DNA of 64,000 bases. Origin: Candidatus Saccharibacteria bacterium CG2_30_41_52 (lineage in GTDB: Bacteria > Patescibacteriota > Saccharimonadia > Saccharimonadales > Saccharimonadaceae). The notes under the pieces were generated by a model that ran no database searches, had not been told where the DNA came from, and saw nothing but the letters and a program-made list of their open reading frames with translations. Where the stretch lies: NCBI GenBank assembly GCA_001873625.1, contig MNZN01000008.1:62001-126000 (forward strand). Reading direction: 5' to 3'. Every line of letters begins with the position of its first letter. The first letter of the stretch is position 1. Shown here piece by piece: positions 1-64,000 of this stretch. The position numbers and the translations under genes are program-made.

Positions 1-944
1 TCGGTGGCAATAGTCACGAAATCACCGAAGAAGATTTGATACGAATCGAAGAAGTTGCAACACTCGGTAAAGTGCCAGCTAACCGCGAAGTGCTAGAAGT
101 TATTCCTCATTCATACAAATTAGATGGTCAAGATAACATCAAAAACCCAATTGGTATGAATGGGACTCGATTAGAGATAGACGCTCATGTCGTATCAGTT
201 TTAGTACCTCATATTATGAATCTGCAAAAGGCAGTCGAAACCGCTAAAGTCGCTTTACACTCGATTGTTATAGCAGGTGTTGCAGCGGCTCGCGCAGTTT
301 TGACCGAGCAGCAAATTGAAAATGGCGTAGTTTTGATTGATATTGGTGGTGCAACGACCAACGTTGCTATTTATGAAGAAGGTGATTTGCGTTTTACATC
401 TGTAATTCCAATCGGTGGCATTAACATTACAAATGATCTAGCAATTGGTCTAAAAACCGATCCTGAAATAGCTGAAAAGATTAAACTTGAACACGCTTCG
501 GCTATGTCACGTGGTGATGCATCTGGTATTAGCATCAAACATAATGACGAGATTTATAGTTTTAATACAAATGATATTGATGAAATTGTTGAAGCTCGAC
601 TAGAAGAAATTTTTGAAGCAATTAATCACGAACTAAAACGCGCCGGACGTGCTGGTAAATTGCCAAGCGGAGCCGTTCTTACCGGAGGAACAGCTCAACT
701 AAAAAATATATCTGAATATGCCAAAGAATCTTTGGGATTAGCGGTGCGAATTGGTGCTGCAACCGGTTATGCTGGCGTCGCAGATGGGGTTGACCAACCA
801 CAATTTGCCACAGTAATCGGATTGATGTTAATTGATGCTGAAACTGGTGGCATGAGCAAACATAGTGTTAAACAAAAGGGTGATAACATGCTATCTCACG
901 GCATGGGCATAATAACTAAACTACTGGGACGTTTCCGAGCATAG
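1..944 (+). CDS. ftsA: Cell division protein FtsA, C-terminal part (truncated by window start)
   Basis: Frame stays open to the window edge upstream of the listed TTG (GGNSHEITEEDLIRIEE...); actin-like ATPase motifs VVLIDIGGATTNVAIY and SGAVLTGGTAQL; immediately upstream of ftsZ. Confidence 0.93.
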   Translation, partial: GGNSHEITEEDLIRIEEVATLGKVPANREVLEVIPHSYKLDGQDNIKNPIGMNGTRLEIDAHVVSVLVPHIMNLQKAVETAKVALHSIVIAGVAAARAVLTEQQIENGVVLIDIGGATTNVAIYEEGDLRFTSVIPIGGINITNDLAIGLKTDPEIAEKIKLEHASAMSRGDASGISIKHNDEIYSFNTNDIDEIVEARLEEIFEAINHELKRAGRAGKLPSGAVLTGGTAQLKNISEYAKESLGLAVRIGAATGYAGVADGVDQPQFATVIGLMLIDAETGGMSKHSVKQKGDNMLSHGMGIITKLLGRFRA

Positions 945-1005
945 TGTTTTCATGACCAAGTGTTATACTAGATATGAATAAGATTATTGGAGATAATTAC
1001 ATATT

Positions 1006-2196
1006 ATGGCTGAAGTAAAACCAAGTGACATACAAACATTTGCCAGCATAAAAGTAGTTGGAGTAGGCGGAGCGGGCGGCTCAGCCGTCAACCGTATGAA
1101 AGACGCTGGTTTGACAGGTGTTCAATTTATTGCTATGAATACCGACGCCCAAGCTTTGCATAACAGCAAAGCTGACATTAGATTACATCTAGGTACCGCT
1201 ACTACTGGTGGTTTAGGCGCAGGTGCTGACCCTTCGGTAGGTGAAACTGCTGCAAATGAGTCGCGTGACGAGATTCGCGAAGCCCTGACTGGTGCAGACA
1301 TGGTATTCGTTACTATTGGCGCAGGCGGTGGTACAGGTAGCGGTGCAGGCCATGTTGTTGCAGAGATTGCGCGTGAATTGGGTATTTTGGTTGTTGGTGT
1401 TGCTACAAAACCATTTAGTTTTGAAGGTGAAAAACGCCGCAAGAATGCTGAATGGGCTATATCTCAATTGGGACGACAAGTTGATACGTTAATTACGATT
1501 CCAAATGATCGTCTATTGCAGACAATCGATCGACGCACTCCATTACTTGAAACATTCAAGATTGCTGATGATGTCTTGCGCCAGGGCGTTCAGGGTATTT
1601 CAGAATTAATTACTGAACATGGTTTGATTAACCTAGACTTTGCCGATGTTCGTGCAATTATGAGCAACGCTGGATCAGCCCTGATGGGTATTGGTCGTGC
1701 AAGCGGCGAGAACCGTGCTGCACAGGCTGCTCAACAAGCAATCGAATCACCACTTATCGAAGTTTCAATCGATGGTGCCAAGGGTGTACTATTTAATGTT
1801 ACCGGTGGTTACGATATGAGTATGAGCGAGATTCAAGAAGCTGCTGAAATTATCACCAGTGCTGTTTCTCCAGATGCAAATATCATATTTGGTGCAACAT
1901 TAAAGGCAGAACTAGAAGACGAATTAATCATTACGGTAATTGCAACTGGTTTTGATTCAGCATATTTCCACAACCAAGCAAAAACTGAAAATGTTCCAGC
2001 CAAAGAATCATCGACTCAAGTTACTGACGAAACTGTAGGTGCAATTGATCTAAACCTCGATAGCACAACAGAATCAACAACTATGTTTGCCGAAGAAGAA
2101 AATGGCAATATATGGAATCAGCCAGCAGAGGATGATGAACGATCAGATATTCCTGCATTTTTACGCCGACGAAAAAAGAACAAAAAGGAAAACTAG
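1006..2196 (+). CDS. ftsZ: Cell division protein FtsZ
   Basis: Tubulin signature [25 protein letters not shown]-terminal tail [12 protein letters not shown]. Confidence 0.98.
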
Positions 2197-2202
2197 ACCA
2201 TA

Positions 2203-2655
2203 ATGGCCAAGTACAACATTGGTGATAGTAGGGTTATTGAATCCCGCGAAGTTAGCGACGGTATCACTATTCGACGTCGCCGCGAATCTCCAGACGGAAA
2301 ACGTTTTACTACTTATGAGCGCGTTGAAAAGCCAAACCTTGCTGTTATTAAAAAGAGCGGCGGCCGAGAATTATTCGATCGCGACAAATTATCAATTGCA
2401 ATCAAACGTTCGGTTGGTAAATTTTTTGCATCCGAAGTTGAAGTCGAAGAGATGATTTCTCAAATCGAAGATGGACTTTATGCGATTGGCGAAAACGAAA
2501 TTACTTCAAAGCAAATTGGCGATAAGGTACTAGACGAATTGGCAAAACGTAACGAAGTTGCGTATGTTCGCTTTGCTAGTGTTTACCATAAATTTAAAAC
2601 CCTGGACGACTTTGTGAAGATACTTGAACAGCGTCTTGGTCAAAAAAACGAGTAG
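2203..2655 (+). CDS. nrdR: NrdR-like transcriptional regulator (ATP-cone) lacking the zinc-ribbon cysteines
   Basis: GDSRVIESREVSDGITIRRRRESPDGKRFTTYERVE plus ATP-cone matches NrdR; no cysteine in the whole ORF. Confidence 0.85.
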   Translation: MAKYNIGDSRVIESREVSDGITIRRRRESPDGKRFTTYERVEKPNLAVIKKSGGRELFDRDKLSIAIKRSVGKFFASEVEVEEMISQIEDGLYAIGENEITSKQIGDKVLDELAKRNEVAYVRFASVYHKFKTLDDFVKILEQRLGQKNE

Positions 2656-2668
2656 AATGGGAGGTGAA

Positions 2669-2929
2669 ATGCGAGTAGTAGTAATTTACAAGGATAACAC
2701 CGACTATACTCGAACCGTGTTGGATTATTTGCATGATTTCGAGCGACAAACCGGCCATGAATTAGAAACTATGGACCCAGATACTGCTGGGGGGACTCAA
2801 TTTTGCGATACGTATGACATTGTGGAATATCCAACTACGGTTGCACTTAGCGATTCTGGCATTTTGCAGAATTCGTGGCGCGGACTACCGTTACCAACTA
2901 TAAGTGAGCTTAGTTATTATGTTCAATAA
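2669..2929 (+). CDS. Thioredoxin-fold protein without CXXC
   Basis: ATG at 2669 preceded by GGAGGTGA; YDIVEYPTTVAL resembles the thioredoxin cis-Pro region; overlaps the VKOR gene. Confidence 0.6.
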   Translation: MRVVVIYKDNTDYTRTVLDYLHDFERQTGHELETMDPDTAGGTQFCDTYDIVEYPTTVALSDSGILQNSWRGLPLPTISELSYYVQ

Positions 2930-3551
2930 ATTAATTAATTATTTTAATTACAAAGAAAAACAACTGCGTAGTAGCCGAATTATATTTACAACTATGCTGA
3001 TTACGTCAGCTTTGGGATTATTGGCGGCATTTGTTTTATCAATCGAGGCAATTGAATTATTGAAAAACCCCAATGCACAATTAAGCTGTAGTATAAATGC
3101 GGTTATCAACTGCGCTACTGTGGCTCAAACCTCGTACTCTTCATTATTGGGATTTCCGAACAGCTTTATTGGAATGATGGTTATGCCAGTGTTCGTTGTG
3201 GTTTCGATAGCAGGTCTTTATGGTGTTAAATTTCCAAGTCAGTTTATGTTTGCCGTACAAATTGTTGCGTTTTCTGCATTACTGTTCGCATTTTATCTAT
3301 TCCATATAAGTATAGTTATTATTCAAGTGCTTTGTCCTTGGTGTTTATTGGTTGATGTAACTACAATTATTATGTTTTTTGCGCTTACCAGATATAACGT
3401 TAGCGTCGATAATTTATATTTGTCGAAAAAATATGTAATTTTGGCGAAAAATTTTATCAAAAAAGATTATGATAAATTTTCAGCAGCTTTGTTGATTGTG
3501 GCTGGTGCCGTGATTATTGTTGCAAAATTTGGTTCAAGTTTGTTCGCATAA
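2919..3551 (+). CDS. Vitamin K epoxide reductase (VKOR) family membrane protein
   Basis: LSCSINAVINCATV and CPWC motifs, multiple TM segments, GFPNSFIGM. Confidence 0.88.
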   Translation: MFNKLINYFNYKEKQLRSSRIIFTTMLITSALGLLAAFVLSIEAIELLKNPNAQLSCSINAVINCATVAQTSYSSLLGFPNSFIGMMVMPVFVVVSIAGLYGVKFPSQFMFAVQIVAFSALLFAFYLFHISIVIIQVLCPWCLLVDVTTIIMFFALTRYNVSVDNLYLSKKYVILAKNFIKKDYDKFSAALLIVAGAVIIVAKFGSSLFA

Positions 3552-3597
3552 TTTTTGTGCCCTTGCATCTATTAATACAGATGATTATAATGATGGA

Positions 3598-3744
3598 GTG
3601 AACATTCTGCGCAAGCAGGTTAGTGGCTATCAACCACGAACGTTCAAACGATAATCGACTCGATAGATCGAAAAACTAAGCGCTAAGAAGAATCTCTTTT
3701 TAGAAACTGGATGGTACCATCCTGTCGTATGACGGGGTTCCAGT
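3598..3744 (+). promoter_or_regulatory. T-box-like tRNA-Ile-sensing leader upstream of ileS
   Basis: ACTGGA(3706-3711)/TCCAGT(3739-3744) helix, 7-nt bulge TGGTACC (3712-3718), second helix ATCCTGTC/GACGGGGT with GTAT loop; upstream hairpin GTGG-CTATCAA-CCAC (3623-3637) carries AUC. Confidence 0.85.
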
Positions 3745-3786
3745 GACTAAATAGGGGTTTTTTGTTATTTTCAGAAAGGAAACAAA

Positions 3787-6651
3787 ATGAAATTTAAATC
3801 AGGCACCAGACGTCGAGCATTAGAATACGAAAAAGACTTAGTTCAGCAATGGAAGAAAAATAAAACATTTGAAAAATCGGTAGCAATGCGACCGGTTGAG
3901 AATTCGTATGTATTTTATGACGGTCCTCCGTTCATTACTGGCGTGCCACATTTTGGTACATTACTTAGTAGCGTCGTCAAAGATGCAATTCCTCGTTATC
4001 AAACAATGAAAGGCAAGCGTGTCGAACGCGTTTGGGGTTGGGATTGTCATGGATTGCCCGCCGAAAACTTCGTCGAGAAAAAACTTGGCATTACTGATCG
4101 ACATGATATTGGCACAAAAATAAGTTTGGCCGAATATATTACGACGGCTCGAGAAAGTATGGTGGCAACCAGTGGACTATGGGAAGACACAATTGATCGA
4201 ATTGGTCGTTGGGTTGATTTTCGCGGTGCTTATAAGACCATGGATAAAGATTACATGGAGTCCGTTTGGTGGGCATTTAAAACATTATACGAAAAAGGCA
4301 AAATTTACGAAGGCGAACGTGTGTTAATGTATGACACCAAATGGGCAACACCACTTTCAAAAGCTGAAGTCACAATGGATGCTGGTGCTTATATTGATGT
4401 TACCGACCCGAGTGTTTATACAAAATTTAAGTTAGTTGGTGAAAATGTTAGTTTGCTAGCATGGACGACAACGCCATGGACATTGCCAGCTAATACCGCG
4501 TTGGCGGTCAATAAAGACACGACGTATGCCGAAATCGAACTCGATGGTGAACATTTTATCTTGGCGAAAGAAACATTAGATCAAGTACTGACTGACGTAA
4601 AACATAATGTTTTGGAATATAAAGTTATTTGTACATTGAAAGGCAAAGACTTAGTTGGCAAATCATACGAGCCCCTATTTGGCGATCGCGGTGCTAATGC
4701 ACACAAAATTTGGTCAGCGGATTATGTTACAACCGAATCGGGTACGGGCATTGTTCACATTGCACCAGCATATGGTGAAGAAGACTTTGCCTTGGCGATG
4801 GAGAATAAGATTCCGGTTGTTCACGTTTTGGACGAATATGGTATTTTTACTGAGACTGAGTGGAAGGGTGCAGACGTATGGGAAATTAATAAAACCATCG
4901 CCAAGACTTTGCATGAAAATGGCTTAGTTTGGAAGATTGATTATATTCGTCACGAATATCCTCACAACCCACGCACTGGTAATCGTTTGATGTATCGCGC
5001 GCATCCAAGTTGGTTTATGGATGTTGATGGTCAACGCACTGATATGTTGTCTGAGAACACGGAACATATTAATTGGTTCCCCGATCACATTAAACATGGT
5101 CGTTTTGAAAAAACTATTGAGACTGCACCTGATTGGAATTTGTCGCGCGATCGTTTTTGGGCGACAGCAATGCCGGTTTGGAAGGGAATTGATAAGGATG
5201 GCAACGATAAAATCAAAGTCATCGGCAGTTATGCTGAACTGAAAGAATTAAGCGGAGTTGAGCTGGAAGATTATCACCGACCATGGGTTGATAATATTAC
5301 TTTTACTATTGACGGAGTTAAATACACTCGCATCGACAAAGTTATGGACTGTTGGTTCGAATCGGGCAGTATGCCATTTGCACAATTTCATTATCCATTT
5401 GAAAACGTCGAGAAATTTGAACAAAATTTCCCTGGCGATTTTATTGTTGAATACGTTGGTCAGGTTCGTGCATGGTTTTACTATGTTCATGCCGTAAACG
5501 TGGGATTGTTTGGTCACAATGCTTACAAAAATGTTATTGTAACCGGTAACGTGGCAGGTAATGACGGCCGAAAAATGAGTAAAAGTTACGGTAACTTTAC
5601 CGATCCAAACGTTTTGATGGATAAATTTAGTGCTGACAGTCTGCGATTCTTGTTGCTTGCAAGCCCACTCCTTAGTGGTGAAGATTTTGCATTGCAGGAC
5701 AAAGAAGTTGGTGACGTAGCCCGAAAACTTTCAATGGTTTGGAACATGTACGACTTTTTCACAATGTATGCCGAAGTCGACAAATGGGAGTTTAAAGGTG
5801 ATTTATCTGATCCAACCGAAGGTCTAACAAATAATTTGGATATTTGGGTAATCAGTCGCCTGCACCAATTGACGGCTGAAATTGAGAAAAATATGGACGT
5901 CTATGACATTCCAAATGCTATGAAGCCAATCTTGCCGTTTATCGAAGACGCCAGTAATTGGTATGTGCGCCGTTCAAGACGCCGTTTTTGGAAGGCAGGT
6001 GATAACACTGACAAAAATAATGCATATCGCACGTTGCACTATGTTTTGGTTCAGTTGGCTCAGGTTTTGGCACCATTTACGCCATTTTTAGCCGAAGAAT
6101 TGTATCAAAAACTTACAGGTGGAGAGAGTGTACATTTGATAGATTGGCCGAAAGTCGGTCATATCGATGAATTGGTTGTTAGTGATATGGAAACCGTACG
6201 TGACTATGTAAACCAAGGTTTAAGTATCCGCGCCAAAGAACATCAAAAAGTTCGTCAGCCACTAGCTAGTGTCACCGTGCCGGCACTAGGAAAATTCGTA
6301 GACTTCGAAGATATTTTGACGGAAGAATTGAACGTTAAATCAGTTAAACTTGGATCTGAATTTGCACTTGATTTGGTAATTACGCCAGAACTGAAGAGCG
6401 AAGGAATTGCCCGCGAAGTGATTCGTTACATCCAAGGCGCCCGCAAAGAAGCTGGGCTGAATATCGAAGATCGAATCAAGTTAGTATTAAAAACTGAGAA
6501 TGCTGAATTAAAACTAGCAATCAGTGATAATGAAAAAACTATTACAGATGAGACTTTGACAACTGAGTTATTAGACAAAGGATCGAATAAATTTGCTACC
6601 GAAGTAAAACTCGATGGTGTCGATTTGACGGTTTCACTTCAAAAAGCGTAA
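3787..6651 (+). CDS. ileS: Isoleucyl-tRNA synthetase
   Basis: GVPHFGTLLS, WGWDCHGLP, GRKMSKSYGN; anticodon-binding domain. Confidence 0.98.
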   Translation: MKFKSGTRRRALEYEKDLVQQWKKNKTFEKSVAMRPVENSYVFYDGPPFITGVPHFGTLLSSVVKDAIPRYQTMKGKRVERVWGWDCHGLPAENFVEKKLGITDRHDIGTKISLAEYITTARESMVATSGLWEDTIDRIGRWVDFRGAYKTMDKDYMESVWWAFKTLYEKGKIYEGERVLMYDTKWATPLSKAEVTMDAGAYIDVTDPSVYTKFKLVGENVSLLAWTTTPWTLPANTALAVNKDTTYAEIELDGEHFILAKETLDQVLTDVKHNVLEYKVICTLKGKDLVGKSYEPLFGDRGANAHKIWSADYVTTESGTGIVHIAPAYGEEDFALAMENKIPVVHVLDEYGIFTETEWKGADVWEINKTIAKTLHENGLVWKIDYIRHEYPHNPRTGNRLMYRAHPSWFMDVDGQRTDMLSENTEHINWFPDHIKHGRFEKTIETAPDWNLSRDRFWATAMPVWKGIDKDGNDKIKVIGSYAELKELSGVELEDYHRPWVDNITFTIDGVKYTRIDKVMDCWFESGSMPFAQFHYPFENVEKFEQNFPGDFIVEYVGQVRAWFYYVHAVNVGLFGHNAYKNVIVTGNVAGNDGRKMSKSYGNFTDPNVLMDKFSADSLRFLLLASPLLSGEDFALQDKEVGDVARKLSMVWNMYDFFTMYAEVDKWEFKGDLSDPTEGLTNNLDIWVISRLHQLTAEIEKNMDVYDIPNAMKPILPFIEDASNWYVRRSRRRFWKAGDNTDKNNAYRTLHYVLVQLAQVLAPFTPFLAEELYQKLTGGESVHLIDWPKVGHIDELVVSDMETVRDYVNQGLSIRAKEHQKVRQPLASVTVPALGKFVDFEDILTEELNVKSVKLGSEFALDLVITPELKSEGIAREVIRYIQGARKEAGLNIEDRIKLVLKTENAELKLAISDNEKTITDETLTTELLDKGSNKFATEVKLDGVDLTVSLQKA

Positions 6652-6736
6652 CTGAATCAGGTATGTTGACGTATGAACCTAAATACCGTTGTGTCATTTC
6701 ATGTGGCACTATATAATGCTACTTATGATTAAATAA

Positions 6737-7558
6737 CTCATAAGTTTTAAGGCCGAACATCATTCAAAGTCCACAAAACTTGGCTTTACTATAGTAGAGT
6801 TACTAGTAGTAATAGTCGTTATCGGTATTCTTGCTACTATAACCATCGTTGCTTATGTAGGCATATCTCAAAAGGCTATAGCTGCATAATTACAAGCAGA
6901 TTTAGATAATGCATCTAAACAAATCAAGCTATTTCAGGCATCCGAACCAAATAGCAATTATCCTGGATCTGTCGATGATTGACCAAATCCTGTATCAACA
7001 AATATATGTTTAAAATCTAGTGGCTCTAATGTCTATACTGGTGGATATATAGTAGACAATGTATATAATCCTAAAACATTCAGCCTAACTGAGACTAACG
7101 ATACGATCGCATATGCAGTAACAAATGATTCTTCTCCGGCTGCCGTAGTTTCATTTACAACATTTGTTAATGCTTTGGGTGGTGCGAATGGTGATTATGG
7201 CAACTCTATTGTCCAAACTAGTGATGATGGTTTGGCTATGACTGGTAACACAGCTAGTTATGGTGCTGGCGTCGTCGATATGTTCCTATTTAAATATGAC
7301 TCAAATGGAACGCTAGTTTGGAATAAGACCTGGGGAGGTACTGCTGCTGATGTTGGCTATTCTATTGTACAAACTAGTGATAACTGTTTGGCTGTAGCTG
7401 GTTACACAGCTAGTTATGGCGCTGGCAGTGCTGATATGTTCCTAGCTAAATATAATTCAAGCGGAATAATAAATAACTGCTCTTCGCCAATGTGTCAAAG
7501 TCCATCCGCAACAGTCACTAGTCCAAGTGCAACTTCTACGGTAGTTGTTTCTCCGTAA
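6737..7558 (+). pseudogene. Decayed type IV pilin-like gene with C-terminal repeats
   Basis: One frame encodes KLGFTIVELLVVIVVIGILATITIVAYVGISQKAIAA, then TAA (6887) and TGA (6980), continuing in frame into ORF 7175..7558; no ATG/GTG/TTG between the upstream TAA (6734) and GFT. Confidence 0.75.
7205..7460 (+). repeat. Two tandem ~52-codon repeats within the pilin-like pseudogene
   Basis: SIVQTSDDGLAMTGNTASYGAGVVDMFLFKYDSNG / SIVQTSDNCLAVAGYTASYGAGSADMFLAKYNSSG, 156 nt apart, similar at DNA level. Confidence 0.85.
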
Positions 7559-7671
7559 AATACATACAATAAGTTGTGGTTTTGCATATTGTAAAGGTTG
7601 TAAAGTATTACGTGATGATTGACATTTTATTGTTTTTATGATTAAATTGTAACAAAGGTATAAAAACAAAA

Positions 7672-7863
7672 ATGTCATTACTAAAATATCTACAGTTTCA
7701 GGAAATCGATTCGTCATCGGATGATATTCCTGATACTCATCGGCAGCAAGATGATATCTTGTTGGATGAGTCTGTTGATGAAGGTTCACTCGAACAATTT
7801 TGGGAGCAAGTCGTGCAGGATATTCATGACGATCCTGACTGGTTCACGTTTGCTGATGAATAA
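7672..7863 (+). CDS. Small acidic hypothetical protein (63 aa)
   Basis: Open frame just upstream of the metallopeptidase gene; very acidic composition. Confidence 0.6.
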   Translation: MSLLKYLQFQEIDSSSDDIPDTHRQQDDILLDESVDEGSLEQFWEQVVQDIHDDPDWFTFADE

Positions 7864-7880
7864 AAGCATATAATAGTGAT

Positions 7881-8249
7881 ATGACTGACTCAGATTTTGA
7901 TATTTTAATTACACAGGCAATGAATGAATTGCCTGAAAAATATATTCGCGGTTTGGAAAATGTGGCAATTGTTATGGCCGACGAGCCAACGCCAGAGCAA
8001 AAGCAAAAGATGAATATCGATAGCCAATATTTACTGCTAGGTTTGTACGAAGGTATTCCGATAACAGAACGCGGTGCTAATTATAATTTCGTATTGCCTG
8101 ATAAAATTACGCTGTTCAAAAATTCGATTTTAGCGGCAAGCCGTAACGAAGATGATTTGTTTGAACAAGTTAAGCGTACGCTATGGCATGAAATAGCACA
8201 TTATTATGGGTTGGATCATAATCGCATGGATGAAATACAAAACGATTAA
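7881..8249 (+). CDS. Zincin-like metallopeptidase family protein (PF06262-like)
   Basis: HEIAHYYGLDH motif; TATAAT at 7869-7874. Confidence 0.85.
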   Translation: MTDSDFDILITQAMNELPEKYIRGLENVAIVMADEPTPEQKQKMNIDSQYLLLGLYEGIPITERGANYNFVLPDKITLFKNSILAASRNEDDLFEQVKRTLWHEIAHYYGLDHNRMDEIQND

Positions 8250-8274
8250 TTGGGTGATAGTTTGCTACTGTTGA

Positions 8275-10707
8275 TTGACTGATATACAATTAATCTTACG
8301 AAGAAGTGAAAAGTGGTGGTGCAGAAATAGAGGTTTAGTGCTGGTAAAATTTGGGAACATTTTGTCGACGGGCTTTAGGCGCTTATCGCTTCACTTCATA
8401 TCTTTAGTTATATTGTTCGGTAGTGTTAGTTTTGTATCGCCATTATTTTTTAGTCAAATAGCTAGTGCTGTAGAAAACCCAGACTGTATTTCAGGTGAAC
8501 TTTATGGTGGTGGCATATTAAGCACGGTTCAAATTAAATTACTATGTACGGATATTGTAAAATTCGTGAGTTCTGATGGTGTGGTAGCCGATTCTCTTGA
8601 TAATACAAAAATTAAACTTCAACCTGGTGATCATGCACATAATCCAATCGAATTTGCGATGATTAGTGGTGATCAATTGTTGCTGAATTTCCAAGCTAGT
8701 GATGGAACGCGTGACCGAGATATTAATATTGATGCCGGAACTTTTGTGAATAGTTTAGGCGTGCCAAATGCTGCGATATCTCTTGCGACAGTAGACATCA
8801 TTGATTACGCGATACCGAATACTGTAGATGATTATTATTCTATTTCTGATTCAGAACTAGGCGTCTTGTTGTCTGATGGTGTGCTTGCCAATGATTCAGA
8901 TGCTGAGAGCTCAGTCCACGATGCGATTGTAATGACCGATCCAACGTATGGCGATTTGATATTAAACGCTGACGGATCTTTTGAATATAGTCCGTATCAA
9001 GATTATTATGGTCCTGATTCATTTACTTATTCAGCTGTGGATGATGCGGGGAATAGCAATACTGCGACTGTGTACATATCTGACGGGCAAGCTGAATTTA
9101 GTAATGTATCGTTTTATAGCGACGGATTAAACGGTGGATATGCAAAAGTTGGAGATACAGTTCAGGTCGATTTCGAGACTAGCGAACCCGTGACAGTGGA
9201 TAGTGTAATAATTGCTGGTAACGATGTTGCGGCTCAGGTGATAGACGAAACACATTTTAGTGCTAATTATGTCATGCAAGAAAGTGATATCGAGGGTTCG
9301 ATTATATATTCAATTAACGTTCATGATTTTGCAGGTCAAATATCTCCTTACTCTAATAGTGATACTGGAATAGATATTATTTTTGACAAAACGGCGCCGG
9401 TTATTGATCTGGGCGGTGAAGATTATATAGAGGTAAACATCCCAGGAGAAGTGTATGAAGAGACTGTGTTTGCTACGGATGATTCATATGGATTAGTCGA
9501 TGTTATCATTGTTGGTTCGGTTAATGCTGATGCAGCGGGAACGTATGAAATTGTTTATAGTGCTATTGATGCGGCTGGAAACCAAGCCGAAACCGCTACT
9601 CGTACGGTCAAAGTTATCGATTCTATAGCGTTGGCATTTGATGAAATATCGAATAACTTAGCGGCAATTGGTATAGCGAATAATCTAAATGAAGTGACGA
9701 CCATAAATATCACGAACTTTATGGGATTGTATTTCGAAAAATCGATTGATGGTGTGAAAATGGGCAGGATTACATTTACTGGTCCATTGGATTTGTCTGA
9801 TGTTAGCACGATAGCATTTTTGCAGGCTATAGGTTTGCGAATGGAAGCGAATTTACCTGGAACAATCGGTCTAAACTTGATGGGTATATCAGGATCAGAA
9901 GTCTTTCAGGGGATGGCGGCAACGATTAAATTTTACGGATTAGATAAACTTGGGTTTGATAAAGATTCTACGTCAGCCGATGTATTCGCAAGGTTGCTAG
10001 CGGCCGATGATGATGGCAATGCGATAAATATTTTAGATTTAACATCAACGCCTGGCGTGTATGTCGGATGTAGCAATTCACAGATTGAATGTTATACATT
10101 TACCGTAGGTGTTGGCCATTTCACTAAATATAATATCGATAATGTAGCACCAATAGTAACGATTAATGAACCGACGAGTGTTATGAAAGGTAATGATGTT
10201 ACTTTCACTGGTGTGGTCAATGATTTAGATAGCGAATTAGTGTTAAAAGTCGGCAATAAAACTTATACAATCCTTGATGCTGATATTACAGGATCGAATT
10301 GGTCATATAAAATTAGTACTAATGATTTTGAAGCTAGAGTGTATCAGGTAGAAATATCTGCAACTGACCCGGTAGGCAATATTGGTGTTGATACGACTAG
10401 ACTGAAAATTAAATCAACGGTTATTATTCTTCATGATGACAATACGGAAACGATGAACCCTGCATTAGTTGTTGATTTTAACCCAGGTTTTGTAATTAAT
10501 AATAGTTTTAGTCAAAGTGACAATGTTCAGCCGACACAGGGAACATTGGGCGCACAAACAACGAACAGGGATGGTAGCGAAGTAATAGCGCCATCTAGTT
10601 CAAACACTGCTGCCGTATTGGATGCATGGAGTTTGTTTGGGGTTGCTTGGTATTGGTGGCTATTGATGTTATTTGTAATTTTATTAACCTGGTTGGTATT
10701 AGGTTAG
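8275..10707 (+). CDS. Large secreted/surface protein with cadherin/Ig-like domains and C-terminal TM anchor
   Basis: Signal-like hydrophobic N-terminus; GVLANDSDAE...LNADGSFEYSPYQDYYGPDSFTYSAVD module; DUF5011-like APVIDLGGEDYIEV...AGTYEIVYSAIDAAGNQAE; C-terminal WYWWLLMLFVILLTWLVLG. Start may be GTG at 8338. Confidence 0.8.
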   Translation: MTDIQLILRRSEKWWCRNRGLVLVKFGNILSTGFRRLSLHFISLVILFGSVSFVSPLFFSQIASAVENPDCISGELYGGGILSTVQIKLLCTDIVKFVSSDGVVADSLDNTKIKLQPGDHAHNPIEFAMISGDQLLLNFQASDGTRDRDINIDAGTFVNSLGVPNAAISLATVDIIDYAIPNTVDDYYSISDSELGVLLSDGVLANDSDAESSVHDAIVMTDPTYGDLILNADGSFEYSPYQDYYGPDSFTYSAVDDAGNSNTATVYISDGQAEFSNVSFYSDGLNGGYAKVGDTVQVDFETSEPVTVDSVIIAGNDVAAQVIDETHFSANYVMQESDIEGSIIYSINVHDFAGQISPYSNSDTGIDIIFDKTAPVIDLGGEDYIEVNIPGEVYEETVFATDDSYGLVDVIIVGSVNADAAGTYEIVYSAIDAAGNQAETATRTVKVIDSIALAFDEISNNLAAIGIANNLNEVTTINITNFMGLYFEKSIDGVKMGRITFTGPLDLSDVSTIAFLQAIGLRMEANLPGTIGLNLMGISGSEVFQGMAATIKFYGLDKLGFDKDSTSADVFARLLAADDDGNAINILDLTSTPGVYVGCSNSQIECYTFTVGVGHFTKYNIDNVAPIVTINEPTSVMKGNDVTFTGVVNDLDSELVLKVGNKTYTILDADITGSNWSYKISTNDFEARVYQVEISATDPVGNIGVDTTRLKIKSTVIILHDDNTETMNPALVVDFNPGFVINNSFSQSDNVQPTQGTLGAQTTNRDGSEVIAPSSSNTAAVLDAWSLFGVAWYWWLLMLFVILLTWLVLG

Positions 10708-10711
10708 ACCG

Positions 10712-10737
10712 GCGAACCAGCGACAGGCTCGCTTTTT
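10712..10737 (+). terminator. Rho-independent terminator after the surface protein
   Basis: GCGAACC-AGCGACA-GGCTCGC imperfect hairpin followed by TTTTT. Confidence 0.6.
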
Positions 10738-10814
10738 ATGCGTAAGTGTTTTATATTAGTACTATTGTGAAAACGAAAACAAAAATAACCAAAAAAATCG
10801 TAAAGTCTAATATT

Positions 10815-11672
10815 ATGGGGCGAGTGAAACATAGTCTAAAAATGGCTATTGTGCCGCACAAGAAAAATGGCTATCGTCCACATCTCGTCAGGGGGTATGG
10901 TCTAGTTGCGATTGCTTTTATTGTTATAGGTTTACAATTAGGCTATAACGGCGCGAAAACCGGAAATGTTTTGGGCCGTGAGTCGAATATAACCGTTGAG
11001 TCGTTACTAGCTAATACTAATCAAGAACGTGTCAAAGCTGGTGAGCCACAACTTAATTTAGACAATAAACTTGTTAAAGCCGCATATTTGAAAGCACAGG
11101 ATATGTTCGATAGGCAATATTGGGCACATAATGCGCCTGATGGCACTGAACCATGGAAATGGTTTGGAGATGTTGGTTATAACTATGATATGGCCGGTGA
11201 GAATTTGGCTAAGAATTTTACATCGACCAGCAGTGTCATGACAGCATGGATGAATTCGCCTGAACATAAGTCGAATGTTCTGAAAGGTGATTACCAAGAC
11301 GTTGGTTTTGCGATTGTCAGCGGAGATATGGATGGACAGCCGACGTCGATAGTTGTGGCGATGTATGGATTATCAGCTCAAAGTGCTACGGCAAACATTC
11401 AAAAAGCAGTTGCCAGTGCTGTTACGACTGAACGGGCTAATATTTTAACTCAATTTGCTATATCGATCCAATCGGCCACGCCGGCTGTGATGGGCGGATT
11501 GGCATTATTAATGTTAGGTATGTTTGTATCTATACTCGCGCATGCTCATCGCAATAAATTGCCAAAAATATTGCGTCAATCATGGTATCGTCACCATGGA
11601 CTATACAAGGCTGTCGGTTTGATGTCGTTTAGTTTAGTAATTATATTTTTGTACGGTGGTGGGCAAATATAG
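10815..11672 (+). CDS. CAP (SCP/YkwD) domain membrane protein
   Basis: NTNQERVKAGEPQLNLDNKLVKAAYLKAQDMFDRQYWAHNAPDG...AGENLAKNF; N-terminal and two C-terminal TM segments; ORF opens at 10746, likely ATG 10815. Confidence 0.82.
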   Translation: MGRVKHSLKMAIVPHKKNGYRPHLVRGYGLVAIAFIVIGLQLGYNGAKTGNVLGRESNITVESLLANTNQERVKAGEPQLNLDNKLVKAAYLKAQDMFDRQYWAHNAPDGTEPWKWFGDVGYNYDMAGENLAKNFTSTSSVMTAWMNSPEHKSNVLKGDYQDVGFAIVSGDMDGQPTSIVVAMYGLSAQSATANIQKAVASAVTTERANILTQFAISIQSATPAVMGGLALLMLGMFVSILAHAHRNKLPKILRQSWYRHHGLYKAVGLMSFSLVIIFLYGGGQI

Positions 11673-11762
11673 TAGGCGGTAGGCAGTAGATGGTATTGCT
11701 TCAGCAGACCATATCTGTTATAGTGGACAACTGATTAGTAAAAAGTAATAAGGAATTATTAA

Positions 11763-12071
11763 ATGTTAAAAGCAGTCGTTAAGATCGGTGGCAAACAATT
11801 TATTGTCGCCGAAAAAGAGACCCTACTGGTGGACCTCCTCCAGGAAGGCACAAAAGAGCTCACGCTTGATGCACTGTTGGTTATCGATGGCGAAAAAACG
11901 CAAGTCGGCAAACCAACCGTTAAGGGTGTTACAGTAACCGCTAAGGTTGTTGAAGACCTTGTTAAGGGTGACAAAGTCCGCGTTATTCGCTACAAAGCTA
12001 AAAAACGTGTTCACAAAGAAAATGGTCACCGCCAAAAATACAGCAAGATTGAAATTACTTCAATCAAATAG
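11763..12071 (+). CDS. rplU: 50S ribosomal protein L21
   Basis: AVVKIGGKQFIVAE...VIRYKAKKRVHKENGHRQKYSKIEITSI. Confidence 0.96.
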   Translation: MLKAVVKIGGKQFIVAEKETLLVDLLQEGTKELTLDALLVIDGEKTQVGKPTVKGVTVTAKVVEDLVKGDKVRVIRYKAKKRVHKENGHRQKYSKIEITSIK

Positions 12072-12080
12072 TTAAACAAA

Positions 12081-12106
12081 ATCCCCGGTAAAACGGGGAT
12101 TTTTTT
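12081..12106 (+). terminator. Rho-independent terminator of rplU
   Basis: ATCCCCG-gtaaaa-CGGGGAT followed by TTTTTT. Confidence 0.9.
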
Positions 12107-12156
12107 ATTATATGCTCATGCTATAATACATATAAGATAAGAGGGAATATAAACAC

Positions 12157-12924
12157 GTGGCAACTGTAATTTCGGTGACCAATCAAAAAGGTGGAGTAGG
12201 AAAAACGACAACCGCCGTTAACCTAGCTTATTACCTAGCTAAGTCTGGCAAGAAGACATTATTAATTGATTTCGATCCGCAAGGTAATGCTACAAGTGGA
12301 CTTGGCGTTAATAAACAAGATTTGCAATTGACTATGGCTGATGTTGCTATGGAATCGGCGACTTTGGATCGGATTGTAATTCCTACAAAATATAATAATT
12401 TTTTTATTGCACCAACAATGCCAGTTTTGGCCAATACCGAAGTTCAATTAGCTCAGGCTGAAAGGCGTTTTTCTCGCCTAAAGAATGCTATCGACGCCAG
12501 TACTGCTGGCTATGATGTTATTATCGTTGATTGTCCGCCTAGCCTTAGCCTATTGACTGTTAATGGGCTAGTGGCAGCGAAATATGTCTTGTTGCCAGTA
12601 CAGGCTGAGTTCTATGCTCTAGAAGGTCTAGGGCAATTGCTAGAGACTATGAAGCTAGTTCGCAAGGGGATGAATCCAGTTTTGGAATTATTAGGTGTTT
12701 TGCCTACTATGATGGATACGCGAACTACTTTGTGTAGTCAAGTTCACGAAGAGATTAAAAAGCATTTTCCAGGTAAGGTATTCAGTAATGTTATTCCGCG
12801 CAATATTCGTCTAGCCGAAGCGCCAAGTCATGGTTTGCCAATTGGCGCTTATGACAGGTTTTCGAAAGGCGCACGTGCCTATAAAGCGTTCACAAAGGAG
12901 GTTATTAGTCGTGCCAGCATCTAA
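12157..12924 (+). CDS. parA: Chromosome partitioning ATPase ParA (Soj)
   Basis: GTG start; NQKGGVGKTTTAVNLAYYLA, LIDFDPQGNATSGLG, IIVDCPPSLSLLTVNGL. Confidence 0.96.
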   Translation: MATVISVTNQKGGVGKTTTAVNLAYYLAKSGKKTLLIDFDPQGNATSGLGVNKQDLQLTMADVAMESATLDRIVIPTKYNNFFIAPTMPVLANTEVQLAQAERRFSRLKNAIDASTAGYDVIIVDCPPSLSLLTVNGLVAAKYVLLPVQAEFYALEGLGQLLETMKLVRKGMNPVLELLGVLPTMMDTRTTLCSQVHEEIKKHFPGKVFSNVIPRNIRLAEAPSHGLPIGAYDRFSKGARAYKAFTKEVISRASI

Positions 12925-13810
12925 TAAAAATTTAAAAAGAGGATTAGGTAGAGGTTTTGAATCACTAATCCCGACTGATTTATTGGATGAATCATTTGAT
13001 CCGACCGCATCCCAAGACCAACAAGTCAGTGAACTGCGCCAAATAAAATTAGATCAAATTGTAGCCGATCCTGACCAGCCACGTAGCCAATTTGATCAAG
13101 AAAGTTTGGAAGAATTAGCAACATCAATCATTGAACACGGTGTTATTCAGCCGATTATTGTTACGCCACATAAAGGCGGATATCAAATCGTTGCTGGTGA
13201 GCGTCGATTTCGCGCATCACAGATAGCCGGAATGGATAAAATACCAGCTTTGGTCCGTACTCTTACGGGTCAACATAAACTAGAAATTTCATTGATTGAA
13301 AACTTGCAACGTAAAGATTTGAACGTTATGGAAACCGCCACGGCGTATCTTAAATTACGCGATCAATTTAATATGTCATTGGAACAGATTGGTAAACGAG
13401 TAGGTAATCGATCGATTAGCGCGGTTAGTAATAAACTTCGATTATTAAAATTACCAAATTTTGTTCGTGAAGCTTTGGTTGACGGCAGAATGAGCGAGGG
13501 TCAGGCTAGGCCAATAATTGGGCTAGATAACGAAACTATTCGAAAAATAATGCCTCGTATTATCAAAGAAGAGTGGACTTCGCGCAAGGTTGAACAATTT
13601 GTAGTTGATTTGAAAAAGAATTGCACCGATACTAAGATGTCGGAGCGTGAAAAAATCACTGAAAAACCATACAGCGCACAATTGAAACGAATTCAAGAAC
13701 GCTTAAATATGGTTGTAGTTATTCGCACCAATTCAAAAGGCGCAGGACAGATTACAATTAAGTTCAAAGATGAAAAGGATTTTCAGCGGCTACAAGATTT
13801 AATCGGTTAG
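12911..13810 (+). CDS. parB: Chromosome partitioning protein ParB
   Basis: GRGFESLIP; ELATSIIEHGVIQPIIV; GYQIVAGERRFRAS; overlaps parA; GTG start inferred at 12911. Confidence 0.95.
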   Translation: MPASNKNLKRGLGRGFESLIPTDLLDESFDPTASQDQQVSELRQIKLDQIVADPDQPRSQFDQESLEELATSIIEHGVIQPIIVTPHKGGYQIVAGERRFRASQIAGMDKIPALVRTLTGQHKLEISLIENLQRKDLNVMETATAYLKLRDQFNMSLEQIGKRVGNRSISAVSNKLRLLKLPNFVREALVDGRMSEGQARPIIGLDNETIRKIMPRIIKEEWTSRKVEQFVVDLKKNCTDTKMSEREKITEKPYSAQLKRIQERLNMVVVIRTNSKGAGQITIKFKDEKDFQRLQDLIG

Positions 13811-14418
13811 AAGGATCTAATCTTATCGAATGGGAACACCCGAATTGCTACGGGTCCGATTATGTCATAAAGTGGTATCGTGCCTAGTCCGTTGCGTGAG
13901 TCATATGAATATGAAGCTTGGCGATGGTCGCCTGATACAAATAATTCTCCACTTGGAACGATAGTATCAACGGTGCCACTAGTTGGTGAGCCTGGTTCTC
14001 CGTTGTTGTCATCGTCTGGGTTAAACCCGTCTGGATGCGCGCCGTTATAAACTGTATATTTACTGTCTTTTAGGACAACTCGTTCACCGGAAAACGCAAT
14101 AACTCGTTTTACGATAAATTCGTCACCAAGGCCGGTAGTGAATTGAGGGTTTTTAAAAACAATAATTTGTCCGCGATCAGGAACGTAGCTCTTATTTTGT
14201 ATTTGAGACCAGGTAACAGGCAGGCGATTAACGATTAGTCGGTCGCCAGTATACAAAGTTTTTTCCATGCTAGGTCCAACGACGCTAAAGCTGCGGAAAA
14301 CAAAGGTATTAATGAGTAATGTGCCAATTAAAACGCAGGCAATAAAAATTGTGATGCTAAAAGCATCTTTGATCATCGGGTGGCGTTTTAGAAAGGCGGT
14401 TTCCATCTGTACATCCAC
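13807..14418 (-). CDS. lepB: Signal peptidase I
   Basis: SVVGPSMEKTLYTGDRLIVNR, FIVKRVIAFSGERV, SGDHRQASYSYDSR. Confidence 0.93.
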   Translation of the reverse strand: MDVQMETAFLKRHPMIKDAFSITIFIACVLIGTLLINTFVFRSFSVVGPSMEKTLYTGDRLIVNRLPVTWSQIQNKSYVPDRGQIIVFKNPQFTTGLGDEFIVKRVIAFSGERVVLKDSKYTVYNGAHPDGFNPDDDNNGEPGSPTSGTVDTIVPSGELFVSGDHRQASYSYDSRNGLGTIPLYDIIGPVAIRVFPFDKIRSF

Positions 14419-14512
14419 TATACACTGTTTATTTAGCTAAGGATAGGAATACAACTTATGGTTTGTCGGGTTTTAATATGACGCTAAGTTAGGTATAGTA
14501 GTATGAGTATTT

Positions 14513-16162
14513 ATGAAGAATCGACATTCTATTGATGGGTTTATTCCCAGACAGCCCGGCGATCAGCTGGGTGGTTTGCAGAACGCTGAAACGCGTACTG
14601 TCTTAAAAGACATGCCTGAAAATAAAGTGCTGCATAACGATGGAGGTGAGACGGTTCGTATGTTGGGCGAAGAGCAATCTGGTCGCGGATTAGGACGTTC
14701 TGACATCGACGAATCTTTGCGTGATATCGATGAAAATGCACAGCCAGCAAAAAAACTCAGTCGCAAACAACGACGACAGATGGCTAATCAGCTTAAAAGG
14801 CCACGATCACTCACTAATAGAATTATCAGATGGTCTATATCAATATTATTGATTATTATTTTGGCTGCTGGTGGATATTCGGCATATAGATTTATTGTTG
14901 TAGGTAATAATATTTTCCAAGGTAATATATTTGATGTATTCAGTAGTGAACCATTAAAACAAGATAGTAATGGGCGAAGTAATTTCTTGATTTTGGGCAC
15001 ATCCGAGGACGATCCGGGGCATCAAGGGGCGGACCTGACCGATTCTATATTAGTTCTAAGTGTTGATCAGAAAAATAAAAATTCTTATATGTTTAGCGTA
15101 CCGCGCGATATGGAAGTTAAATACGATAGGCCATGCGTTCCTGGATATTCTGGCAAAATTAACGCATTTTTTAGTTGTGTAAATATCGAAGAAACCAAAG
15201 AGGCCGAACAAGATCGACTGGCGAAAACACAAAAATTAATTGGCGATATTTTTGGAATTGATATTCAATACGGTATTCATGTCAATTACACTGTTATGCG
15301 TGACGTTGTAAACGCTATTGGTGGTAATATTACGGTTACAATCGAAAGCCGAGATCCAAATGGTCAGATGGATAGTAACTTCGATTGGAAATGTGGCGGA
15401 AATTATTATGAGCGTTTTAAAAATTGTCCTCCTAACGGTCATTTTATTGATTATCCAAATGGGCTAATTACGTTGGACGCCGAACACGCGCTATACCTAG
15501 CGCAAGCGCGCGGTGATATATCGCCAACTTATGGATTTGAAAAATCAAATTTTGATCGAGAGAAAAATCAACAGAAAATTTTGGTTGCAATCCGTGACAA
15601 AGCAATGAGTTCGGGTACATTAACGAACCTCGGTGCTATATCTCGATTAATTGATGCGCTGGGTGATAATTTGCGAACTAATATCAAGACAAACGAGATC
15701 CGTACTCTTATACAAGTTGCAGGCGAAATAAAATCAGATGATATACACGACATAAGTTTGATTGATGGCGACAATCCAGTCATGAACGGAACAGGTAATC
15801 CATCGGCTGGTAAATATGAATATGATGACATTCGAGCATTAATAAAAAAGAATCTTTCTAGTAATCCGATAATAAGCGAAGCCGCACCAGTTGTAGTATT
15901 GAATGGTTCAGGTCAATCTGGGTTTGGTCAGACAAAGGCTGATGAATTAGCAGGATTGGGATATAACGTTGTGCTGGTAAGTAATGCGCCAGATGGCAAT
16001 TATGGCAAGGTTGAAATCTATCAAATTGGTGGTGGTAACACAGGAACAGCTGATAAATTATCTGCCATGTATGGTGGTGTGGTTATCAAGAAATCTACTC
16101 CACCGACTACTGTAAATGGCGATGTACGATTTGTTATTATATTTGGAGTTGTCACTGAATAG
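14513..16162 (+). CDS. LytR-CpsA-Psr (LCP) family protein with C-terminal LytR_C domain
   Basis: SILVLSVDQKNKNSYMFSVPRDMEV, LDAEHALYLAQARGD, C-terminal VVVLNGSGQSGFGQTKADELAGLGYNV. Confidence 0.92.
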   Translation: MKNRHSIDGFIPRQPGDQLGGLQNAETRTVLKDMPENKVLHNDGGETVRMLGEEQSGRGLGRSDIDESLRDIDENAQPAKKLSRKQRRQMANQLKRPRSLTNRIIRWSISILLIIILAAGGYSAYRFIVVGNNIFQGNIFDVFSSEPLKQDSNGRSNFLILGTSEDDPGHQGADLTDSILVLSVDQKNKNSYMFSVPRDMEVKYDRPCVPGYSGKINAFFSCVNIEETKEAEQDRLAKTQKLIGDIFGIDIQYGIHVNYTVMRDVVNAIGGNITVTIESRDPNGQMDSNFDWKCGGNYYERFKNCPPNGHFIDYPNGLITLDAEHALYLAQARGDISPTYGFEKSNFDREKNQQKILVAIRDKAMSSGTLTNLGAISRLIDALGDNLRTNIKTNEIRTLIQVAGEIKSDDIHDISLIDGDNPVMNGTGNPSAGKYEYDDIRALIKKNLSSNPIISEAAPVVVLNGSGQSGFGQTKADELAGLGYNVVLVSNAPDGNYGKVEIYQIGGGNTGTADKLSAMYGGVVIKKSTPPTTVNGDVRFVIIFGVVTE

Positions 16163-16197
16163 GTGACAAGCCACACGTGGTATAATATCTAACAGAT

Positions 16198-16998
16198 ATG
16201 GATTTTCTAAAAATTGTTAAACGCCGCTCGTTTATGAATGAAGCTATTTATATTGCTTTGAACGTGGCGCTAGCAATTGCACTGATGTTTATAATTCGGG
16301 TGACCGGATCGTTACTGCCTGCTTTCGCATTGGTATTACTTAGCAAATGGCGAATTTTTGCTGTTCGTCTAAGGTTTTGGTTTGCTAATATACAAACCAA
16401 TTTAGTTAGCGTTATTATCGACGTTAGTTTTGTTATATTTTTGTACATTACGAACATAGCGAATGTTGGTGATTCGCAAATCTTTATTGTTCAATGTCTG
16501 CTGTCATTGCTTTATATCGGCTGGCTGCTGCTTTTGAAGCCAAAATCCAAGCGATCATATGTTGTAGCCCAGGCTGGATTAGCACTATTCGCTGGTATAA
16601 TTGCCGTTTACGCTATGTCGTACGGATGGGTTGCTTCACCCGTTATATTGATAACTTGGCTTATAGGTTATGCTTCGGCGCGACACGTTCTGGGAAGCTA
16701 TGACGAAGAAAGTCACGTACTGTTGCTAAGTTTGGCGTGGAGCTTGGTGATAACGGAAATTAGCTGGATAGCTTATCACTGGACAATTGCTTATCGTTTG
16801 CCGTTTATAACAAGCATATTATTACCACAGGTTTCAATTGTGATACTTTGTTTGGGTTTTTTATCGTACAAGGCGTACAATTCGTATTATCATCATCAAA
16901 AAATTAGAATTAATGACATCATATTGCCTTTGATATTTACGGTCAGCATTGTTGGCGTGCTTGTACTGGCATTTAACAGTGTTAGCACTGTGATCTAA
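16198..16998 (+). CDS. Multi-spanning membrane protein, unknown function
   Basis: 266 aa, several hydrophobic helices; TATAAT at 16181-16186. Confidence 0.75.
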   Translation: MDFLKIVKRRSFMNEAIYIALNVALAIALMFIIRVTGSLLPAFALVLLSKWRIFAVRLRFWFANIQTNLVSVIIDVSFVIFLYITNIANVGDSQIFIVQCLLSLLYIGWLLLLKPKSKRSYVVAQAGLALFAGIIAVYAMSYGWVASPVILITWLIGYASARHVLGSYDEESHVLLLSLAWSLVITEISWIAYHWTIAYRLPFITSILLPQVSIVILCLGFLSYKAYNSYYHHQKIRINDIILPLIFTVSIVGVLVLAFNSVSTVI

Positions 16999-17833
16999 GA
17001 ACGAATATATAATCTTGTTGTTTTATTAGGCTGAGGCCTTTTTTGTTTGCAAAATCAATTAAAGTTTTATGTTGAATTGGGTCTGATTCTAGGATGATAT
17101 AGCCGCCTGGAACTAATGTTTTCTCAGATTGAGCGATTAGTCTTTCGATAAGCGATAAACCATGGTTGTTTGCAAATAACGCCAAATCTGGTTCGTAATT
17201 AGTTTCGGTTGATCGTTCCCAAACTTTGTCTACATACGGTAGGTTGGCGATTATTATGTCGACTTGTTCGGAATAGTTTTCTAGCAAATCACTTTGCAAA
17301 ATTTTTACATCGACTGATAATTCGATGCTATTTTTAGCGGCAATTTTTAATGCGTCGCCACTGACGTCGGTTAGCGTCACGTCCAGATTAGGAAATTCTA
17401 ATTTAGCGGTTATACCTAGGTTGCCGCTACCTGTGCCGATGTCAATGAGTTTAGTAGGTGGTAGGTAGTAGGTAATAGGTAGCAGAATTTCTTTTAGCAA
17501 ATCTATAATTGTTTCAGATTCGGGGCGGGGGATTAGAACTGATGGAGTGGTTATAAATTGACGACCATAAAATTCTTTGTCGCCTATAATGTAAGCAATC
17601 GGAACGCGATTTAAGCGTTGCTCTAGCATTTCATTGGCTTTTTTAATCTGCACAGCATCAATTATTTGTTCTGGATGAGCGTGTAAATATGTGCGGTCTT
17701 TGGCTATTGCGTGCGCTAATATAATTTCGGCGTCCAAATTAGCGCTTGGAACCAAAACATTAGATAATCTAGCAGAAGCGTCTGCTAACCACTGATTAAA
17801 CGCTGGCGTTAGCGGCAGAGAGTTCGCGTTCAT
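16982..17833 (-). CDS. prmC: Release factor N5-glutamine methyltransferase PrmC/HemK
   Basis: [28 protein letters not shown]; overlaps prfA. Confidence 0.92.
17452..17483. repeat. GTAGGT/GGTAGTA microsatellite-like repeat inside prmC
   Basis: tagtaggtggtaggtagtaggtaataggtagc. Confidence 0.75.
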
Positions 17834-18866
17834 AAGATTGTAGTTGTTCGATTAGGTCGTCAATATCGCCATTCATAGCGCCTGGGATGTTGCTGCGTGA
17901 ATAACCGATACGGTGGTCAGTAATTCGGTCCTGAGGAAAGTTGTAAGTACGAATTTTTTCGCTACGGTCGCCCGAACCAATTAAACTGCGGCGTTCAGCT
18001 GTCAATTTTGCTTGTTCGGCGTCGAGTTTTTGTTGCAAAAGCCTGCTTCGCAAAACACCCATGGCTTTGAGCTTGTTTTTGAGTTGGGATTTTTCGTCTT
18101 GGTTGATAACAACCATGCCAGATGGAATGTGAGTAATACGAACGGCACTGTCGGTTGTATTGACCGACTGTCCGCCGTGACCGCCCGAACGATAAATATC
18201 GATACGCAAATCATTTGGGTTAATTTCAATATCAGTTTCTTCGGCTTCTGGCAAAACCGCAACTGTTACGGTGCTGGTGTGAATGCGGCCCTGAGATTCT
18301 GTAGTCGGGATGCGTTGGACTCGGTGGACGCCAGATTCAAACTTTAGTTTAGAATAGGGCGCATCACCTTTAATACTGAAAATAACTTCTTTGTATCCAC
18401 CTGTATCATTGGCGCTTTCACTCACTAATTCGGTGCGCAATGAGTTTGCTTCGCAATAACGTAAATACATTCGATATAACTCGGCTGCAAACAAACTGGC
18501 TTCGTCGCCACCAGCACCTGCGCGGATTTCGACGAAGATATTCTTTTCATCATTTGGATCTTTGGGTGCTAACATGGTGAACAAATCGTCTTCGAGTTTT
18601 TGTAATTTTTCTTTTATATCTTCAACTTCTTGCTTGGCCATTTCGGCTAATTCGCCAGTACCATCTGTTAAAATTCTAGCTTCAACTAATTGGGTTTCGA
18701 GTTTTTGGCGTAAAGTAGCCTTTTCAATAAGGGTATCCAGTTCAACTAGTCTTTTATTTTTTGCAGAAAAATTAGGGTTGGTATAGGCAGATGGGATAGA
18801 TAAAAATGAAGTGAGCTCGGTTTTTTCGAGTAGTAGTTCATCAATATTCAGTGATATTTTAGCCAT
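17796..18866 (-). CDS. prfA: Peptide chain release factor 1
   Basis: [39 protein letters not shown] (PxT tripeptide). Confidence 0.97.
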
Positions 18867-18898
18867 AGTTTTTAATCTTTCTTTTACTATTGTAACAA

Positions 18899-18931
18899 AA
18901 AAAGAGACTACCGGTATGATAGTCTCTTTTA
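18899..18931 (-). terminator. Terminator downstream of rpmE
   Basis: AAAGAGACTA-ccggtatga-TAGTCTCTTT flanked by A/T runs. Confidence 0.85.
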
Positions 18932-18940
18932 AAAATTACG

Positions 18941-19261
18941 CTACTTGTCAGTTTTGGTCGCTTTGCGAACGCTAGCTTTTTTAGCTTTTGAAGCCAAAGC
19001 TACTTTGCGAGCTTCAGCAGCAGCAAATTTAGCTTTGTAACGGTCAACGCGGCCTTCGGTGTCGATGATTTTTTCTTCACCAGTAAAGAATGGGTGAGAT
19101 GCAGACGAAATGTGCATCTTGATTAGAGGGTATTCGTTGCCGTCTTCCCACTTAATAGTTTCGGTAGTTTGCGCAGTTGACTGTGTCAAAAATGCAAACC
19201 CAGCCACCTCGTCGCTAAATACGACAGGGCGATAATCGGTTGGGTGTAATTTAGTTTTCAT
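18941..19261 (-). CDS. rpmE: 50S ribosomal protein L31 (zinc-ligand-free type)
   Basis: MKTKLHPTDYRPVVFSDEVAGFAFLTQST...HISSASHPFFTGEEKIIDTEGRVDRYKAKF. Confidence 0.92.
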   Translation of the reverse strand: MKTKLHPTDYRPVVFSDEVAGFAFLTQSTAQTTETIKWEDGNEYPLIKMHISSASHPFFTGEEKIIDTEGRVDRYKAKFAAAEARKVALASKAKKASVRKATKTDK

Positions 19262-19374
19262 ATTGGACTATTGTATCTGTTTTTTTGTGAATTGTCAAAG
19301 GTTAAAGTTGTTGATTTTCTATAACCCCCTCCTCCTCGCCACAAATAAATAACAACCAATCGACTGTCGCGTTA

Positions 19375-19537
19375 AAAAATAATTAGTTCTATTCTTTGTT
19401 GTCTGCGGTTCGCTGGATGGCGAAGACCCACAAGGAGATCGCCCTCACGCCAATTATATCAACCAGGGTCGGACCCTGGTTGATGTAATTGGGTTCAGTT
19501 AGTCCTCGCCAATCAAGGAATAAAACTAACTATTTTT
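19375..19537. repeat. Long imperfect inverted repeat with internal hairpins
   Basis: Outer arms aaaaaataattagttctattctttgttg / caatcaaggaataaaactaactattttt; inner 21-bp arms CCAATTATATCAACCAGGGTC / GACCCTGGTTGATGTAATTGG. Confidence 0.8.
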
Positions 19538-19627
19538 ATGGTCATCCAATAGGTTATTTTATTATTTGTGTCGAGTGGGAGGCTAGCGACTTGTTAAAAA
19601 TTATAGATTTTAAGATAAGGGAGGGTA

Positions 19628-19745
19628 CGCCAGGTGCCACTACTTTATTCCCAACAGACTGTGGCCGGTAGGCCAGCCGAACGCCACGTGCTGACGAAGT
19701 CACACGTAGAGTGTTCTGTTGGAATAAATGTAGTGGCAACTGGCG
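19628..19745. repeat. Long imperfect inverted repeat / candidate structured RNA
   Basis: cgccaggtgccactactttattcccaacag pairs with ctgttggaataaatgtagtggcaactggcg; internal hairpin GGCC-ggta-GGCC. Confidence 0.8.
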
Positions 19746-19821
19746 GGCAAACATAAAGACTCTTGAGTTTTGTATTCGAAGGTGTTACAATGGTCGAGTA
19801 AACAATTTTAATGAAGCAGCT

Positions 19822-19873
19822 TATGCGTAACTCCTGGTAATCAATCGGGCGCATAGGTGAAGAAAAAGGAGTT
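19822..19873 (+). promoter_or_regulatory. Candidate rpsB leader structure that can sequester the ribosome-binding site
   Basis: TATGCG(19822-19827)/CGCATA(19850-19855) hairpin whose loop holds AACTCCT (19829-19835), complementary to the Shine-Dalgarno AGGAGTT (19867-19873). Confidence 0.5.
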
Positions 19874-19880
19874 CATAATT

Positions 19881-20615
19881 ATGGCAGTAGCCGTAGATAT
19901 TAAGGCTTTGCTTGAAGCTGGTGTTCACTTTGGACACAAAACAAGTAGCTGGCACCCTAAAATGGCGCCTTACATTCACTCTAAACGCCAAGACAGTCAC
20001 ATTATTGACCTAGTCAAAACTGTTGAAGGTTTAGAAATTGCATTGCCATTTTTGACACGAGTTGTGGCAAATGGCAAAAAAGTTCTATTTGTTGGAACAA
20101 AAAAACACACCAAAGACATTGTTCGTGCAACTGCCGAAGCAATTGGTCAACCATTCGTTACTGAACGCTGGTTAGGTGGAACATTAACAAACGTTTCAAC
20201 TGTCACTCAACAAATCAAGAAACTAAAAGATCTTGAAAAACGAATGGAATCTGGTGATTTGGAAAAACGTTATTCTAAACTAGAAGTCCAACGCTACCAA
20301 GAAGAAATTGACGACCTAAACATTAAATACGGCGGCGTCAAAGATTTAAATGGTAAACCAGGTGCATTATTTGTAATCGATGTAATCGGTGATATGAATG
20401 CCATCAAAGAAGCCAACACATTGGGAATCCCAGTTGTTGCTATTGTTGATACAAACGCAAACCCAACACTAGTTGATTATGTAATTCCCGGTAATGATGA
20501 TGCTATCAAAGGCGTTCAATTATTGCTAGATTACGTACGTGCAGCAATTGCTGAAGGTGCAACTTCAACTAAGACAGTCGAAAAGGCTGAAAAAACTGAT
20601 TCAAAGGAGAAATAA
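19881..20615 (+). CDS. rpsB: 30S ribosomal protein S2
   Basis: LLEAGVHFGHKTSSWHPKMAPYIHSKRQDSHIIDLVKT; start at 19881 after AGGAGTT. Confidence 0.97.
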   Translation: MAVAVDIKALLEAGVHFGHKTSSWHPKMAPYIHSKRQDSHIIDLVKTVEGLEIALPFLTRVVANGKKVLFVGTKKHTKDIVRATAEAIGQPFVTERWLGGTLTNVSTVTQQIKKLKDLEKRMESGDLEKRYSKLEVQRYQEEIDDLNIKYGGVKDLNGKPGALFVIDVIGDMNAIKEANTLGIPVVAIVDTNANPTLVDYVIPGNDDAIKGVQLLLDYVRAAIAEGATSTKTVEKAEKTDSKEK

Positions 20616-20618
20616 GGG

Positions 20619-21218
20619 ATGGGCGTATCAATTGAAGATATCAAAAAACTAAAAGAGCTATCAGGCATTGGTTTGACTGATGCTAAAGTCGCCTTGGTTG
20701 AAGCCAACGGTGATTTTGACAAAGCGCTTGAAGTTCTTCGCAAAAAAGGCGTAACTAAAGCCGAGAAAAAAGGCGATCGTGAGGCTCGTCAGGGTTTGAT
20801 TGATAGCTATGTTCATGGCGGACGTATTGGCGTTATTGTCGAAGTAAACTGCGAAACAGATTTCGTGGCGCGTACAGATGGTTTTAAATCATTCGCGCAT
20901 GAAATAGCATTGCAAGTTGCGTCTATGTCGCCAATTTATGTTAGTGAATCTGATATTCCTGCGGCTGAACTTGATCGAGTGCGTACAGAAGCTAAAGAGC
21001 GCATTGTTGCTGAAGGCAAAAAACCGGCTGAAATGATCGATAAGATTGTTAATGGTCAGGTTAAAAAGCACTTTGCAGAAAAAGTTTTGATGTCACAAGA
21101 ATATATAAAAAATGATAAGCAAACTGTTGAGGATTTTGTCAAAGAAAATATCGCAAAAACTGGTGAGAATTTAGTTATTCGTCAGTTTAAGCGTATCGAA
21201 CTTGGCGTAAACGAATAG
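20619..21218 (+). CDS. tsf: Elongation factor Ts
   Basis: DIKKLKELSGIGLTDAKVAL; YVHGGRIGVIVEVNCETDFVART. Confidence 0.97.
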   Translation: MGVSIEDIKKLKELSGIGLTDAKVALVEANGDFDKALEVLRKKGVTKAEKKGDREARQGLIDSYVHGGRIGVIVEVNCETDFVARTDGFKSFAHEIALQVASMSPIYVSESDIPAAELDRVRTEAKERIVAEGKKPAEMIDKIVNGQVKKHFAEKVLMSQEYIKNDKQTVEDFVKENIAKTGENLVIRQFKRIELGVNE

Positions 21219-21239
21219 GTTCACTAGATTAAAATCAAA

Positions 21240-21268
21240 AAATCACGTAGAGATAACGTGGTTTTTTT
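21240..21268 (+). terminator. Terminator after tsf
   Basis: AAATCACGT-agagata-ACGTGGTTT followed by TTTT. Confidence 0.8.
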
Positions 21269-21285
21269 GATACAATAGGTACATT

Positions 21286-21840
21286 ATGTTTGACACAAAA
21301 CCATACGAAGACAAGTTTGAATCAGCAGTCATGCACTTTAGTGAAGAACTTAAAAAGGTTCGTACCGGTCGAGCTCACCCTGGACAATTAGAGGGAATAA
21401 AAGTAGAAGTTTACGGTACATTGGTGCCAATTAACCAAGCTGCAAATATTACGGCTCCAGAGGCCCAAATGTTGCAGGTGACTCCATTCGATCCAGGTAA
21501 TATTACAGCGATTAGTGCTGCAATTCGTAACGATCAAAGTCTGGGATTCAATCCAAGCGACGATGGTCGCGTAATTCGTGTTCCTGTACCAGCATTGACT
21601 GAAGAGCGACGCAAATTGTTAGTCAAACAGGCTAGTGAAAAAGTTGAAGAGACTCGAATTGCACTACGCAATATTCGCCAAGATGCGTTAAAAGATGCCA
21701 AACGCAAAAAAGAGAACAAAGAGTTGTCCGAAGATGATGTAAAGCGTGTCGAAAAGTTAATTGATGGGATTATGACTAATTTGAACGCCAAGATTGATGA
21801 AACATTTAGAATTAAAGAGAAAGATGTTTTGACGATTTAA
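21286..21840 (+). CDS. frr: Ribosome recycling factor
   Basis: KKVRTGRAHPGQLEGIKVEVYGTLVPINQAANI; EERRKLLVKQASEKVEE. Confidence 0.97.
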   Translation: MFDTKPYEDKFESAVMHFSEELKKVRTGRAHPGQLEGIKVEVYGTLVPINQAANITAPEAQMLQVTPFDPGNITAISAAIRNDQSLGFNPSDDGRVIRVPVPALTEERRKLLVKQASEKVEETRIALRNIRQDALKDAKRKKENKELSEDDVKRVEKLIDGIMTNLNAKIDETFRIKEKDVLTI

Positions 21841-22532
21841 TGTCTGACCTTATTATTCCTAAACACATTGGTTTTATCGTTGACGGGAATCGCCGTTGGG
21901 CTAAACAACACGGCTTGCCAACTTATGAAGGTCACCTGGCTGGATATAATACAGTCCAAGAGATTGTAACGGCAACTTTTGAAGCGGGTGTCGAATTTGT
22001 TACTTGCTATATATTTAGTACTGAAAACTGGAAACGCAGTGAAGACGAAGTTAGCAAATTAATGGGTTTGATATTGCGATTATTAACCTCAGATTTGCCG
22101 ATTTTTGAAAAGAATAACATTCGTTTGCGTGTAATTGGTTCTCGCGATAAAGTAAGTGACAAGATATTGGCTGCAATTGATAATGCCGAATCGGTCACTG
22201 CACATAACAACGCTGGAACATTGGCTATTTGTTTCAATTATGGCGGTCAACTTGAAATAGTTGATGCGGTTAAAAAAATTATTCAGTCTGGGGTATCAGC
22301 CGGCGATGTTACAAGGGAACTAATATCTCGAAACATATATGCGCCCGAGATACCATCAGTTGATATAGTTGTTCGAACTAGCGGTGAGCAGCGATTATCT
22401 AATTTTATGTTATGGCGAGCGGCCTATAGTGAGATGTTGTTCATTCCCAAGATGTGGCCAGATATGAGCAGTGACGATGTGACCGAAATAATAGAAGAAT
22501 TTAGTAATCGATCAAGGCGTTTTGGGAGCTAA
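21840..22532 (+). CDS. uppS: Isoprenyl (undecaprenyl-PP) synthase
   Basis: HIGFIVDGNRRWAKQHGLPTYEGHLAGY; RTSGEQRLSNFMLWRAAYSEMLF. Confidence 0.95.
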   Translation: MSDLIIPKHIGFIVDGNRRWAKQHGLPTYEGHLAGYNTVQEIVTATFEAGVEFVTCYIFSTENWKRSEDEVSKLMGLILRLLTSDLPIFEKNNIRLRVIGSRDKVSDKILAAIDNAESVTAHNNAGTLAICFNYGGQLEIVDAVKKIIQSGVSAGDVTRELISRNIYAPEIPSVDIVVRTSGEQRLSNFMLWRAAYSEMLFIPKMWPDMSSDDVTEIIEEFSNRSRRFGS

Positions 22533-23672
22533 ATGGAGTTATTATTTGGAGTTATTACCGGGTTAATAATATTGGTATTTTTGGTTGTAGCTCATGAATT
22601 AGGACATGCGATTGTGGCTATTCGTAATGGGGTGGTCGTGGAAGAATTCGGTATTGGCTTTCCACCTTTGGTTTGGAAAAAGAAGCTAAAAAACAAAATA
22701 TTATTCACTGTTAACTGGTTGCCATTGGGTGGTTACGTAAAATTACAGGGCGAAAATGATGCGGCTGATAAAAAAGGTGATTACGGCGCAGTTTCATTTT
22801 TTAAAAAAACCAAGATATTGCTAGCTGGAGTTTTGATGAACTGGCTAATAGCGGCAATATTGTTGACTGGACTAGCTTTGACGGGATTACCAAAAGTGTT
22901 ACCAGATCAAGTTATGGTATCGAACGATACGACAGTAATTAGTAGCCCGGTAGAAGTTGCTAGTCTGACAAAGGATTTTCCGGCCGAGAAAGCTGGCTTA
23001 CGAGTAGGTGATAAGATATTAAAATTCAATGGACAGGACGTGTCATCGGCCTATGAACTAATTCAACTTGCTAAACAAAATTTAGGTAAAACTGTCACAG
23101 TCATCTACAGTAGCGGTGGCATTGAAAAAACAGTAAAAATCACACTAGGGCAGTCTTCTGCCGGCGGTATTTTGGGCGCAGGTTTGGGGCAAAGGGATGT
23201 GATGAAGTCAACTTGGTCAGCGCCAATCGTCGGTGTTGCTACGGCTGCGCAATTTACTGTCGTGACTATTCAAGGGGTTGGTAATTTAATAGGTAACTTG
23301 GTCAGCGGATTAGTTCTACAGCTTAGCTCTAACCCCGATACACGCAATCAGGCATCTGAGGACTTGAAAACAGTTAATGATAGCGTAGCGGGGCCAATTG
23401 GAATCCTAGGGACTATATTTCCGGCTGCTCAGCAAGCTGGCTTTAATCAACTAGTATTTTTGACGGCTATTATCTCGCTATCACTTGCGGTTATGAATAT
23501 TTTGCCAATACCAGCGCTTGACGGCGGTAGGTGGTTCACTATGGTTATATTTAGATTATTGAAAAAGGATTTAAACAAAGAACGCGAAGAAAAAATCCAG
23601 GCGATCGGTTTTTCTATACTTATGGGATTAACTGTTTTGGTAACAATTACAGATGTTGCAAAATTATTCTAA
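22533..23672 (+). CDS. rseP: RseP-type site-2 protease (M50) with PDZ domain
   Basis: HELGHAIVAIRNGV; PDZ-like EKAGLRVGDKILKFNGQDV; NILPIPALDGGRW. Confidence 0.93.
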   Translation: MELLFGVITGLIILVFLVVAHELGHAIVAIRNGVVVEEFGIGFPPLVWKKKLKNKILFTVNWLPLGGYVKLQGENDAADKKGDYGAVSFFKKTKILLAGVLMNWLIAAILLTGLALTGLPKVLPDQVMVSNDTTVISSPVEVASLTKDFPAEKAGLRVGDKILKFNGQDVSSAYELIQLAKQNLGKTVTVIYSSGGIEKTVKITLGQSSAGGILGAGLGQRDVMKSTWSAPIVGVATAAQFTVVTIQGVGNLIGNLVSGLVLQLSSNPDTRNQASEDLKTVNDSVAGPIGILGTIFPAAQQAGFNQLVFLTAIISLSLAVMNILPIPALDGGRWFTMVIFRLLKKDLNKEREEKIQAIGFSILMGLTVLVTITDVAKLF

Positions 23673-24402
23673 ATTGATAAAAGCTGCAACGGTATTAATA
23701 CTACCGATATGGGTTTTGATTGGATTCTATTCAGCCCAGGCGGTTGCTGTGAACGTGGTAGCGCTGATGTTAGCCTTAAAAAGGCCGCTAGATTCTTATG
23801 ATTCGGCTGTCGTTAATTCTTCGGTAGCGGCTTTTGTGTACGTTGCGACTTTGTTGATAGTAATCGGTATACCGTATTTGTTGAACAGAAAACGCACAAG
23901 TTTGGCTGACGTTGGCCTAAATAGGCTACCTACCTGGACTGATATATTTTTGACACCAGCGGCCTTGGTGACGTACTTTATACTGTCAGCGATTCTTATA
24001 ATGTTGGCGACTAATGTTTTGCCAGGTTTTAACGTAAATCAGGTTCAAGATACAGGCTTTGATCAATTAAGTGCTAGGTATGAATATATTTTGGCGTTCA
24101 TGACACTAGTAGTTATCGCACCTATAGCTGAAGAGGTGCTATTCCGCGGTTATCTGTATGGTAAATTAAAGAAATTCGTACCAGTGTGGGCTGCGATAGT
24201 CGTCACTAGCGTATTATTTGGTTTTATACACGGTGCTTGGAATTTGGCAGTCGATACTTTTGCGCTAAGCGTAGTCCTTTGTTTATTACGAGAATCTACT
24301 GGTAGTATCTGGTCGTCAATTTTGTTACATATGGCTAAAAACGGCATTGCTTTTTATATACTCTTTATTAATCCTTCGTTATTATCTATACTAGTCAAAT
24401 AG
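23653..24402 (+). CDS. CPBP-family intramembrane metalloprotease
   Basis: APIAEEVLFRGYLYGKL and FGFIHGAWN; hydrophobic. Confidence 0.9.
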   Translation: MLQNYSKLIKAATVLILPIWVLIGFYSAQAVAVNVVALMLALKRPLDSYDSAVVNSSVAAFVYVATLLIVIGIPYLLNRKRTSLADVGLNRLPTWTDIFLTPAALVTYFILSAILIMLATNVLPGFNVNQVQDTGFDQLSARYEYILAFMTLVVIAPIAEEVLFRGYLYGKLKKFVPVWAAIVVTSVLFGFIHGAWNLAVDTFALSVVLCLLRESTGSIWSSILLHMAKNGIAFYILFINPSLLSILVK

Positions 24403-24403
24403 T

Positions 24404-25651
24404 ATGCGTGTATCTAAACTTTTTACCAAAACCAGCAAAACCGCTCCAGCCGATGAAGTCGCTAAAAATGCACAACTTTTAATTAAAGCTGGGTTTATTC
24501 ATAAAGAAATGGCCGGCGTATATGCATATATGCCACTTGGACTGCGCGTTTTGGAAAATATTAAAAAAATTGTTCGTGAAGAAATGAATAACGTTGGCGG
24601 ACAAGAAATTATGATGACAACTTTGCAACCCAAGGATATTTGGGAGAAAACCGATCGTTGGGACGATGCCAAAGTTGATAATTGGTTCAAGACTAAATTA
24701 GTGAACGGTACGGAATTAGGTGTTGGTTTGACTCACGAAGAGCCAATTGTCGATGCCGTCAGTAATTATTTGAATTCATACAAAGATATGCCATTTGCTG
24801 TATATCAAATTCAAAACAAATTTCGCAACGAATTGCGCGCTAAAAGCGGACTCTTGCGAGGCCGTGAATTTTTGATGAAAGATATGTACACGTTTTGCCG
24901 CGATCAGCAGCAACATGAGCAAGAATACGAAAAAATTGTTGCGGCGTATTACAAAGTATACGATCGGTTAGGATTGGGTAGTATTACTTATCGAACTTAT
25001 GCTGACGGCGGTATATTTACACCTCGATTTAGTGATGAATTCCAGACGATTAGCGAAGTTGGCGAGGACACGATTTATGTCGACGAAGCCAAACGGGTTG
25101 CTATTAACGAAGAGATATTTACAGATGAGAATATCGCAAAATTAGGCCTAAAGCGCGAAGAATTGGTTCAGAAAAAGGGCATAGAGGTCGGCAATACGTT
25201 TCACCTTGAGACAAAATATACTGATGCGTTAGATTTGTACTATTATGACGAAAAAGGCGACAGGCAATCGATTGTGATGGGTTGTTATGGAATCGGAGTC
25301 AGCCGCATTATGGGTGTAATTGCCGAACTATTTGCTGATGACAAGGGATTGGTATGGCCAGAAAATATTGCACCATTCAGAGTTTATTTAGTAGGCATCG
25401 GTGGTGAAGCTGCTATCAAACAAGCCAATGATATATATGAAGAGTTAAAGTCGAACGGTATCGAAGTGATATACGACGACCGCGACGTTCGTCCAGGCCA
25501 AAAATTCGCCGATAGTGAACTTATTGGTATACCTTATCGAGTCACAGTTAGCGACCGATTAATGGCGGATAATACTTACGAATTAGTTGAACGTAAAAGC
25601 GGCGAAAAAACCATATTGACACATGACCAGCTGCTTGCTAAACTAAACTGA
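24404..25651 (+). CDS. proS: Prolyl-tRNA synthetase (short form)
   Basis: GVYAYMPLGLRVLENI, FRNELRAKSGLLRGREFLMKDMYTF, GCYGIGVSRIMGVIAE. Confidence 0.95.
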   Translation: MRVSKLFTKTSKTAPADEVAKNAQLLIKAGFIHKEMAGVYAYMPLGLRVLENIKKIVREEMNNVGGQEIMMTTLQPKDIWEKTDRWDDAKVDNWFKTKLVNGTELGVGLTHEEPIVDAVSNYLNSYKDMPFAVYQIQNKFRNELRAKSGLLRGREFLMKDMYTFCRDQQQHEQEYEKIVAAYYKVYDRLGLGSITYRTYADGGIFTPRFSDEFQTISEVGEDTIYVDEAKRVAINEEIFTDENIAKLGLKREELVQKKGIEVGNTFHLETKYTDALDLYYYDEKGDRQSIVMGCYGIGVSRIMGVIAELFADDKGLVWPENIAPFRVYLVGIGGEAAIKQANDIYEELKSNGIEVIYDDRDVRPGQKFADSELIGIPYRVTVSDRLMADNTYELVERKSGEKTILTHDQLLAKLN

Positions 25652-25700
25652 CTATAAAAATCTTTATAGAATTCTGCGATATACGTAGACAGAGTGTGTG

Positions 25701-25721
25701 GTGCTGTAGGAAGCACTTTTT
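25701..25721 (+). terminator. Terminator/attenuator upstream of greA
   Basis: GTGCT-gtagga-AGCAC followed by TTTTT. Confidence 0.7.
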
Positions 25722-25744
25722 CTAATGGATAAGGATAAATAAGA

Positions 25745-26200
25745 ATGAAGAAATTATATCAAATCACCACTGAAGGACGCCAGGAACTTGAAGCAGAACT
25801 CAAGGCATTTATTAGTCGCCGCGGCGAAGTAACTATCAAGATTGCCGAAGCACGTGATTTCGGAGATCTTAGCGAAAATGCTGAATATGATGTTGCTCGT
25901 GAAGAGCAGGGTTTAGTCGAGACACGTATTGCCGAAATTGAAGATATTTTGCAAAATGCCGAGATTATTAAAAATGGCAACAAATCAAAAGTCGCTTTGG
26001 GCAGCAAAGTAGAGCTAAAATTAGGCAAAATACAGATTGTTTATTCAATTGTTGGTCCAGTTGAAGCAAACCCTATGGAAGGCCGAATTAGCAACGAATC
26101 ACCAATCGGTGTTGCGTTATTTGGCAAAAAAGTTGGCGACATGGCTACAATTGTTACTCCAAAAGGTGAAGTAACTTACGAAATCGCAAGTATTAACTAA
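25745..26200 (+). CDS. greA: Transcription elongation factor GreA
   Basis: YQITTEGRQELEAEL, ARDFGDLSENAEYDVAREEQG. Confidence 0.96.
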   Translation: MKKLYQITTEGRQELEAELKAFISRRGEVTIKIAEARDFGDLSENAEYDVAREEQGLVETRIAEIEDILQNAEIIKNGNKSKVALGSKVELKLGKIQIVYSIVGPVEANPMEGRISNESPIGVALFGKKVGDMATIVTPKGEVTYEIASIN

Positions 26201-26232
26201 ATCCCATTTCCTAATCCATACACGCATAGCAT

Positions 26233-26252
26233 AACCACCCGAGAGGGTGGTT
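26233..26252 (+). terminator. Hairpin downstream of greA
   Basis: AACCACCC-gaga-GGGTGGTT; weak T-run. Confidence 0.55.
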
Positions 26253-26272
26253 GTGTTATAATTAACACCATT

Positions 26273-27784
26273 ATGGCGACATTAAAAGATTTCCGCGACG
26301 AGCGATTACGAAAACTAAAAGAATTACGTGATTTAGGTATAAATCCATATCCTGCTGATTCACATCGAACACACAAGGCAAATGAGATTATTTCGGGATT
26401 TAATGGTTTAGAGGGACAAGTTGTAACCATTTCGGGCCGTATCGTTGGGATTCGAAAATTTGGCAAACTGGCATTTATTGTTGTTAAAGATTTTAGCGGT
26501 CAAATCCAGTTTTTTATGCGTTCCGATATTGTTGCGGGCCTTGATATTACAAATAACCAGATTGGAATTGCTGAATTACCATTATTGGACATAGGCGATT
26601 TCGTAGAGGGCACGGGTAAAGTTATAAAAAGCCAAACTGGTGAGATTTCAATCGAAGTTACTAATTTGCGGTTACTAACTAAAACTTTGCGCCCAATGCC
26701 AAGTGCTACCGAAGGTTTTACAAACAAAGAAGAGCGCATGCGTCGTCGTTATGTTGATATGAACGTCAATCAAGACGTCCGCGATCGATTTGTCCGACGT
26801 AGCAAGTTTTGGCAAGCAACTCGTGACTTTTTGAACCAACACGAATTTATTGAAGTGAACGTCCCGGTATTGGAACATACGACTGGTGGGGCTGATGCAA
26901 ACCCATTCGTAACTCATATGGACGCGCTTGACCAAGATTTTTATCTACGAATTAGTCATGAACTACCGTTGAAACGTTTAATCGGCGCTGGATACGAAAA
27001 AGTATACGACGTTGGTCCTCGTTTTAGGAACGAAAATTACAGTGACGAACATTTACCAGAGCATATTGCTATGGAATGGTATTGGGCATACGCCGACTGG
27101 CAAGATGGCATGAAATTTATGGAAGAAATGTACCGATTTGTCATCGAGAAAACTTTTGGTAAATTACAATTTGAATTAGACGGCAAACGTGTAGATATGG
27201 GCGCAGCTTGGGAAATTTGGGACTACGCAACGGTTATCAAAGACAGATACAATATCGACGTTTATAACAGTTCGTTAGAAGAAGTAAAACAAGCGTTGAT
27301 TGATAATAAATTAGAAGTCCAACAGACCGAAAATCGTGCTCGTGGTATCGATAAATTATGGAAGAATATCCGCAAGGATGTTACGGGTCCGGTTTGGTTA
27401 ATTAATACGCCAAAATTCATTAGTCCTTTGGCTAAAAGTAACCCAGGTAGCGAAGATTCAGTTCAAAGATTTCAGGCTGTTATTGCCGGGTCAGAACAGT
27501 GTAATGGATTCTCAGAACTTAATGATCCAATTGATCAGCTAAACCGATTTGTCGAACAACAAGGTATGCGCGAAGCAGGTGACGATGAAGCAATGATGCT
27601 TGATATTGATTTTGTTGAAATGTTGGAATACGGTATGCCGCCAGCTTGCGGATTGGGCTACAGTGAACGTGTATTTTGGATTTTTGAAGGCGTTACGGCT
27701 CGTGAGGGTGTACCTTTCCCTCAATTACGTGCCGAAATCGACAGTAGTACTCGCGAAATTTATTCCGATATCAAACTTGGTTAA
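26273..27784 (+). CDS. lysS: Lysyl-tRNA synthetase (class II)
   Basis: FRNENYSDEHLPEHIAMEWYWAY; motif 1-3; GLGYSERVFWIFEGV. Confidence 0.96.
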   Translation: MATLKDFRDERLRKLKELRDLGINPYPADSHRTHKANEIISGFNGLEGQVVTISGRIVGIRKFGKLAFIVVKDFSGQIQFFMRSDIVAGLDITNNQIGIAELPLLDIGDFVEGTGKVIKSQTGEISIEVTNLRLLTKTLRPMPSATEGFTNKEERMRRRYVDMNVNQDVRDRFVRRSKFWQATRDFLNQHEFIEVNVPVLEHTTGGADANPFVTHMDALDQDFYLRISHELPLKRLIGAGYEKVYDVGPRFRNENYSDEHLPEHIAMEWYWAYADWQDGMKFMEEMYRFVIEKTFGKLQFELDGKRVDMGAAWEIWDYATVIKDRYNIDVYNSSLEEVKQALIDNKLEVQQTENRARGIDKLWKNIRKDVTGPVWLINTPKFISPLAKSNPGSEDSVQRFQAVIAGSEQCNGFSELNDPIDQLNRFVEQQGMREAGDDEAMMLDIDFVEMLEYGMPPACGLGYSERVFWIFEGVTAREGVPFPQLRAEIDSSTREIYSDIKLG

Positions 27785-27856
27785 TTTAGACTAATTTGTC
27801 ATACAAATCATACTTCACTATATACGCGGGGTTAAGTATTAGGTTATTATAGATAT

Positions 27857-28537
27857 ATGATTGAGGTAAAAAATATATCCAAAACGTATGGTAAAAAAGA
27901 TAATGTTTTCAAAGCATTAACTGATATTAGCTTTTCTATTCCCGACGGAGCAAGTGTCGCAATTTTAGGTAAATCAGGCAGTGGCAAGTCAACTTTGATG
28001 CACGCTATGAGCGGACTCGATAGACCTGAAACTGGTGAAATTATTATTGATGGAAAAAACATACTGACTTTGAAACAAAAGGAAGTTGATAAGTTTCGTT
28101 CAAGCAAAATGAGTTTTATTTTTCAAAGTTTTTTTGTTCAAGCTAATGAAAGTTGTTATGACAATGTTAGTCTACCGCTTGAAATTGCAAATTTATCTGC
28201 CAGAACTCGTCGTAAAAAAATCGAGGCAGCTTTAGAAGCCGTAGAATTAATAGATAAAATGAAATCAAGGGCGCGAGAGTTGTCTGGTGGCCAAAAACAA
28301 AGGTTGGCAGTTGCGCGTGCAATCGTAAATAGCCCTAAAATTTTATTTGCAGATGAGCCAACTGGTAATCTAGATAGCGTTACTGGTGAAGTCGTTGAAA
28401 ATTTGTTGTTTGATTACAATAAGAAAAATGGAGTTACATTAATTATTGTTACTCATGATGCAGATTTGGCAAAACGATGTGACATACAAATCAATATTAA
28501 AGACGGCAATATTGAATCGATAAAAAGGAATAAATAA
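27857..28537 (+). CDS. ABC transporter ATP-binding protein (MacB/LolD type)
   Basis: Walker A LGKSGSGKST, signature ELSGGQKQRLAVARA, Walker B ILFADEPTGNLD. Confidence 0.95.
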   Translation: MIEVKNISKTYGKKDNVFKALTDISFSIPDGASVAILGKSGSGKSTLMHAMSGLDRPETGEIIIDGKNILTLKQKEVDKFRSSKMSFIFQSFFVQANESCYDNVSLPLEIANLSARTRRKKIEAALEAVELIDKMKSRARELSGGQKQRLAVARAIVNSPKILFADEPTGNLDSVTGEVVENLLFDYNKKNGVTLIIVTHDADLAKRCDIQINIKDGNIESIKRNK

Positions 28538-29814
28538 TGAAAATTCGAGATATAACGATTCGAGCCGGACGTAGTTTAAAACAGGCCAAAGCTAGAACAT
28601 TACTGACGAGTTTTGCAATTGGCGTAGGAGCGTTTACTATTACATTATCACTGGCAGCTGGTGTTGGTGGAAGGGCCTATACAGATCAAATCGTTAGTGC
28701 AAATACCAACGTTAATGAACTTAGTGTTACAAAAGCCCAGCCAACTAAACAAAAAGGTCCGCAAAAATATTCTAGTTCTACTTCGAATATATCCAATCCG
28801 CTTTTTTCAGCAGAACCTTTGACTGAAAGTGACATTGCTGTAATTCAAAAAGTAGATAATGTTGTTTCGGTTTCGCCAAACTACAATCCGCAAATAAAAT
28901 ATATTACACGTGCTGGTCAGGACAAGTATGTCGCGTCCATTAGTACTTTTAGCAAAAGCGTAACTTTGAAATATGCTGCCGGTTCAACCAGTGGCGATTT
29001 ATCTGACAATCAAATAATCTTGACAGAACAATATGTAACGGCTCTAGGATTTGCCGACAACCAAGATGTAATTGGTAAAACAGTTGAAATTGTTGCCGAC
29101 AAATTATCAGCTCCAATATTAAATCCCGAGACCAAAACTTTTACTTATATGGTTGTGGCAGTAAGCAGTAAATCAGGTTTGGCTTTCCGCGCCCAAAGCT
29201 CGCTACTAGTTTCGAACAGTTCAGCAAAAAATCTTTACGATTACATAAATTTCGGAACACGAGGCTACGGTAAATTTATAGTAGCTGCTGTTCAAGTGAA
29301 CGGTGAAGATAAAGCTCAGTCAGTTAAGGATGAGCTAAAAGCAAAGGGCTACGATGCTCAAACTGCAGCCGATGTTTTAGGTGTAATTAATACGTTTATT
29401 AATGTACTACAGGGAATATTGTTAGGATTTGGTGCTCTGGCGATCCTGACGTCGGTATTTGGAATTATAAACACGCAGTACATCAGCGTACTTGAACGAA
29501 CTCAGCAAATTGGGTTAATGAAAGCGCTAGGCATGAGTCGTCGCGATGTCGGTAGACTATTTAAATTAGAAGCTGCTTGGATTGGTTTTTTGGGCGGAGC
29601 AATCGGCAGTGGACTTGCTGTCATTAGTGGAACGATTGCCAACCCACTTATTAGCAAAGCGCTTGATCTTGGTGACATTAGTCTAATTGTGTTTACTCCG
29701 ATTAATTTGATTATCGTAGTTATTGGTTTGATAGTGGTGTCGATAATGTCTGGTATACTACCAGCCCGCAAAGCAGCAAAACTTGATCCGATTGAAGCAT
29801 TGCGCACCGAATAA
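28537..29814 (+). CDS. ABC transporter permease (MacB/FtsX-like)
   Basis: N-terminal TM plus periplasmic domain, C-terminal FtsX domain QIGLMKALGMSRRDVGRLFKLEA; ILPARKAAKLDPIEALR. Confidence 0.93.
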   Translation: MKIRDITIRAGRSLKQAKARTLLTSFAIGVGAFTITLSLAAGVGGRAYTDQIVSANTNVNELSVTKAQPTKQKGPQKYSSSTSNISNPLFSAEPLTESDIAVIQKVDNVVSVSPNYNPQIKYITRAGQDKYVASISTFSKSVTLKYAAGSTSGDLSDNQIILTEQYVTALGFADNQDVIGKTVEIVADKLSAPILNPETKTFTYMVVAVSSKSGLAFRAQSSLLVSNSSAKNLYDYINFGTRGYGKFIVAAVQVNGEDKAQSVKDELKAKGYDAQTAADVLGVINTFINVLQGILLGFGALAILTSVFGIINTQYISVLERTQQIGLMKALGMSRRDVGRLFKLEAAWIGFLGGAIGSGLAVISGTIANPLISKALDLGDISLIVFTPINLIIVVIGLIVVSIMSGILPARKAAKLDPIEALRTE

Positions 29815-29854
29815 TTTCTTGGTCAACAGATAAAAATCTGATACAATAAACAGC

Positions 29855-31153
29855 ATGTTAGATATTAGATTTATCCGCGAAAATTCAGAGGCAGTTCAAA
29901 TCAATGCTAAAAATAAAGGTTATGATGTAGACGTTACATCACTTTTACAGCTTGATTCATCCCGCCGAGAGTTGCAAACTCAAATTGATGATTTGCGCGC
30001 TAAACGTAATGATATTGTTGCCCAGACCAAAGGTGGACGACCAACTGATGAATTAATTGCGCAAGGTAAGGCAATTAAAGATCAATTGTTTGGTGTTGAA
30101 GAAAAATTCAAAGAAGTTGATGTTAATTTTATGACTCTTTTGAAAAAAGTGCCAAACATGGCGTTAGCTAGTGTGTCTGTTGGCTCAACCGAAGATGAAA
30201 ACGTAGTCACCAAGACGGTGGGTAGTCCAAAACAATTCGGCTTCAAGCCTCGTAATCATGCTGACATTGCAATTGAGCGCGGTTGGATTGATAAAGAACG
30301 CGCTGCTAAGGTTGTTGGCAGTCGATTCGCTTATATCAAGGGCGATTTAGTAAAACTACAAATGTCTATAGTTCAATTCGTCATCAATACTTTGAGTGAT
30401 GAAGAAAAAATAGCCGAAATCGCAAAAAATGCCGGTTTGGATGTTTCGACCAAACCATTAACTCCAATTTTGCCGCCCTTGATGATTAGAACCGATATGT
30501 ATGATTCTATGGATCGTTTGGAGCCTCGTGATGAGCGATATAAGATAGAAGGTGATGATTTATGGTTGCAGGGAAGTGCCGAGCATGTGCTGGGCAGTAT
30601 GCATGCCGATGAAATTTTCAATGAATCTGATTTGCCACTTCGATATTTGGGATATGCAACCAGTTTTCGACGTGAAGCTGGAACGTACGGCAAAGATATG
30701 GAAGGCATTTTTCGAATGCACCAATTCGATAAATTAGAAATGGAAAGTTTCACTACAGCTGATGATGGCCACAAAGAACATTTGTTATTCGTTGCTATCC
30801 AAGAATATTTGTTGACGCAATTAGGCTTGCCATATCGCGTGTTAGAAAAATGTACTTTTGATATTGGCAAACCAAATGCATGCGGCGTAGATATGGAGAC
30901 ATGGTTGCCAGGACAGGACAAGTATCGCGAAACTCACACGGCTGATTATATGACCGATTATCAAGCGCGCCGTTTGAATACTCGTGTCCGCCGTGAATCT
31001 GGTAATTTAGAATTAATACACACGAATGATGCTACGGCATTTGCTGTTGGACGAATCATGATTGCTATTATCGAAAATGGTCAAACAGTTGATGGAAAAG
31101 TAAACGTTCCAGGCGCTTTGCAGCCTTATCTTGGCGGTCGAACGGTGCTATAA
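29855..31153 (+). CDS. serS: Seryl-tRNA synthetase
   Basis: MLDIRFIRENSEAV; FRREAGTYGKDMEGIFRMHQFDKLEM; GNLELIHTNDATAFAVGR. Confidence 0.97.
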   Translation: MLDIRFIRENSEAVQINAKNKGYDVDVTSLLQLDSSRRELQTQIDDLRAKRNDIVAQTKGGRPTDELIAQGKAIKDQLFGVEEKFKEVDVNFMTLLKKVPNMALASVSVGSTEDENVVTKTVGSPKQFGFKPRNHADIAIERGWIDKERAAKVVGSRFAYIKGDLVKLQMSIVQFVINTLSDEEKIAEIAKNAGLDVSTKPLTPILPPLMIRTDMYDSMDRLEPRDERYKIEGDDLWLQGSAEHVLGSMHADEIFNESDLPLRYLGYATSFRREAGTYGKDMEGIFRMHQFDKLEMESFTTADDGHKEHLLFVAIQEYLLTQLGLPYRVLEKCTFDIGKPNACGVDMETWLPGQDKYRETHTADYMTDYQARRLNTRVRRESGNLELIHTNDATAFAVGRIMIAIIENGQTVDGKVNVPGALQPYLGGRTVL

Positions 31154-31192
31154 TTAGAAGTAGCACCAGACCTAAACAAAAAGGAGGGCAGC

Positions 31193-31564
31193 ATGATTAC
31201 ATCAGTCCAAATCGTAGGTATCGCTTATGAAATCGACGAAAATACCCGAAAGTATGTAATAAAAAGGATTGGAAGATTGGATCGTTATCTGCCTAGGCAC
31301 GCTCGCAAGACTGTGTCTGCTGAGGTCAAACTAGAAGAAGTTAACCATAATCATGGTAATAAATATCAAGTCGAAGTTATCTTGAATTTGCCAGGTAAGC
31401 TTGTAACAGCCAAAGATTCAACCAGTAATATTTTAGCCGCAGTTGATATTGTTGAAGCAAAAATTCAAGCGCAATTACGTGACTATAAGCAGTCAGCTAT
31501 TTCACATATTGGCAATCGTGGCGTTATGAGTCGTATTAAACGTAGTTTTCAACGCGAATTATAG
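31193..31564 (+). CDS. hpf: Ribosome hibernation promoting factor / RaiA family
   Basis: YVIKRIGRLDRYLPRHARKTVSAEVKLEEVNH; AAVDIVEAKIQAQLRDYK. Confidence 0.88.
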   Translation: MITSVQIVGIAYEIDENTRKYVIKRIGRLDRYLPRHARKTVSAEVKLEEVNHNHGNKYQVEVILNLPGKLVTAKDSTSNILAAVDIVEAKIQAQLRDYKQSAISHIGNRGVMSRIKRSFQREL

Positions 31565-31650
31565 CAATTGGTATCTTGTCTAATCTCTCCCGAGGCCTTA
31601 TAGTAAGGTGTAGTATTTCACTTTAGTTTAATAGGGAGCGGTTTTTAGCT

Positions 31651-34269
31651 ATGGTAAGCAAACATAATGTTTTGACCAAGATATTCGGCGACCCTCAAGC
31701 ACGTCTTTTGAAGGGTCTGCGAAAAAAGGTTGTTGCAGTTAATGCACTATCTGAAAAATATAAAAAAATGTCCAAAAAGGAATTGAAAGAGCAAACTGAA
31801 GTTCTGAAAAAGAAATTGCAGAAAAAAGGAACGACACTAGACAGTCTATTACCAGACGCATTTGCATTAGTTCGTGAATCAAGCGATCGGGTGTTGGGTA
31901 TGAGGCACTTTGACGTTCAGCTTATTGGCGGTATGGCATTGCACGAAGGAAATGTCGCCGAGATGAAGACTGGTGAAGGTAAAACTTTGGTGGCTACACT
32001 ACCTGTTTATTTGAATGCACTTGAAGGCAAGGGCGTACATGTCGTTACAGTCAACGATTATTTGGCGCAACGTGACGCTAGCTGGATGGGCGGCATCTAT
32101 CACTTCTTGGGTCTAGAAACCGGTGTTATTATTAACGACGCTTCGTTTATTTATGATCCAAATTTCGATAATGAAGCTCATGACGATGCCAGAATGAAAC
32201 ATTTGCGTCCATCAACTCGCAAGGAGGCATATGCAGCTGACATTACATACGGCACAAATAACGAATTTGGATTCGATTATTTGCGCGATAACATGGTCAA
32301 CGAAGTCGATTTGTTGCGCCAACGCGATCTAAATTTTGCGATCGTCGATGAGGTAGATAGTATTTTAATTGATGAGGCTAGGACGCCGCTTATTATTAGT
32401 GCGCCAGCAGCTGAAAACCCTGATAGTTATTATCAATTTGCCAAAATTGCTGCCAAATTAGTTCCTGAAGATTACATTATGGACGAAAAACACCGTACGG
32501 TTGCGTTGAGCGACGAAGGCACCGAAAAAGTCCAAAAAATGTTGGGAATTAAAAATCTATACAGTCCTGATTACGTTCGTTCAATCTATCATATGGACCA
32601 AGCTTTGCGTGCTCAAGCTTTATTCAAACGCGACAAGGATTATGTGGTTACTGCGGACGGTGAAGTTATTATCGTTGATGAATTTACTGGTCGTTTAATG
32701 CAAGGGCGTCGTTACAACGAAGGTCTACACCAGGCAATCGAAGCCAAAGAGGGCGTAGCTGTACTACAAGAGAGTATGACGCTAGCCACTGTTTCATTCC
32801 AGAACTACTTCCGATTATATAAGAAATTGTCAGGTATGACGGGTACGGCATATACCGAAGCCGAAGAATTCCAGCAAATTTACAGTTTGGATGTAATTCA
32901 GATTCCGTCTAATCGTCAAATTGCACGTCTTGACCGACAAGATTTAATATTCAAGACCGAAAAAGCAAAACTTAAAGCCGTTGCAGCTGCAATTGCTGAA
33001 TATCATGCTATTGGTCGACCAGTTTTAGTTGGATCAGCATCGATTGCAAAAAATGAGTTGATTGCATCATGGTTGGATAAATCAGGTGTTCCATATGAAC
33101 TTTTGAACGCCAAAAATAACGAGCGTGAAGCTGCGATTATTGAAAAAGCCGGCCAAAAAGGTTCAATTACACTAGCAACCAACATCGCTGGTCGTGGTAC
33201 TGACATCAAACTAGGTGAGGGAGTTGTCGAACTTGGTGGATTAATGGTTATTGGTTCTGAACGACACGAATCACGCCGAATTGACAATCAGCTACGTGGA
33301 CGCGGTGGACGACAAGGCGATCCAGGCGAGACTCAATTCTACGTTTCTACCGAAGACGATTTGATGCGTATTTTCCAGGGCGAGCGAATCGCAAGTTTGA
33401 TGGACAGATTAGGAATTGACGAAGATACTCCAATTCAAAACAAAGCCGTATCAAAAACTTTGGAATCTGCTCAAAAACGCGTTGAAGGATTCAACTTTGA
33501 CACTCGAAAAAACGTTGTTCAGTACGATAACGTTATCAACCGACACCGTCGAGTTGTATATACTATCCGCCGCAAGATTTTGGAAGGTGATGATATTAAG
33601 CCTGAAATGGAAAATCTGTTAGTTTCAAAACTACGTGAGTTGACTTTATTGCCGGCTAAAAATAACAAAAACTTTGCTGAAAACTTCGAAACAATATTCC
33701 CATTAACCGAAAATAAGCTCAAAGTTATTGGTGATGAAAAGAATGATAAAGCTAGATTTGAAGTAGCACGCCGGGAAGTTGACAAGCTATACAAAGACAA
33801 AGAAACTGAACTTGATGCAGAGGTTATGCGTAAAGTTGAACGGGAAGTTTATTTACAAGTGCTTGATACTTTGTGGATGCAACACCTTGAAAACATGCAA
33901 CATTTGCGTGAAGGTATTCACTGGCGCAGTGTTGGTCAACGCGATCCATTAGTAGAATATCGTAGTGAATCCCAGAAACTATTTGATAGTTTGCAGGCGA
34001 CTTTGCGTGACGAAGTGTTGCGTGCTGTTATGCATGTTCGCAAAACTGACGTTATTTCTCAGACAGAAGAAGATTACCAGACTGAACTAACTCGTTTAGC
34101 TGCAAATGCAGTTGAAAAAGGGGTAAATGAAGTCACTGATGGCGAAATGAATCGCGATCAAGATTTTAAGGTTAAAAAAGTAAGTGTAGCACATGTTTCG
34201 AATAAGAAAAAAAATGAATCACGTAAGAAAAAGAAATCAGAGCGCCAAAATCGCAAACGACGCAAATAA
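31651..34269 (+). CDS. secA: Preprotein translocase subunit SecA
   Basis: GEGKTLVATLPVYLNAL, FAIVDEVDSILIDEARTPLIIS, ATNIAGRGTDIKLG; Lys/Arg-rich C-terminus without Cys motif. Confidence 0.98.
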   Translation: MVSKHNVLTKIFGDPQARLLKGLRKKVVAVNALSEKYKKMSKKELKEQTEVLKKKLQKKGTTLDSLLPDAFALVRESSDRVLGMRHFDVQLIGGMALHEGNVAEMKTGEGKTLVATLPVYLNALEGKGVHVVTVNDYLAQRDASWMGGIYHFLGLETGVIINDASFIYDPNFDNEAHDDARMKHLRPSTRKEAYAADITYGTNNEFGFDYLRDNMVNEVDLLRQRDLNFAIVDEVDSILIDEARTPLIISAPAAENPDSYYQFAKIAAKLVPEDYIMDEKHRTVALSDEGTEKVQKMLGIKNLYSPDYVRSIYHMDQALRAQALFKRDKDYVVTADGEVIIVDEFTGRLMQGRRYNEGLHQAIEAKEGVAVLQESMTLATVSFQNYFRLYKKLSGMTGTAYTEAEEFQQIYSLDVIQIPSNRQIARLDRQDLIFKTEKAKLKAVAAAIAEYHAIGRPVLVGSASIAKNELIASWLDKSGVPYELLNAKNNEREAAIIEKAGQKGSITLATNIAGRGTDIKLGEGVVELGGLMVIGSERHESRRIDNQLRGRGGRQGDPGETQFYVSTEDDLMRIFQGERIASLMDRLGIDEDTPIQNKAVSKTLESAQKRVEGFNFDTRKNVVQYDNVINRHRRVVYTIRRKILEGDDIKPEMENLLVSKLRELTLLPAKNNKNFAENFETIFPLTENKLKVIGDEKNDKARFEVARREVDKLYKDKETELDAEVMRKVEREVYLQVLDTLWMQHLENMQHLREGIHWRSVGQRDPLVEYRSESQKLFDSLQATLRDEVLRAVMHVRKTDVISQTEEDYQTELTRLAANAVEKGVNEVTDGEMNRDQDFKVKKVSVAHVSNKKKNESRKKKKSERQNRKRRK

Positions 34270-34293
34270 TTGGTGGGCAGAAAAAAATAATAT

Positions 34294-35580
34294 ATGAAAC
34301 ATACCGTCAAAGAAATAAAACTGAAAAATGGGGCACGTGGATTACTTATTGATGTTCCTGGTGCTACTACGATGAGTATGCAGTTTCAGTTCCGTGCAGG
34401 GAACCGATACGTTAAATCTAAAGACATCGAACAAGTTGCACACATCATGGAACATATGGCTTTTGGTGCTAATGCACGTTTTAAAAGCGAGCATGAATTC
34501 GAATTTGAATTTACTAAAAACGGTGCTTATCGTAATGCTTATACTAGCGATCTTTCGATGGTATACGAAGCTGATTGTGCTGATTTTGAGTGGGATAGAA
34601 TTCTTGATTTACAAAGACTATCAATTTGTCAGCCCAAGTTTAATGAATCTGAATTAAATGCTGAAAAAGGTAACGTTAGAAGCGAGCTGACAAACTATCT
34701 AAATGACCATCATCGTATTTTGTGGCCACGCGTTCAACAATTATTAGGTGAAGACGTATTGACGTATCGTCAATCGTTGCCGACAATTGGCAATGTAACG
34801 ATTACAGACGTGCGCGAACATCACAAACGTACGCATACGACTCAGAACATGCGTTTCGTTATTGCGGGCAAGCTAAAGGGTCGTAAATCAGAAATAAAAC
34901 GACAAATGGAAGCTTTTGATTTACCACAAGGAACTCGTTTTGTAGTTCCGCATGATACATTAACCAAAGCTGGACCAAGTATGATTCGTCGCAAAGATGC
35001 TACGAACCTAACGTTTGGTTTATTTATGGCAATCCCACGCGAACTTAGTGACGAAGAATTAGATGCTATGCATTATCTGAACCATATTTTGACTGGTACG
35101 ATGCACTCTCGTATTTTTGGCGCAGCACGACAAAAAGGCTTGGCTTATAACGTCAATGCGTATACTGGTACTGGATTTTACGATAGTGGTTGGGACATTA
35201 CTGGACAAGTTAATCATGAAGCAGCCAGTGAGTTGTTTGATATTATAACCCGCGAACTTCGTAATGTACTTGAGGGTAATATAAATGAAAAAGAAGTAGA
35301 AGCGGCTAAGTCATTTGCACTTGGACGTTATCAAATGGGAGCTCAGACGGTATCACAGATTAGCGGATTCTATACTGGACGATATTTTGACGATGGATTT
35401 ATCAAAAATTATGAAAAAGTGCCTGACATGATTAAAAACGTCACCGTTGAGCGTATGGTTAATACGGCACGCGGGTTTATTAATGAAGATATTTGGGTTT
35501 TAGCGGCCGTCAGTAACGGTGAAAAGCAAGAGCTTGTCGAATTGAACGACAAAGTAGCGACACTATTTAACAAGGAGTAA
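34294..35580 (+). CDS. M16-family zinc protease
   Basis: HIMEH (HxxEH) motif; FAIAGK-type fold segments. Confidence 0.9.
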   Translation: MKHTVKEIKLKNGARGLLIDVPGATTMSMQFQFRAGNRYVKSKDIEQVAHIMEHMAFGANARFKSEHEFEFEFTKNGAYRNAYTSDLSMVYEADCADFEWDRILDLQRLSICQPKFNESELNAEKGNVRSELTNYLNDHHRILWPRVQQLLGEDVLTYRQSLPTIGNVTITDVREHHKRTHTTQNMRFVIAGKLKGRKSEIKRQMEAFDLPQGTRFVVPHDTLTKAGPSMIRRKDATNLTFGLFMAIPRELSDEELDAMHYLNHILTGTMHSRIFGAARQKGLAYNVNAYTGTGFYDSGWDITGQVNHEAASELFDIITRELRNVLEGNINEKEVEAAKSFALGRYQMGAQTVSQISGFYTGRYFDDGFIKNYEKVPDMIKNVTVERMVNTARGFINEDIWVLAAVSNGEKQELVELNDKVATLFNKE

Positions 35581-35583
35581 TCA

Positions 35584-36882
35584 ATGCCACTAAAACACAT
35601 CGTTGAAGAAATAACGTTAAACAGCGGTGCTAAGGGATTGATTATTGATGTGCCGGATTCGACTGTAGTGTCTTATGATATTGGCTTTCGAGCTGGGTAT
35701 GATTACGCTGAACCATTAGTGCAGCAATCAGCGCATCTATTAGAACACATGGCGTTTGGTGTTAGTGATGGATTTGAAACTGCTGAAGTTTTTAGCCAGG
35801 AGTTTACAAAAAACGGGGCACATCGAGGAGCTACGACTTATGATAGAGGTATGAGTTATGGTGCGGAATCTGCAGTTATGGAATGGGAAAGAATCATGGA
35901 TTTATTCCAAGCTGCTATTACGCGCCCGATATTTACTCAGAAAACGTTAGATTCTGAAAAAGGTAATGTACGCGAAGAACTGGTTTCACAGGCCGATAAT
36001 CACAGCCGTGTTTTGTATCAGCATATACAGCGAGCTTTGGGTAGTAAGCGTTTGATGGACCCTGAAAAAATTGAGACGATTGAAAGAATACAATTGTCGG
36101 ATGTCCAAAACCATTATCGTAAAACTCATACACTAAAGAATATGAGGTTTTCTATTGCTGGTGATTTATCAAAGTATAAAGATGAAATTATTAAAAAACT
36201 TAATCAATGGGATTTGCCTATAGGTGATAGATTACCGGCGCTTGAATTAGTATCAAAATCATCACCAATGGTTCATGTCTATCGTAAGGATATGTCCAAT
36301 TTATTGTTTAGATTACAGATGGATATAAATCGAGAATTATCAAACATTGAAAATGTTGCAATGAGTGCTTTGGGACATATATTGACCGGAACATTTCATT
36401 CAAGGATATATGGTAAAGCTAGAAGTCAGGGCATTTGTTATAACATGGGATCTGGTTCTAGTTCGGATATTTCTGGTGTATCATCTTGGTGGTTTTATGG
36501 TAAAGTTCAACTCGAAAATGCCGATACGTTGTTTAGGCTGATTATTGAACAGATAAAAAAAGTTCTTGACGGTGACATTACTGAAGAAGAATTAGATGCG
36601 GCTAAACAGTATGCTTTAGGCGGCTATCAGATGAGGGGGCAGACGGTCAGTTCTATTAGTGGTTGGTATACGTCGTATTATTTTGGCCACGATGAAATTG
36701 ATCCGCTCGAGTCATCGCCTGACCGTATAAAATCAACGACCAGGGAAGATATTGTGAAACTTGCCAAGGAGTTTATAAACAACTGCGAGTGGACGCTAGG
36801 TGGTATTGGCAATGCATCATCCGAACAGCTGCAATCTCATTATGATTTGTTTGCAACCTTGTTAAATAATAAGGATAAATAA
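35584..36882 (+). CDS. M16-family zinc protease (tandem paralogue)
   Basis: HLLEH (HxxEH) motif; collinear similarity to the preceding ORF. Confidence 0.9.
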   Translation: MPLKHIVEEITLNSGAKGLIIDVPDSTVVSYDIGFRAGYDYAEPLVQQSAHLLEHMAFGVSDGFETAEVFSQEFTKNGAHRGATTYDRGMSYGAESAVMEWERIMDLFQAAITRPIFTQKTLDSEKGNVREELVSQADNHSRVLYQHIQRALGSKRLMDPEKIETIERIQLSDVQNHYRKTHTLKNMRFSIAGDLSKYKDEIIKKLNQWDLPIGDRLPALELVSKSSPMVHVYRKDMSNLLFRLQMDINRELSNIENVAMSALGHILTGTFHSRIYGKARSQGICYNMGSGSSSDISGVSSWWFYGKVQLENADTLFRLIIEQIKKVLDGDITEEELDAAKQYALGGYQMRGQTVSSISGWYTSYYFGHDEIDPLESSPDRIKSTTREDIVKLAKEFINNCEWTLGGIGNASSEQLQSHYDLFATLLNNKDK

Positions 36883-36886
36883 TCAT

Positions 36887-38170
36887 ATGAAAATAGCAAT
36901 CGCAGGATATGGGGTTGAGGGCGAATCAAACTATCGTTATTGGTCAGCTGATCCGAAAAACGAGATTACGATTTTTGATGAAAATAAACTAGATATACCA
37001 GAACCAGACAAGCGATTTGCGATTATTGGAACAGGCGTATTCACGCAGATGAATGGGTACGATTTGGTTGTGCGTACAGCCGGTTTGGCGCTACGCAAAA
37101 TCGTCACTGATGGTAAAATTTGGTCGGCAACGAATGAATTCTTTGCTAAATGTTCAGCTCAAATCATCGGTGTTACCGGTAGCAAGGGCAAGGGGACGAC
37201 AGCAAGTTTAATTACTAGCATTTTGCGCGTAGCTGGAAAAAAAGTTTGGTTAGTGGGTAATATTGGTACTCCGGCTTTGGATGTGATTGACCAAATTGCT
37301 GTTAACGATATTGTTGTTTATGAGTTATCAAGTTTTCAATTATGGGATTTGAAAAAATCACCGCATGTCGCTGTTATTTTGTTTATAGAGCAAGAACATT
37401 TGGATGTACATGTTGATATGGCCGAGTACGTTAACGCCAAATCAAATATTACAAATTACCAAAAAGCAGGCGATATTTTAATTTACAACCAATTCAATGC
37501 CTACGCTAGTGAAATTGCTAGAACTTCAAAAGCAAAAATAATTGGGTATACGGACGTTAAAACAGCCCATGTCAGTAACGGACATTTTTACTATGGTGAA
37601 CAAAAAATTTGTTCAGTCAACACCTTACAGATTATAGGAAGGCACAATTTTGATAATTCTTGTGCCGCAATTGATGCCGTTTGGGAGCACACTCACGATA
37701 CAGAGGTGATGGAGCGCGGATTACATGATTTTAAAGGGTTACCGCACCGGTTACAATTTGTGCGCGAGGTTGCAGGTATCAAATATTATGACGATAGCAT
37801 TGCAACCACTCCCGGCTCTGCAATCGCAGCGTTGCAATCATTTGATACGTCAAAAGTTATCATATTGGGCGGCTCGTCTAAGGGATCGGATTTTAGGGAT
37901 CTAGCCAAGGAATTGAATCAACATGATGTCAAAGCGATTTTGATTGGCGATGAGGCAACCAACATTGCCGAATCTTGTAATGCAGCTGGATTTACTGAAT
38001 ATCAAATTATTAATCATGCTGTCATGTCGGATGTCGTAAATCTAGCTCAATCAATCTCGATACCAAACGGGGTTGTTCTACTTAGTCCGGCAAGTGCGAG
38101 TTTTGGGCTATTTAAAAACTATGCTGATAGGGGTGAACAGTTTAAGACGGCTGTGGAAATGTTACAATAG
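36887..38170 (+). CDS. murD: UDP-N-acetylmuramoylalanine-D-glutamate ligase
   Basis: GVTGSKGKGTTASLI, GLPHRLQFVREVAGIKYYDDSIATTPGSAIAAL, LLSPASASFGLFKNYADRGEQF. Confidence 0.93.
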   Translation: MKIAIAGYGVEGESNYRYWSADPKNEITIFDENKLDIPEPDKRFAIIGTGVFTQMNGYDLVVRTAGLALRKIVTDGKIWSATNEFFAKCSAQIIGVTGSKGKGTTASLITSILRVAGKKVWLVGNIGTPALDVIDQIAVNDIVVYELSSFQLWDLKKSPHVAVILFIEQEHLDVHVDMAEYVNAKSNITNYQKAGDILIYNQFNAYASEIARTSKAKIIGYTDVKTAHVSNGHFYYGEQKICSVNTLQIIGRHNFDNSCAAIDAVWEHTHDTEVMERGLHDFKGLPHRLQFVREVAGIKYYDDSIATTPGSAIAALQSFDTSKVIILGGSSKGSDFRDLAKELNQHDVKAILIGDEATNIAESCNAAGFTEYQIINHAVMSDVVNLAQSISIPNGVVLLSPASASFGLFKNYADRGEQFKTAVEMLQ

Positions 38171-38175
38171 ACCTG

Positions 38176-39258
38176 ATGCAGCCACTTCTTAAGCAATTGA
38201 CAAATCTGTTGACGCAAATTGATGCGGCTTTTTCGCGTTTGAATATTTCTGAAAAACAAAAGATGATCACTGGTCTAACTGAGCAATTAGCTCATTCCGA
38301 AGTTTGGAATAATCCGACCGACGCACAGATTAAAAGCAAGCAATTGTCGGCCTTGTCGAATGCAGTTGATCCATGGGTGACTTTGCGGGTTCAGGTCGCG
38401 GACATTATAGAGTTTATAGGTCTGGGTGATGAAAGTATGGTCAAAGAATTCGAAGAACAGACAAACGCATTAGAACGTGATTTTGCAAAACTTCGCAAAG
38501 ACCTACTTTATCACGGAAAATTTGATGACCATAACGCCATTATTCGACTAAGTGCCGGCGTAGGTGGAACTGATGCTCAGGATTGGACTGAAATGTTGGA
38601 ACGAATGTATTTGCGTTGGGCTGAAAAATCAAAAATGCATACAACAATTGTTGAACGTTCGGCGGGTGAAGAAGCTGGAATAAAATCGAGCGTTATTGAA
38701 ATAGACGGACATAATGCCTATGGACGATTAAGGGGCGAATATGGGGTTCATCGTTTGGTACGATTGAGTCCATTCAACAGTGATAATTTACGTCAAACTA
38801 GTTTTGCATTAGTTGAAGTTTTGCCGCAAATCGAAACTCCCGAAGAAGCACAGATTGACGATAAGGATTTGAAAGTTGACGTTTACCGCGCAGGTGGCAA
38901 GGGTGGTCAGTCGGTTAATACGACCGATAGTGCAGTTCGTATAACTCACATTCCGACTGGTATTGTCGTTGCAATTCAGAATGAACGATCCCAATTACAA
39001 AACCGTGAAACTGCTATGAAAATTTTGCGCTCGAAACTTACGCAATTGCAACTAGAGCAACATACTGCCAGTATTGCAGACCTGCAAGCAGGGGAATCAG
39101 CCAACTGGGGTTCACAAATCCGCAATTACGTCCTACATCCATACACGATGGTCAAAGACACCCGTACGAAACACGAAAATCAAAACGCTCAGGCAGTCCT
39201 AGATGGTGACATCGATGAATTTTCCGAAGCCTTCCTAGAATCTCAACCTCAGGAATGA
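38176..39258 (+). CDS. prfB: Peptide chain release factor 2
   Basis: [32 protein letters not shown] (SPF tripeptide); single continuous frame. Confidence 0.96.
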   Translation: MQPLLKQLTNLLTQIDAAFSRLNISEKQKMITGLTEQLAHSEVWNNPTDAQIKSKQLSALSNAVDPWVTLRVQVADIIEFIGLGDESMVKEFEEQTNALERDFAKLRKDLLYHGKFDDHNAIIRLSAGVGGTDAQDWTEMLERMYLRWAEKSKMHTTIVERSAGEEAGIKSSVIEIDGHNAYGRLRGEYGVHRLVRLSPFNSDNLRQTSFALVEVLPQIETPEEAQIDDKDLKVDVYRAGGKGGQSVNTTDSAVRITHIPTGIVVAIQNERSQLQNRETAMKILRSKLTQLQLEQHTASIADLQAGESANWGSQIRNYVLHPYTMVKDTRTKHENQNAQAVLDGDIDEFSEAFLESQPQE

Positions 39259-39265
39259 TTATGCA

Positions 39266-39369
39266 CTTGCGGCACGGGTCCTGCCGTCCGGTCCGCCCCT
39301 GATTTATAAAAATGGATTACCATTTTGTAGTAAATCGGGGCCACCCCGCCGAACGTCACCCGTTTTAAG
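39266..39369. repeat. Long imperfect hairpin between prfB and ftsE
   Basis: GCCCCTGATTTAtaaAAATGG pairs with CCATTTTgtagTAAATCGGGGC; outer CACGGGT/ACCCGT. Confidence 0.75.
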
Positions 39370-39444
39370 TCTAGTGTATCTCTTATGGCGTATATGACTT
39401 TGGGGTTATTCTGCTAACGTTATTATGTTATAATTGACCAAGTA

Positions 39445-40128
39445 ATGATACTGATTGATAGGGTCACAAAATCATATGGAAAAGACATCACTCCGGCTAT
39501 AAATCGCGTGAGCCTTTTCATTGAACCACGTGAATTTGTGATTTTAGTCGGAACCAGCGGCGCCGGCAAATCAACTCTGTTAAAACTTTTGACTCGTGAA
39601 GAAAAACCAACTAGCGGCAAAATCGTTGTTGGTGGAATTGATTACGACACACTCAAAGACAGTCATATTCCGATGTTGCGCCGCAAAATTGGTGTTGTTT
39701 TTCAAGACTTTAAATTATTGCCTCAACGTACCGTTTTTGAAAACATTGCATTTGCACTTGAGATTGCCGGTATGACTAGGCGCGAGATTAAAAACACCGT
39801 TCCAAAAGTCATTGAACTAGTTGGTTTAACTGGCAAAGAAAAACAATTCCCAAGTCAGTTATCTGGTGGTGAACGCCAACGCGTTGCAATCGCTAGAGCT
39901 GTTGTTCGTCAGCCTAAAATTTTAATTGCCGACGAGCCAACCGGAAATCTAGACCCACGACACAGTTGGGATATTATTCGTTTATTAGAAAAAATTAACA
40001 AATACGGCACGACGGTCTTACTGACTACTCATAATGCTGAAATTGTTAATAAATTGAAACGTCGAGTTATCACGTTGGAACACGGTAAAATTACTGGTGA
40101 CCAAGCAGAGGGAAGTTATCGACAATGA
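39445..40128 (+). CDS. ftsE: Cell division ATP-binding protein FtsE
   Basis: MILIDRVTKSYGKDITPAINRVSL, GTSGAGKSTLLKLL, SGGERQRVAIARA, DEPTGNLDP. Confidence 0.95.
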   Translation: MILIDRVTKSYGKDITPAINRVSLFIEPREFVILVGTSGAGKSTLLKLLTREEKPTSGKIVVGGIDYDTLKDSHIPMLRRKIGVVFQDFKLLPQRTVFENIAFALEIAGMTRREIKNTVPKVIELVGLTGKEKQFPSQLSGGERQRVAIARAVVRQPKILIADEPTGNLDPRHSWDIIRLLEKINKYGTTVLLTTHNAEIVNKLKRRVITLEHGKITGDQAEGSYRQ

Positions 40129-41108
40129 TGGCAAAGAAAAAAATGGATTCAAAAACATCTGCTTTCCAAAAGCGTAATCGACGCAAATTATTGTCATTTT
40201 TCCGCGTGATTCGATACGGGACTGATAGTTTTATTCGCAATTCATGGTTGTCGGTTGCGGCAACTGCTGTCATGACGATTACTTTGTTAATCATTTTTAC
40301 CGCTTTTGTAGCGCAAAATATTTTGACTGATACGGTTGGCGAACTACGCAACAAAGTCGATATGTCGATTTATCTTAAGACTGAAACAACCGACAAAGTC
40401 GGTAACGATTTAATAGCCGAACTTAAACAATTATCATCAGTTCGAACAGTCAAATATATTAGCGCGGCACAAGCCAGAACTAATATCGCTGAAACTAACA
40501 AAAATGACACTGGTGTGTTAGATGCTATTAAAGAGGCGACTAATAAAAATCCGGCAACATTGCGTGTCGTGATAAGTGATATTAACGATACATCACAACT
40601 AGAAGATTTTGTTGCTAATAATACGCTTTTGAAAAAATATTTAAGTGCCGATTACAGACCGTCATTTGCCGGTGAACGCCGCAATACTATTCAATCAATT
40701 GGTCGGGCTGTTAACTTTGCCCAAAAGGTTGGCATTGCCGCCGCCGCGATATTTATCATCATTTCGTCACTGATAATTTTTAATACAATTCGTATGGCGA
40801 TATTTAATCGCAAAGAAGAAATTCAGATGATGAAGCTAATTGGCGCCGACAAATCGTTTATACGTGGTCCGTTTTTGGTTGAGTCGATTATGTATGGTTT
40901 TATAGCGGCTGTAATTGCTACGGGATTGGGAATTTGGGGATTATATTCATCGATCAAAACATTAGCCAGTTATCAAATTACAGTCCAGCCGACGATTGAT
41001 TTGGCGACACTTTATTCTGGATTAGTCCTGCTTGCGATGATCGGCATTGGCGCTGTTATTGGCATTATATCTTCATTACTAGCAACTCATCGATATTTAA
41101 AAATATGA
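40125..41108 (+). CDS. ftsX: Cell division permease FtsX
   Basis: FtsX extracellular domain and C-terminal permease (RKEEIQMMKLIGADKSFIRGPFLVESI); overlaps ftsE. Confidence 0.95.
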   Translation: MMAKKKMDSKTSAFQKRNRRKLLSFFRVIRYGTDSFIRNSWLSVAATAVMTITLLIIFTAFVAQNILTDTVGELRNKVDMSIYLKTETTDKVGNDLIAELKQLSSVRTVKYISAAQARTNIAETNKNDTGVLDAIKEATNKNPATLRVVISDINDTSQLEDFVANNTLLKKYLSADYRPSFAGERRNTIQSIGRAVNFAQKVGIAAAAIFIIISSLIIFNTIRMAIFNRKEEIQMMKLIGADKSFIRGPFLVESIMYGFIAAVIATGLGIWGLYSSIKTLASYQITVQPTIDLATLYSGLVLLAMIGIGAVIGIISSLLATHRYLKI

Positions 41109-42286
41109 AAATAAATATATCAAAAACATCAGTCTCATCTGTTACAACCAGATTCACGTTAGGTTTAATTAGTTTGGTGTTGGCTGTTGCTATGCCGATT
41201 CAGATGACCCAAAAAGTATTTGCTGATCAATATGATGATAAAATTGCAGCCCTTCAGCAAGATATCGCAAAATATCAAAAAGAAGCAGCCAGATTAAATA
41301 GCGAAGCAGCAACATTACAATCGGCATTGGGACAATTGGCAAACCAAAAAGCAGCGATACAGACTCAAATTGATATTAGCCAGGCAAAGTACGATCAATT
41401 GTTGATTCAAATTGCCGAGACAAAACAGAAAATAAAAGACAACCAAGACGCACTGGGCGTGACGATTGCCAATATGTATGTAGAAGGTAATATTACTCCA
41501 ATTGAAATGTTGGCCAGTAGCAAAAACATTAGTGATTATTTGGACAAACAAGAATATCAAACATCAATTCGCGATCAGTTATCCAGCACTATAACTAAGG
41601 TTAAGGATTTGAAGGTCCAATTGGATAAGCAACAAGTTGATGTTGGTAAAATATTGGCAGACCAAAAATCGCAGCGTGAGACCTTGGTTGCCAAAGAAAA
41701 CGAACAACAGTATTTGTTGAATAAAACTCAGGGCCAAGAGGCAAATTACCAACAATTAATTAGTGATAGTCAGGCGGCAATTGATGAAGCCAAAGCTACC
41801 CAGATATTGATTAATGCTAGGTTTAATGGCAACGGCGGTTTTACATTAGTTGATTCTGGTACATTAGGTGATTACCCTTGGAATTCATCAAATTGCCCAA
41901 TGCAATGGTACTTTTCTACTGGCGGCTCTGATAATAACGGTGGCGATGGTCATGGATATGGGTGCCGTCAGTGTGCCAGTTACGTAGCATGGAGATTTGC
42001 CAAAGAAACCGGGTTGTATCCTTCATGGGGTAACGCGGTGAACTTTACTGCTAGTGCAATTGCTGCTGGTTTTCAAGAGGGTGCAGCGAAGGCTGGTTCA
42101 ATTGCCGTTATGGATCCCGGCAAGGCTGGTCAAAGTTTTGGACACGTTGCGTGGGTCGAGGCGGTTACGGGTGATGGCAAGATTATGGTTAGTCAATATA
42201 ACTATGACTACGGTGCAGGCTATGGAATGTACAGCAAAATGATATTGTCGGTTAACGCGTTCGATCACTACATTCACATTAAATAA
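41105..42286 (+). CDS. PcsB-like coiled-coil + CHAP peptidoglycan hydrolase
   Basis: Signal peptide, long coiled coil, CHAP domain (CRQCASYVAWRFAKETG ... GHVAWVEAV); overlaps ftsX. Confidence 0.9.
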   Translation: MKINISKTSVSSVTTRFTLGLISLVLAVAMPIQMTQKVFADQYDDKIAALQQDIAKYQKEAARLNSEAATLQSALGQLANQKAAIQTQIDISQAKYDQLLIQIAETKQKIKDNQDALGVTIANMYVEGNITPIEMLASSKNISDYLDKQEYQTSIRDQLSSTITKVKDLKVQLDKQQVDVGKILADQKSQRETLVAKENEQQYLLNKTQGQEANYQQLISDSQAAIDEAKATQILINARFNGNGGFTLVDSGTLGDYPWNSSNCPMQWYFSTGGSDNNGGDGHGYGCRQCASYVAWRFAKETGLYPSWGNAVNFTASAIAAGFQEGAAKAGSIAVMDPGKAGQSFGHVAWVEAVTGDGKIMVSQYNYDYGAGYGMYSKMILSVNAFDHYIHIK

Positions 42287-42365
42287 AACCATAACTGATA
42301 TGGCATACGGCAGTTTATTGCGCTATACTTGTATGTAATAGAAATATCGGTGAAATAGGGGATAT

Positions 42366-43607
42366 ATGGTAAAGATTCATTCAAGAATTAAGGCAGAAGT
42401 TATTGCGCACGTAACAAAACATCGACAAAATAAAAAACCTTTGTCATCAGTCGCATTGTTTATTATTGTCGCGCTGACTGCAGCATTGGGATACGTAGCT
42501 GGTACTTATAATTATCAAATCATGGCGGCTATTGGTCCAGTTTTTGGTTACAAGGCGCACGCTGGCGAGATTGATTTAAGCTCATTGCAAAAAACATACA
42601 ACCAGCTTGCTGGTCATTTTGATGGAGCACTGGATACAGATTTATTGATTCAGGGCGCAAATCGTGGGCTAGTAGCTGCTGCAGGGGACACTTATACTCA
42701 GTATTTTAGCCCCAAAGAGGCGATCGATTTTAACAATGGCTTGTCGGGTAATATCGGTGGTGGTATTGGTGCCGAAGTCGGCATTAAGAATGACAAAATT
42801 ACAATTATTCGCCCACTAAAAGACAACCCAGCAATCAAGGCCGGTCTGTTATCAAATGACGTTATTATAAGTGTCAACGATCAATTGGTCGCCGGTTGGA
42901 CCGTTGAAAAAACTGTTGGTTTAATTCGTGGTGAGGCTGGAACAACTGTAAAAATTAAAGTGCAACGTGGCACAGAAACCAAAGAGTTTGTTGTCACACG
43001 GGCAATAATTAACAACCCAAGTGTCGACGCTAGTGTGAACGGTACTATGGGTATTATAACAATTACTAGGTTCGACAATGAAACGGGTGATCTAGCGCGA
43101 GTTGCTGCTCAGAATTTTGTACAACAAGGTGTTAAATCAATAATTTTTGACTTACGTGGCAATGGTGGTGGTTATGTGTCGGCCGCAGTAGATGTAGCTG
43201 GTTTATGGCTTGATAACCAAATTATAGTAGTTGAACGAACCGGTGATACTGTCAAAGATACTTTAAGATCAGGCAGCAATGCTTTGCTTGCCGGCATTTC
43301 TACGGTTGTATTAGTCGATGGCAATACAGCCAGTGCGAGCGAGATTGTAGCAGGTGCTTTGCAGGATCACAAAGCTGCCAAATTAGTCGGACAAAGGACA
43401 TTTGGCAAGGGAAGCGTGCAGCTGCCACTAACATTGGATGGAGGTGCGGAATTAAAGGTTACTGTAGCGCGTTGGTATACCCCAAATGGCAAGAATATCA
43501 CCAAAGATGGTATAACACCTGATGTGACTGCTGATTTAACTCAGGTGGACATAAATAAAGATGCTGATCCACAAATGGATGCTGCTAAAAAGGCGCTTGG
43601 TTTATAG
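42366..43607 (+). CDS. C-terminal processing protease (S41, CtpA family)
   Basis: PDZ domain; VLVDGNTASASEIVAGALQDHKAAKLVGQRTFGKGSVQ. Confidence 0.93.
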   Translation: MVKIHSRIKAEVIAHVTKHRQNKKPLSSVALFIIVALTAALGYVAGTYNYQIMAAIGPVFGYKAHAGEIDLSSLQKTYNQLAGHFDGALDTDLLIQGANRGLVAAAGDTYTQYFSPKEAIDFNNGLSGNIGGGIGAEVGIKNDKITIIRPLKDNPAIKAGLLSNDVIISVNDQLVAGWTVEKTVGLIRGEAGTTVKIKVQRGTETKEFVVTRAIINNPSVDASVNGTMGIITITRFDNETGDLARVAAQNFVQQGVKSIIFDLRGNGGGYVSAAVDVAGLWLDNQIIVVERTGDTVKDTLRSGSNALLAGISTVVLVDGNTASASEIVAGALQDHKAAKLVGQRTFGKGSVQLPLTLDGGAELKVTVARWYTPNGKNITKDGITPDVTADLTQVDINKDADPQMDAAKKALGL

Positions 43608-43648
43608 AGCTTGTGTTTTAAGAGTGACAATAGTAATATAGTGGTTAT

Positions 43649-44038
43649 ATGGAAACAAAGAAAAAAATTCTACTTGTCGAAGATGACGTTGCATTAGCCG
43701 GAGTATATAAATCTCGCTTGGACATGGAAGGATTTGAAACTCGTGCTGTAAATAATGGCGAAGTTGCTTTGTCTGCTGCTATTGAATTCAAACCTGATTT
43801 GGTTTTGTTGGATGCTATGATGCCAAAAATAAGTGGTTTTGACGTGTTAGATATTTTGCGTAACACCCCCGAAACTGCCAACATCCGAATTATTATGTTG
43901 ACTGCGCTAAGCCAACCTAAGGACAAAGAACGTGCCGAATCATTGGGCGTTGATGATTATTTAGTCAAGTCACAGGTTGTAATTGGTGACGTTGTAGAAC
44001 GTGTTCGATTCCACCTAGGAATATTAGAGAACAAGTAA
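43649..44038 (+). CDS. Single-domain response regulator receiver protein
   Basis: KILLVEDDVALAGVYKSRLDMEGFET, VLLDAMMPKISG, MLTALSQ, YLVKSQ; no output domain. Confidence 0.93.
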   Translation: METKKKILLVEDDVALAGVYKSRLDMEGFETRAVNNGEVALSAAIEFKPDLVLLDAMMPKISGFDVLDILRNTPETANIRIIMLTALSQPKDKERAESLGVDDYLVKSQVVIGDVVERVRFHLGILENK

Positions 44039-44052
44039 TTTTGAATTTGTAA

Positions 44053-44084
44053 TAAAAAACTGTCCATAGCGGGCAGTTTTTTAT
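44053..44084. terminator. Shared terminator between convergent receiver gene and rpmA
   Basis: AAAAACTGTCC-atagc-GGGCAGTTTTTT. Confidence 0.88.
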
Positions 44085-44098
44085 TTAGTTCAATGTAA

Positions 44099-44371
44099 TT
44101 AAAGTACTGATACTTGAGTACGTGGAGTAGTTTTGCCAGTAAAGCGGCTTTTGCGAACTTTGCTGAATGCAACAACACCATCAACAGCAGCGTGAATGGT
44201 AAAATCACGGCTAATGAATGTTCCAGGTCCTGAAATTTTCGTAGAACCAGTTTGACGTATGATTACTTCGCCTGTGCGTACAGTTTGACCGCCAAAGCGT
44301 TTAACGCCAAGTCGTTGACCTGGGTTATTGTGGATATTTTTGGCTGTTCCGCCGGCTTTAACGTGTGACAT
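44099..44371 (-). CDS. rpmA: 50S ribosomal protein L27
   Basis: MSHVKAGGTAKNIHNNPGQRLGVKRFGGQTVRTGEVIIRQTGSTKISGPG. Confidence 0.95.
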   Translation of the reverse strand: MSHVKAGGTAKNIHNNPGQRLGVKRFGGQTVRTGEVIIRQTGSTKISGPGTFISRDFTIHAAVDGVVAFSKVRKSRFTGKTTPRTQVSVL

Positions 44372-44456
44372 GGAATGATAACTCCTAAAAATTTATAACA
44401 AAATCTAATTGATTGTACCAAATATAGGGGGTGGCGTCAAGGGTTGTGGTTAGTAC

Positions 44457-44580
44457 TTCAGCCTCTTGCCAACAGGCTATCAAATGTACTGCTTCACGCC
44501 AGGTCTGAGCAAGGGCCCCGGCGCCTTGTCAGACTTGGCCTCCAGGGTACAATTGATAGCCTGTGTGACAGAGGCTTCAG
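44457..44580. repeat. Long imperfect hairpin downstream of the methyltransferase gene / upstream of rpmA
   Basis: cttcagcctcttgccaacaggctatcaaatgtac pairs with gtacaattgatagcctgtgtgacagaggcttcag; inner ccaggtctgagcaagg / ccttgtcagacttgg. Confidence 0.82.
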
Positions 44581-44628
44581 CCCCTAGTATTTTAAAGAAG
44601 AGTAAAGGAGCGGCAGGACTGTTAATTT

Positions 44629-45816
44629 TTAATCCCTTGTTAGAACTAGTAGTTCCCGGGCGACGACTTGGTCTTCACGGTAGTACAATAAATCGTTTTG
44701 GGACACGTTGGTGAATTCGTGTGGTTTGTAGCCGTATCTGGCGATTGTGCCGATTAATGGTAGGTGAGTGAAGCTACCTTCTTTGTTGCGCCAAGCTGGA
44801 ACAGCGATACAGATTTGAGTGCCTGATTCGATTTGTGGGCGCAAATTTTTCAAAAATTCTGTAATAATGTGATCACAATTCTTTACGACTTCGTCTAATT
44901 TAGTGGGTGATGGTGGAGCGCTGAATGGTTGTCCTAAATATGTCTCGCCAACGACTGCGCTAATTGGACCATCCCATTTGGTTGTCATGGCATCGCCTTG
45001 ACTTAATCTAAAATCAAAATCTTTATGGAAACCGTTTGCAAGCCACTGTAGGTTATGGCCACTGTAATCCACCATCTTGTCGGATAGGTCGGTACCGTAG
45101 GCCGCGTAGCCCATTAGAAGGGCTTCTTGTAACACAACACCAGTTCCACAGAAGGGGTCCAGAATGGTAGGTGGTAGTTGGTAGGTGGTGGGTAGTAGAG
45201 GACCGACGGCCAGGTTTATCATGATTTGGGCTAGTTTTGGCGGTAACATGCCAACGAATGCATCGCGTTTTGGACGTTCTTGATCGCGTCGTGCGTATGC
45301 CGTGATATTTTGTGATCCAGTGCTGGTGGCGATAATGACTTTTCCGTCAGTTGCGCGCGCAATAATTAGTTCAACTTTGTTTGGCGATAAACCTAGTTTG
45401 TTGTGGTGGCTAGTAGCAGTGCTGAGAGCTGGTTCTGGGTTAGGGACAAGTCGCAGACTGACGCCGTATTTTTTTAGCTTTTGTTTTAGGATAATCCCAG
45501 TTTTTTGGACTTCGCGTCCGCCAACAGGGGAGTTGTATGCGCTAATTCCAAGCGTAATTTTGCCTTCAAATGATGACCATTCGTTAGTGTAAAACTGAAC
45601 TATTTTTTGGCTAATCTGATGCCAATCGCTGCGTGGTAGTTCGGCGATAACTTTTCCGGCTTTTAATACTCCACCGAATTGTTGAATATCAAAATCTTTG
45701 TCGCTGTCGATAAGTGCGGCGGTCGGTGATATTGGATTGATGGCTTTGCCGCCAAATACTCGCTCAAGTTCGGCTATGCCAAGTGCGGGCTGTCGTCCTA
45801 AAATTGCTATATACAT
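44629..45816 (-). CDS. Trm11-like RNA methyltransferase family protein
   Basis: MYIAILGRQPALGIAELERVFGG...; ILDPFCGTGVVLQEALLMGYAAYGTDLS; start taken at internal ATG 45816. Confidence 0.75.
   Translation of the reverse strand: MYIAILGRQPALGIAELERVFGGKAINPISPTAALIDSDKDFDIQQFGGVLKAGKVIAELPRSDWHQISQKIVQFYTNEWSSFEGKITLGISAYNSPVGGREVQKTGIILKQKLKKYGVSLRLVPNPEPALSTATSHHNKLGLSPNKVELIIARATDGKVIIATSTGSQNITAYARRDQERPKRDAFVGMLPPKLAQIMINLAVGPLLPTTYQLPPTILDPFCGTGVVLQEALLMGYAAYGTDLSDKMVDYSGHNLQWLANGFHKDFDFRLSQGDAMTTKWDGPISAVVGETYLGQPFSAPPSPTKLDEVVKNCDHIITEFLKNLRPQIESGTQICIAVPAWRNKEGSFTHLPLIGTIARYGYKPHEFTNVSQNDLLYYREDQVVARELLVLTRD
45166..45198. repeat. GTAGGTGG microsatellite-like repeat inside the methyltransferase gene
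   Basis: ggtaggtggtagttggtaggtggtgggtagtag. Confidence 0.75.
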
Positions 45817-45847
45817 ATGTTGATAGTCCACGCAACACAAATCATTA

Positions 45848-45967
45848 CGATTTGAAACGTCCTCTCTGGTTAAAAACTTGTTTTTTGTACTCGACGTATC
45901 TACGGATATGCCTCGTCCAAAGAAGACAAGTTTTATAACTCATAGATGACTGTCTCAAATCCCAACA
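45848..45967. repeat. Imperfect long hairpin between divergent genes
   Basis: gatttgaaacgtcctctctggttaaaaacttg pairs with caagttttataactcatagatgactgtctcaaatc; inner continuation to tactcgacg / cctcgtcc. Confidence 0.65.
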
Positions 45968-46037
45968 ATTTGCATTGTGTGGACTATCTTATTATACGTG
46001 GTCAGCGACGTTTTCGGTGCTATAATTATATTTAGTT

Positions 46038-47081
46038 ATGTCATTTAGATCTTGGGCTACTATAATCACTTTTATTTTATTGGCACTGGTAGTGTTTTTC
46101 GGCTGGAATCAGATAACTTTAGCTTGGAGATTACTGGGTAGTGTTAATCTGTGGATTTGGGCTCTATTAATTCCATTTCAATTAGCTAGTTATTATGCAA
46201 CCAGCGGAATTATTTTTTCTTATTTACGATCAAAAGGTAATCTGCAACAAACAACTCACCGGCAGATGACGCGAATTGCATTGGAATTAAATTTTGTGAA
46301 TCACATTTTACCTAGCGGTGGCGCCGCTGGTTTTTCATATCTAGGCTGGGTACTGGGTCGTCACGGCGTAAGTGCTGGTAGGGCAACGATGGCGCAGATT
46401 ATCCGTTTTGTATTGGTATATATTAGTTTCGTTTCAATTGTAATTATTGCAGTGATTGTTTTAGCTCTTGACCATCAAATTGATCGAACTATCATTGTTA
46501 TTAGTGCGTTGCTGGTGTTTGTTGCTACTGGTGGTACGACATTAATTATATATTTGGTCGGAAATCACAAACGATTAATCACTTTCTCTGGAGTTGTAAC
46601 GCGCGCGGTCAATAAAGTCACAGCATTGTTTATGCGCAAGAATAAGGGGCAGATATTAAAATTGGAATCAGTTGAAAAATTCTTCACCGATATTCATACG
46701 GATTATTTGGAAATTAGGCGCGAAAAAAAGATTTTAATTCGGCCGCTCGCATGGTCAATCGTTACTAATTTATTAGACGCATCATTGATTTTGATTGCAT
46801 TTTTGTCACTGGGATTCTGGATCAATCCAGCCACATTATTTATTGCGTTTGGTGTTGCGTCGATCATTAGTATTTTCTCAGCGTCACCTGGTGGAGCAGG
46901 TGTTTATGAAGCGATCATGATTGCTTTCTTGGTATCTGCTGGTGTTGAACCAGACAGGGCAATTGCTGGTACATTATTGGCACGCGCAACGCTATTGGTG
47001 GGTACAATTTTGTTTGGTTATATATTTTATCAACTAACGATTAACAAATATGGAAAAGCCACAGATTCAACCAATATTTAG
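46038..47081 (+). CDS. Flippase-like / lysylphosphatidylglycerol synthase TM-domain (UPF0104) protein
   Basis: Multi-TM; LNFVNHILPSGGAAGFSYLGWVL; SASPGGAGVYEAIMIAFLVSAGV. Confidence 0.85.
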   Translation: MSFRSWATIITFILLALVVFFGWNQITLAWRLLGSVNLWIWALLIPFQLASYYATSGIIFSYLRSKGNLQQTTHRQMTRIALELNFVNHILPSGGAAGFSYLGWVLGRHGVSAGRATMAQIIRFVLVYISFVSIVIIAVIVLALDHQIDRTIIVISALLVFVATGGTTLIIYLVGNHKRLITFSGVVTRAVNKVTALFMRKNKGQILKLESVEKFFTDIHTDYLEIRREKKILIRPLAWSIVTNLLDASLILIAFLSLGFWINPATLFIAFGVASIISIFSASPGGAGVYEAIMIAFLVSAGVEPDRAIAGTLLARATLLVGTILFGYIFYQLTINKYGKATDSTNI

Positions 47082-48153
47082 CGTCAGTGATTTCATCGCT
47101 GTCGTTAATCAAACGCTTGAATATGCATATCCAAGCGTCTCGATTGAAGGTGAGGTGGCATCATTCAAAGTCAGCCAAGGCAAATTTGTATTCTTTGATA
47201 TTAAAGACAAGGGCGGCAGTGTTGGATGTTTTATGAGTGTTTGGCAATTACGCGTTCCAATCGAGGACGGTATGAAAGTAATTGTGTCGGCTATGCCTAA
47301 ATTAACTCAATGGGGTAAATTTAGTCTGACTGTAAAGACGGTTCGACCAAGTGGTGAAGGCGCATTAAAAAAGAGTTTTGAGTTGTTAAAAGCTAAATTA
47401 GACACTGAAGGATTGTTTGCGCCGGAGCGCAAGCGACAATTGCCGACATTACCAAAACACATTGCAATTATCAGTAGCACGCAATCAGCGGGTTACGCTG
47501 ACTTTATCAAAATTTTGAATGATCGTTGGGGCGGAATAAAAGTTGATGTGGCTCACGTTCAGGTTCAGGGCGAAATAGCACCAGACCAAATGATTAAAGC
47601 GATAGATTTTTTTAATCAGCAAGAATTATTACCAGAAGTTATTGTTATTATACGTGGTGGCGGTAGCGCTGATGATTTGGCGGCGTTTAACGATGAATTA
47701 TTGGTTCGCGCAATCGCCGGCAGTCGTATTCCAACATTGGTTGGTGTTGGGCATGAAACCGACGAAAGTTTATGCGATTTAGTGGCTGATGTTCGCGCTG
47801 CGACGCCCAGTAATGCTGCTCAGATTTTAGTACCAGATAAAAATGAAATAATCCGATCAGTTCGGGTTCAGGTTGGGTCTCTATTGCCGCGGATATTACA
47901 AATAATTGATCAGCAAAAAATAGCAGTCAGTGGATTGCTGATTAGTGCGATAGATTCAGTCGACAGAGCTATCGATGATCAAACGATGCGCGTGTCTAAT
48001 TTGAAAAATGTATTATCGCAACTTGATCCAAATAAAGTATTAGCCAGAGGGTACGCGTTAGTTCGTGGCGTAAAGCGGATTGGATCGGTGATTGAGATTG
48101 AAACGACTAATAATATAATGAAAGCAGAGGTTAAAAATGTCATCAACAAATAA
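47050..48153 (+). CDS. xseA: Exodeoxyribonuclease VII large subunit
   Basis: FSVSDFIAVVNQTLEYAYPSVSIEGEVASFK; VIIRGGGSADDLAAFNDELLVRAIAGSRIPTLVGVGHETDESLCDLVAD. Confidence 0.95.
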   Translation: MEKPQIQPIFSVSDFIAVVNQTLEYAYPSVSIEGEVASFKVSQGKFVFFDIKDKGGSVGCFMSVWQLRVPIEDGMKVIVSAMPKLTQWGKFSLTVKTVRPSGEGALKKSFELLKAKLDTEGLFAPERKRQLPTLPKHIAIISSTQSAGYADFIKILNDRWGGIKVDVAHVQVQGEIAPDQMIKAIDFFNQQELLPEVIVIIRGGGSADDLAAFNDELLVRAIAGSRIPTLVGVGHETDESLCDLVADVRAATPSNAAQILVPDKNEIIRSVRVQVGSLLPRILQIIDQQKIAVSGLLISAIDSVDRAIDDQTMRVSNLKNVLSQLDPNKVLARGYALVRGVKRIGSVIEIETTNNIMKAEVKNVINK

Positions 48154-48343
48154 ATCTATTTCTGAAAAAACTACAGAGCTATCAAAATTGATTACTTGGT
48201 TTGATAGTGAGGAATTTTCTTTGGAGGAGGCGATTGATAAATTTAAACAAGCCGAAAAATTAGCTGCAAGTATTGAATTGGATTTATCATCACTCAAAAA
48301 TGAAATTCAAATTGTTAAACAGCGATTCGATAGCGAAAATTAA
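48137..48343 (+). CDS. xseB: Exodeoxyribonuclease VII small subunit
   Basis: ELSKLITWFDSEEFSLEEAIDKFKQAEKLA; overlaps xseA. Confidence 0.88.
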   Translation: MSSTNKSISEKTTELSKLITWFDSEEFSLEEAIDKFKQAEKLAASIELDLSSLKNEIQIVKQRFDSEN

Positions 48344-48456
48344 TGATTAGGTTTTGGCCGGCGATATTTATACTGACTATATTTTTTGGTGCAGTGACTT
48401 TTCGAAGCACTCCATACCAGTTTTATTCTTTACAGGGTAGTGAAGCACAAGTATAA
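48343..48456 (+). CDS. Unannotated 37-aa single-TM microprotein
   Basis: MIRFWPAIFILTIFFGAVTFRSTPYQFYSLQGSEAQV*; ATG overlaps the xseB stop (TAATG). Confidence 0.5.
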   Translation: MIRFWPAIFILTIFFGAVTFRSTPYQFYSLQGSEAQV

Positions 48457-48463
48457 TGACGCT

Positions 48464-49123
48464 ATGATGTATTTGAACTCTAAGCGCGAAAGTGGTTTTA
48501 TGAATGGATGGATGATTACTACAATCGGTTTGATTATTGTAATTGCGATTGTTGCAGGATTGGCCGTTTGGTCGTACATAAATTATAACGACCAAAAAAC
48601 AAATGTTGATACTAAGATTGATGCTGCAGTTGCAACTGCTAAAAAAGAGCAAGCCGATTCAGACGAAACTAAATTTATGCAACGAGAAAAAGAACCAAAA
48701 CGATTATTTGTTGGTCCCGAGGATTATGGACGTGTAAGCTTTAATTATCCAAAAACTTGGAGCGTATTTGTCAACAAGGACGCGTCAAGCGGCGGCACGT
48801 ACGAGGCATACCTAAATCCAGTAACTGTTCCTCCGATTAGCACGACTCAACAGTTTGCATTGCGCCTGACGATTGAGCAAAAAGATTATGACAAGGTTAT
48901 TACTGGCTATGATCCATTAGTAAAAAAGGGCGACCTCAAATCTAGCAGTATTACAGTTGGTGGCGTTTCGGGCACCAGAATAGACGGCGATTTTAGTAAA
49001 GACATTCGTGGATCGGCTGTCGTGTTTAAGATTCGTGACAAAACTTTGACACTTAGAACAGATGCCAATACATTCAAAGCTGATTTTGATGCTTTGATAA
49101 AAACAATCAAGTTCGTCAAATAG
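48464..49123 (+). CDS. Hypothetical protein with N-terminal TM and PsbP-like extracytoplasmic region
   Basis: TM WMITTIGLIIVIAIVAGLAVWSYI; FNYPKTWSVFVNKDAS; TATAAT at 48452-48457. Confidence 0.7.
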   Translation: MMYLNSKRESGFMNGWMITTIGLIIVIAIVAGLAVWSYINYNDQKTNVDTKIDAAVATAKKEQADSDETKFMQREKEPKRLFVGPEDYGRVSFNYPKTWSVFVNKDASSGGTYEAYLNPVTVPPISTTQQFALRLTIEQKDYDKVITGYDPLVKKGDLKSSSITVGGVSGTRIDGDFSKDIRGSAVVFKIRDKTLTLRTDANTFKADFDALIKTIKFVK

Positions 49124-49159
49124 TCCAATCAATCCTACAGCGTGCTACAATTATTGTAT

Positions 49160-49903
49160 ATGGGTTTGGCACCAGGGGAGCACGAACAATTTTATAACGG
49201 TCCACTAAATGATGGCCTACCATCGATTGTCGCCGCTGCCCACGAACTCAAATCTCCTCTTGCTCTGGTCCGACAGCTGTCCTTGATGCTGGAAACTGGT
49301 GATTTGCCGCTTGCTGACCAAAAACGCATGCTCAGACAAATCAGTTTAACTAGCGAAAGAGCGCTAAGGCTTACTAGCGATTTGACTCGATCAGTTAGAT
49401 TGTCAGATGCACTATTTAAATTAGAGCCAATTAACCCGCAGCAATTGTGCGAGGATATTGTGCGCGAATTGGCACCGCTTTTCACGGCACATAATCGTGA
49501 TGTTAAATTAGTTTCTCGCAAGCATCATCTGCTATTGGTAGCTAATCGCGATTTGCTTCGCCGTATTATTATGAATTTTAGCGATAACGCTTTGCATTAT
49601 ACTGAAAATGACAGTGCAGTAGAGATCAAGATTGTGTCGTTGAAATCAGGCAATATTATTCGACTTTGTGTGCGTGATTATGGCCCAGCATTGCCAATTG
49701 ATACGTTGAAATCACTACAGGGGAAATTGGCAAATTGCGCTCCAACGCCAGTGCATGCTAGACCTCAGAGTAGTGGTTTGGGATTATATATTTCTAGTCA
49801 GTTTGCAGATGCTATGAACGGCCGTATTGGCGTGACTCAACACCGTGACGGCGCGACTTTTTATATTGATTTACAGGCTTCGCAACAATTGAGCTTGTTA
49901 TGA
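49160..49903 (+). CDS. Cytoplasmic, sensorless histidine kinase
   Basis: AAHELKSPLALVRQ (H box), IIMNFSDNALHYT (N box), SSGLGLYISSQFADAMNG; no TM or sensor domain. Confidence 0.9.
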   Translation: MGLAPGEHEQFYNGPLNDGLPSIVAAAHELKSPLALVRQLSLMLETGDLPLADQKRMLRQISLTSERALRLTSDLTRSVRLSDALFKLEPINPQQLCEDIVRELAPLFTAHNRDVKLVSRKHHLLLVANRDLLRRIIMNFSDNALHYTENDSAVEIKIVSLKSGNIIRLCVRDYGPALPIDTLKSLQGKLANCAPTPVHARPQSSGLGLYISSQFADAMNGRIGVTQHRDGATFYIDLQASQQLSLL

Positions 49904-50271
49904 AAACTCCAAAAGTATTGATTGTTGAAGACGATGAATGGCTGGCCGAACAACATTTGCGTGTCCTGAGTTTAGCTGGTTACGAAGCTACCATTGCGCT
50001 ACATGCCATAGCGGCGATACAACTGATTGACGACATTCATCCTGATGTAATTATTTTAGATGTTCTACTGACGGGCAATACGGCGTTTGCATTACTACAT
50101 GAACTGCAGTCGTATGGTGATACTGGTAAAATACCAATAATAATTTGTTCTAATTTGGCTAGCGAATTATCAATCGATAATTTAAAACCATATGGTGTCA
50201 AACGAATTCTTGATAAAACGACTATGGAGCCTGATGATGTTGTGGCGGCAGTGCGCAATGTTCTGTTATGA
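49900..50271 (+). CDS. Single-domain response regulator
   Basis: VLIVEDDEWLAEQHL, VIILDVLLTGN, ICSN, ILDKTT; no output domain; overlaps the kinase and recO. Confidence 0.9.
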   Translation: MKTPKVLIVEDDEWLAEQHLRVLSLAGYEATIALHAIAAIQLIDDIHPDVIILDVLLTGNTAFALLHELQSYGDTGKIPIIICSNLASELSIDNLKPYGVKRILDKTTMEPDDVVAAVRNVLL

Positions 50272-50945
50272 AAACATTTAAAACATCAGCAATAGTTTTG
50301 CGCCGTACAAATTACGGTGAAGCTGATCGAATTTTGCAATTATTAACTCCAGATGGCAAACGTAGCGTGATGGCACGTGGGGTCCGTCGCGAAAAAAGTC
50401 GATTAGCTGGCGGAATTGAGTTATTTGCTGTTTGCGATGTAGTGATTACTGAAGGTAAAGGTGAATTGGGTATATTGACGTCGGCCAGATTAGCACATTT
50501 TTTTCAGCATATTATGCAAGATTATGATCGAATGCAGTTTGCGTACACTGTAATTAAACTAGTAAATAATGCTAGCGAAATGGTAAATGGGCCAGAATGG
50601 TACGATGTTTTGTCGGAAACATTGGCTGGGTTGGACGCGCATTCAATTCAGCTGGGCGTTGTTCAGTCGTGGTTTTATTTGCGATATGCCGCACTTTTAG
50701 GATATGAACTAAGCTTATGGCATGATGTTGCGGGCGAAAAATTGGTTGCAGAAAAAACCTATCGCTACGATGTTGGCGAACGCGGCCTACGTGCCGTAGC
50801 GGATGGGGAATTGACGTCAGAACACATTAAATTACTGCGTCTAATTGCTACCAGGCCGATAAAAGTGATAGCTCAAATTGGCGGGATTGATACTATTATC
50901 GGCGACTGTCTGTTGGTCGCGCGTGAACACGTTGCGCTTACATAG
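50268..50945 (+). CDS. recO: DNA repair protein RecO
   Basis: TSAIVLRRTNYGEADRILQLLTPDGKRSVMARGVRREKSRLAGGIELF. Confidence 0.92.
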   Translation: MKTFKTSAIVLRRTNYGEADRILQLLTPDGKRSVMARGVRREKSRLAGGIELFAVCDVVITEGKGELGILTSARLAHFFQHIMQDYDRMQFAYTVIKLVNNASEMVNGPEWYDVLSETLAGLDAHSIQLGVVQSWFYLRYAALLGYELSLWHDVAGEKLVAEKTYRYDVGERGLRAVADGELTSEHIKLLRLIATRPIKVIAQIGGIDTIIGDCLLVAREHVALT

Positions 50946-50970
50946 GGTAAAAGTTTGCCCTATCATTTTA
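50942..50970 (+). terminator. Terminator of recO
   Basis: ATAGGGtaaaagtttgCCCTAT followed by cATTTT. Confidence 0.65.
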
Positions 50971-50994
50971 AATTCTGGTATAATAACCAGCATT

Positions 50995-52389
50995 ATGATC
51001 GATAAGAATACCAGCAACATCCAAATGGAATCAATTATTAGCCTGTGTAAACGCCGAGGGTTTGTTTATCAAGGGTCTGATATTTATGGTGGAATGGCTG
51101 GTATGTATGATTTCGGTCCTTATGGAGTCGAACTTTTGAACAATATCAAAGCGCAATGGTGGAAAGAAAACGTTCAAACGCGCGAAGATTATGTCGGTTT
51201 GGACAGTGCAATGTTCAAAGAGCCAAAAGTTTGGGATGCATCAGGTCACACTAGTGGTTTTTCTGACCCACTTTCTGAATGTAAAGTTTGTAATACACGT
51301 ATTCGTGTCGATAAAGAACTAGCAAAAATTGGCATTACGGCTGACGAAAAAATGTCCGAAGCTGCAATTAATGAATTGTTTGATGCACATAAAGCTGATA
51401 TAAAATGCCCAAAATGCGGTAAAACTGATTGGACGCCCGTCAAAGCTTTCAATCTATTAGTTAAAACTAACATGGGTAACTTTACTGGTTTAGATGAGCA
51501 ACCTGTTTATTTGCCAGGTGAAGCTTGTCAGGGTATTTATTTGAATTTCAAAAACATTGTCGATACTACCAGGATGAAAGTACCATTTGGTATAGCTCAA
51601 ATCGGAAAAGCATTTCGTAATGAAATCTCACCACGAAACTTTTTGTTCCGTTGTCGCGAATTCGAACAAGCTGATACTCAATATTTTGTGAAACCTCATG
51701 AGAATAAAGAGGCATACGAAAGAATCAAACAGGAACGAATGGATTGGTACGTTAGAATGGGTATCAAACCAGAGAACCTTCGATTCAAACAGCATGACAA
51801 CTTGGTGTTTTACGCGTCTGACGCTTGGGATATTGAATATAACTTCCCATCATATGGTTTTGACGAAATTGAAGGTATTCATGATCGTACTGATTATGAC
51901 CTGTCACAGCATACTAAATTTTCTGGCGTAGATTTGTCGTACAAAGATCCATACACTGGTGAAAAATATATTCCATGGGTTTTGGAAACGTCAGCCGGTC
52001 TAGGACGTATGTTCTTGACGTTTATTTCTGATGCTTACACTGAAGATAAGGTGGGTGATGATATGCGAACGGTTTTGAAACTTAGTTACGATTTAGCACC
52101 AATCAAAGTAGCCGTATTTCCACTGCTGAAAAATAAACCAGAACTAGTTGCTAAATCCAGAGAAGTTTACGAAATGCTAAAAGGCCGTTTGAACTGTGAA
52201 TGGGATGACAATGGCAATATTGGTAAACGTTATCGCCGCCAAGACGAAATTGGTACTCCATACTGTGTAGTCGTCGACTTTGAAACCCTAGAGGACAATA
52301 TGGTTACTGTTCGCGATCGTGATACCACTGAGCAAAAACGCGTATCAATCGACGAATTGTTCGCTACTATCGCCCCCACAAACGCCTAG
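50995..52389 (+). CDS. glyQS: Glycyl-tRNA synthetase (homodimeric type)
   Basis: CKRRGFVYQGSDIYGGMAGMYDFGPYGVELLNNIKAQWW; IAQIGKAFRNEISPRNFLFRCREFEQ. Confidence 0.96.
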   Translation: MIDKNTSNIQMESIISLCKRRGFVYQGSDIYGGMAGMYDFGPYGVELLNNIKAQWWKENVQTREDYVGLDSAMFKEPKVWDASGHTSGFSDPLSECKVCNTRIRVDKELAKIGITADEKMSEAAINELFDAHKADIKCPKCGKTDWTPVKAFNLLVKTNMGNFTGLDEQPVYLPGEACQGIYLNFKNIVDTTRMKVPFGIAQIGKAFRNEISPRNFLFRCREFEQADTQYFVKPHENKEAYERIKQERMDWYVRMGIKPENLRFKQHDNLVFYASDAWDIEYNFPSYGFDEIEGIHDRTDYDLSQHTKFSGVDLSYKDPYTGEKYIPWVLETSAGLGRMFLTFISDAYTEDKVGDDMRTVLKLSYDLAPIKVAVFPLLKNKPELVAKSREVYEMLKGRLNCEWDDNGNIGKRYRRQDEIGTPYCVVVDFETLEDNMVTVRDRDTTEQKRVSIDELFATIAPTNA

Positions 52390-52447
52390 TAATTTCTATT
52401 ACTAGGAATGACAATAATTGTAATTTATTAAATTTGTAAAAAGATAG

Positions 52448-53191
52448 GTGAATAATATGAATAATAAAATTCTTGTAGTGAAATATGGGTCTAGTAGTTT
52501 ATCTGGTGTGGATGGTTTGGATGTTGCCAAAATATCCGGCTATGCCGCAAAAATCAAATATTTAAGTGATAATTATATGATTGCAATCGTTAGTTCGGGT
52601 GCAGTTGTAGCTGGGAAATCAATAATAGGCAATGGTGGCTCGTCTGACGCTACAATAAATGCTATGGTCGGATCGGCTGCGCTAGTTGTCGCTTGGCAAA
52701 ACGCCTTAAGGGCGCATGGGTTGACCGCTGGTCAGATATTGGTGACGTATAGTGATATTGCCGATAAAGTTGAAGGAAATCGCTTGCGAAGTGTTATACA
52801 TAACAACTTAGCAAAAGGCGTAATACCAATAATCAATGAAAATGACGTGTTGAGCGACATTGAATTAGCTAGACTAAGTTATGGTGGCGACAATGATGGA
52901 TTAGCCTATAAGATTGCTGTTACAATTGGCGCCGACGAATTGTTATTGCTTACTAATGTTGACGGTTTGTTGGATGAGAATAATACGGTTATTAACGAAA
53001 TTAGTTTGAGTGAGCTGGACAAGTTTACAGGTTTAGCTAATGGCAAATCTGATAGCGGCAAGGGGGGGATGCTGTCTAAAATTAAAGCCGCCGTCTCAGC
53101 TGGCGAAGCTGGAGTCTCAGCCCATATCGGTAATGCCAACGCGGACTACCGATTAATGCTTGCTCGGGAACTTGGTACTCATATTAAATAA
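52448..53191 (+). CDS. proB: Glutamate 5-kinase-like amino-acid kinase, no PUA domain
   Basis: ILVVKYGSSSL, IVSSGAVVAGKS, INENDVLSDIELARLSYGGDNDGLAYKIA, GGMLSKIKAA. Confidence 0.8.
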   Translation: MNNMNNKILVVKYGSSSLSGVDGLDVAKISGYAAKIKYLSDNYMIAIVSSGAVVAGKSIIGNGGSSDATINAMVGSAALVVAWQNALRAHGLTAGQILVTYSDIADKVEGNRLRSVIHNNLAKGVIPIINENDVLSDIELARLSYGGDNDGLAYKIAVTIGADELLLLTNVDGLLDENNTVINEISLSELDKFTGLANGKSDSGKGGMLSKIKAAVSAGEAGVSAHIGNANADYRLMLARELGTHIK

Positions 53192-53193
53192 AC

Positions 53194-53219
53194 AAAAAAC
53201 GCTAGATTTAGCGTTTTTT
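53194..53219. terminator. Bidirectional terminator
   Basis: AAAAAACGCTA-gat-TTAGCGTTTTTT. Confidence 0.88.
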
Positions 53220-53241
53220 GTTTATAGCATGTAGTATTGAA

Positions 53242-53304
53242 CTACTTCTTAACAACTTTTTTAGGTTTCTTGACTTCTTTTTTAGGTTTTCCTGCGCCTT
53301 TCAT
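53242..53304 (-). CDS. Unannotated 20-aa lysine-rich microprotein
   Basis: Reverse strand ATG...TAG: MKGAGKPKKEVKKPKKVVKK*; AAAGGA Shine-Dalgarno upstream; terminator downstream. Confidence 0.65.
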   Translation of the reverse strand: MKGAGKPKKEVKKPKKVVKK

Positions 53305-53429
53305 TGCGAATCCTTTCTGGAGGACTTATCCCATCCATGTAATTATTATTATTATGCTAATGGTTTAGAATGTAAATACCTAATCGATATTGTTTCTGCT
53401 TATCCTATAACTGTAGTAATATAGATTAT

Positions 53430-53861
53430 ATGATTACTTATTATACCGATGGTAGCTGCAGCCCGAACCCTGGTTCTGGTGGTTTTGCAGTTATAAAAGA
53501 AACAGAGACCGCAATTGTCGGTAGTGAGCAAATGTCGACAAATATTAGAATGGAAGGTCGCGCAATAATTGAGGCCTTGAATGATGCCAACGGTGAGCCT
53601 TGTCGAATCTATAGCGACAGCGAATTTTGGGTTAATGTTATCACCAAATGGGGCGTTAGCTGGGAGGCACGAGGCTGGACTAAAAAAGGTAGTGAAATTA
53701 AAAACTTGGATTTAGTCAAAGAAGTCTATGAATTATACAAAAAATCACAAGCTCAATTAATCTGGGTACGCGGACATAATGGTACGCTAAATAATGAGTT
53801 GGCTGACATATGGGCTAACAAAGCTCGTGAAGAAAGATTATTCGGTAAAGTTTTGTTATAA
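53430..53861 (+). CDS. rnhA: Ribonuclease HI
   Basis: YYTDGSCSPNPGSGGFAVI, RMEGRAIIEAL, IYSDSEFWVN, WVRGHNGTLNNELADIWANKAR. Confidence 0.93.
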   Translation: MITYYTDGSCSPNPGSGGFAVIKETETAIVGSEQMSTNIRMEGRAIIEALNDANGEPCRIYSDSEFWVNVITKWGVSWEARGWTKKGSEIKNLDLVKEVYELYKKSQAQLIWVRGHNGTLNNELADIWANKAREERLFGKVLL

Positions 53862-53916
53862 ACTGTAGCCAAATCGTCCTCAAAACATAATTTTAAATTT
53901 GAACAAAGGGTAATAA

Positions 53917-54894
53917 ATGGAAACACCAAACGAACCGACCGATATTTTTTTGTGGGCAAATAATATAGATGGAATTAAAAAAGAATTAGAAGTTGAATTC
54001 TTTTTGTTCAATAAACATTACACCCCATATACGACAAGTTTTAATAGTGAACTTAACGCACAAATCAAACCATTGTTTTTATACGATTTGATTAATTTTG
54101 TAACTATGGGTGCTGGTACTGGATTATCGGTTCGTGATTTCGAGTTGTCTGAGAGTGAAGATAATGTGCTACTTCGTACTGATTTGGAAAAAGTCGGCCG
54201 AGCTGAGACATTATTACATCTGATTGAGCATCAGCGCAGTGACATCGTGGAATTTAGCGAACAGGATCACGAATTCAAGAAGATTAAGGGTATTATTGCA
54301 CGTTTTACTCATAAAGATTCTAAAAAACCCTTCTATGCGATTAAACAAATATCACAAGGTCAGGTGTTAAAAGGTTCAACCGCTTGGGAATTCCGCGATG
54401 GCAAATTTGGTGCCTTTCAAGCCGAAGTTGGGCTAAAAATACCACCAGATAATCAAGTTTTGATTATTGATAAGGATATCTTTGTATTCAGTCAAAATAA
54501 ATTTGAGCGACTCTTTAATTATGATTATAAAAAACAAGCGCTGGCTGATTTGAAAGTTGCCGAGATTGAAAAACAATTTCGCCTCAGTTTCCCGGATGGA
54601 CTTGATCTGCAATCAATGGTCGCGGAACGCAAAAAAACCATCAACAAATTGCAAAAAATTGAAATCGGCGCGATTACTCAAGAGCAGGTGATTGAATATG
54701 CTGATGGCATGCAATTAGACTTAATGACCGATGATACTAGCGCAATTATCATTATGGACGGCAACGACCTGGATACATTTGTAAACCTAATTAACGAAGA
54801 TTACATTGCCAGTGAAATTACTGGACGCCGTTACGAAGTAAAAAGCAAAAAACTTCTTGATGACCCTGATGGTGAGCCACCAAGAGCTATGTAA
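53917..54894 (+). CDS. DUF4868 / KwaB-like protein (tentative)
   Basis: Overall architecture and segments such as KPFYAIKQISQGQVL...QVLIIDKDIFVFSQNKFERLFNYD resemble the DUF4868 family (by eye). Confidence 0.55.
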   Translation: METPNEPTDIFLWANNIDGIKKELEVEFFLFNKHYTPYTTSFNSELNAQIKPLFLYDLINFVTMGAGTGLSVRDFELSESEDNVLLRTDLEKVGRAETLLHLIEHQRSDIVEFSEQDHEFKKIKGIIARFTHKDSKKPFYAIKQISQGQVLKGSTAWEFRDGKFGAFQAEVGLKIPPDNQVLIIDKDIFVFSQNKFERLFNYDYKKQALADLKVAEIEKQFRLSFPDGLDLQSMVAERKKTINKLQKIEIGAITQEQVIEYADGMQLDLMTDDTSAIIIMDGNDLDTFVNLINEDYIASEITGRRYEVKSKKLLDDPDGEPPRAM

Positions 54895-54931
54895 CTAGAG
54901 TATATTAATAATAAGGATTGCGGATAAAATA

Positions 54932-55264
54932 ATGTCATTGGGTTTACATGTTCATCTAAAAAAATACGGAAAAGGTTCTGGTGTATTTAGATATATACAC
55001 AAAAATAAATCAATCCGTCTGCTAGATAAATGGATCATGGTAATTGGTATTTTGTCGCCTATTATGACCATACCTCAGATTATTGAAATATGTGTCAATC
55101 AAGATGCTAACGGAGTCTCAGTCGTGACATGGTCTATGTACGCGGTATTTGCTATATTTTGGTTACTTTACGGTATTGTTCATAAGTCACTCCCTTTAAT
55201 TATCAATAGCACTTTGTGGATATTTTTTGATATCTGTGTAGCTATATTGTCGATTGTGTATTAA
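54932..55264 (+). CDS. SemiSWEET/PQ-loop-like small membrane protein
   Basis: GILSPIMTIPQIIEICVNQDANGVSVVTWSMYAVFAIFWLLYGIVHKSLPLIINSTLW. Confidence 0.8.
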   Translation: MSLGLHVHLKKYGKGSGVFRYIHKNKSIRLLDKWIMVIGILSPIMTIPQIIEICVNQDANGVSVVTWSMYAVFAIFWLLYGIVHKSLPLIINSTLWIFFDICVAILSIVY

Positions 55265-55316
55265 CCTGGTTGTATTTGTTAAGTAAATAGCTTCTTTCTG
55301 GGCTATAATAGGCTTA

Positions 55317-56837
55317 ATGAAACAGGGGATGGCGCTCGAGATTATGCTTTCGGGAGAAAGCGTGTTGCTAACTGGTCCAGCAGGGGCCGGCAAGACTTTT
55401 GTTTTGAATCAATTTATTCGTATTGCTAAAAACGAAGGCAAACATGTATCCGTAACTGCCACAACGGGTCTTGCTGCGACTCACTTGGGCGGTAATACTA
55501 TCCATTCTTGGGCTGGAATCGGTATATCGGACGAAATTCACACTGGCTTTGCTGAAAATATGTCAAAAACTCGCCGCGAAATTATTGAAAAGACAGATGC
55601 GCTAATTATCGACGAGATTAGTATGATGCATGATTTTCGTCTGGATATGGTTGATCAAGTTTGTCGAATTGTACGCAAAAAAGACGAACCATTTGGTGGA
55701 ATTCAAATTATTATGTCTGGTGATTTTTTTCAACTACCACCAATTAATAGAGGTGATTCACGAGCTGGTGGATTTGTTGTCAACAGTAATGTTTGGCAAG
55801 AACTAGACCCAACAATTTGCTATCTAGAAGAACAGCATCGTCAGGATGATGAAGAGTTGCTGGATATTTTAAATGCGCTTCGTGCTGGCGAATTGCGCCG
55901 AAATCATGCCGAGACATTATTAGCGCGTGTTGGCGTTGAACCAGAAGGTGACGAATTGTTGACTGAACTACATACGGTAAATATCGATGTCGATAGGCTG
56001 AATGAAGCCAAGTTGGATTTGATAGAAGGTGACGAACTTTTTTATACACAGTCTACAACTGGCGGTAAAAATTATGTCGAAAGCTTGCAACGATCGGTCC
56101 TAGCGCCGGCAACTTTGCGACTAAAAAAAGGCGCTCTGGTGATGGCTATTAAAAACAGTTTGGACCGAAAATACGTCAACGGGAGTATTGGAACTGTGAT
56201 TGATTTCGAATCCGATACCGAGTATCCAATCGTTGAATTTAAGAGTGGAAAAGTCGTTACGATGTCGCCTGACACCTGGGAATTGCGAGACGGTGATAAA
56301 AAACGAGCCAGCATTACTCAAATTCCTTTGCGTTTAGCGTGGGCGATTACGGTCCATAAATCCCAGGGTATGACACTCGACGCCGCTCGAATTGATTTAC
56401 GAAAAGCCTTTGTTGAAGGTATGGGTTATGTGGCATTAAGCCGAGTAAAAAACTTGCACAACCTTTATTTATCTGGTATAAATCGCATGGCTTTGCAGGT
56501 TAGCCAGCAAGCCCAGGAAATTGATGTGACATTGCGTCATAAAGCGAGCAATGCATTAAAAAGATTCGCATATTTAGAAGAAGCAGCCAAAAATCGCAAG
56601 ACTGAAATATTGAAAAAACCTGCCAAAAAGGCAAGTGGTTGGGCTGATAAAATAGCCAAAATGCGCGAAACTCATCCTAACGCCTATAAGCCATGGGAAC
56701 CAAAACAAGATAGTTTACTAAAAGAAAAGTTCCAAAATGGCGCAACTATTAAAGAGTTAAGTAAACTATTGGGGCGTCACGAAGGGTCTATTACGATGCG
56801 TTTACAAAAACATTTTGGCGAAGACATCATCCTATAG
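55317..56837 (+). CDS. Pif1-like helicase with C-terminal HTH-like domain
   Basis: LLTGPAGAGKTFVLNQF, LIIDEISMMHDFRLDMVD, FGGIQIIMSGDFFQLPP, AWAITVHKSQGMTLDAARIDL; C-terminal GATIKELSKLLGRHEGSITMRLQKHFG. Confidence 0.92.
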   Translation: MKQGMALEIMLSGESVLLTGPAGAGKTFVLNQFIRIAKNEGKHVSVTATTGLAATHLGGNTIHSWAGIGISDEIHTGFAENMSKTRREIIEKTDALIIDEISMMHDFRLDMVDQVCRIVRKKDEPFGGIQIIMSGDFFQLPPINRGDSRAGGFVVNSNVWQELDPTICYLEEQHRQDDEELLDILNALRAGELRRNHAETLLARVGVEPEGDELLTELHTVNIDVDRLNEAKLDLIEGDELFYTQSTTGGKNYVESLQRSVLAPATLRLKKGALVMAIKNSLDRKYVNGSIGTVIDFESDTEYPIVEFKSGKVVTMSPDTWELRDGDKKRASITQIPLRLAWAITVHKSQGMTLDAARIDLRKAFVEGMGYVALSRVKNLHNLYLSGINRMALQVSQQAQEIDVTLRHKASNALKRFAYLEEAAKNRKTEILKKPAKKASGWADKIAKMRETHPNAYKPWEPKQDSLLKEKFQNGATIKELSKLLGRHEGSITMRLQKHFGEDIIL

Positions 56838-56931
56838 CCTGGCTATTAGCTATTGGAATTTGGAATAAGGCAGATTGAATTAGTATTATTAGCTATCTTC
56901 CAATAGCAATATTCCAATAGCCAACTCATCC
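56838..56931. repeat. Imperfect inverted repeat built from CTATTGGAA-type units
   Basis: ggctattagctattggaatttggaa vs ttccaatagcaatattccaatagcc. Confidence 0.7.
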
Positions 56932-56947
56932 CTGTTATCATAAGCAC

Positions 56948-56969
56948 TTATTCACAGTTCTGTGGATAA
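56948..56969. promoter_or_regulatory. Inverted pair of DnaA-box-like sequences
   Basis: TTATTCACA-gttc-TGTGGATAA; the second is an exact complement of TTATCCACA. Confidence 0.6.
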
Positions 56970-57059
56970 CCGTGGGTCACACATTTAAAATTATGATATT
57001 TGGGGCTTGAAGTGAGTAATAGTGGGTAGTATAGTTAGACCCAGTGGAAAGCAGTGGGT
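56963..57059 (+). promoter_or_regulatory. MraZ operator-like repeats and mraZ promoter
   Basis: TGGAT/TGGGT (56963, 56973), TGAGT/TGGGT (57013, 57023), TGGAA/TGGGT (57045, 57055), each pair 10 bp apart; TTGAAG (57007) - 17 bp - TATAGT (57030). Confidence 0.78.
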
Positions 57060-57130
57060 AACACCACAACAAAAACAAAAAAACCACTAAAAATAATAAC
57101 TAAGCGGAGCCAAACAAGGAAGCACCCCAT

Positions 57131-57502
57131 ATGGCAAGCATAGATTATTTCGAACGAAAGCTTGACGACAAGCGCCGGTTAACGATACCGGTTGAACTTC
57201 GAAATGAATTTGCTACCGGTGTTGTGCTAACTAGAGGCTTTGGCCAGTACCTACATCTTTATCCGAAACAAGTTTGGGATAGGGAAGTTGAACCGTCACT
57301 GGGCGGCGGCATTTTTGACGAGAGAATAGCTGACCTTACAGTACGATTTAGGCGAGGCAAAACCGAGGCAGAACTTGACCAAAAACAGGGTCGAGTAATA
57401 GTCGAGCAGCACCTGCTTGATTATGCCGGGATTGACAAGCAGCTGGTTGCGATCAGGGTAGGCGTCTATTGGCGCATAATGAAACCCGACGCCGAAGTTT
57501 AA
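57131..57502 (+). CDS. mraZ: Transcriptional regulator MraZ
   Basis: DYFERKLDDKRRLTIPVELRNEF; first gene of the dcw cluster. Confidence 0.93.
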   Translation: MASIDYFERKLDDKRRLTIPVELRNEFATGVVLTRGFGQYLHLYPKQVWDREVEPSLGGGIFDERIADLTVRFRRGKTEAELDQKQGRVIVEQHLLDYAGIDKQLVAIRVGVYWRIMKPDAEV

Positions 57503-57841
57503 AAAACATCCACCACGTACTTTAACAATTTGATGAACTGAAACAATAAACGGAAACTCTCGAGATCAACTATCTGGTAGTTAGGCAGTGGGCTACGGAA
57601 CCACATTAAAAAACCGCGCACCTTGTTTACAAAAAAACACACCTCCCAAAAAAAACTCCACCTCACACATAAGTCTCTCAACCGAATGATTGCAAACAGT
57701 AGACTGTGATTTGCCTCTGGCAACCACTACTTGATCGTTCGGACACTTATAAATCAAAAACAAACACACCAAAAAAAACAAACAGCCATAGCTACCAGTT
57801 AGGTGATCTCGAATCGTCCACTATGTTATCATAAGGGACGA

Positions 57842-58738
57842 ATGAGTAAAGAACAGACCCCAAACAATTTGTTACATGTTCCAGTTTTGCTTGAAGCGAC
57901 GCTTGAATCATTAAGCCCGACAGAAGGAGAGAGCTATCTCGATCTGACTGCTGGGTATGGTGGGCATGCTAATCGTATTTTGAATATTACTGGTAATTAT
58001 GCCGAATCTGTCTTGGTTGATCGTGACGACTATGCGGTAAAACGCCTGGAAGCATTTTCAGACAAGGGGACGAGGCTTCTGCATACTGATTTTGTTGCTG
58101 CCGCAAGGCAGTTGATCGAAGAGGGGCAGAAATTTAACATAGTATTAGTTGATTTGGGGATGTCATCACCACAACTCGATCAGTTCGAGCGAGGGTTTTC
58201 CTTTACAAACAGTGGCCCGCTAGATATGCGAATGGACCGACGCCAGGCTAGAAGCGCACATACGCTTGCAAACACCGCTTCGGAACAGGAACTAACGCGT
58301 ATCATTACCGAATACGGCGAAGAGCCGCTAGGTTTAGCTAAGACAATTGCTAAGGCGATTGTCGTTAACAGACCACTGTCTATGACTGGAGAACTCGCCG
58401 ACCTGATAAAACACTCATATCGTGGCAAATGGAAAAAAATCCATCCAGCCACACGCACCTTTCAAGCACTCCGGATTGCAGTCAACGATGAGCTACGGCA
58501 AATCGAAGACTTGTTGCCACTCTTGCCCGACCTATTAAAACCAGGCGGGCGAGTGGGCATCATTAGCTTTCACAGCCTAGAGGACCGTTTAGTCAAAAGA
58601 TATTTCAAAGATCAATTTGACGAAGGACTCGAAGCCGTATTGCAGCCATTGACCAAAAAGCCAATCGCAGGGGATATTTACGACGTTCACAACCCGCGTG
58701 CACGCAGCAGTAAGTTACGTGTCGCAGTGAAAAAATAA
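57842..58738 (+). CDS. rsmH: 16S rRNA (cytosine1402-N4)-methyltransferase
   Basis: HVPVLLEATLESLSPTEGESYLDLTAGYGGHANRIL; GRVGIISFHSLEDRLVKRYFK. Confidence 0.96.
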   Translation: MSKEQTPNNLLHVPVLLEATLESLSPTEGESYLDLTAGYGGHANRILNITGNYAESVLVDRDDYAVKRLEAFSDKGTRLLHTDFVAAARQLIEEGQKFNIVLVDLGMSSPQLDQFERGFSFTNSGPLDMRMDRRQARSAHTLANTASEQELTRIITEYGEEPLGLAKTIAKAIVVNRPLSMTGELADLIKHSYRGKWKKIHPATRTFQALRIAVNDELRQIEDLLPLLPDLLKPGGRVGIISFHSLEDRLVKRYFKDQFDEGLEAVLQPLTKKPIAGDIYDVHNPRARSSKLRVAVKK

Positions 58739-58766
58739 AACAAACAAAAAGAAAGGGCAAAAAATT

Positions 58767-58832
58767 ATGCCAGTTCGAATAGCAGTACAATACGCAGACA
58801 TCGCACAGATCGTGACTGTTCGCGTTAAGTAA
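58767..58832 (+). CDS. Unannotated 21-aa micro-ORF between rsmH and ftsL
   Basis: MPVRIAVQYADIAQIVTVRVK*; upstream AGAAAGGGC, followed by a GC-rich hairpin. Confidence 0.4.
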   Translation: MPVRIAVQYADIAQIVTVRVK

Positions 58833-58841
58833 CAATTATTA

Positions 58842-58862
58842 GCCCCGCCCCCTTGGCGGGGC
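58842..58862. terminator. GC-rich hairpin (intra-operon; possible attenuator)
   Basis: GCCCCGCC-ccctt-GGCGGGGC; no T-run. Confidence 0.5.
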
Positions 58863-58897
58863 ACCAAAAACAAACATAAAAAGAAATTATATTAACA

Positions 58898-59248
58898 ATG
58901 TATTATCAACGTACCCAAAATTTTAGCAGTCGACGTCAGCAGAATTGGTCACGTAACCAAAATACTGTTGCTTTTGTTTCAGCTATCAAACTTGGACCTG
59001 TGACTCATACTGTGCTTGTTGCGCTGATGATTACGGTGCTTGGATTGATATATTTGACGCAAGCAACCCGCGCAACCAGCTATGACTACGAAACTCAAAA
59101 GATCGATAGTCAGATTGCAGAATTGAATACGCAAAAAAGCGATTTACAGATTGAAAATGCAAGGTTAACTGCGCTTCAAACCGTTAAAAACAGCAGTGTT
59201 GCTTCGACAATGGTTGCTCCAACTTCGACAAATTACGTTGCTCAATAG
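58898..59248 (+). CDS. ftsL: FtsL-like septum protein
   Basis: Single TM followed by coiled coil (DSQIAELNTQKSDLQIENARLTALQ), located between rsmH and ftsI. Confidence 0.75.
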   Translation: MYYQRTQNFSSRRQQNWSRNQNTVAFVSAIKLGPVTHTVLVALMITVLGLIYLTQATRATSYDYETQKIDSQIAELNTQKSDLQIENARLTALQTVKNSSVASTMVAPTSTNYVAQ

Positions 59249-59255
59249 GGCGCTT

Positions 59256-60995
59256 ATGAATTTAGAACTCCAAAAAGGCAGTCGTTCAAAGATATTAGCG
59301 GCTATAGTGCTGGGCACTATGGCCATCTTTGTTATTAGACTGTTTTATTTACAAATAATCCAACATGATTACTATGTTGGGCTGGCGCATGATACTCAGG
59401 TCAAACGATTAACGATTCCTTCAAAACGAGGACTTATTTATGCGTTGGACGGTCAGACTCCAGTTCCTTTGGTAATGAACCAAGATGTCTATACGGTATT
59501 TGCTGATCCATTAATTGTGAATGAAGACGACAAAATTATAGATACGGTTAAGCGTATAGCTGGTGGTAATGCTCGCGAAAATCTACAGGAATTATTAGAT
59601 AAAAAGAATAGTCGTTATCAAATTTTGGCAACCAGAGTAACTAGATTGCAGGCCAACAAAATTAAAGCCGAAGATTTAAGCGGTATCGGATTCCAAGAAG
59701 TCTCCGAAAGAGTATATCCCGAAGGTTCATTGGCGGCTCAGACGTTGGGATATTTGAACTTTGAAGGCATTGCCAACTATGGAGTTGAAAGCAAATTAGA
59801 CAAACGATTGACAGGTGTAGATGGATTGTTGCAATCTGTTACGGACGTTAGTGATGTGCCGTTGACTATTGGGAACGATAACATCAATCGACCAGCTGTG
59901 AACGGTGAGAATATTGTTCTTAGTATTGATCGTAACGTTCAATTTCATGTCGAGCAAGCTTTGGACGATGGACTAAAAAGGACTGGTGCAACTCGTGGCA
60001 GTGCAATTATGGTGGACCCACAATCAGGCAAAATATTAGCCATGGCAAATCTACCAACTTATAGCCCATCTAAATTTTATGAAGTAAAAGATGCTGCGGC
60101 ATTTAATAACGGCGTTGTATCGGCCCCATATGAACCAGGCTCAGACGTTAAAACTTTGACTATGGCTACCGGTATAGATAAGGGCGTAGTCACGGCTAAT
60201 TCAACTTATGACAATAAGGATTATATTCAAGTTGATGATCGCATAATATCAAATGCTACATTGGGTCAAACTGGTACGATTACATTCCAACATGCCTTGA
60301 ACTGGTCACTTAATACCGGTTTTGTCACGGTCGCACAAAGGTTAGGGGATGGTAAAAGTATTACTCGTGGGGCTCGCGATATTATGTACGACTATTTTTA
60401 TAATAAGTTTCATTTAGGCCAATTGACCGGTGTTGAAGTGGCAGGTGAGATTAAGGGTACGGTCATATCGCCAGCAACCGAAGAAGGCAACGCGGTGCGT
60501 TATTCGAATATGGCATTTGGACAGGGATTGGACGTTACTATGGTTCAAGTTGCGGCGGCATTTAACTCGATTGTTAATGGTGGCAAATATTATATTCCTA
60601 CGGTATTGGCCGGTGTAGTTGATAAAGATGGAAAATATATTCCAGACAAACCTAGTACTCCTACGACTTCAATTTCAAAATCGGCTGCTGATCAGGTGCG
60701 GGAAATGACTCACGTTGCTCGAAATACATTCTTTTCAAGCGTTGATAAAGCTGGATATTATATCGGCGGTAAGACTGGTACGTCGCAGGTGATTATAAAC
60801 GGCAACTATTCTACAGATGAGACAGTCGGTACGTATTTGGGTTACGGCGGCACCGAAAACGTGTCAAAATATGTCATAATGGTACAGGTATCTGGTGACC
60901 ATAAAACACTACAAGGAGCAAGAGATGCTTTGCCGATATTTACTGATATTTCTAACTGGATGCTTGACTATATAAAACTACAACCAAAGGGGTAA
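59256..60995 (+). CDS. ftsI: Penicillin-binding protein 2/3 (FtsI)
   Basis: YEPGSDVKTLT (SxxK), SLNTGF (SxN), GGKTGTSQV (KTG); start taken at ATG 59256. Confidence 0.95.
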   Translation: MNLELQKGSRSKILAAIVLGTMAIFVIRLFYLQIIQHDYYVGLAHDTQVKRLTIPSKRGLIYALDGQTPVPLVMNQDVYTVFADPLIVNEDDKIIDTVKRIAGGNARENLQELLDKKNSRYQILATRVTRLQANKIKAEDLSGIGFQEVSERVYPEGSLAAQTLGYLNFEGIANYGVESKLDKRLTGVDGLLQSVTDVSDVPLTIGNDNINRPAVNGENIVLSIDRNVQFHVEQALDDGLKRTGATRGSAIMVDPQSGKILAMANLPTYSPSKFYEVKDAAAFNNGVVSAPYEPGSDVKTLTMATGIDKGVVTANSTYDNKDYIQVDDRIISNATLGQTGTITFQHALNWSLNTGFVTVAQRLGDGKSITRGARDIMYDYFYNKFHLGQLTGVEVAGEIKGTVISPATEEGNAVRYSNMAFGQGLDVTMVQVAAAFNSIVNGGKYYIPTVLAGVVDKDGKYIPDKPSTPTTSISKSAADQVREMTHVARNTFFSSVDKAGYYIGGKTGTSQVIINGNYSTDETVGTYLGYGGTENVSKYVIMVQVSGDHKTLQGARDALPIFTDISNWMLDYIKLQPKG

Positions 60996-60996
60996 T

Positions 60997-62031
60997 ATGG
61001 ATAAATTATTAACTGAACTGACTCGTGAACTTACCGGAACTTTCCTGTTGAGCTTAGGGGCATTCTTGCTTGCTATGTTATTTACGCCAATTTATACATT
61101 TCTTGCTTATAGATATAAATTTTGGAAAAAACAACGTACGACTAGTACGACTGGTGAAAAGCTGCAAATTTTTAACAAATTGCATGCCGACAAATTCAAA
61201 CGCAATATTCCAACCATGGCTGGAGTTATATTCGTGCTGGCGATTGCGATTATGACGTTGGCGTTTAATATGAACAGGGGGCAGACATGGTTGCCGCTAG
61301 CTGCTTTGGTTGGTGGTGCTTTTGTTGGGCTACTAGATGATATTATTAACGTTCGCGGCAATGGTAACGGAGTTGCTGGACTACGTTCAAGTTTGAAATT
61401 TATTATGATTTTAACTATTGGATTAGCACTTGGTTGGTTTTTCTTTACGAAACTTGGGCTTACATCTGTCCATGTTCCATTTTTGAATGATTACATTTTG
61501 GGTTGGTTGATTATCCCTTTGTTTGCGTTTGTAGTTGTAGCTACAAGTAATGCTGTTAACATTAGTGACGGACTTGATGGCCTAGCTGGCGGATTACTGT
61601 CAATTAGCTATGGTGCTTTTGGCACAATTGCTTTATTCCAATCACAAACTTTTTTGGCTGGTTTTTGTTTTACTGTAGTTGGAGCGTTACTCAGTTATCT
61701 ATGGTTTAATATTTATCCTGCTCGTTTTTTTATGGGCGATGTTGGTAGCTTCGCGCTCGGAACTTCGCTCGGTGTTGTGGCGATGCTAACTAATACATTG
61801 TTTTTGCTACCGATTATTGGAATAGTCTTTGTCGCCGAAGCTGGATCTAGTTTAATTCAAATCTTAAGCAAGCGCATATTCAAACGTAAGATATTTATTT
61901 CAGCGCCATTTCATCAACACTTGCAGGCTACCGGTTGGCCTGAAACAAAAGTTACTATGCGTTTTTGGGTTATTGGATACGTTATGGCATTTATAGGTGT
62001 ATTTCTGGCCCTGGCTGGGGGAAATATCTAA
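60997..62031 (+). CDS. mraY: Phospho-N-acetylmuramoyl-pentapeptide transferase
   Basis: PTMAGVIFVLAI, GLLDDIINV, NAVNISDGLDGLAGG, FMGDVGSFALG, APFHQHLQATGWPETKV. Confidence 0.96.
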   Translation: MDKLLTELTRELTGTFLLSLGAFLLAMLFTPIYTFLAYRYKFWKKQRTTSTTGEKLQIFNKLHADKFKRNIPTMAGVIFVLAIAIMTLAFNMNRGQTWLPLAALVGGAFVGLLDDIINVRGNGNGVAGLRSSLKFIMILTIGLALGWFFFTKLGLTSVHVPFLNDYILGWLIIPLFAFVVVATSNAVNISDGLDGLAGGLLSISYGAFGTIALFQSQTFLAGFCFTVVGALLSYLWFNIYPARFFMGDVGSFALGTSLGVVAMLTNTLFLLPIIGIVFVAEAGSSLIQILSKRIFKRKIFISAPFHQHLQATGWPETKVTMRFWVIGYVMAFIGVFLALAGGNI

Positions 62032-62033
62032 CC

Positions 62034-63350
62034 GTGACGGCATTGGGGCGCCAAAAAACTATTGCGGCTCTCTCTGAGGAAGCTCAGTTTGCTAATATGA
62101 CGACAATACGCCGTCATCGTCCTGATTACCAAATTATCCTTTACATGGGCCTTCTGATGCTAATTGGACTGGTAATTATGTATGCCATTGGACCACAGCG
62201 TGCCAATGTTTTGAACAATGCCTATGGCAGCAATTACGATAGTACGTATTTTTTTGTTAAGCAAATGTTTAGTTTAGGTTTTGCGTTGGCGGCTTTCGCG
62301 GCTCTAGCATTAATTCCATACACCTTGATAACTAAACATGCCGGTAAGTTAATAATAATAGCCTTAGGTGCTTGTGCACTGTTAGCGTTTGCAGGATGGA
62401 CCCATTGGGGTATAGCGCAACAGTCTTTGGGTGCAACTCGTTGGTTTAACCTGGGGGCACTAGGTAGTTTACAGCCCGCCGAGATGTTGAAATTTGCGAT
62501 TTTGATATTTACGGCAGGATTTTTGGGCGGGAAAGTTCGTCAGGGCAAGTTGAATGATAAAGACGCAACACTGATACCACTAGCAATTCTAACTGGTATA
62601 TCAATATTATTTATTGTTATTATTCAAAAGGATTTGGGTACTGGAATTGCTTTGGTCAGCATTATTGTAACCATGTTGGTTGCGGGCGGAATAAATATTA
62701 AAAACACTGTTATTATTGCACTTTTGGCGATTGTTATTGGTGGGTTGGTGATTGTTAGCGCGCCACATCGAATGGAGCGTATTGCGGCATTCTTGAAGGG
62801 TGACGATACATCTGTAACTGGCGATTCTGATAGTTATCACGTTGAACAGGCGAAGCTAGCGATCGGTTCGGGTGGACTATTCGGTGTCGGCGTAGGCAAT
62901 AGCGTTCAATCGACTGGCTATCTGCCAGAGGCTATTAATGACTCAGTTTTTGCGATTATGGGCGAAACTTTTGGTTTTGTTGGGCTTGTTACAATATTAG
63001 TGCTGTTTGTGGCGCTTTTGATGCGTCTATTAAAGCTAATGGATCATTTAGTCGATGTTAGGTTGAAACTGTTGGTTGCGGGTGTCTTTGGATGGTTTGG
63101 CGCGCATGTTATTCTTAATGTAGCCTCTATGATAGGAATTATTCCGTTAACAGGCATCACATTGCCACTTCTGAGCTTTGGCGGAACTAGTATGCTATTC
63201 ATTACTGCGGCTTTAGGACTAGTTTTCCAGCTATCACATTACACAGTTCATCCATCAAGATTAAAGGAGGCACGACATGAAGATTTTAGCAGTCGGCGGG
63301 GGATCGGGCGGTCACGTTACACCGGTCGTAGCGGTTCTACGCGAGCTTAA
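62034..63350 (+). CDS. ftsW: Cell division / SEDS protein FtsW
   Basis: QQSLGATRWFNLGALGSLQPAEMLKFAIL; IPLTGITLPLLSFGGTSMLF; GTG 62034 or ATG 62097. Confidence 0.95.
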   Translation: MTALGRQKTIAALSEEAQFANMTTIRRHRPDYQIILYMGLLMLIGLVIMYAIGPQRANVLNNAYGSNYDSTYFFVKQMFSLGFALAAFAALALIPYTLITKHAGKLIIIALGACALLAFAGWTHWGIAQQSLGATRWFNLGALGSLQPAEMLKFAILIFTAGFLGGKVRQGKLNDKDATLIPLAILTGISILFIVIIQKDLGTGIALVSIIVTMLVAGGINIKNTVIIALLAIVIGGLVIVSAPHRMERIAAFLKGDDTSVTGDSDSYHVEQAKLAIGSGGLFGVGVGNSVQSTGYLPEAINDSVFAIMGETFGFVGLVTILVLFVALLMRLLKLMDHLVDVRLKLLVAGVFGWFGAHVILNVASMIGIIPLTGITLPLLSFGGTSMLFITAALGLVFQLSHYTVHPSRLKEARHEDFSSRRGIGRSRYTGRSGSTRA

Positions 63351-64000
63351 AAAGTCCTACCCAAAGGCACAAATCCAATTTTGGTGCGATATGAAATTCG
63401 CAGCTCAGTCACGTGCTATAATGAGCCATTTTGACGGCAGTATTCCGGTCAGTACTATTTTAGCTGGCAAATACCGTCGTTATAATCACGTATCGATAAT
63501 ACGCCAATTATTGTGGCCATCAGTGGTAATTTTGAATATCAGAGATAGTTTTTTGGTCGGTTTGGGCTTTTTGCAAAGCTTAATAAAATTGGTTATTTGG
63601 CGCCCAGACGTTGTTTTTACAAAAGGTGGATTCGTTTGTTTGCCAGTAGGAATTGCGGCCCGAATATTGCGAATTCCTTTAGTTATTCACGATTCTGATG
63701 CTCATCCTGGGCTAACTAATCGCGTACTAGGGAAGTGGGCGACTTTAATTGCCACTGGTGCGCCTTTGGAGTTTTATTCTTATCCCGCCAGAAAGTCGCG
63801 TTATGTCGGTATTCCAATTTCATCTGATTTTCACGAATTCTCAGATGAAGAAATGAAAAATGCCAAAAAACAGTGGGGGATTAGCACTGCCTATCCCCTA
63901 ATAGTTGTAACTGGTGGAGGATTAGGCGCTGGGCGAATAAATAACGTTGTAACGGTAATGTTGGACGAATTATTGTGTTTAGGTTCAGTCGTTTTGGTAT
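63277..64000 (+). CDS. murG: MurG glycosyltransferase, N-terminal part (truncated by window end; absent from ORF track)
   Basis: ATG at 63277 after AAAGGAGG; MKILAVGGGSGGHVTPVVAVLRELKKSYPKAQIQFWCD...; open to window end; overlaps ftsW. Confidence 0.92.
   Translation, partial: MKILAVGGGSGGHVTPVVAVLRELKKSYPKAQIQFWCDMKFAAQSRAIMSHFDGSIPVSTILAGKYRRYNHVSIIRQLLWPSVVILNIRDSFLVGLGFLQSLIKLVIWRPDVVFTKGGFVCLPVGIAARILRIPLVIHDSDAHPGLTNRVLGKWATLIATGAPLEFYSYPARKSRYVGIPISSDFHEFSDEEMKNAKKQWGISTAYPLIVVTGGGLGAGRINNVVTVMLDELLCLGSVVLV

Follow-up and report, generated by a model that had tools for sequence, protein, structure and literature searches.

T-boxes were taken to combine a long Stem I, which grips the elbow of the tRNA, with control of transcription, and an ultrashort Stem I with control of translation. 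Saccharibacteria are epibionts, and very few regulators are known from them. In canonical transcriptional T-boxes (RF00230, Bacillus subtilis type), the long Stem I carries its specifier in a side bulge and ends in an elbow-binding tip (IDTM), and the terminator is formed with the 3' strand of the antiterminator helices A1 and A2 (PMC7583486). The ileS T-boxes with an ultrashort Stem I described from Actinobacteria, e.g. Nocardia farcinica and Mycobacterium tuberculosis (TBDB class II), are translational. Their short Stem I domain barely binds tRNA without Stem II (PMC7583486), and Stem II and the IIA/B pseudoknot are both important for tRNA binding (PMC7583486, PMC10651847). The T-box database applied its class II model to Actinobacteria and to those class I hits whose Stem I is truncated (PMC7778990). 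In the open-access literature searched, we found no paper that connects Saccharibacteria, Patescibacteria or the Candidate Phyla Radiation with T-boxes.

The window analyzed here is the whole stretch of 64,000 nt at positions 62,001 to 126,000 (forward strand) of contig MNZN01000008.1, from Candidatus Saccharibacteria bacterium CG2_30_41_52 of the class Saccharimonadia (GCA_001873625.1). All features below are given in window positions and lie on the plus strand. Upstream of ileS, which encodes an isoleucine--tRNA ligase of 954 amino acids (3787-6651; TIGR00392, 783 bits over cut-off), a leader of some 166 nt (about 3598-3763) comprises an aptamer, a discriminator and a terminator. Judged by sequence and covariation, this element is a T-box. 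It very probably senses uncharged tRNA-Ile, and we hold with high confidence that it is a tRNA-Ile-sensing riboswitch acting by transcription attenuation. A preliminary description of the locus had proposed an unannotated T-box leader with ileS as its target, which is borne out by a covariance model match, by the AUC specifier and by the match to tRNA-Ile(GAU), all detailed below. The helices, bulge and loops that it quoted are all present in the sequence at the positions it gave, and the helices are included in the MFE fold of the leader (z = -2.8 against shuffles). Of the extent it gave, 3598-3744, the start stands, while the element continues beyond the end to about 3763; likewise, the T-box, the specifier and the short Stem I were rightly recognized, while Stem III, the IIA/B pseudoknot, the loss of Stem II and the alternative terminator were overlooked.

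The transcript is predicted to start, probably, near 3598, i.e. where the T-box begins, from a probable promoter with a -35-like TTGCAT (3563-3568), a 17-nt spacer and a -10 box TATAAT (3586-3591). Immediately 5' of the element, 34 out of 77 class leaders have such a pair, with TTG 16-18 nt ahead of a TATAAT-like box, compared with 2% of shuffles. A promoter and terminator scan gave no match on the plus strand, and hence listed neither an ileS promoter nor an ileS terminator; the promoter was missed because TTGCAT agrees with TTGACA at only three of six positions, and the terminator because its loop exceeds the 8-nt limit of the scan. Directly upstream of the promoter, nrdR and a VKOR-family gene occupy 2203-3551.

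The same element is carried by the upstream sequences of ileS from related genomes. Two covariance models were built: R1, from 22 leaders, and R2, from 19 leaders of other genomes, which excludes the window and the relatives that likewise lack Stem II in order to avoid circularity. The sole match of R2 in the 64-kb window was the ileS leader (135.4 bits, E 2.4e-34). R1 found one copy of the ileS element in the genome itself (144 bits), and matched in 263 out of 393 Saccharimonadia genomes, distributed over 120 of 153 genera, with the homologous leaders situated upstream of ileS. Covariation across related ileS leaders, a check put forward in the preliminary description, proved strong: in a MAFFT alignment, 90% of the cells in the helices of the ON structure were paired and 25 pairs had changes on both sides, with pairing falling to 46% once the partners were slid by one column. 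The other check named there, a search with the Rfam T-box model, came out negative, since no T-box was found at the gathering threshold anywhere in the window, and the leader region gave no match even at E<=10. None of 147 Saccharimonadia genomes passed the RF00230 cut-off, and in a phylum-wide set it was passed by 8 of 240; at E<=0.01, 41 of the 147 class genomes matched, often at the R1 locus. Such sub-threshold matches in relatives align with RF00230 feature by feature (e.g. L028, E 1.5e-4, and L024, E 0.0078). The failure of RF00230 is a detection limit of a model dominated by the long Stem I, and no structural criterion; the covariance models used here retrieve leaders that Rfam misses. 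In one close relative (L005/L094, CAIPOF010000065.1), the upstream flank of ileS was without a T-box match.

Stem I (3600-3645 in the MFE fold) is short, about 46 nt without distal loops. It consists of a basal helix (GAAC 3600-3603/GUUC 3642-3645), a helper hairpin inserted at the base (CUGC-GCAA-GCAG, 3607-3618) and a specifier hairpin (3619-3641), in which GTGG (3623-3626) and CCAC (3634-3637) enclose the loop CTATCAA (3627-3633). Within this loop, CUAUCAA in the RNA, the specifier AUC (3629-3631) is followed by the purine A. AUC occurs in 101 out of 101 parsed leaders, in keeping with the earlier proposal, which placed this specifier in an apical loop of 7 nt on an ultrashort Stem I, and the UAUCA of the loop is complementary to nt 33-37 of tRNA-Ile(GAU). 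The specifier stem is paired in 95% of cells, with compensatory changes; the basal helix shows weak covariation, and MAFFT misaligns that region. The helper hairpin has GA-rich flanks, with GA before the stem in 43 and after it in 55 of 76 leaders, which suggests a kink-turn at the insertion. That the helper hairpin compensates for the lost Stem II is speculation.

Stem I is followed by the Stem IIA/B pseudoknot (3649-3671), with IIA formed by CGA 3649-3651/UCG 3660-3662 and IIB by UCGA 3655-3658/UCGA 3668-3671; these are paired in 91% and 97% of cells, respectively, with double changes. Stem II itself (the S-turn), retained in most of the class, is absent from the window copy, whose deletions in the R2 alignment coincide exactly with the positions of Stem II. 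Judged by spacing, it is also absent in four relatives (L003, L004/L092, L091 and L156), and the IleS tree indicates that it was lost at least once, perhaps twice. Another ileS T-box (L018:1291-1482) has kept Stem II and is missing the IIA/B pseudoknot. These natural deletions of Stem II and of the pseudoknot are unexpected, because both modules matter in actinobacterial ileS T-boxes, where they are reported to be essential in vitro. A palindrome, GGATGGTACCATCC, was considered as an alternative hairpin and rejected, as it is lost in those relatives that have CAGATGGTACCGTCC instead.

The discriminator begins with the purine string and Stem III (3678-3705), i.e. AAGCG (3678-3682), CUAAGAAGA (3683-3691), the loop AUC (3692-3694), UCUUUUUAG (3695-3703) and AA (3704-3705), in agreement with the T-box purine-string motif RRRxG-Stem III-AA (PMC7583486). 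AAG[CTA]G precedes Stem III in at least 58 of 76 leaders, and Stem III is paired in 99% of cells, with compensatory changes. Next comes the antiterminator, with A1 (ACTGGA 3706-3711/TCCAGT 3739-3744; 100% of cells paired, four pairs with double changes), the 7-nt bulge UGGUACC between A1 and A2 (3712-3718; consensus UGGNACC), and A2 (ATCCTGTC 3719-3726/GACGGGGT 3731-3738, loop GTAT 3727-3730; 96% of cells paired), compensatory changes being found in both helices. The genome encodes a tRNA-Ile(GAU) ending in A73-CCA, which is complementary to the UGGU of the bulge, just as anticipated from an A discriminator base. The A2 pair that closes on the bulge is A3719-U3738 in the window, versus G-U in 17 of 22 relatives, with the U kept. 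A G-U wobble closing A2 has been described as an aminoacyl sensor, and is not required for assignment to the family. In the ileS T-box of one relative (L091, same as L002; CAIUKF010000006.1, between 2190 and 2501), an 84-amino-acid ORF lies within the apical loop of A2. It weakly resembles GIY-YIG intron endonucleases (E 3e-6 with TIGR01453, under the cut-off of that model), and in the relative L092 A2 is long and lacks the ORF.

The OFF state is predicted to contain an intrinsic terminator (3691-3763), in which AAUCUCUUUUUAG (3691-3703) pairs with CUAAAUAGGGGUU (3747-3759), followed by UUUUUU (3758-3763). As AAUCUCUUUUUAG consists of the loop and the 3' strand of Stem III, the terminator helix and Stem III are mutually exclusive; the antiterminator hairpin A1/A2 is nested inside the terminator helix and is compatible with both states. 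This helix is paired in 93% of cells, with 37 double-change cells, and the signal is lost when the strands are slid; a run of at least five U downstream of A1 occurs in 68 of 76 leaders. The base of the window terminator is AU-rich, with one U-U mismatch. The preliminary description saw no convincing GC-rich terminator before the T-run at 3758; a conserved terminator helix, AU-rich and spanning the whole antiterminator, does end at this run. With energies calculated without pseudoknot or tRNA, the OFF fold of the window (-52.6 kcal/mol) lies 6.5 kcal/mol below the ON fold (-46.1 kcal/mol), which fits what a T-box that is off by default requires.

In the proposed mechanism, the apical AUC would pair with the GAU anticodon of tRNA-Ile, and the ACCA 3' end of this tRNA, when uncharged, would pair with UGGU in the bulge. 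Uncharged tRNA-Ile would lock the discriminator, i.e. Stem III together with A1/A2, and the locked Stem III would withhold UCUUUUUAG from the terminator, so that RNA polymerase reads into ileS. Charged tRNA-Ile would be unable to hold the discriminator; the strand CUAAAUAGGGGUU could then invade Stem III from its loop, giving rise to the terminator, which encloses the antiterminator hairpin and is completed by six U. The antiterminator needs Stem III to bind tRNA (PMC7583486), and since it cannot bind alone, invasion of Stem III would also abolish sensing.

Three other readings of the leader were weighed. The preliminary description favored translational control, in which, as in the actinobacterial kind, the OFF fold would sequester the Shine-Dalgarno sequence of ileS (AAAGGA, 3775-3780). 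Most of the T-boxes so far known to have an ultrashort Stem I act on translation (PMC7583486), and UUCC of A1 can indeed pair with GGAA of the Shine-Dalgarno region, although the GTTCC and GGAAAC given there are not exact complements and the pairing is not maintained in relatives. One relative with an ileS T-box (L007/L095, CAIOSL010000081.1) has moreover lost the U-tract terminator while its discriminator is intact, and possibly has another output. In a duplex test across leaders, however, Shine-Dalgarno pairing was no better between a leader's own strands than between swapped ones (-4.5 versus -4.4 kcal/mol), and no co-variation was seen; it is instead the helix with the U-tract that co-evolves. 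The Shine-Dalgarno sequence lies outside both the ON and the OFF fold, the conserved downstream strand is situated upstream of it with a U-run at its end, and where an extra gene stands between leader and ileS, the terminator and U-run are retained in front of that different first gene. We consider translational control highly unlikely here. A transcriptional T-box with a canonical terminator, formed from the 3' strand of A1/A2, would match the described mechanism (PMC7583486). Leaders in front of valS in other Patescibacteria resemble this type, and the window sequence would allow the pairing GUUCC/GGGGU. Such a local hairpin is also present in a few basal relatives (L120 and L150), where it is of about the same stability as the alternative. 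Against this, the local hairpin has a median energy of only -3.1 kcal/mol, versus -15.2 kcal/mol for the Stem III terminator, and in the duplex test its helix gained little from the leader's own strand (-4.5 versus -3.6 kcal/mol swapped), compared with -15.2 versus -8.0 kcal/mol for the Stem III region and the downstream strand. This makes the canonical terminator very improbable, and the least probable of the readings. The same comparison identifies the Stem III helix as the co-evolving OFF helix, and thus the OFF structure as a terminator built on Stem III; transcription attenuation is accordingly strongly indicated as the output mode, as far as sequences can tell. In the ileS leaders L120, L150 and L160 there is hardly any Stem III, and one strand could take part either in a local terminator of the A1/A2 type or in an enclosing one; these are possible evolutionary intermediates.

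It is also conceivable that the window copy is decaying, i.e. that with Stem II lost it no longer senses tRNA and works as a constitutive attenuator. Stem II is missing in the window and four relatives, in the ileS T-boxes of Actinobacteria it is important for binding of the tRNA (PMC10651847), and the end pair of A2 is A-U in the window. In the Stem II-less relatives, however, specifier, bulge, pseudoknot, Stem III and terminator are intact, with the exception of L091 with its ORF in A2, and in L156 Stem III and the terminator have changed in concert. Decay is therefore an unlikely explanation, and a functional tRNA-Ile-sensing attenuator is preferred.

Compared by description, the leader has in common with actinobacterial class II the ileS target, a short Stem I that presents the specifier in its apical loop, the IIA/B pseudoknot, Stem III, the UGGN discriminator and the lack of an elbow-binding module. 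The S-turn Stem II is shared with class II by most of the Saccharibacterial relatives, but not by the window copy. Unlike class II, the Saccharibacterial leader has a U-tract terminator in place of Shine-Dalgarno sequestration, and its Stem I carries an additional hairpin at the base. The discriminator architecture, purine string, IIA/B pseudoknot and control by termination are common to canonical transcriptional T-boxes, from which the leader differs by its short Stem I with an apical specifier and by a terminator that draws on Stem III and not on the A1/A2 3' strand. An ultrashort Stem I would here be coupled to a terminator throughout one bacterial class, against the usual pairing of Stem I length and mode of control. 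Epibiont bacteria would thereby gain control by tRNA charging, and the leader could serve as a minimal system for work on tRNA sensing.

Lastly, R1 matches in other Patescibacteria precede ileS (specifier AUC), valS (GUC), thrS (ACC) and nondiscriminating aspS (AAC or GAC). Gene and specifier were assigned independently, and their agreement is strong evidence for the apical loop as the specifier. The genome itself has a second T-box outside the window, upstream of thrS (L224; G000:C4, motif at 15717), with ACC in a 9-nt apical loop, a bulge UGGA that matches the genome's tRNA-Thr ending in UCCA, and a long perfect terminator, ACAUGCGAU/AUCGCAUGU. We think it rather probable that these leaders form a distinct and widespread class of transcriptional T-boxes with a short Stem I in Patescibacteria, that the ileS branch of Saccharimonadia is switched by displacement of Stem III with the antiterminator hairpin persisting in both states, and that the window member senses tRNA as a complete device that has neither Stem II nor an elbow-binding module. 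In the case of the nondiscriminating aspS, four leaders (L208, L209, L210 and L218) have a specifier for either Asn (AAC) or Asp (GAC), which suggests that different lineages may sense different products of one enzyme.
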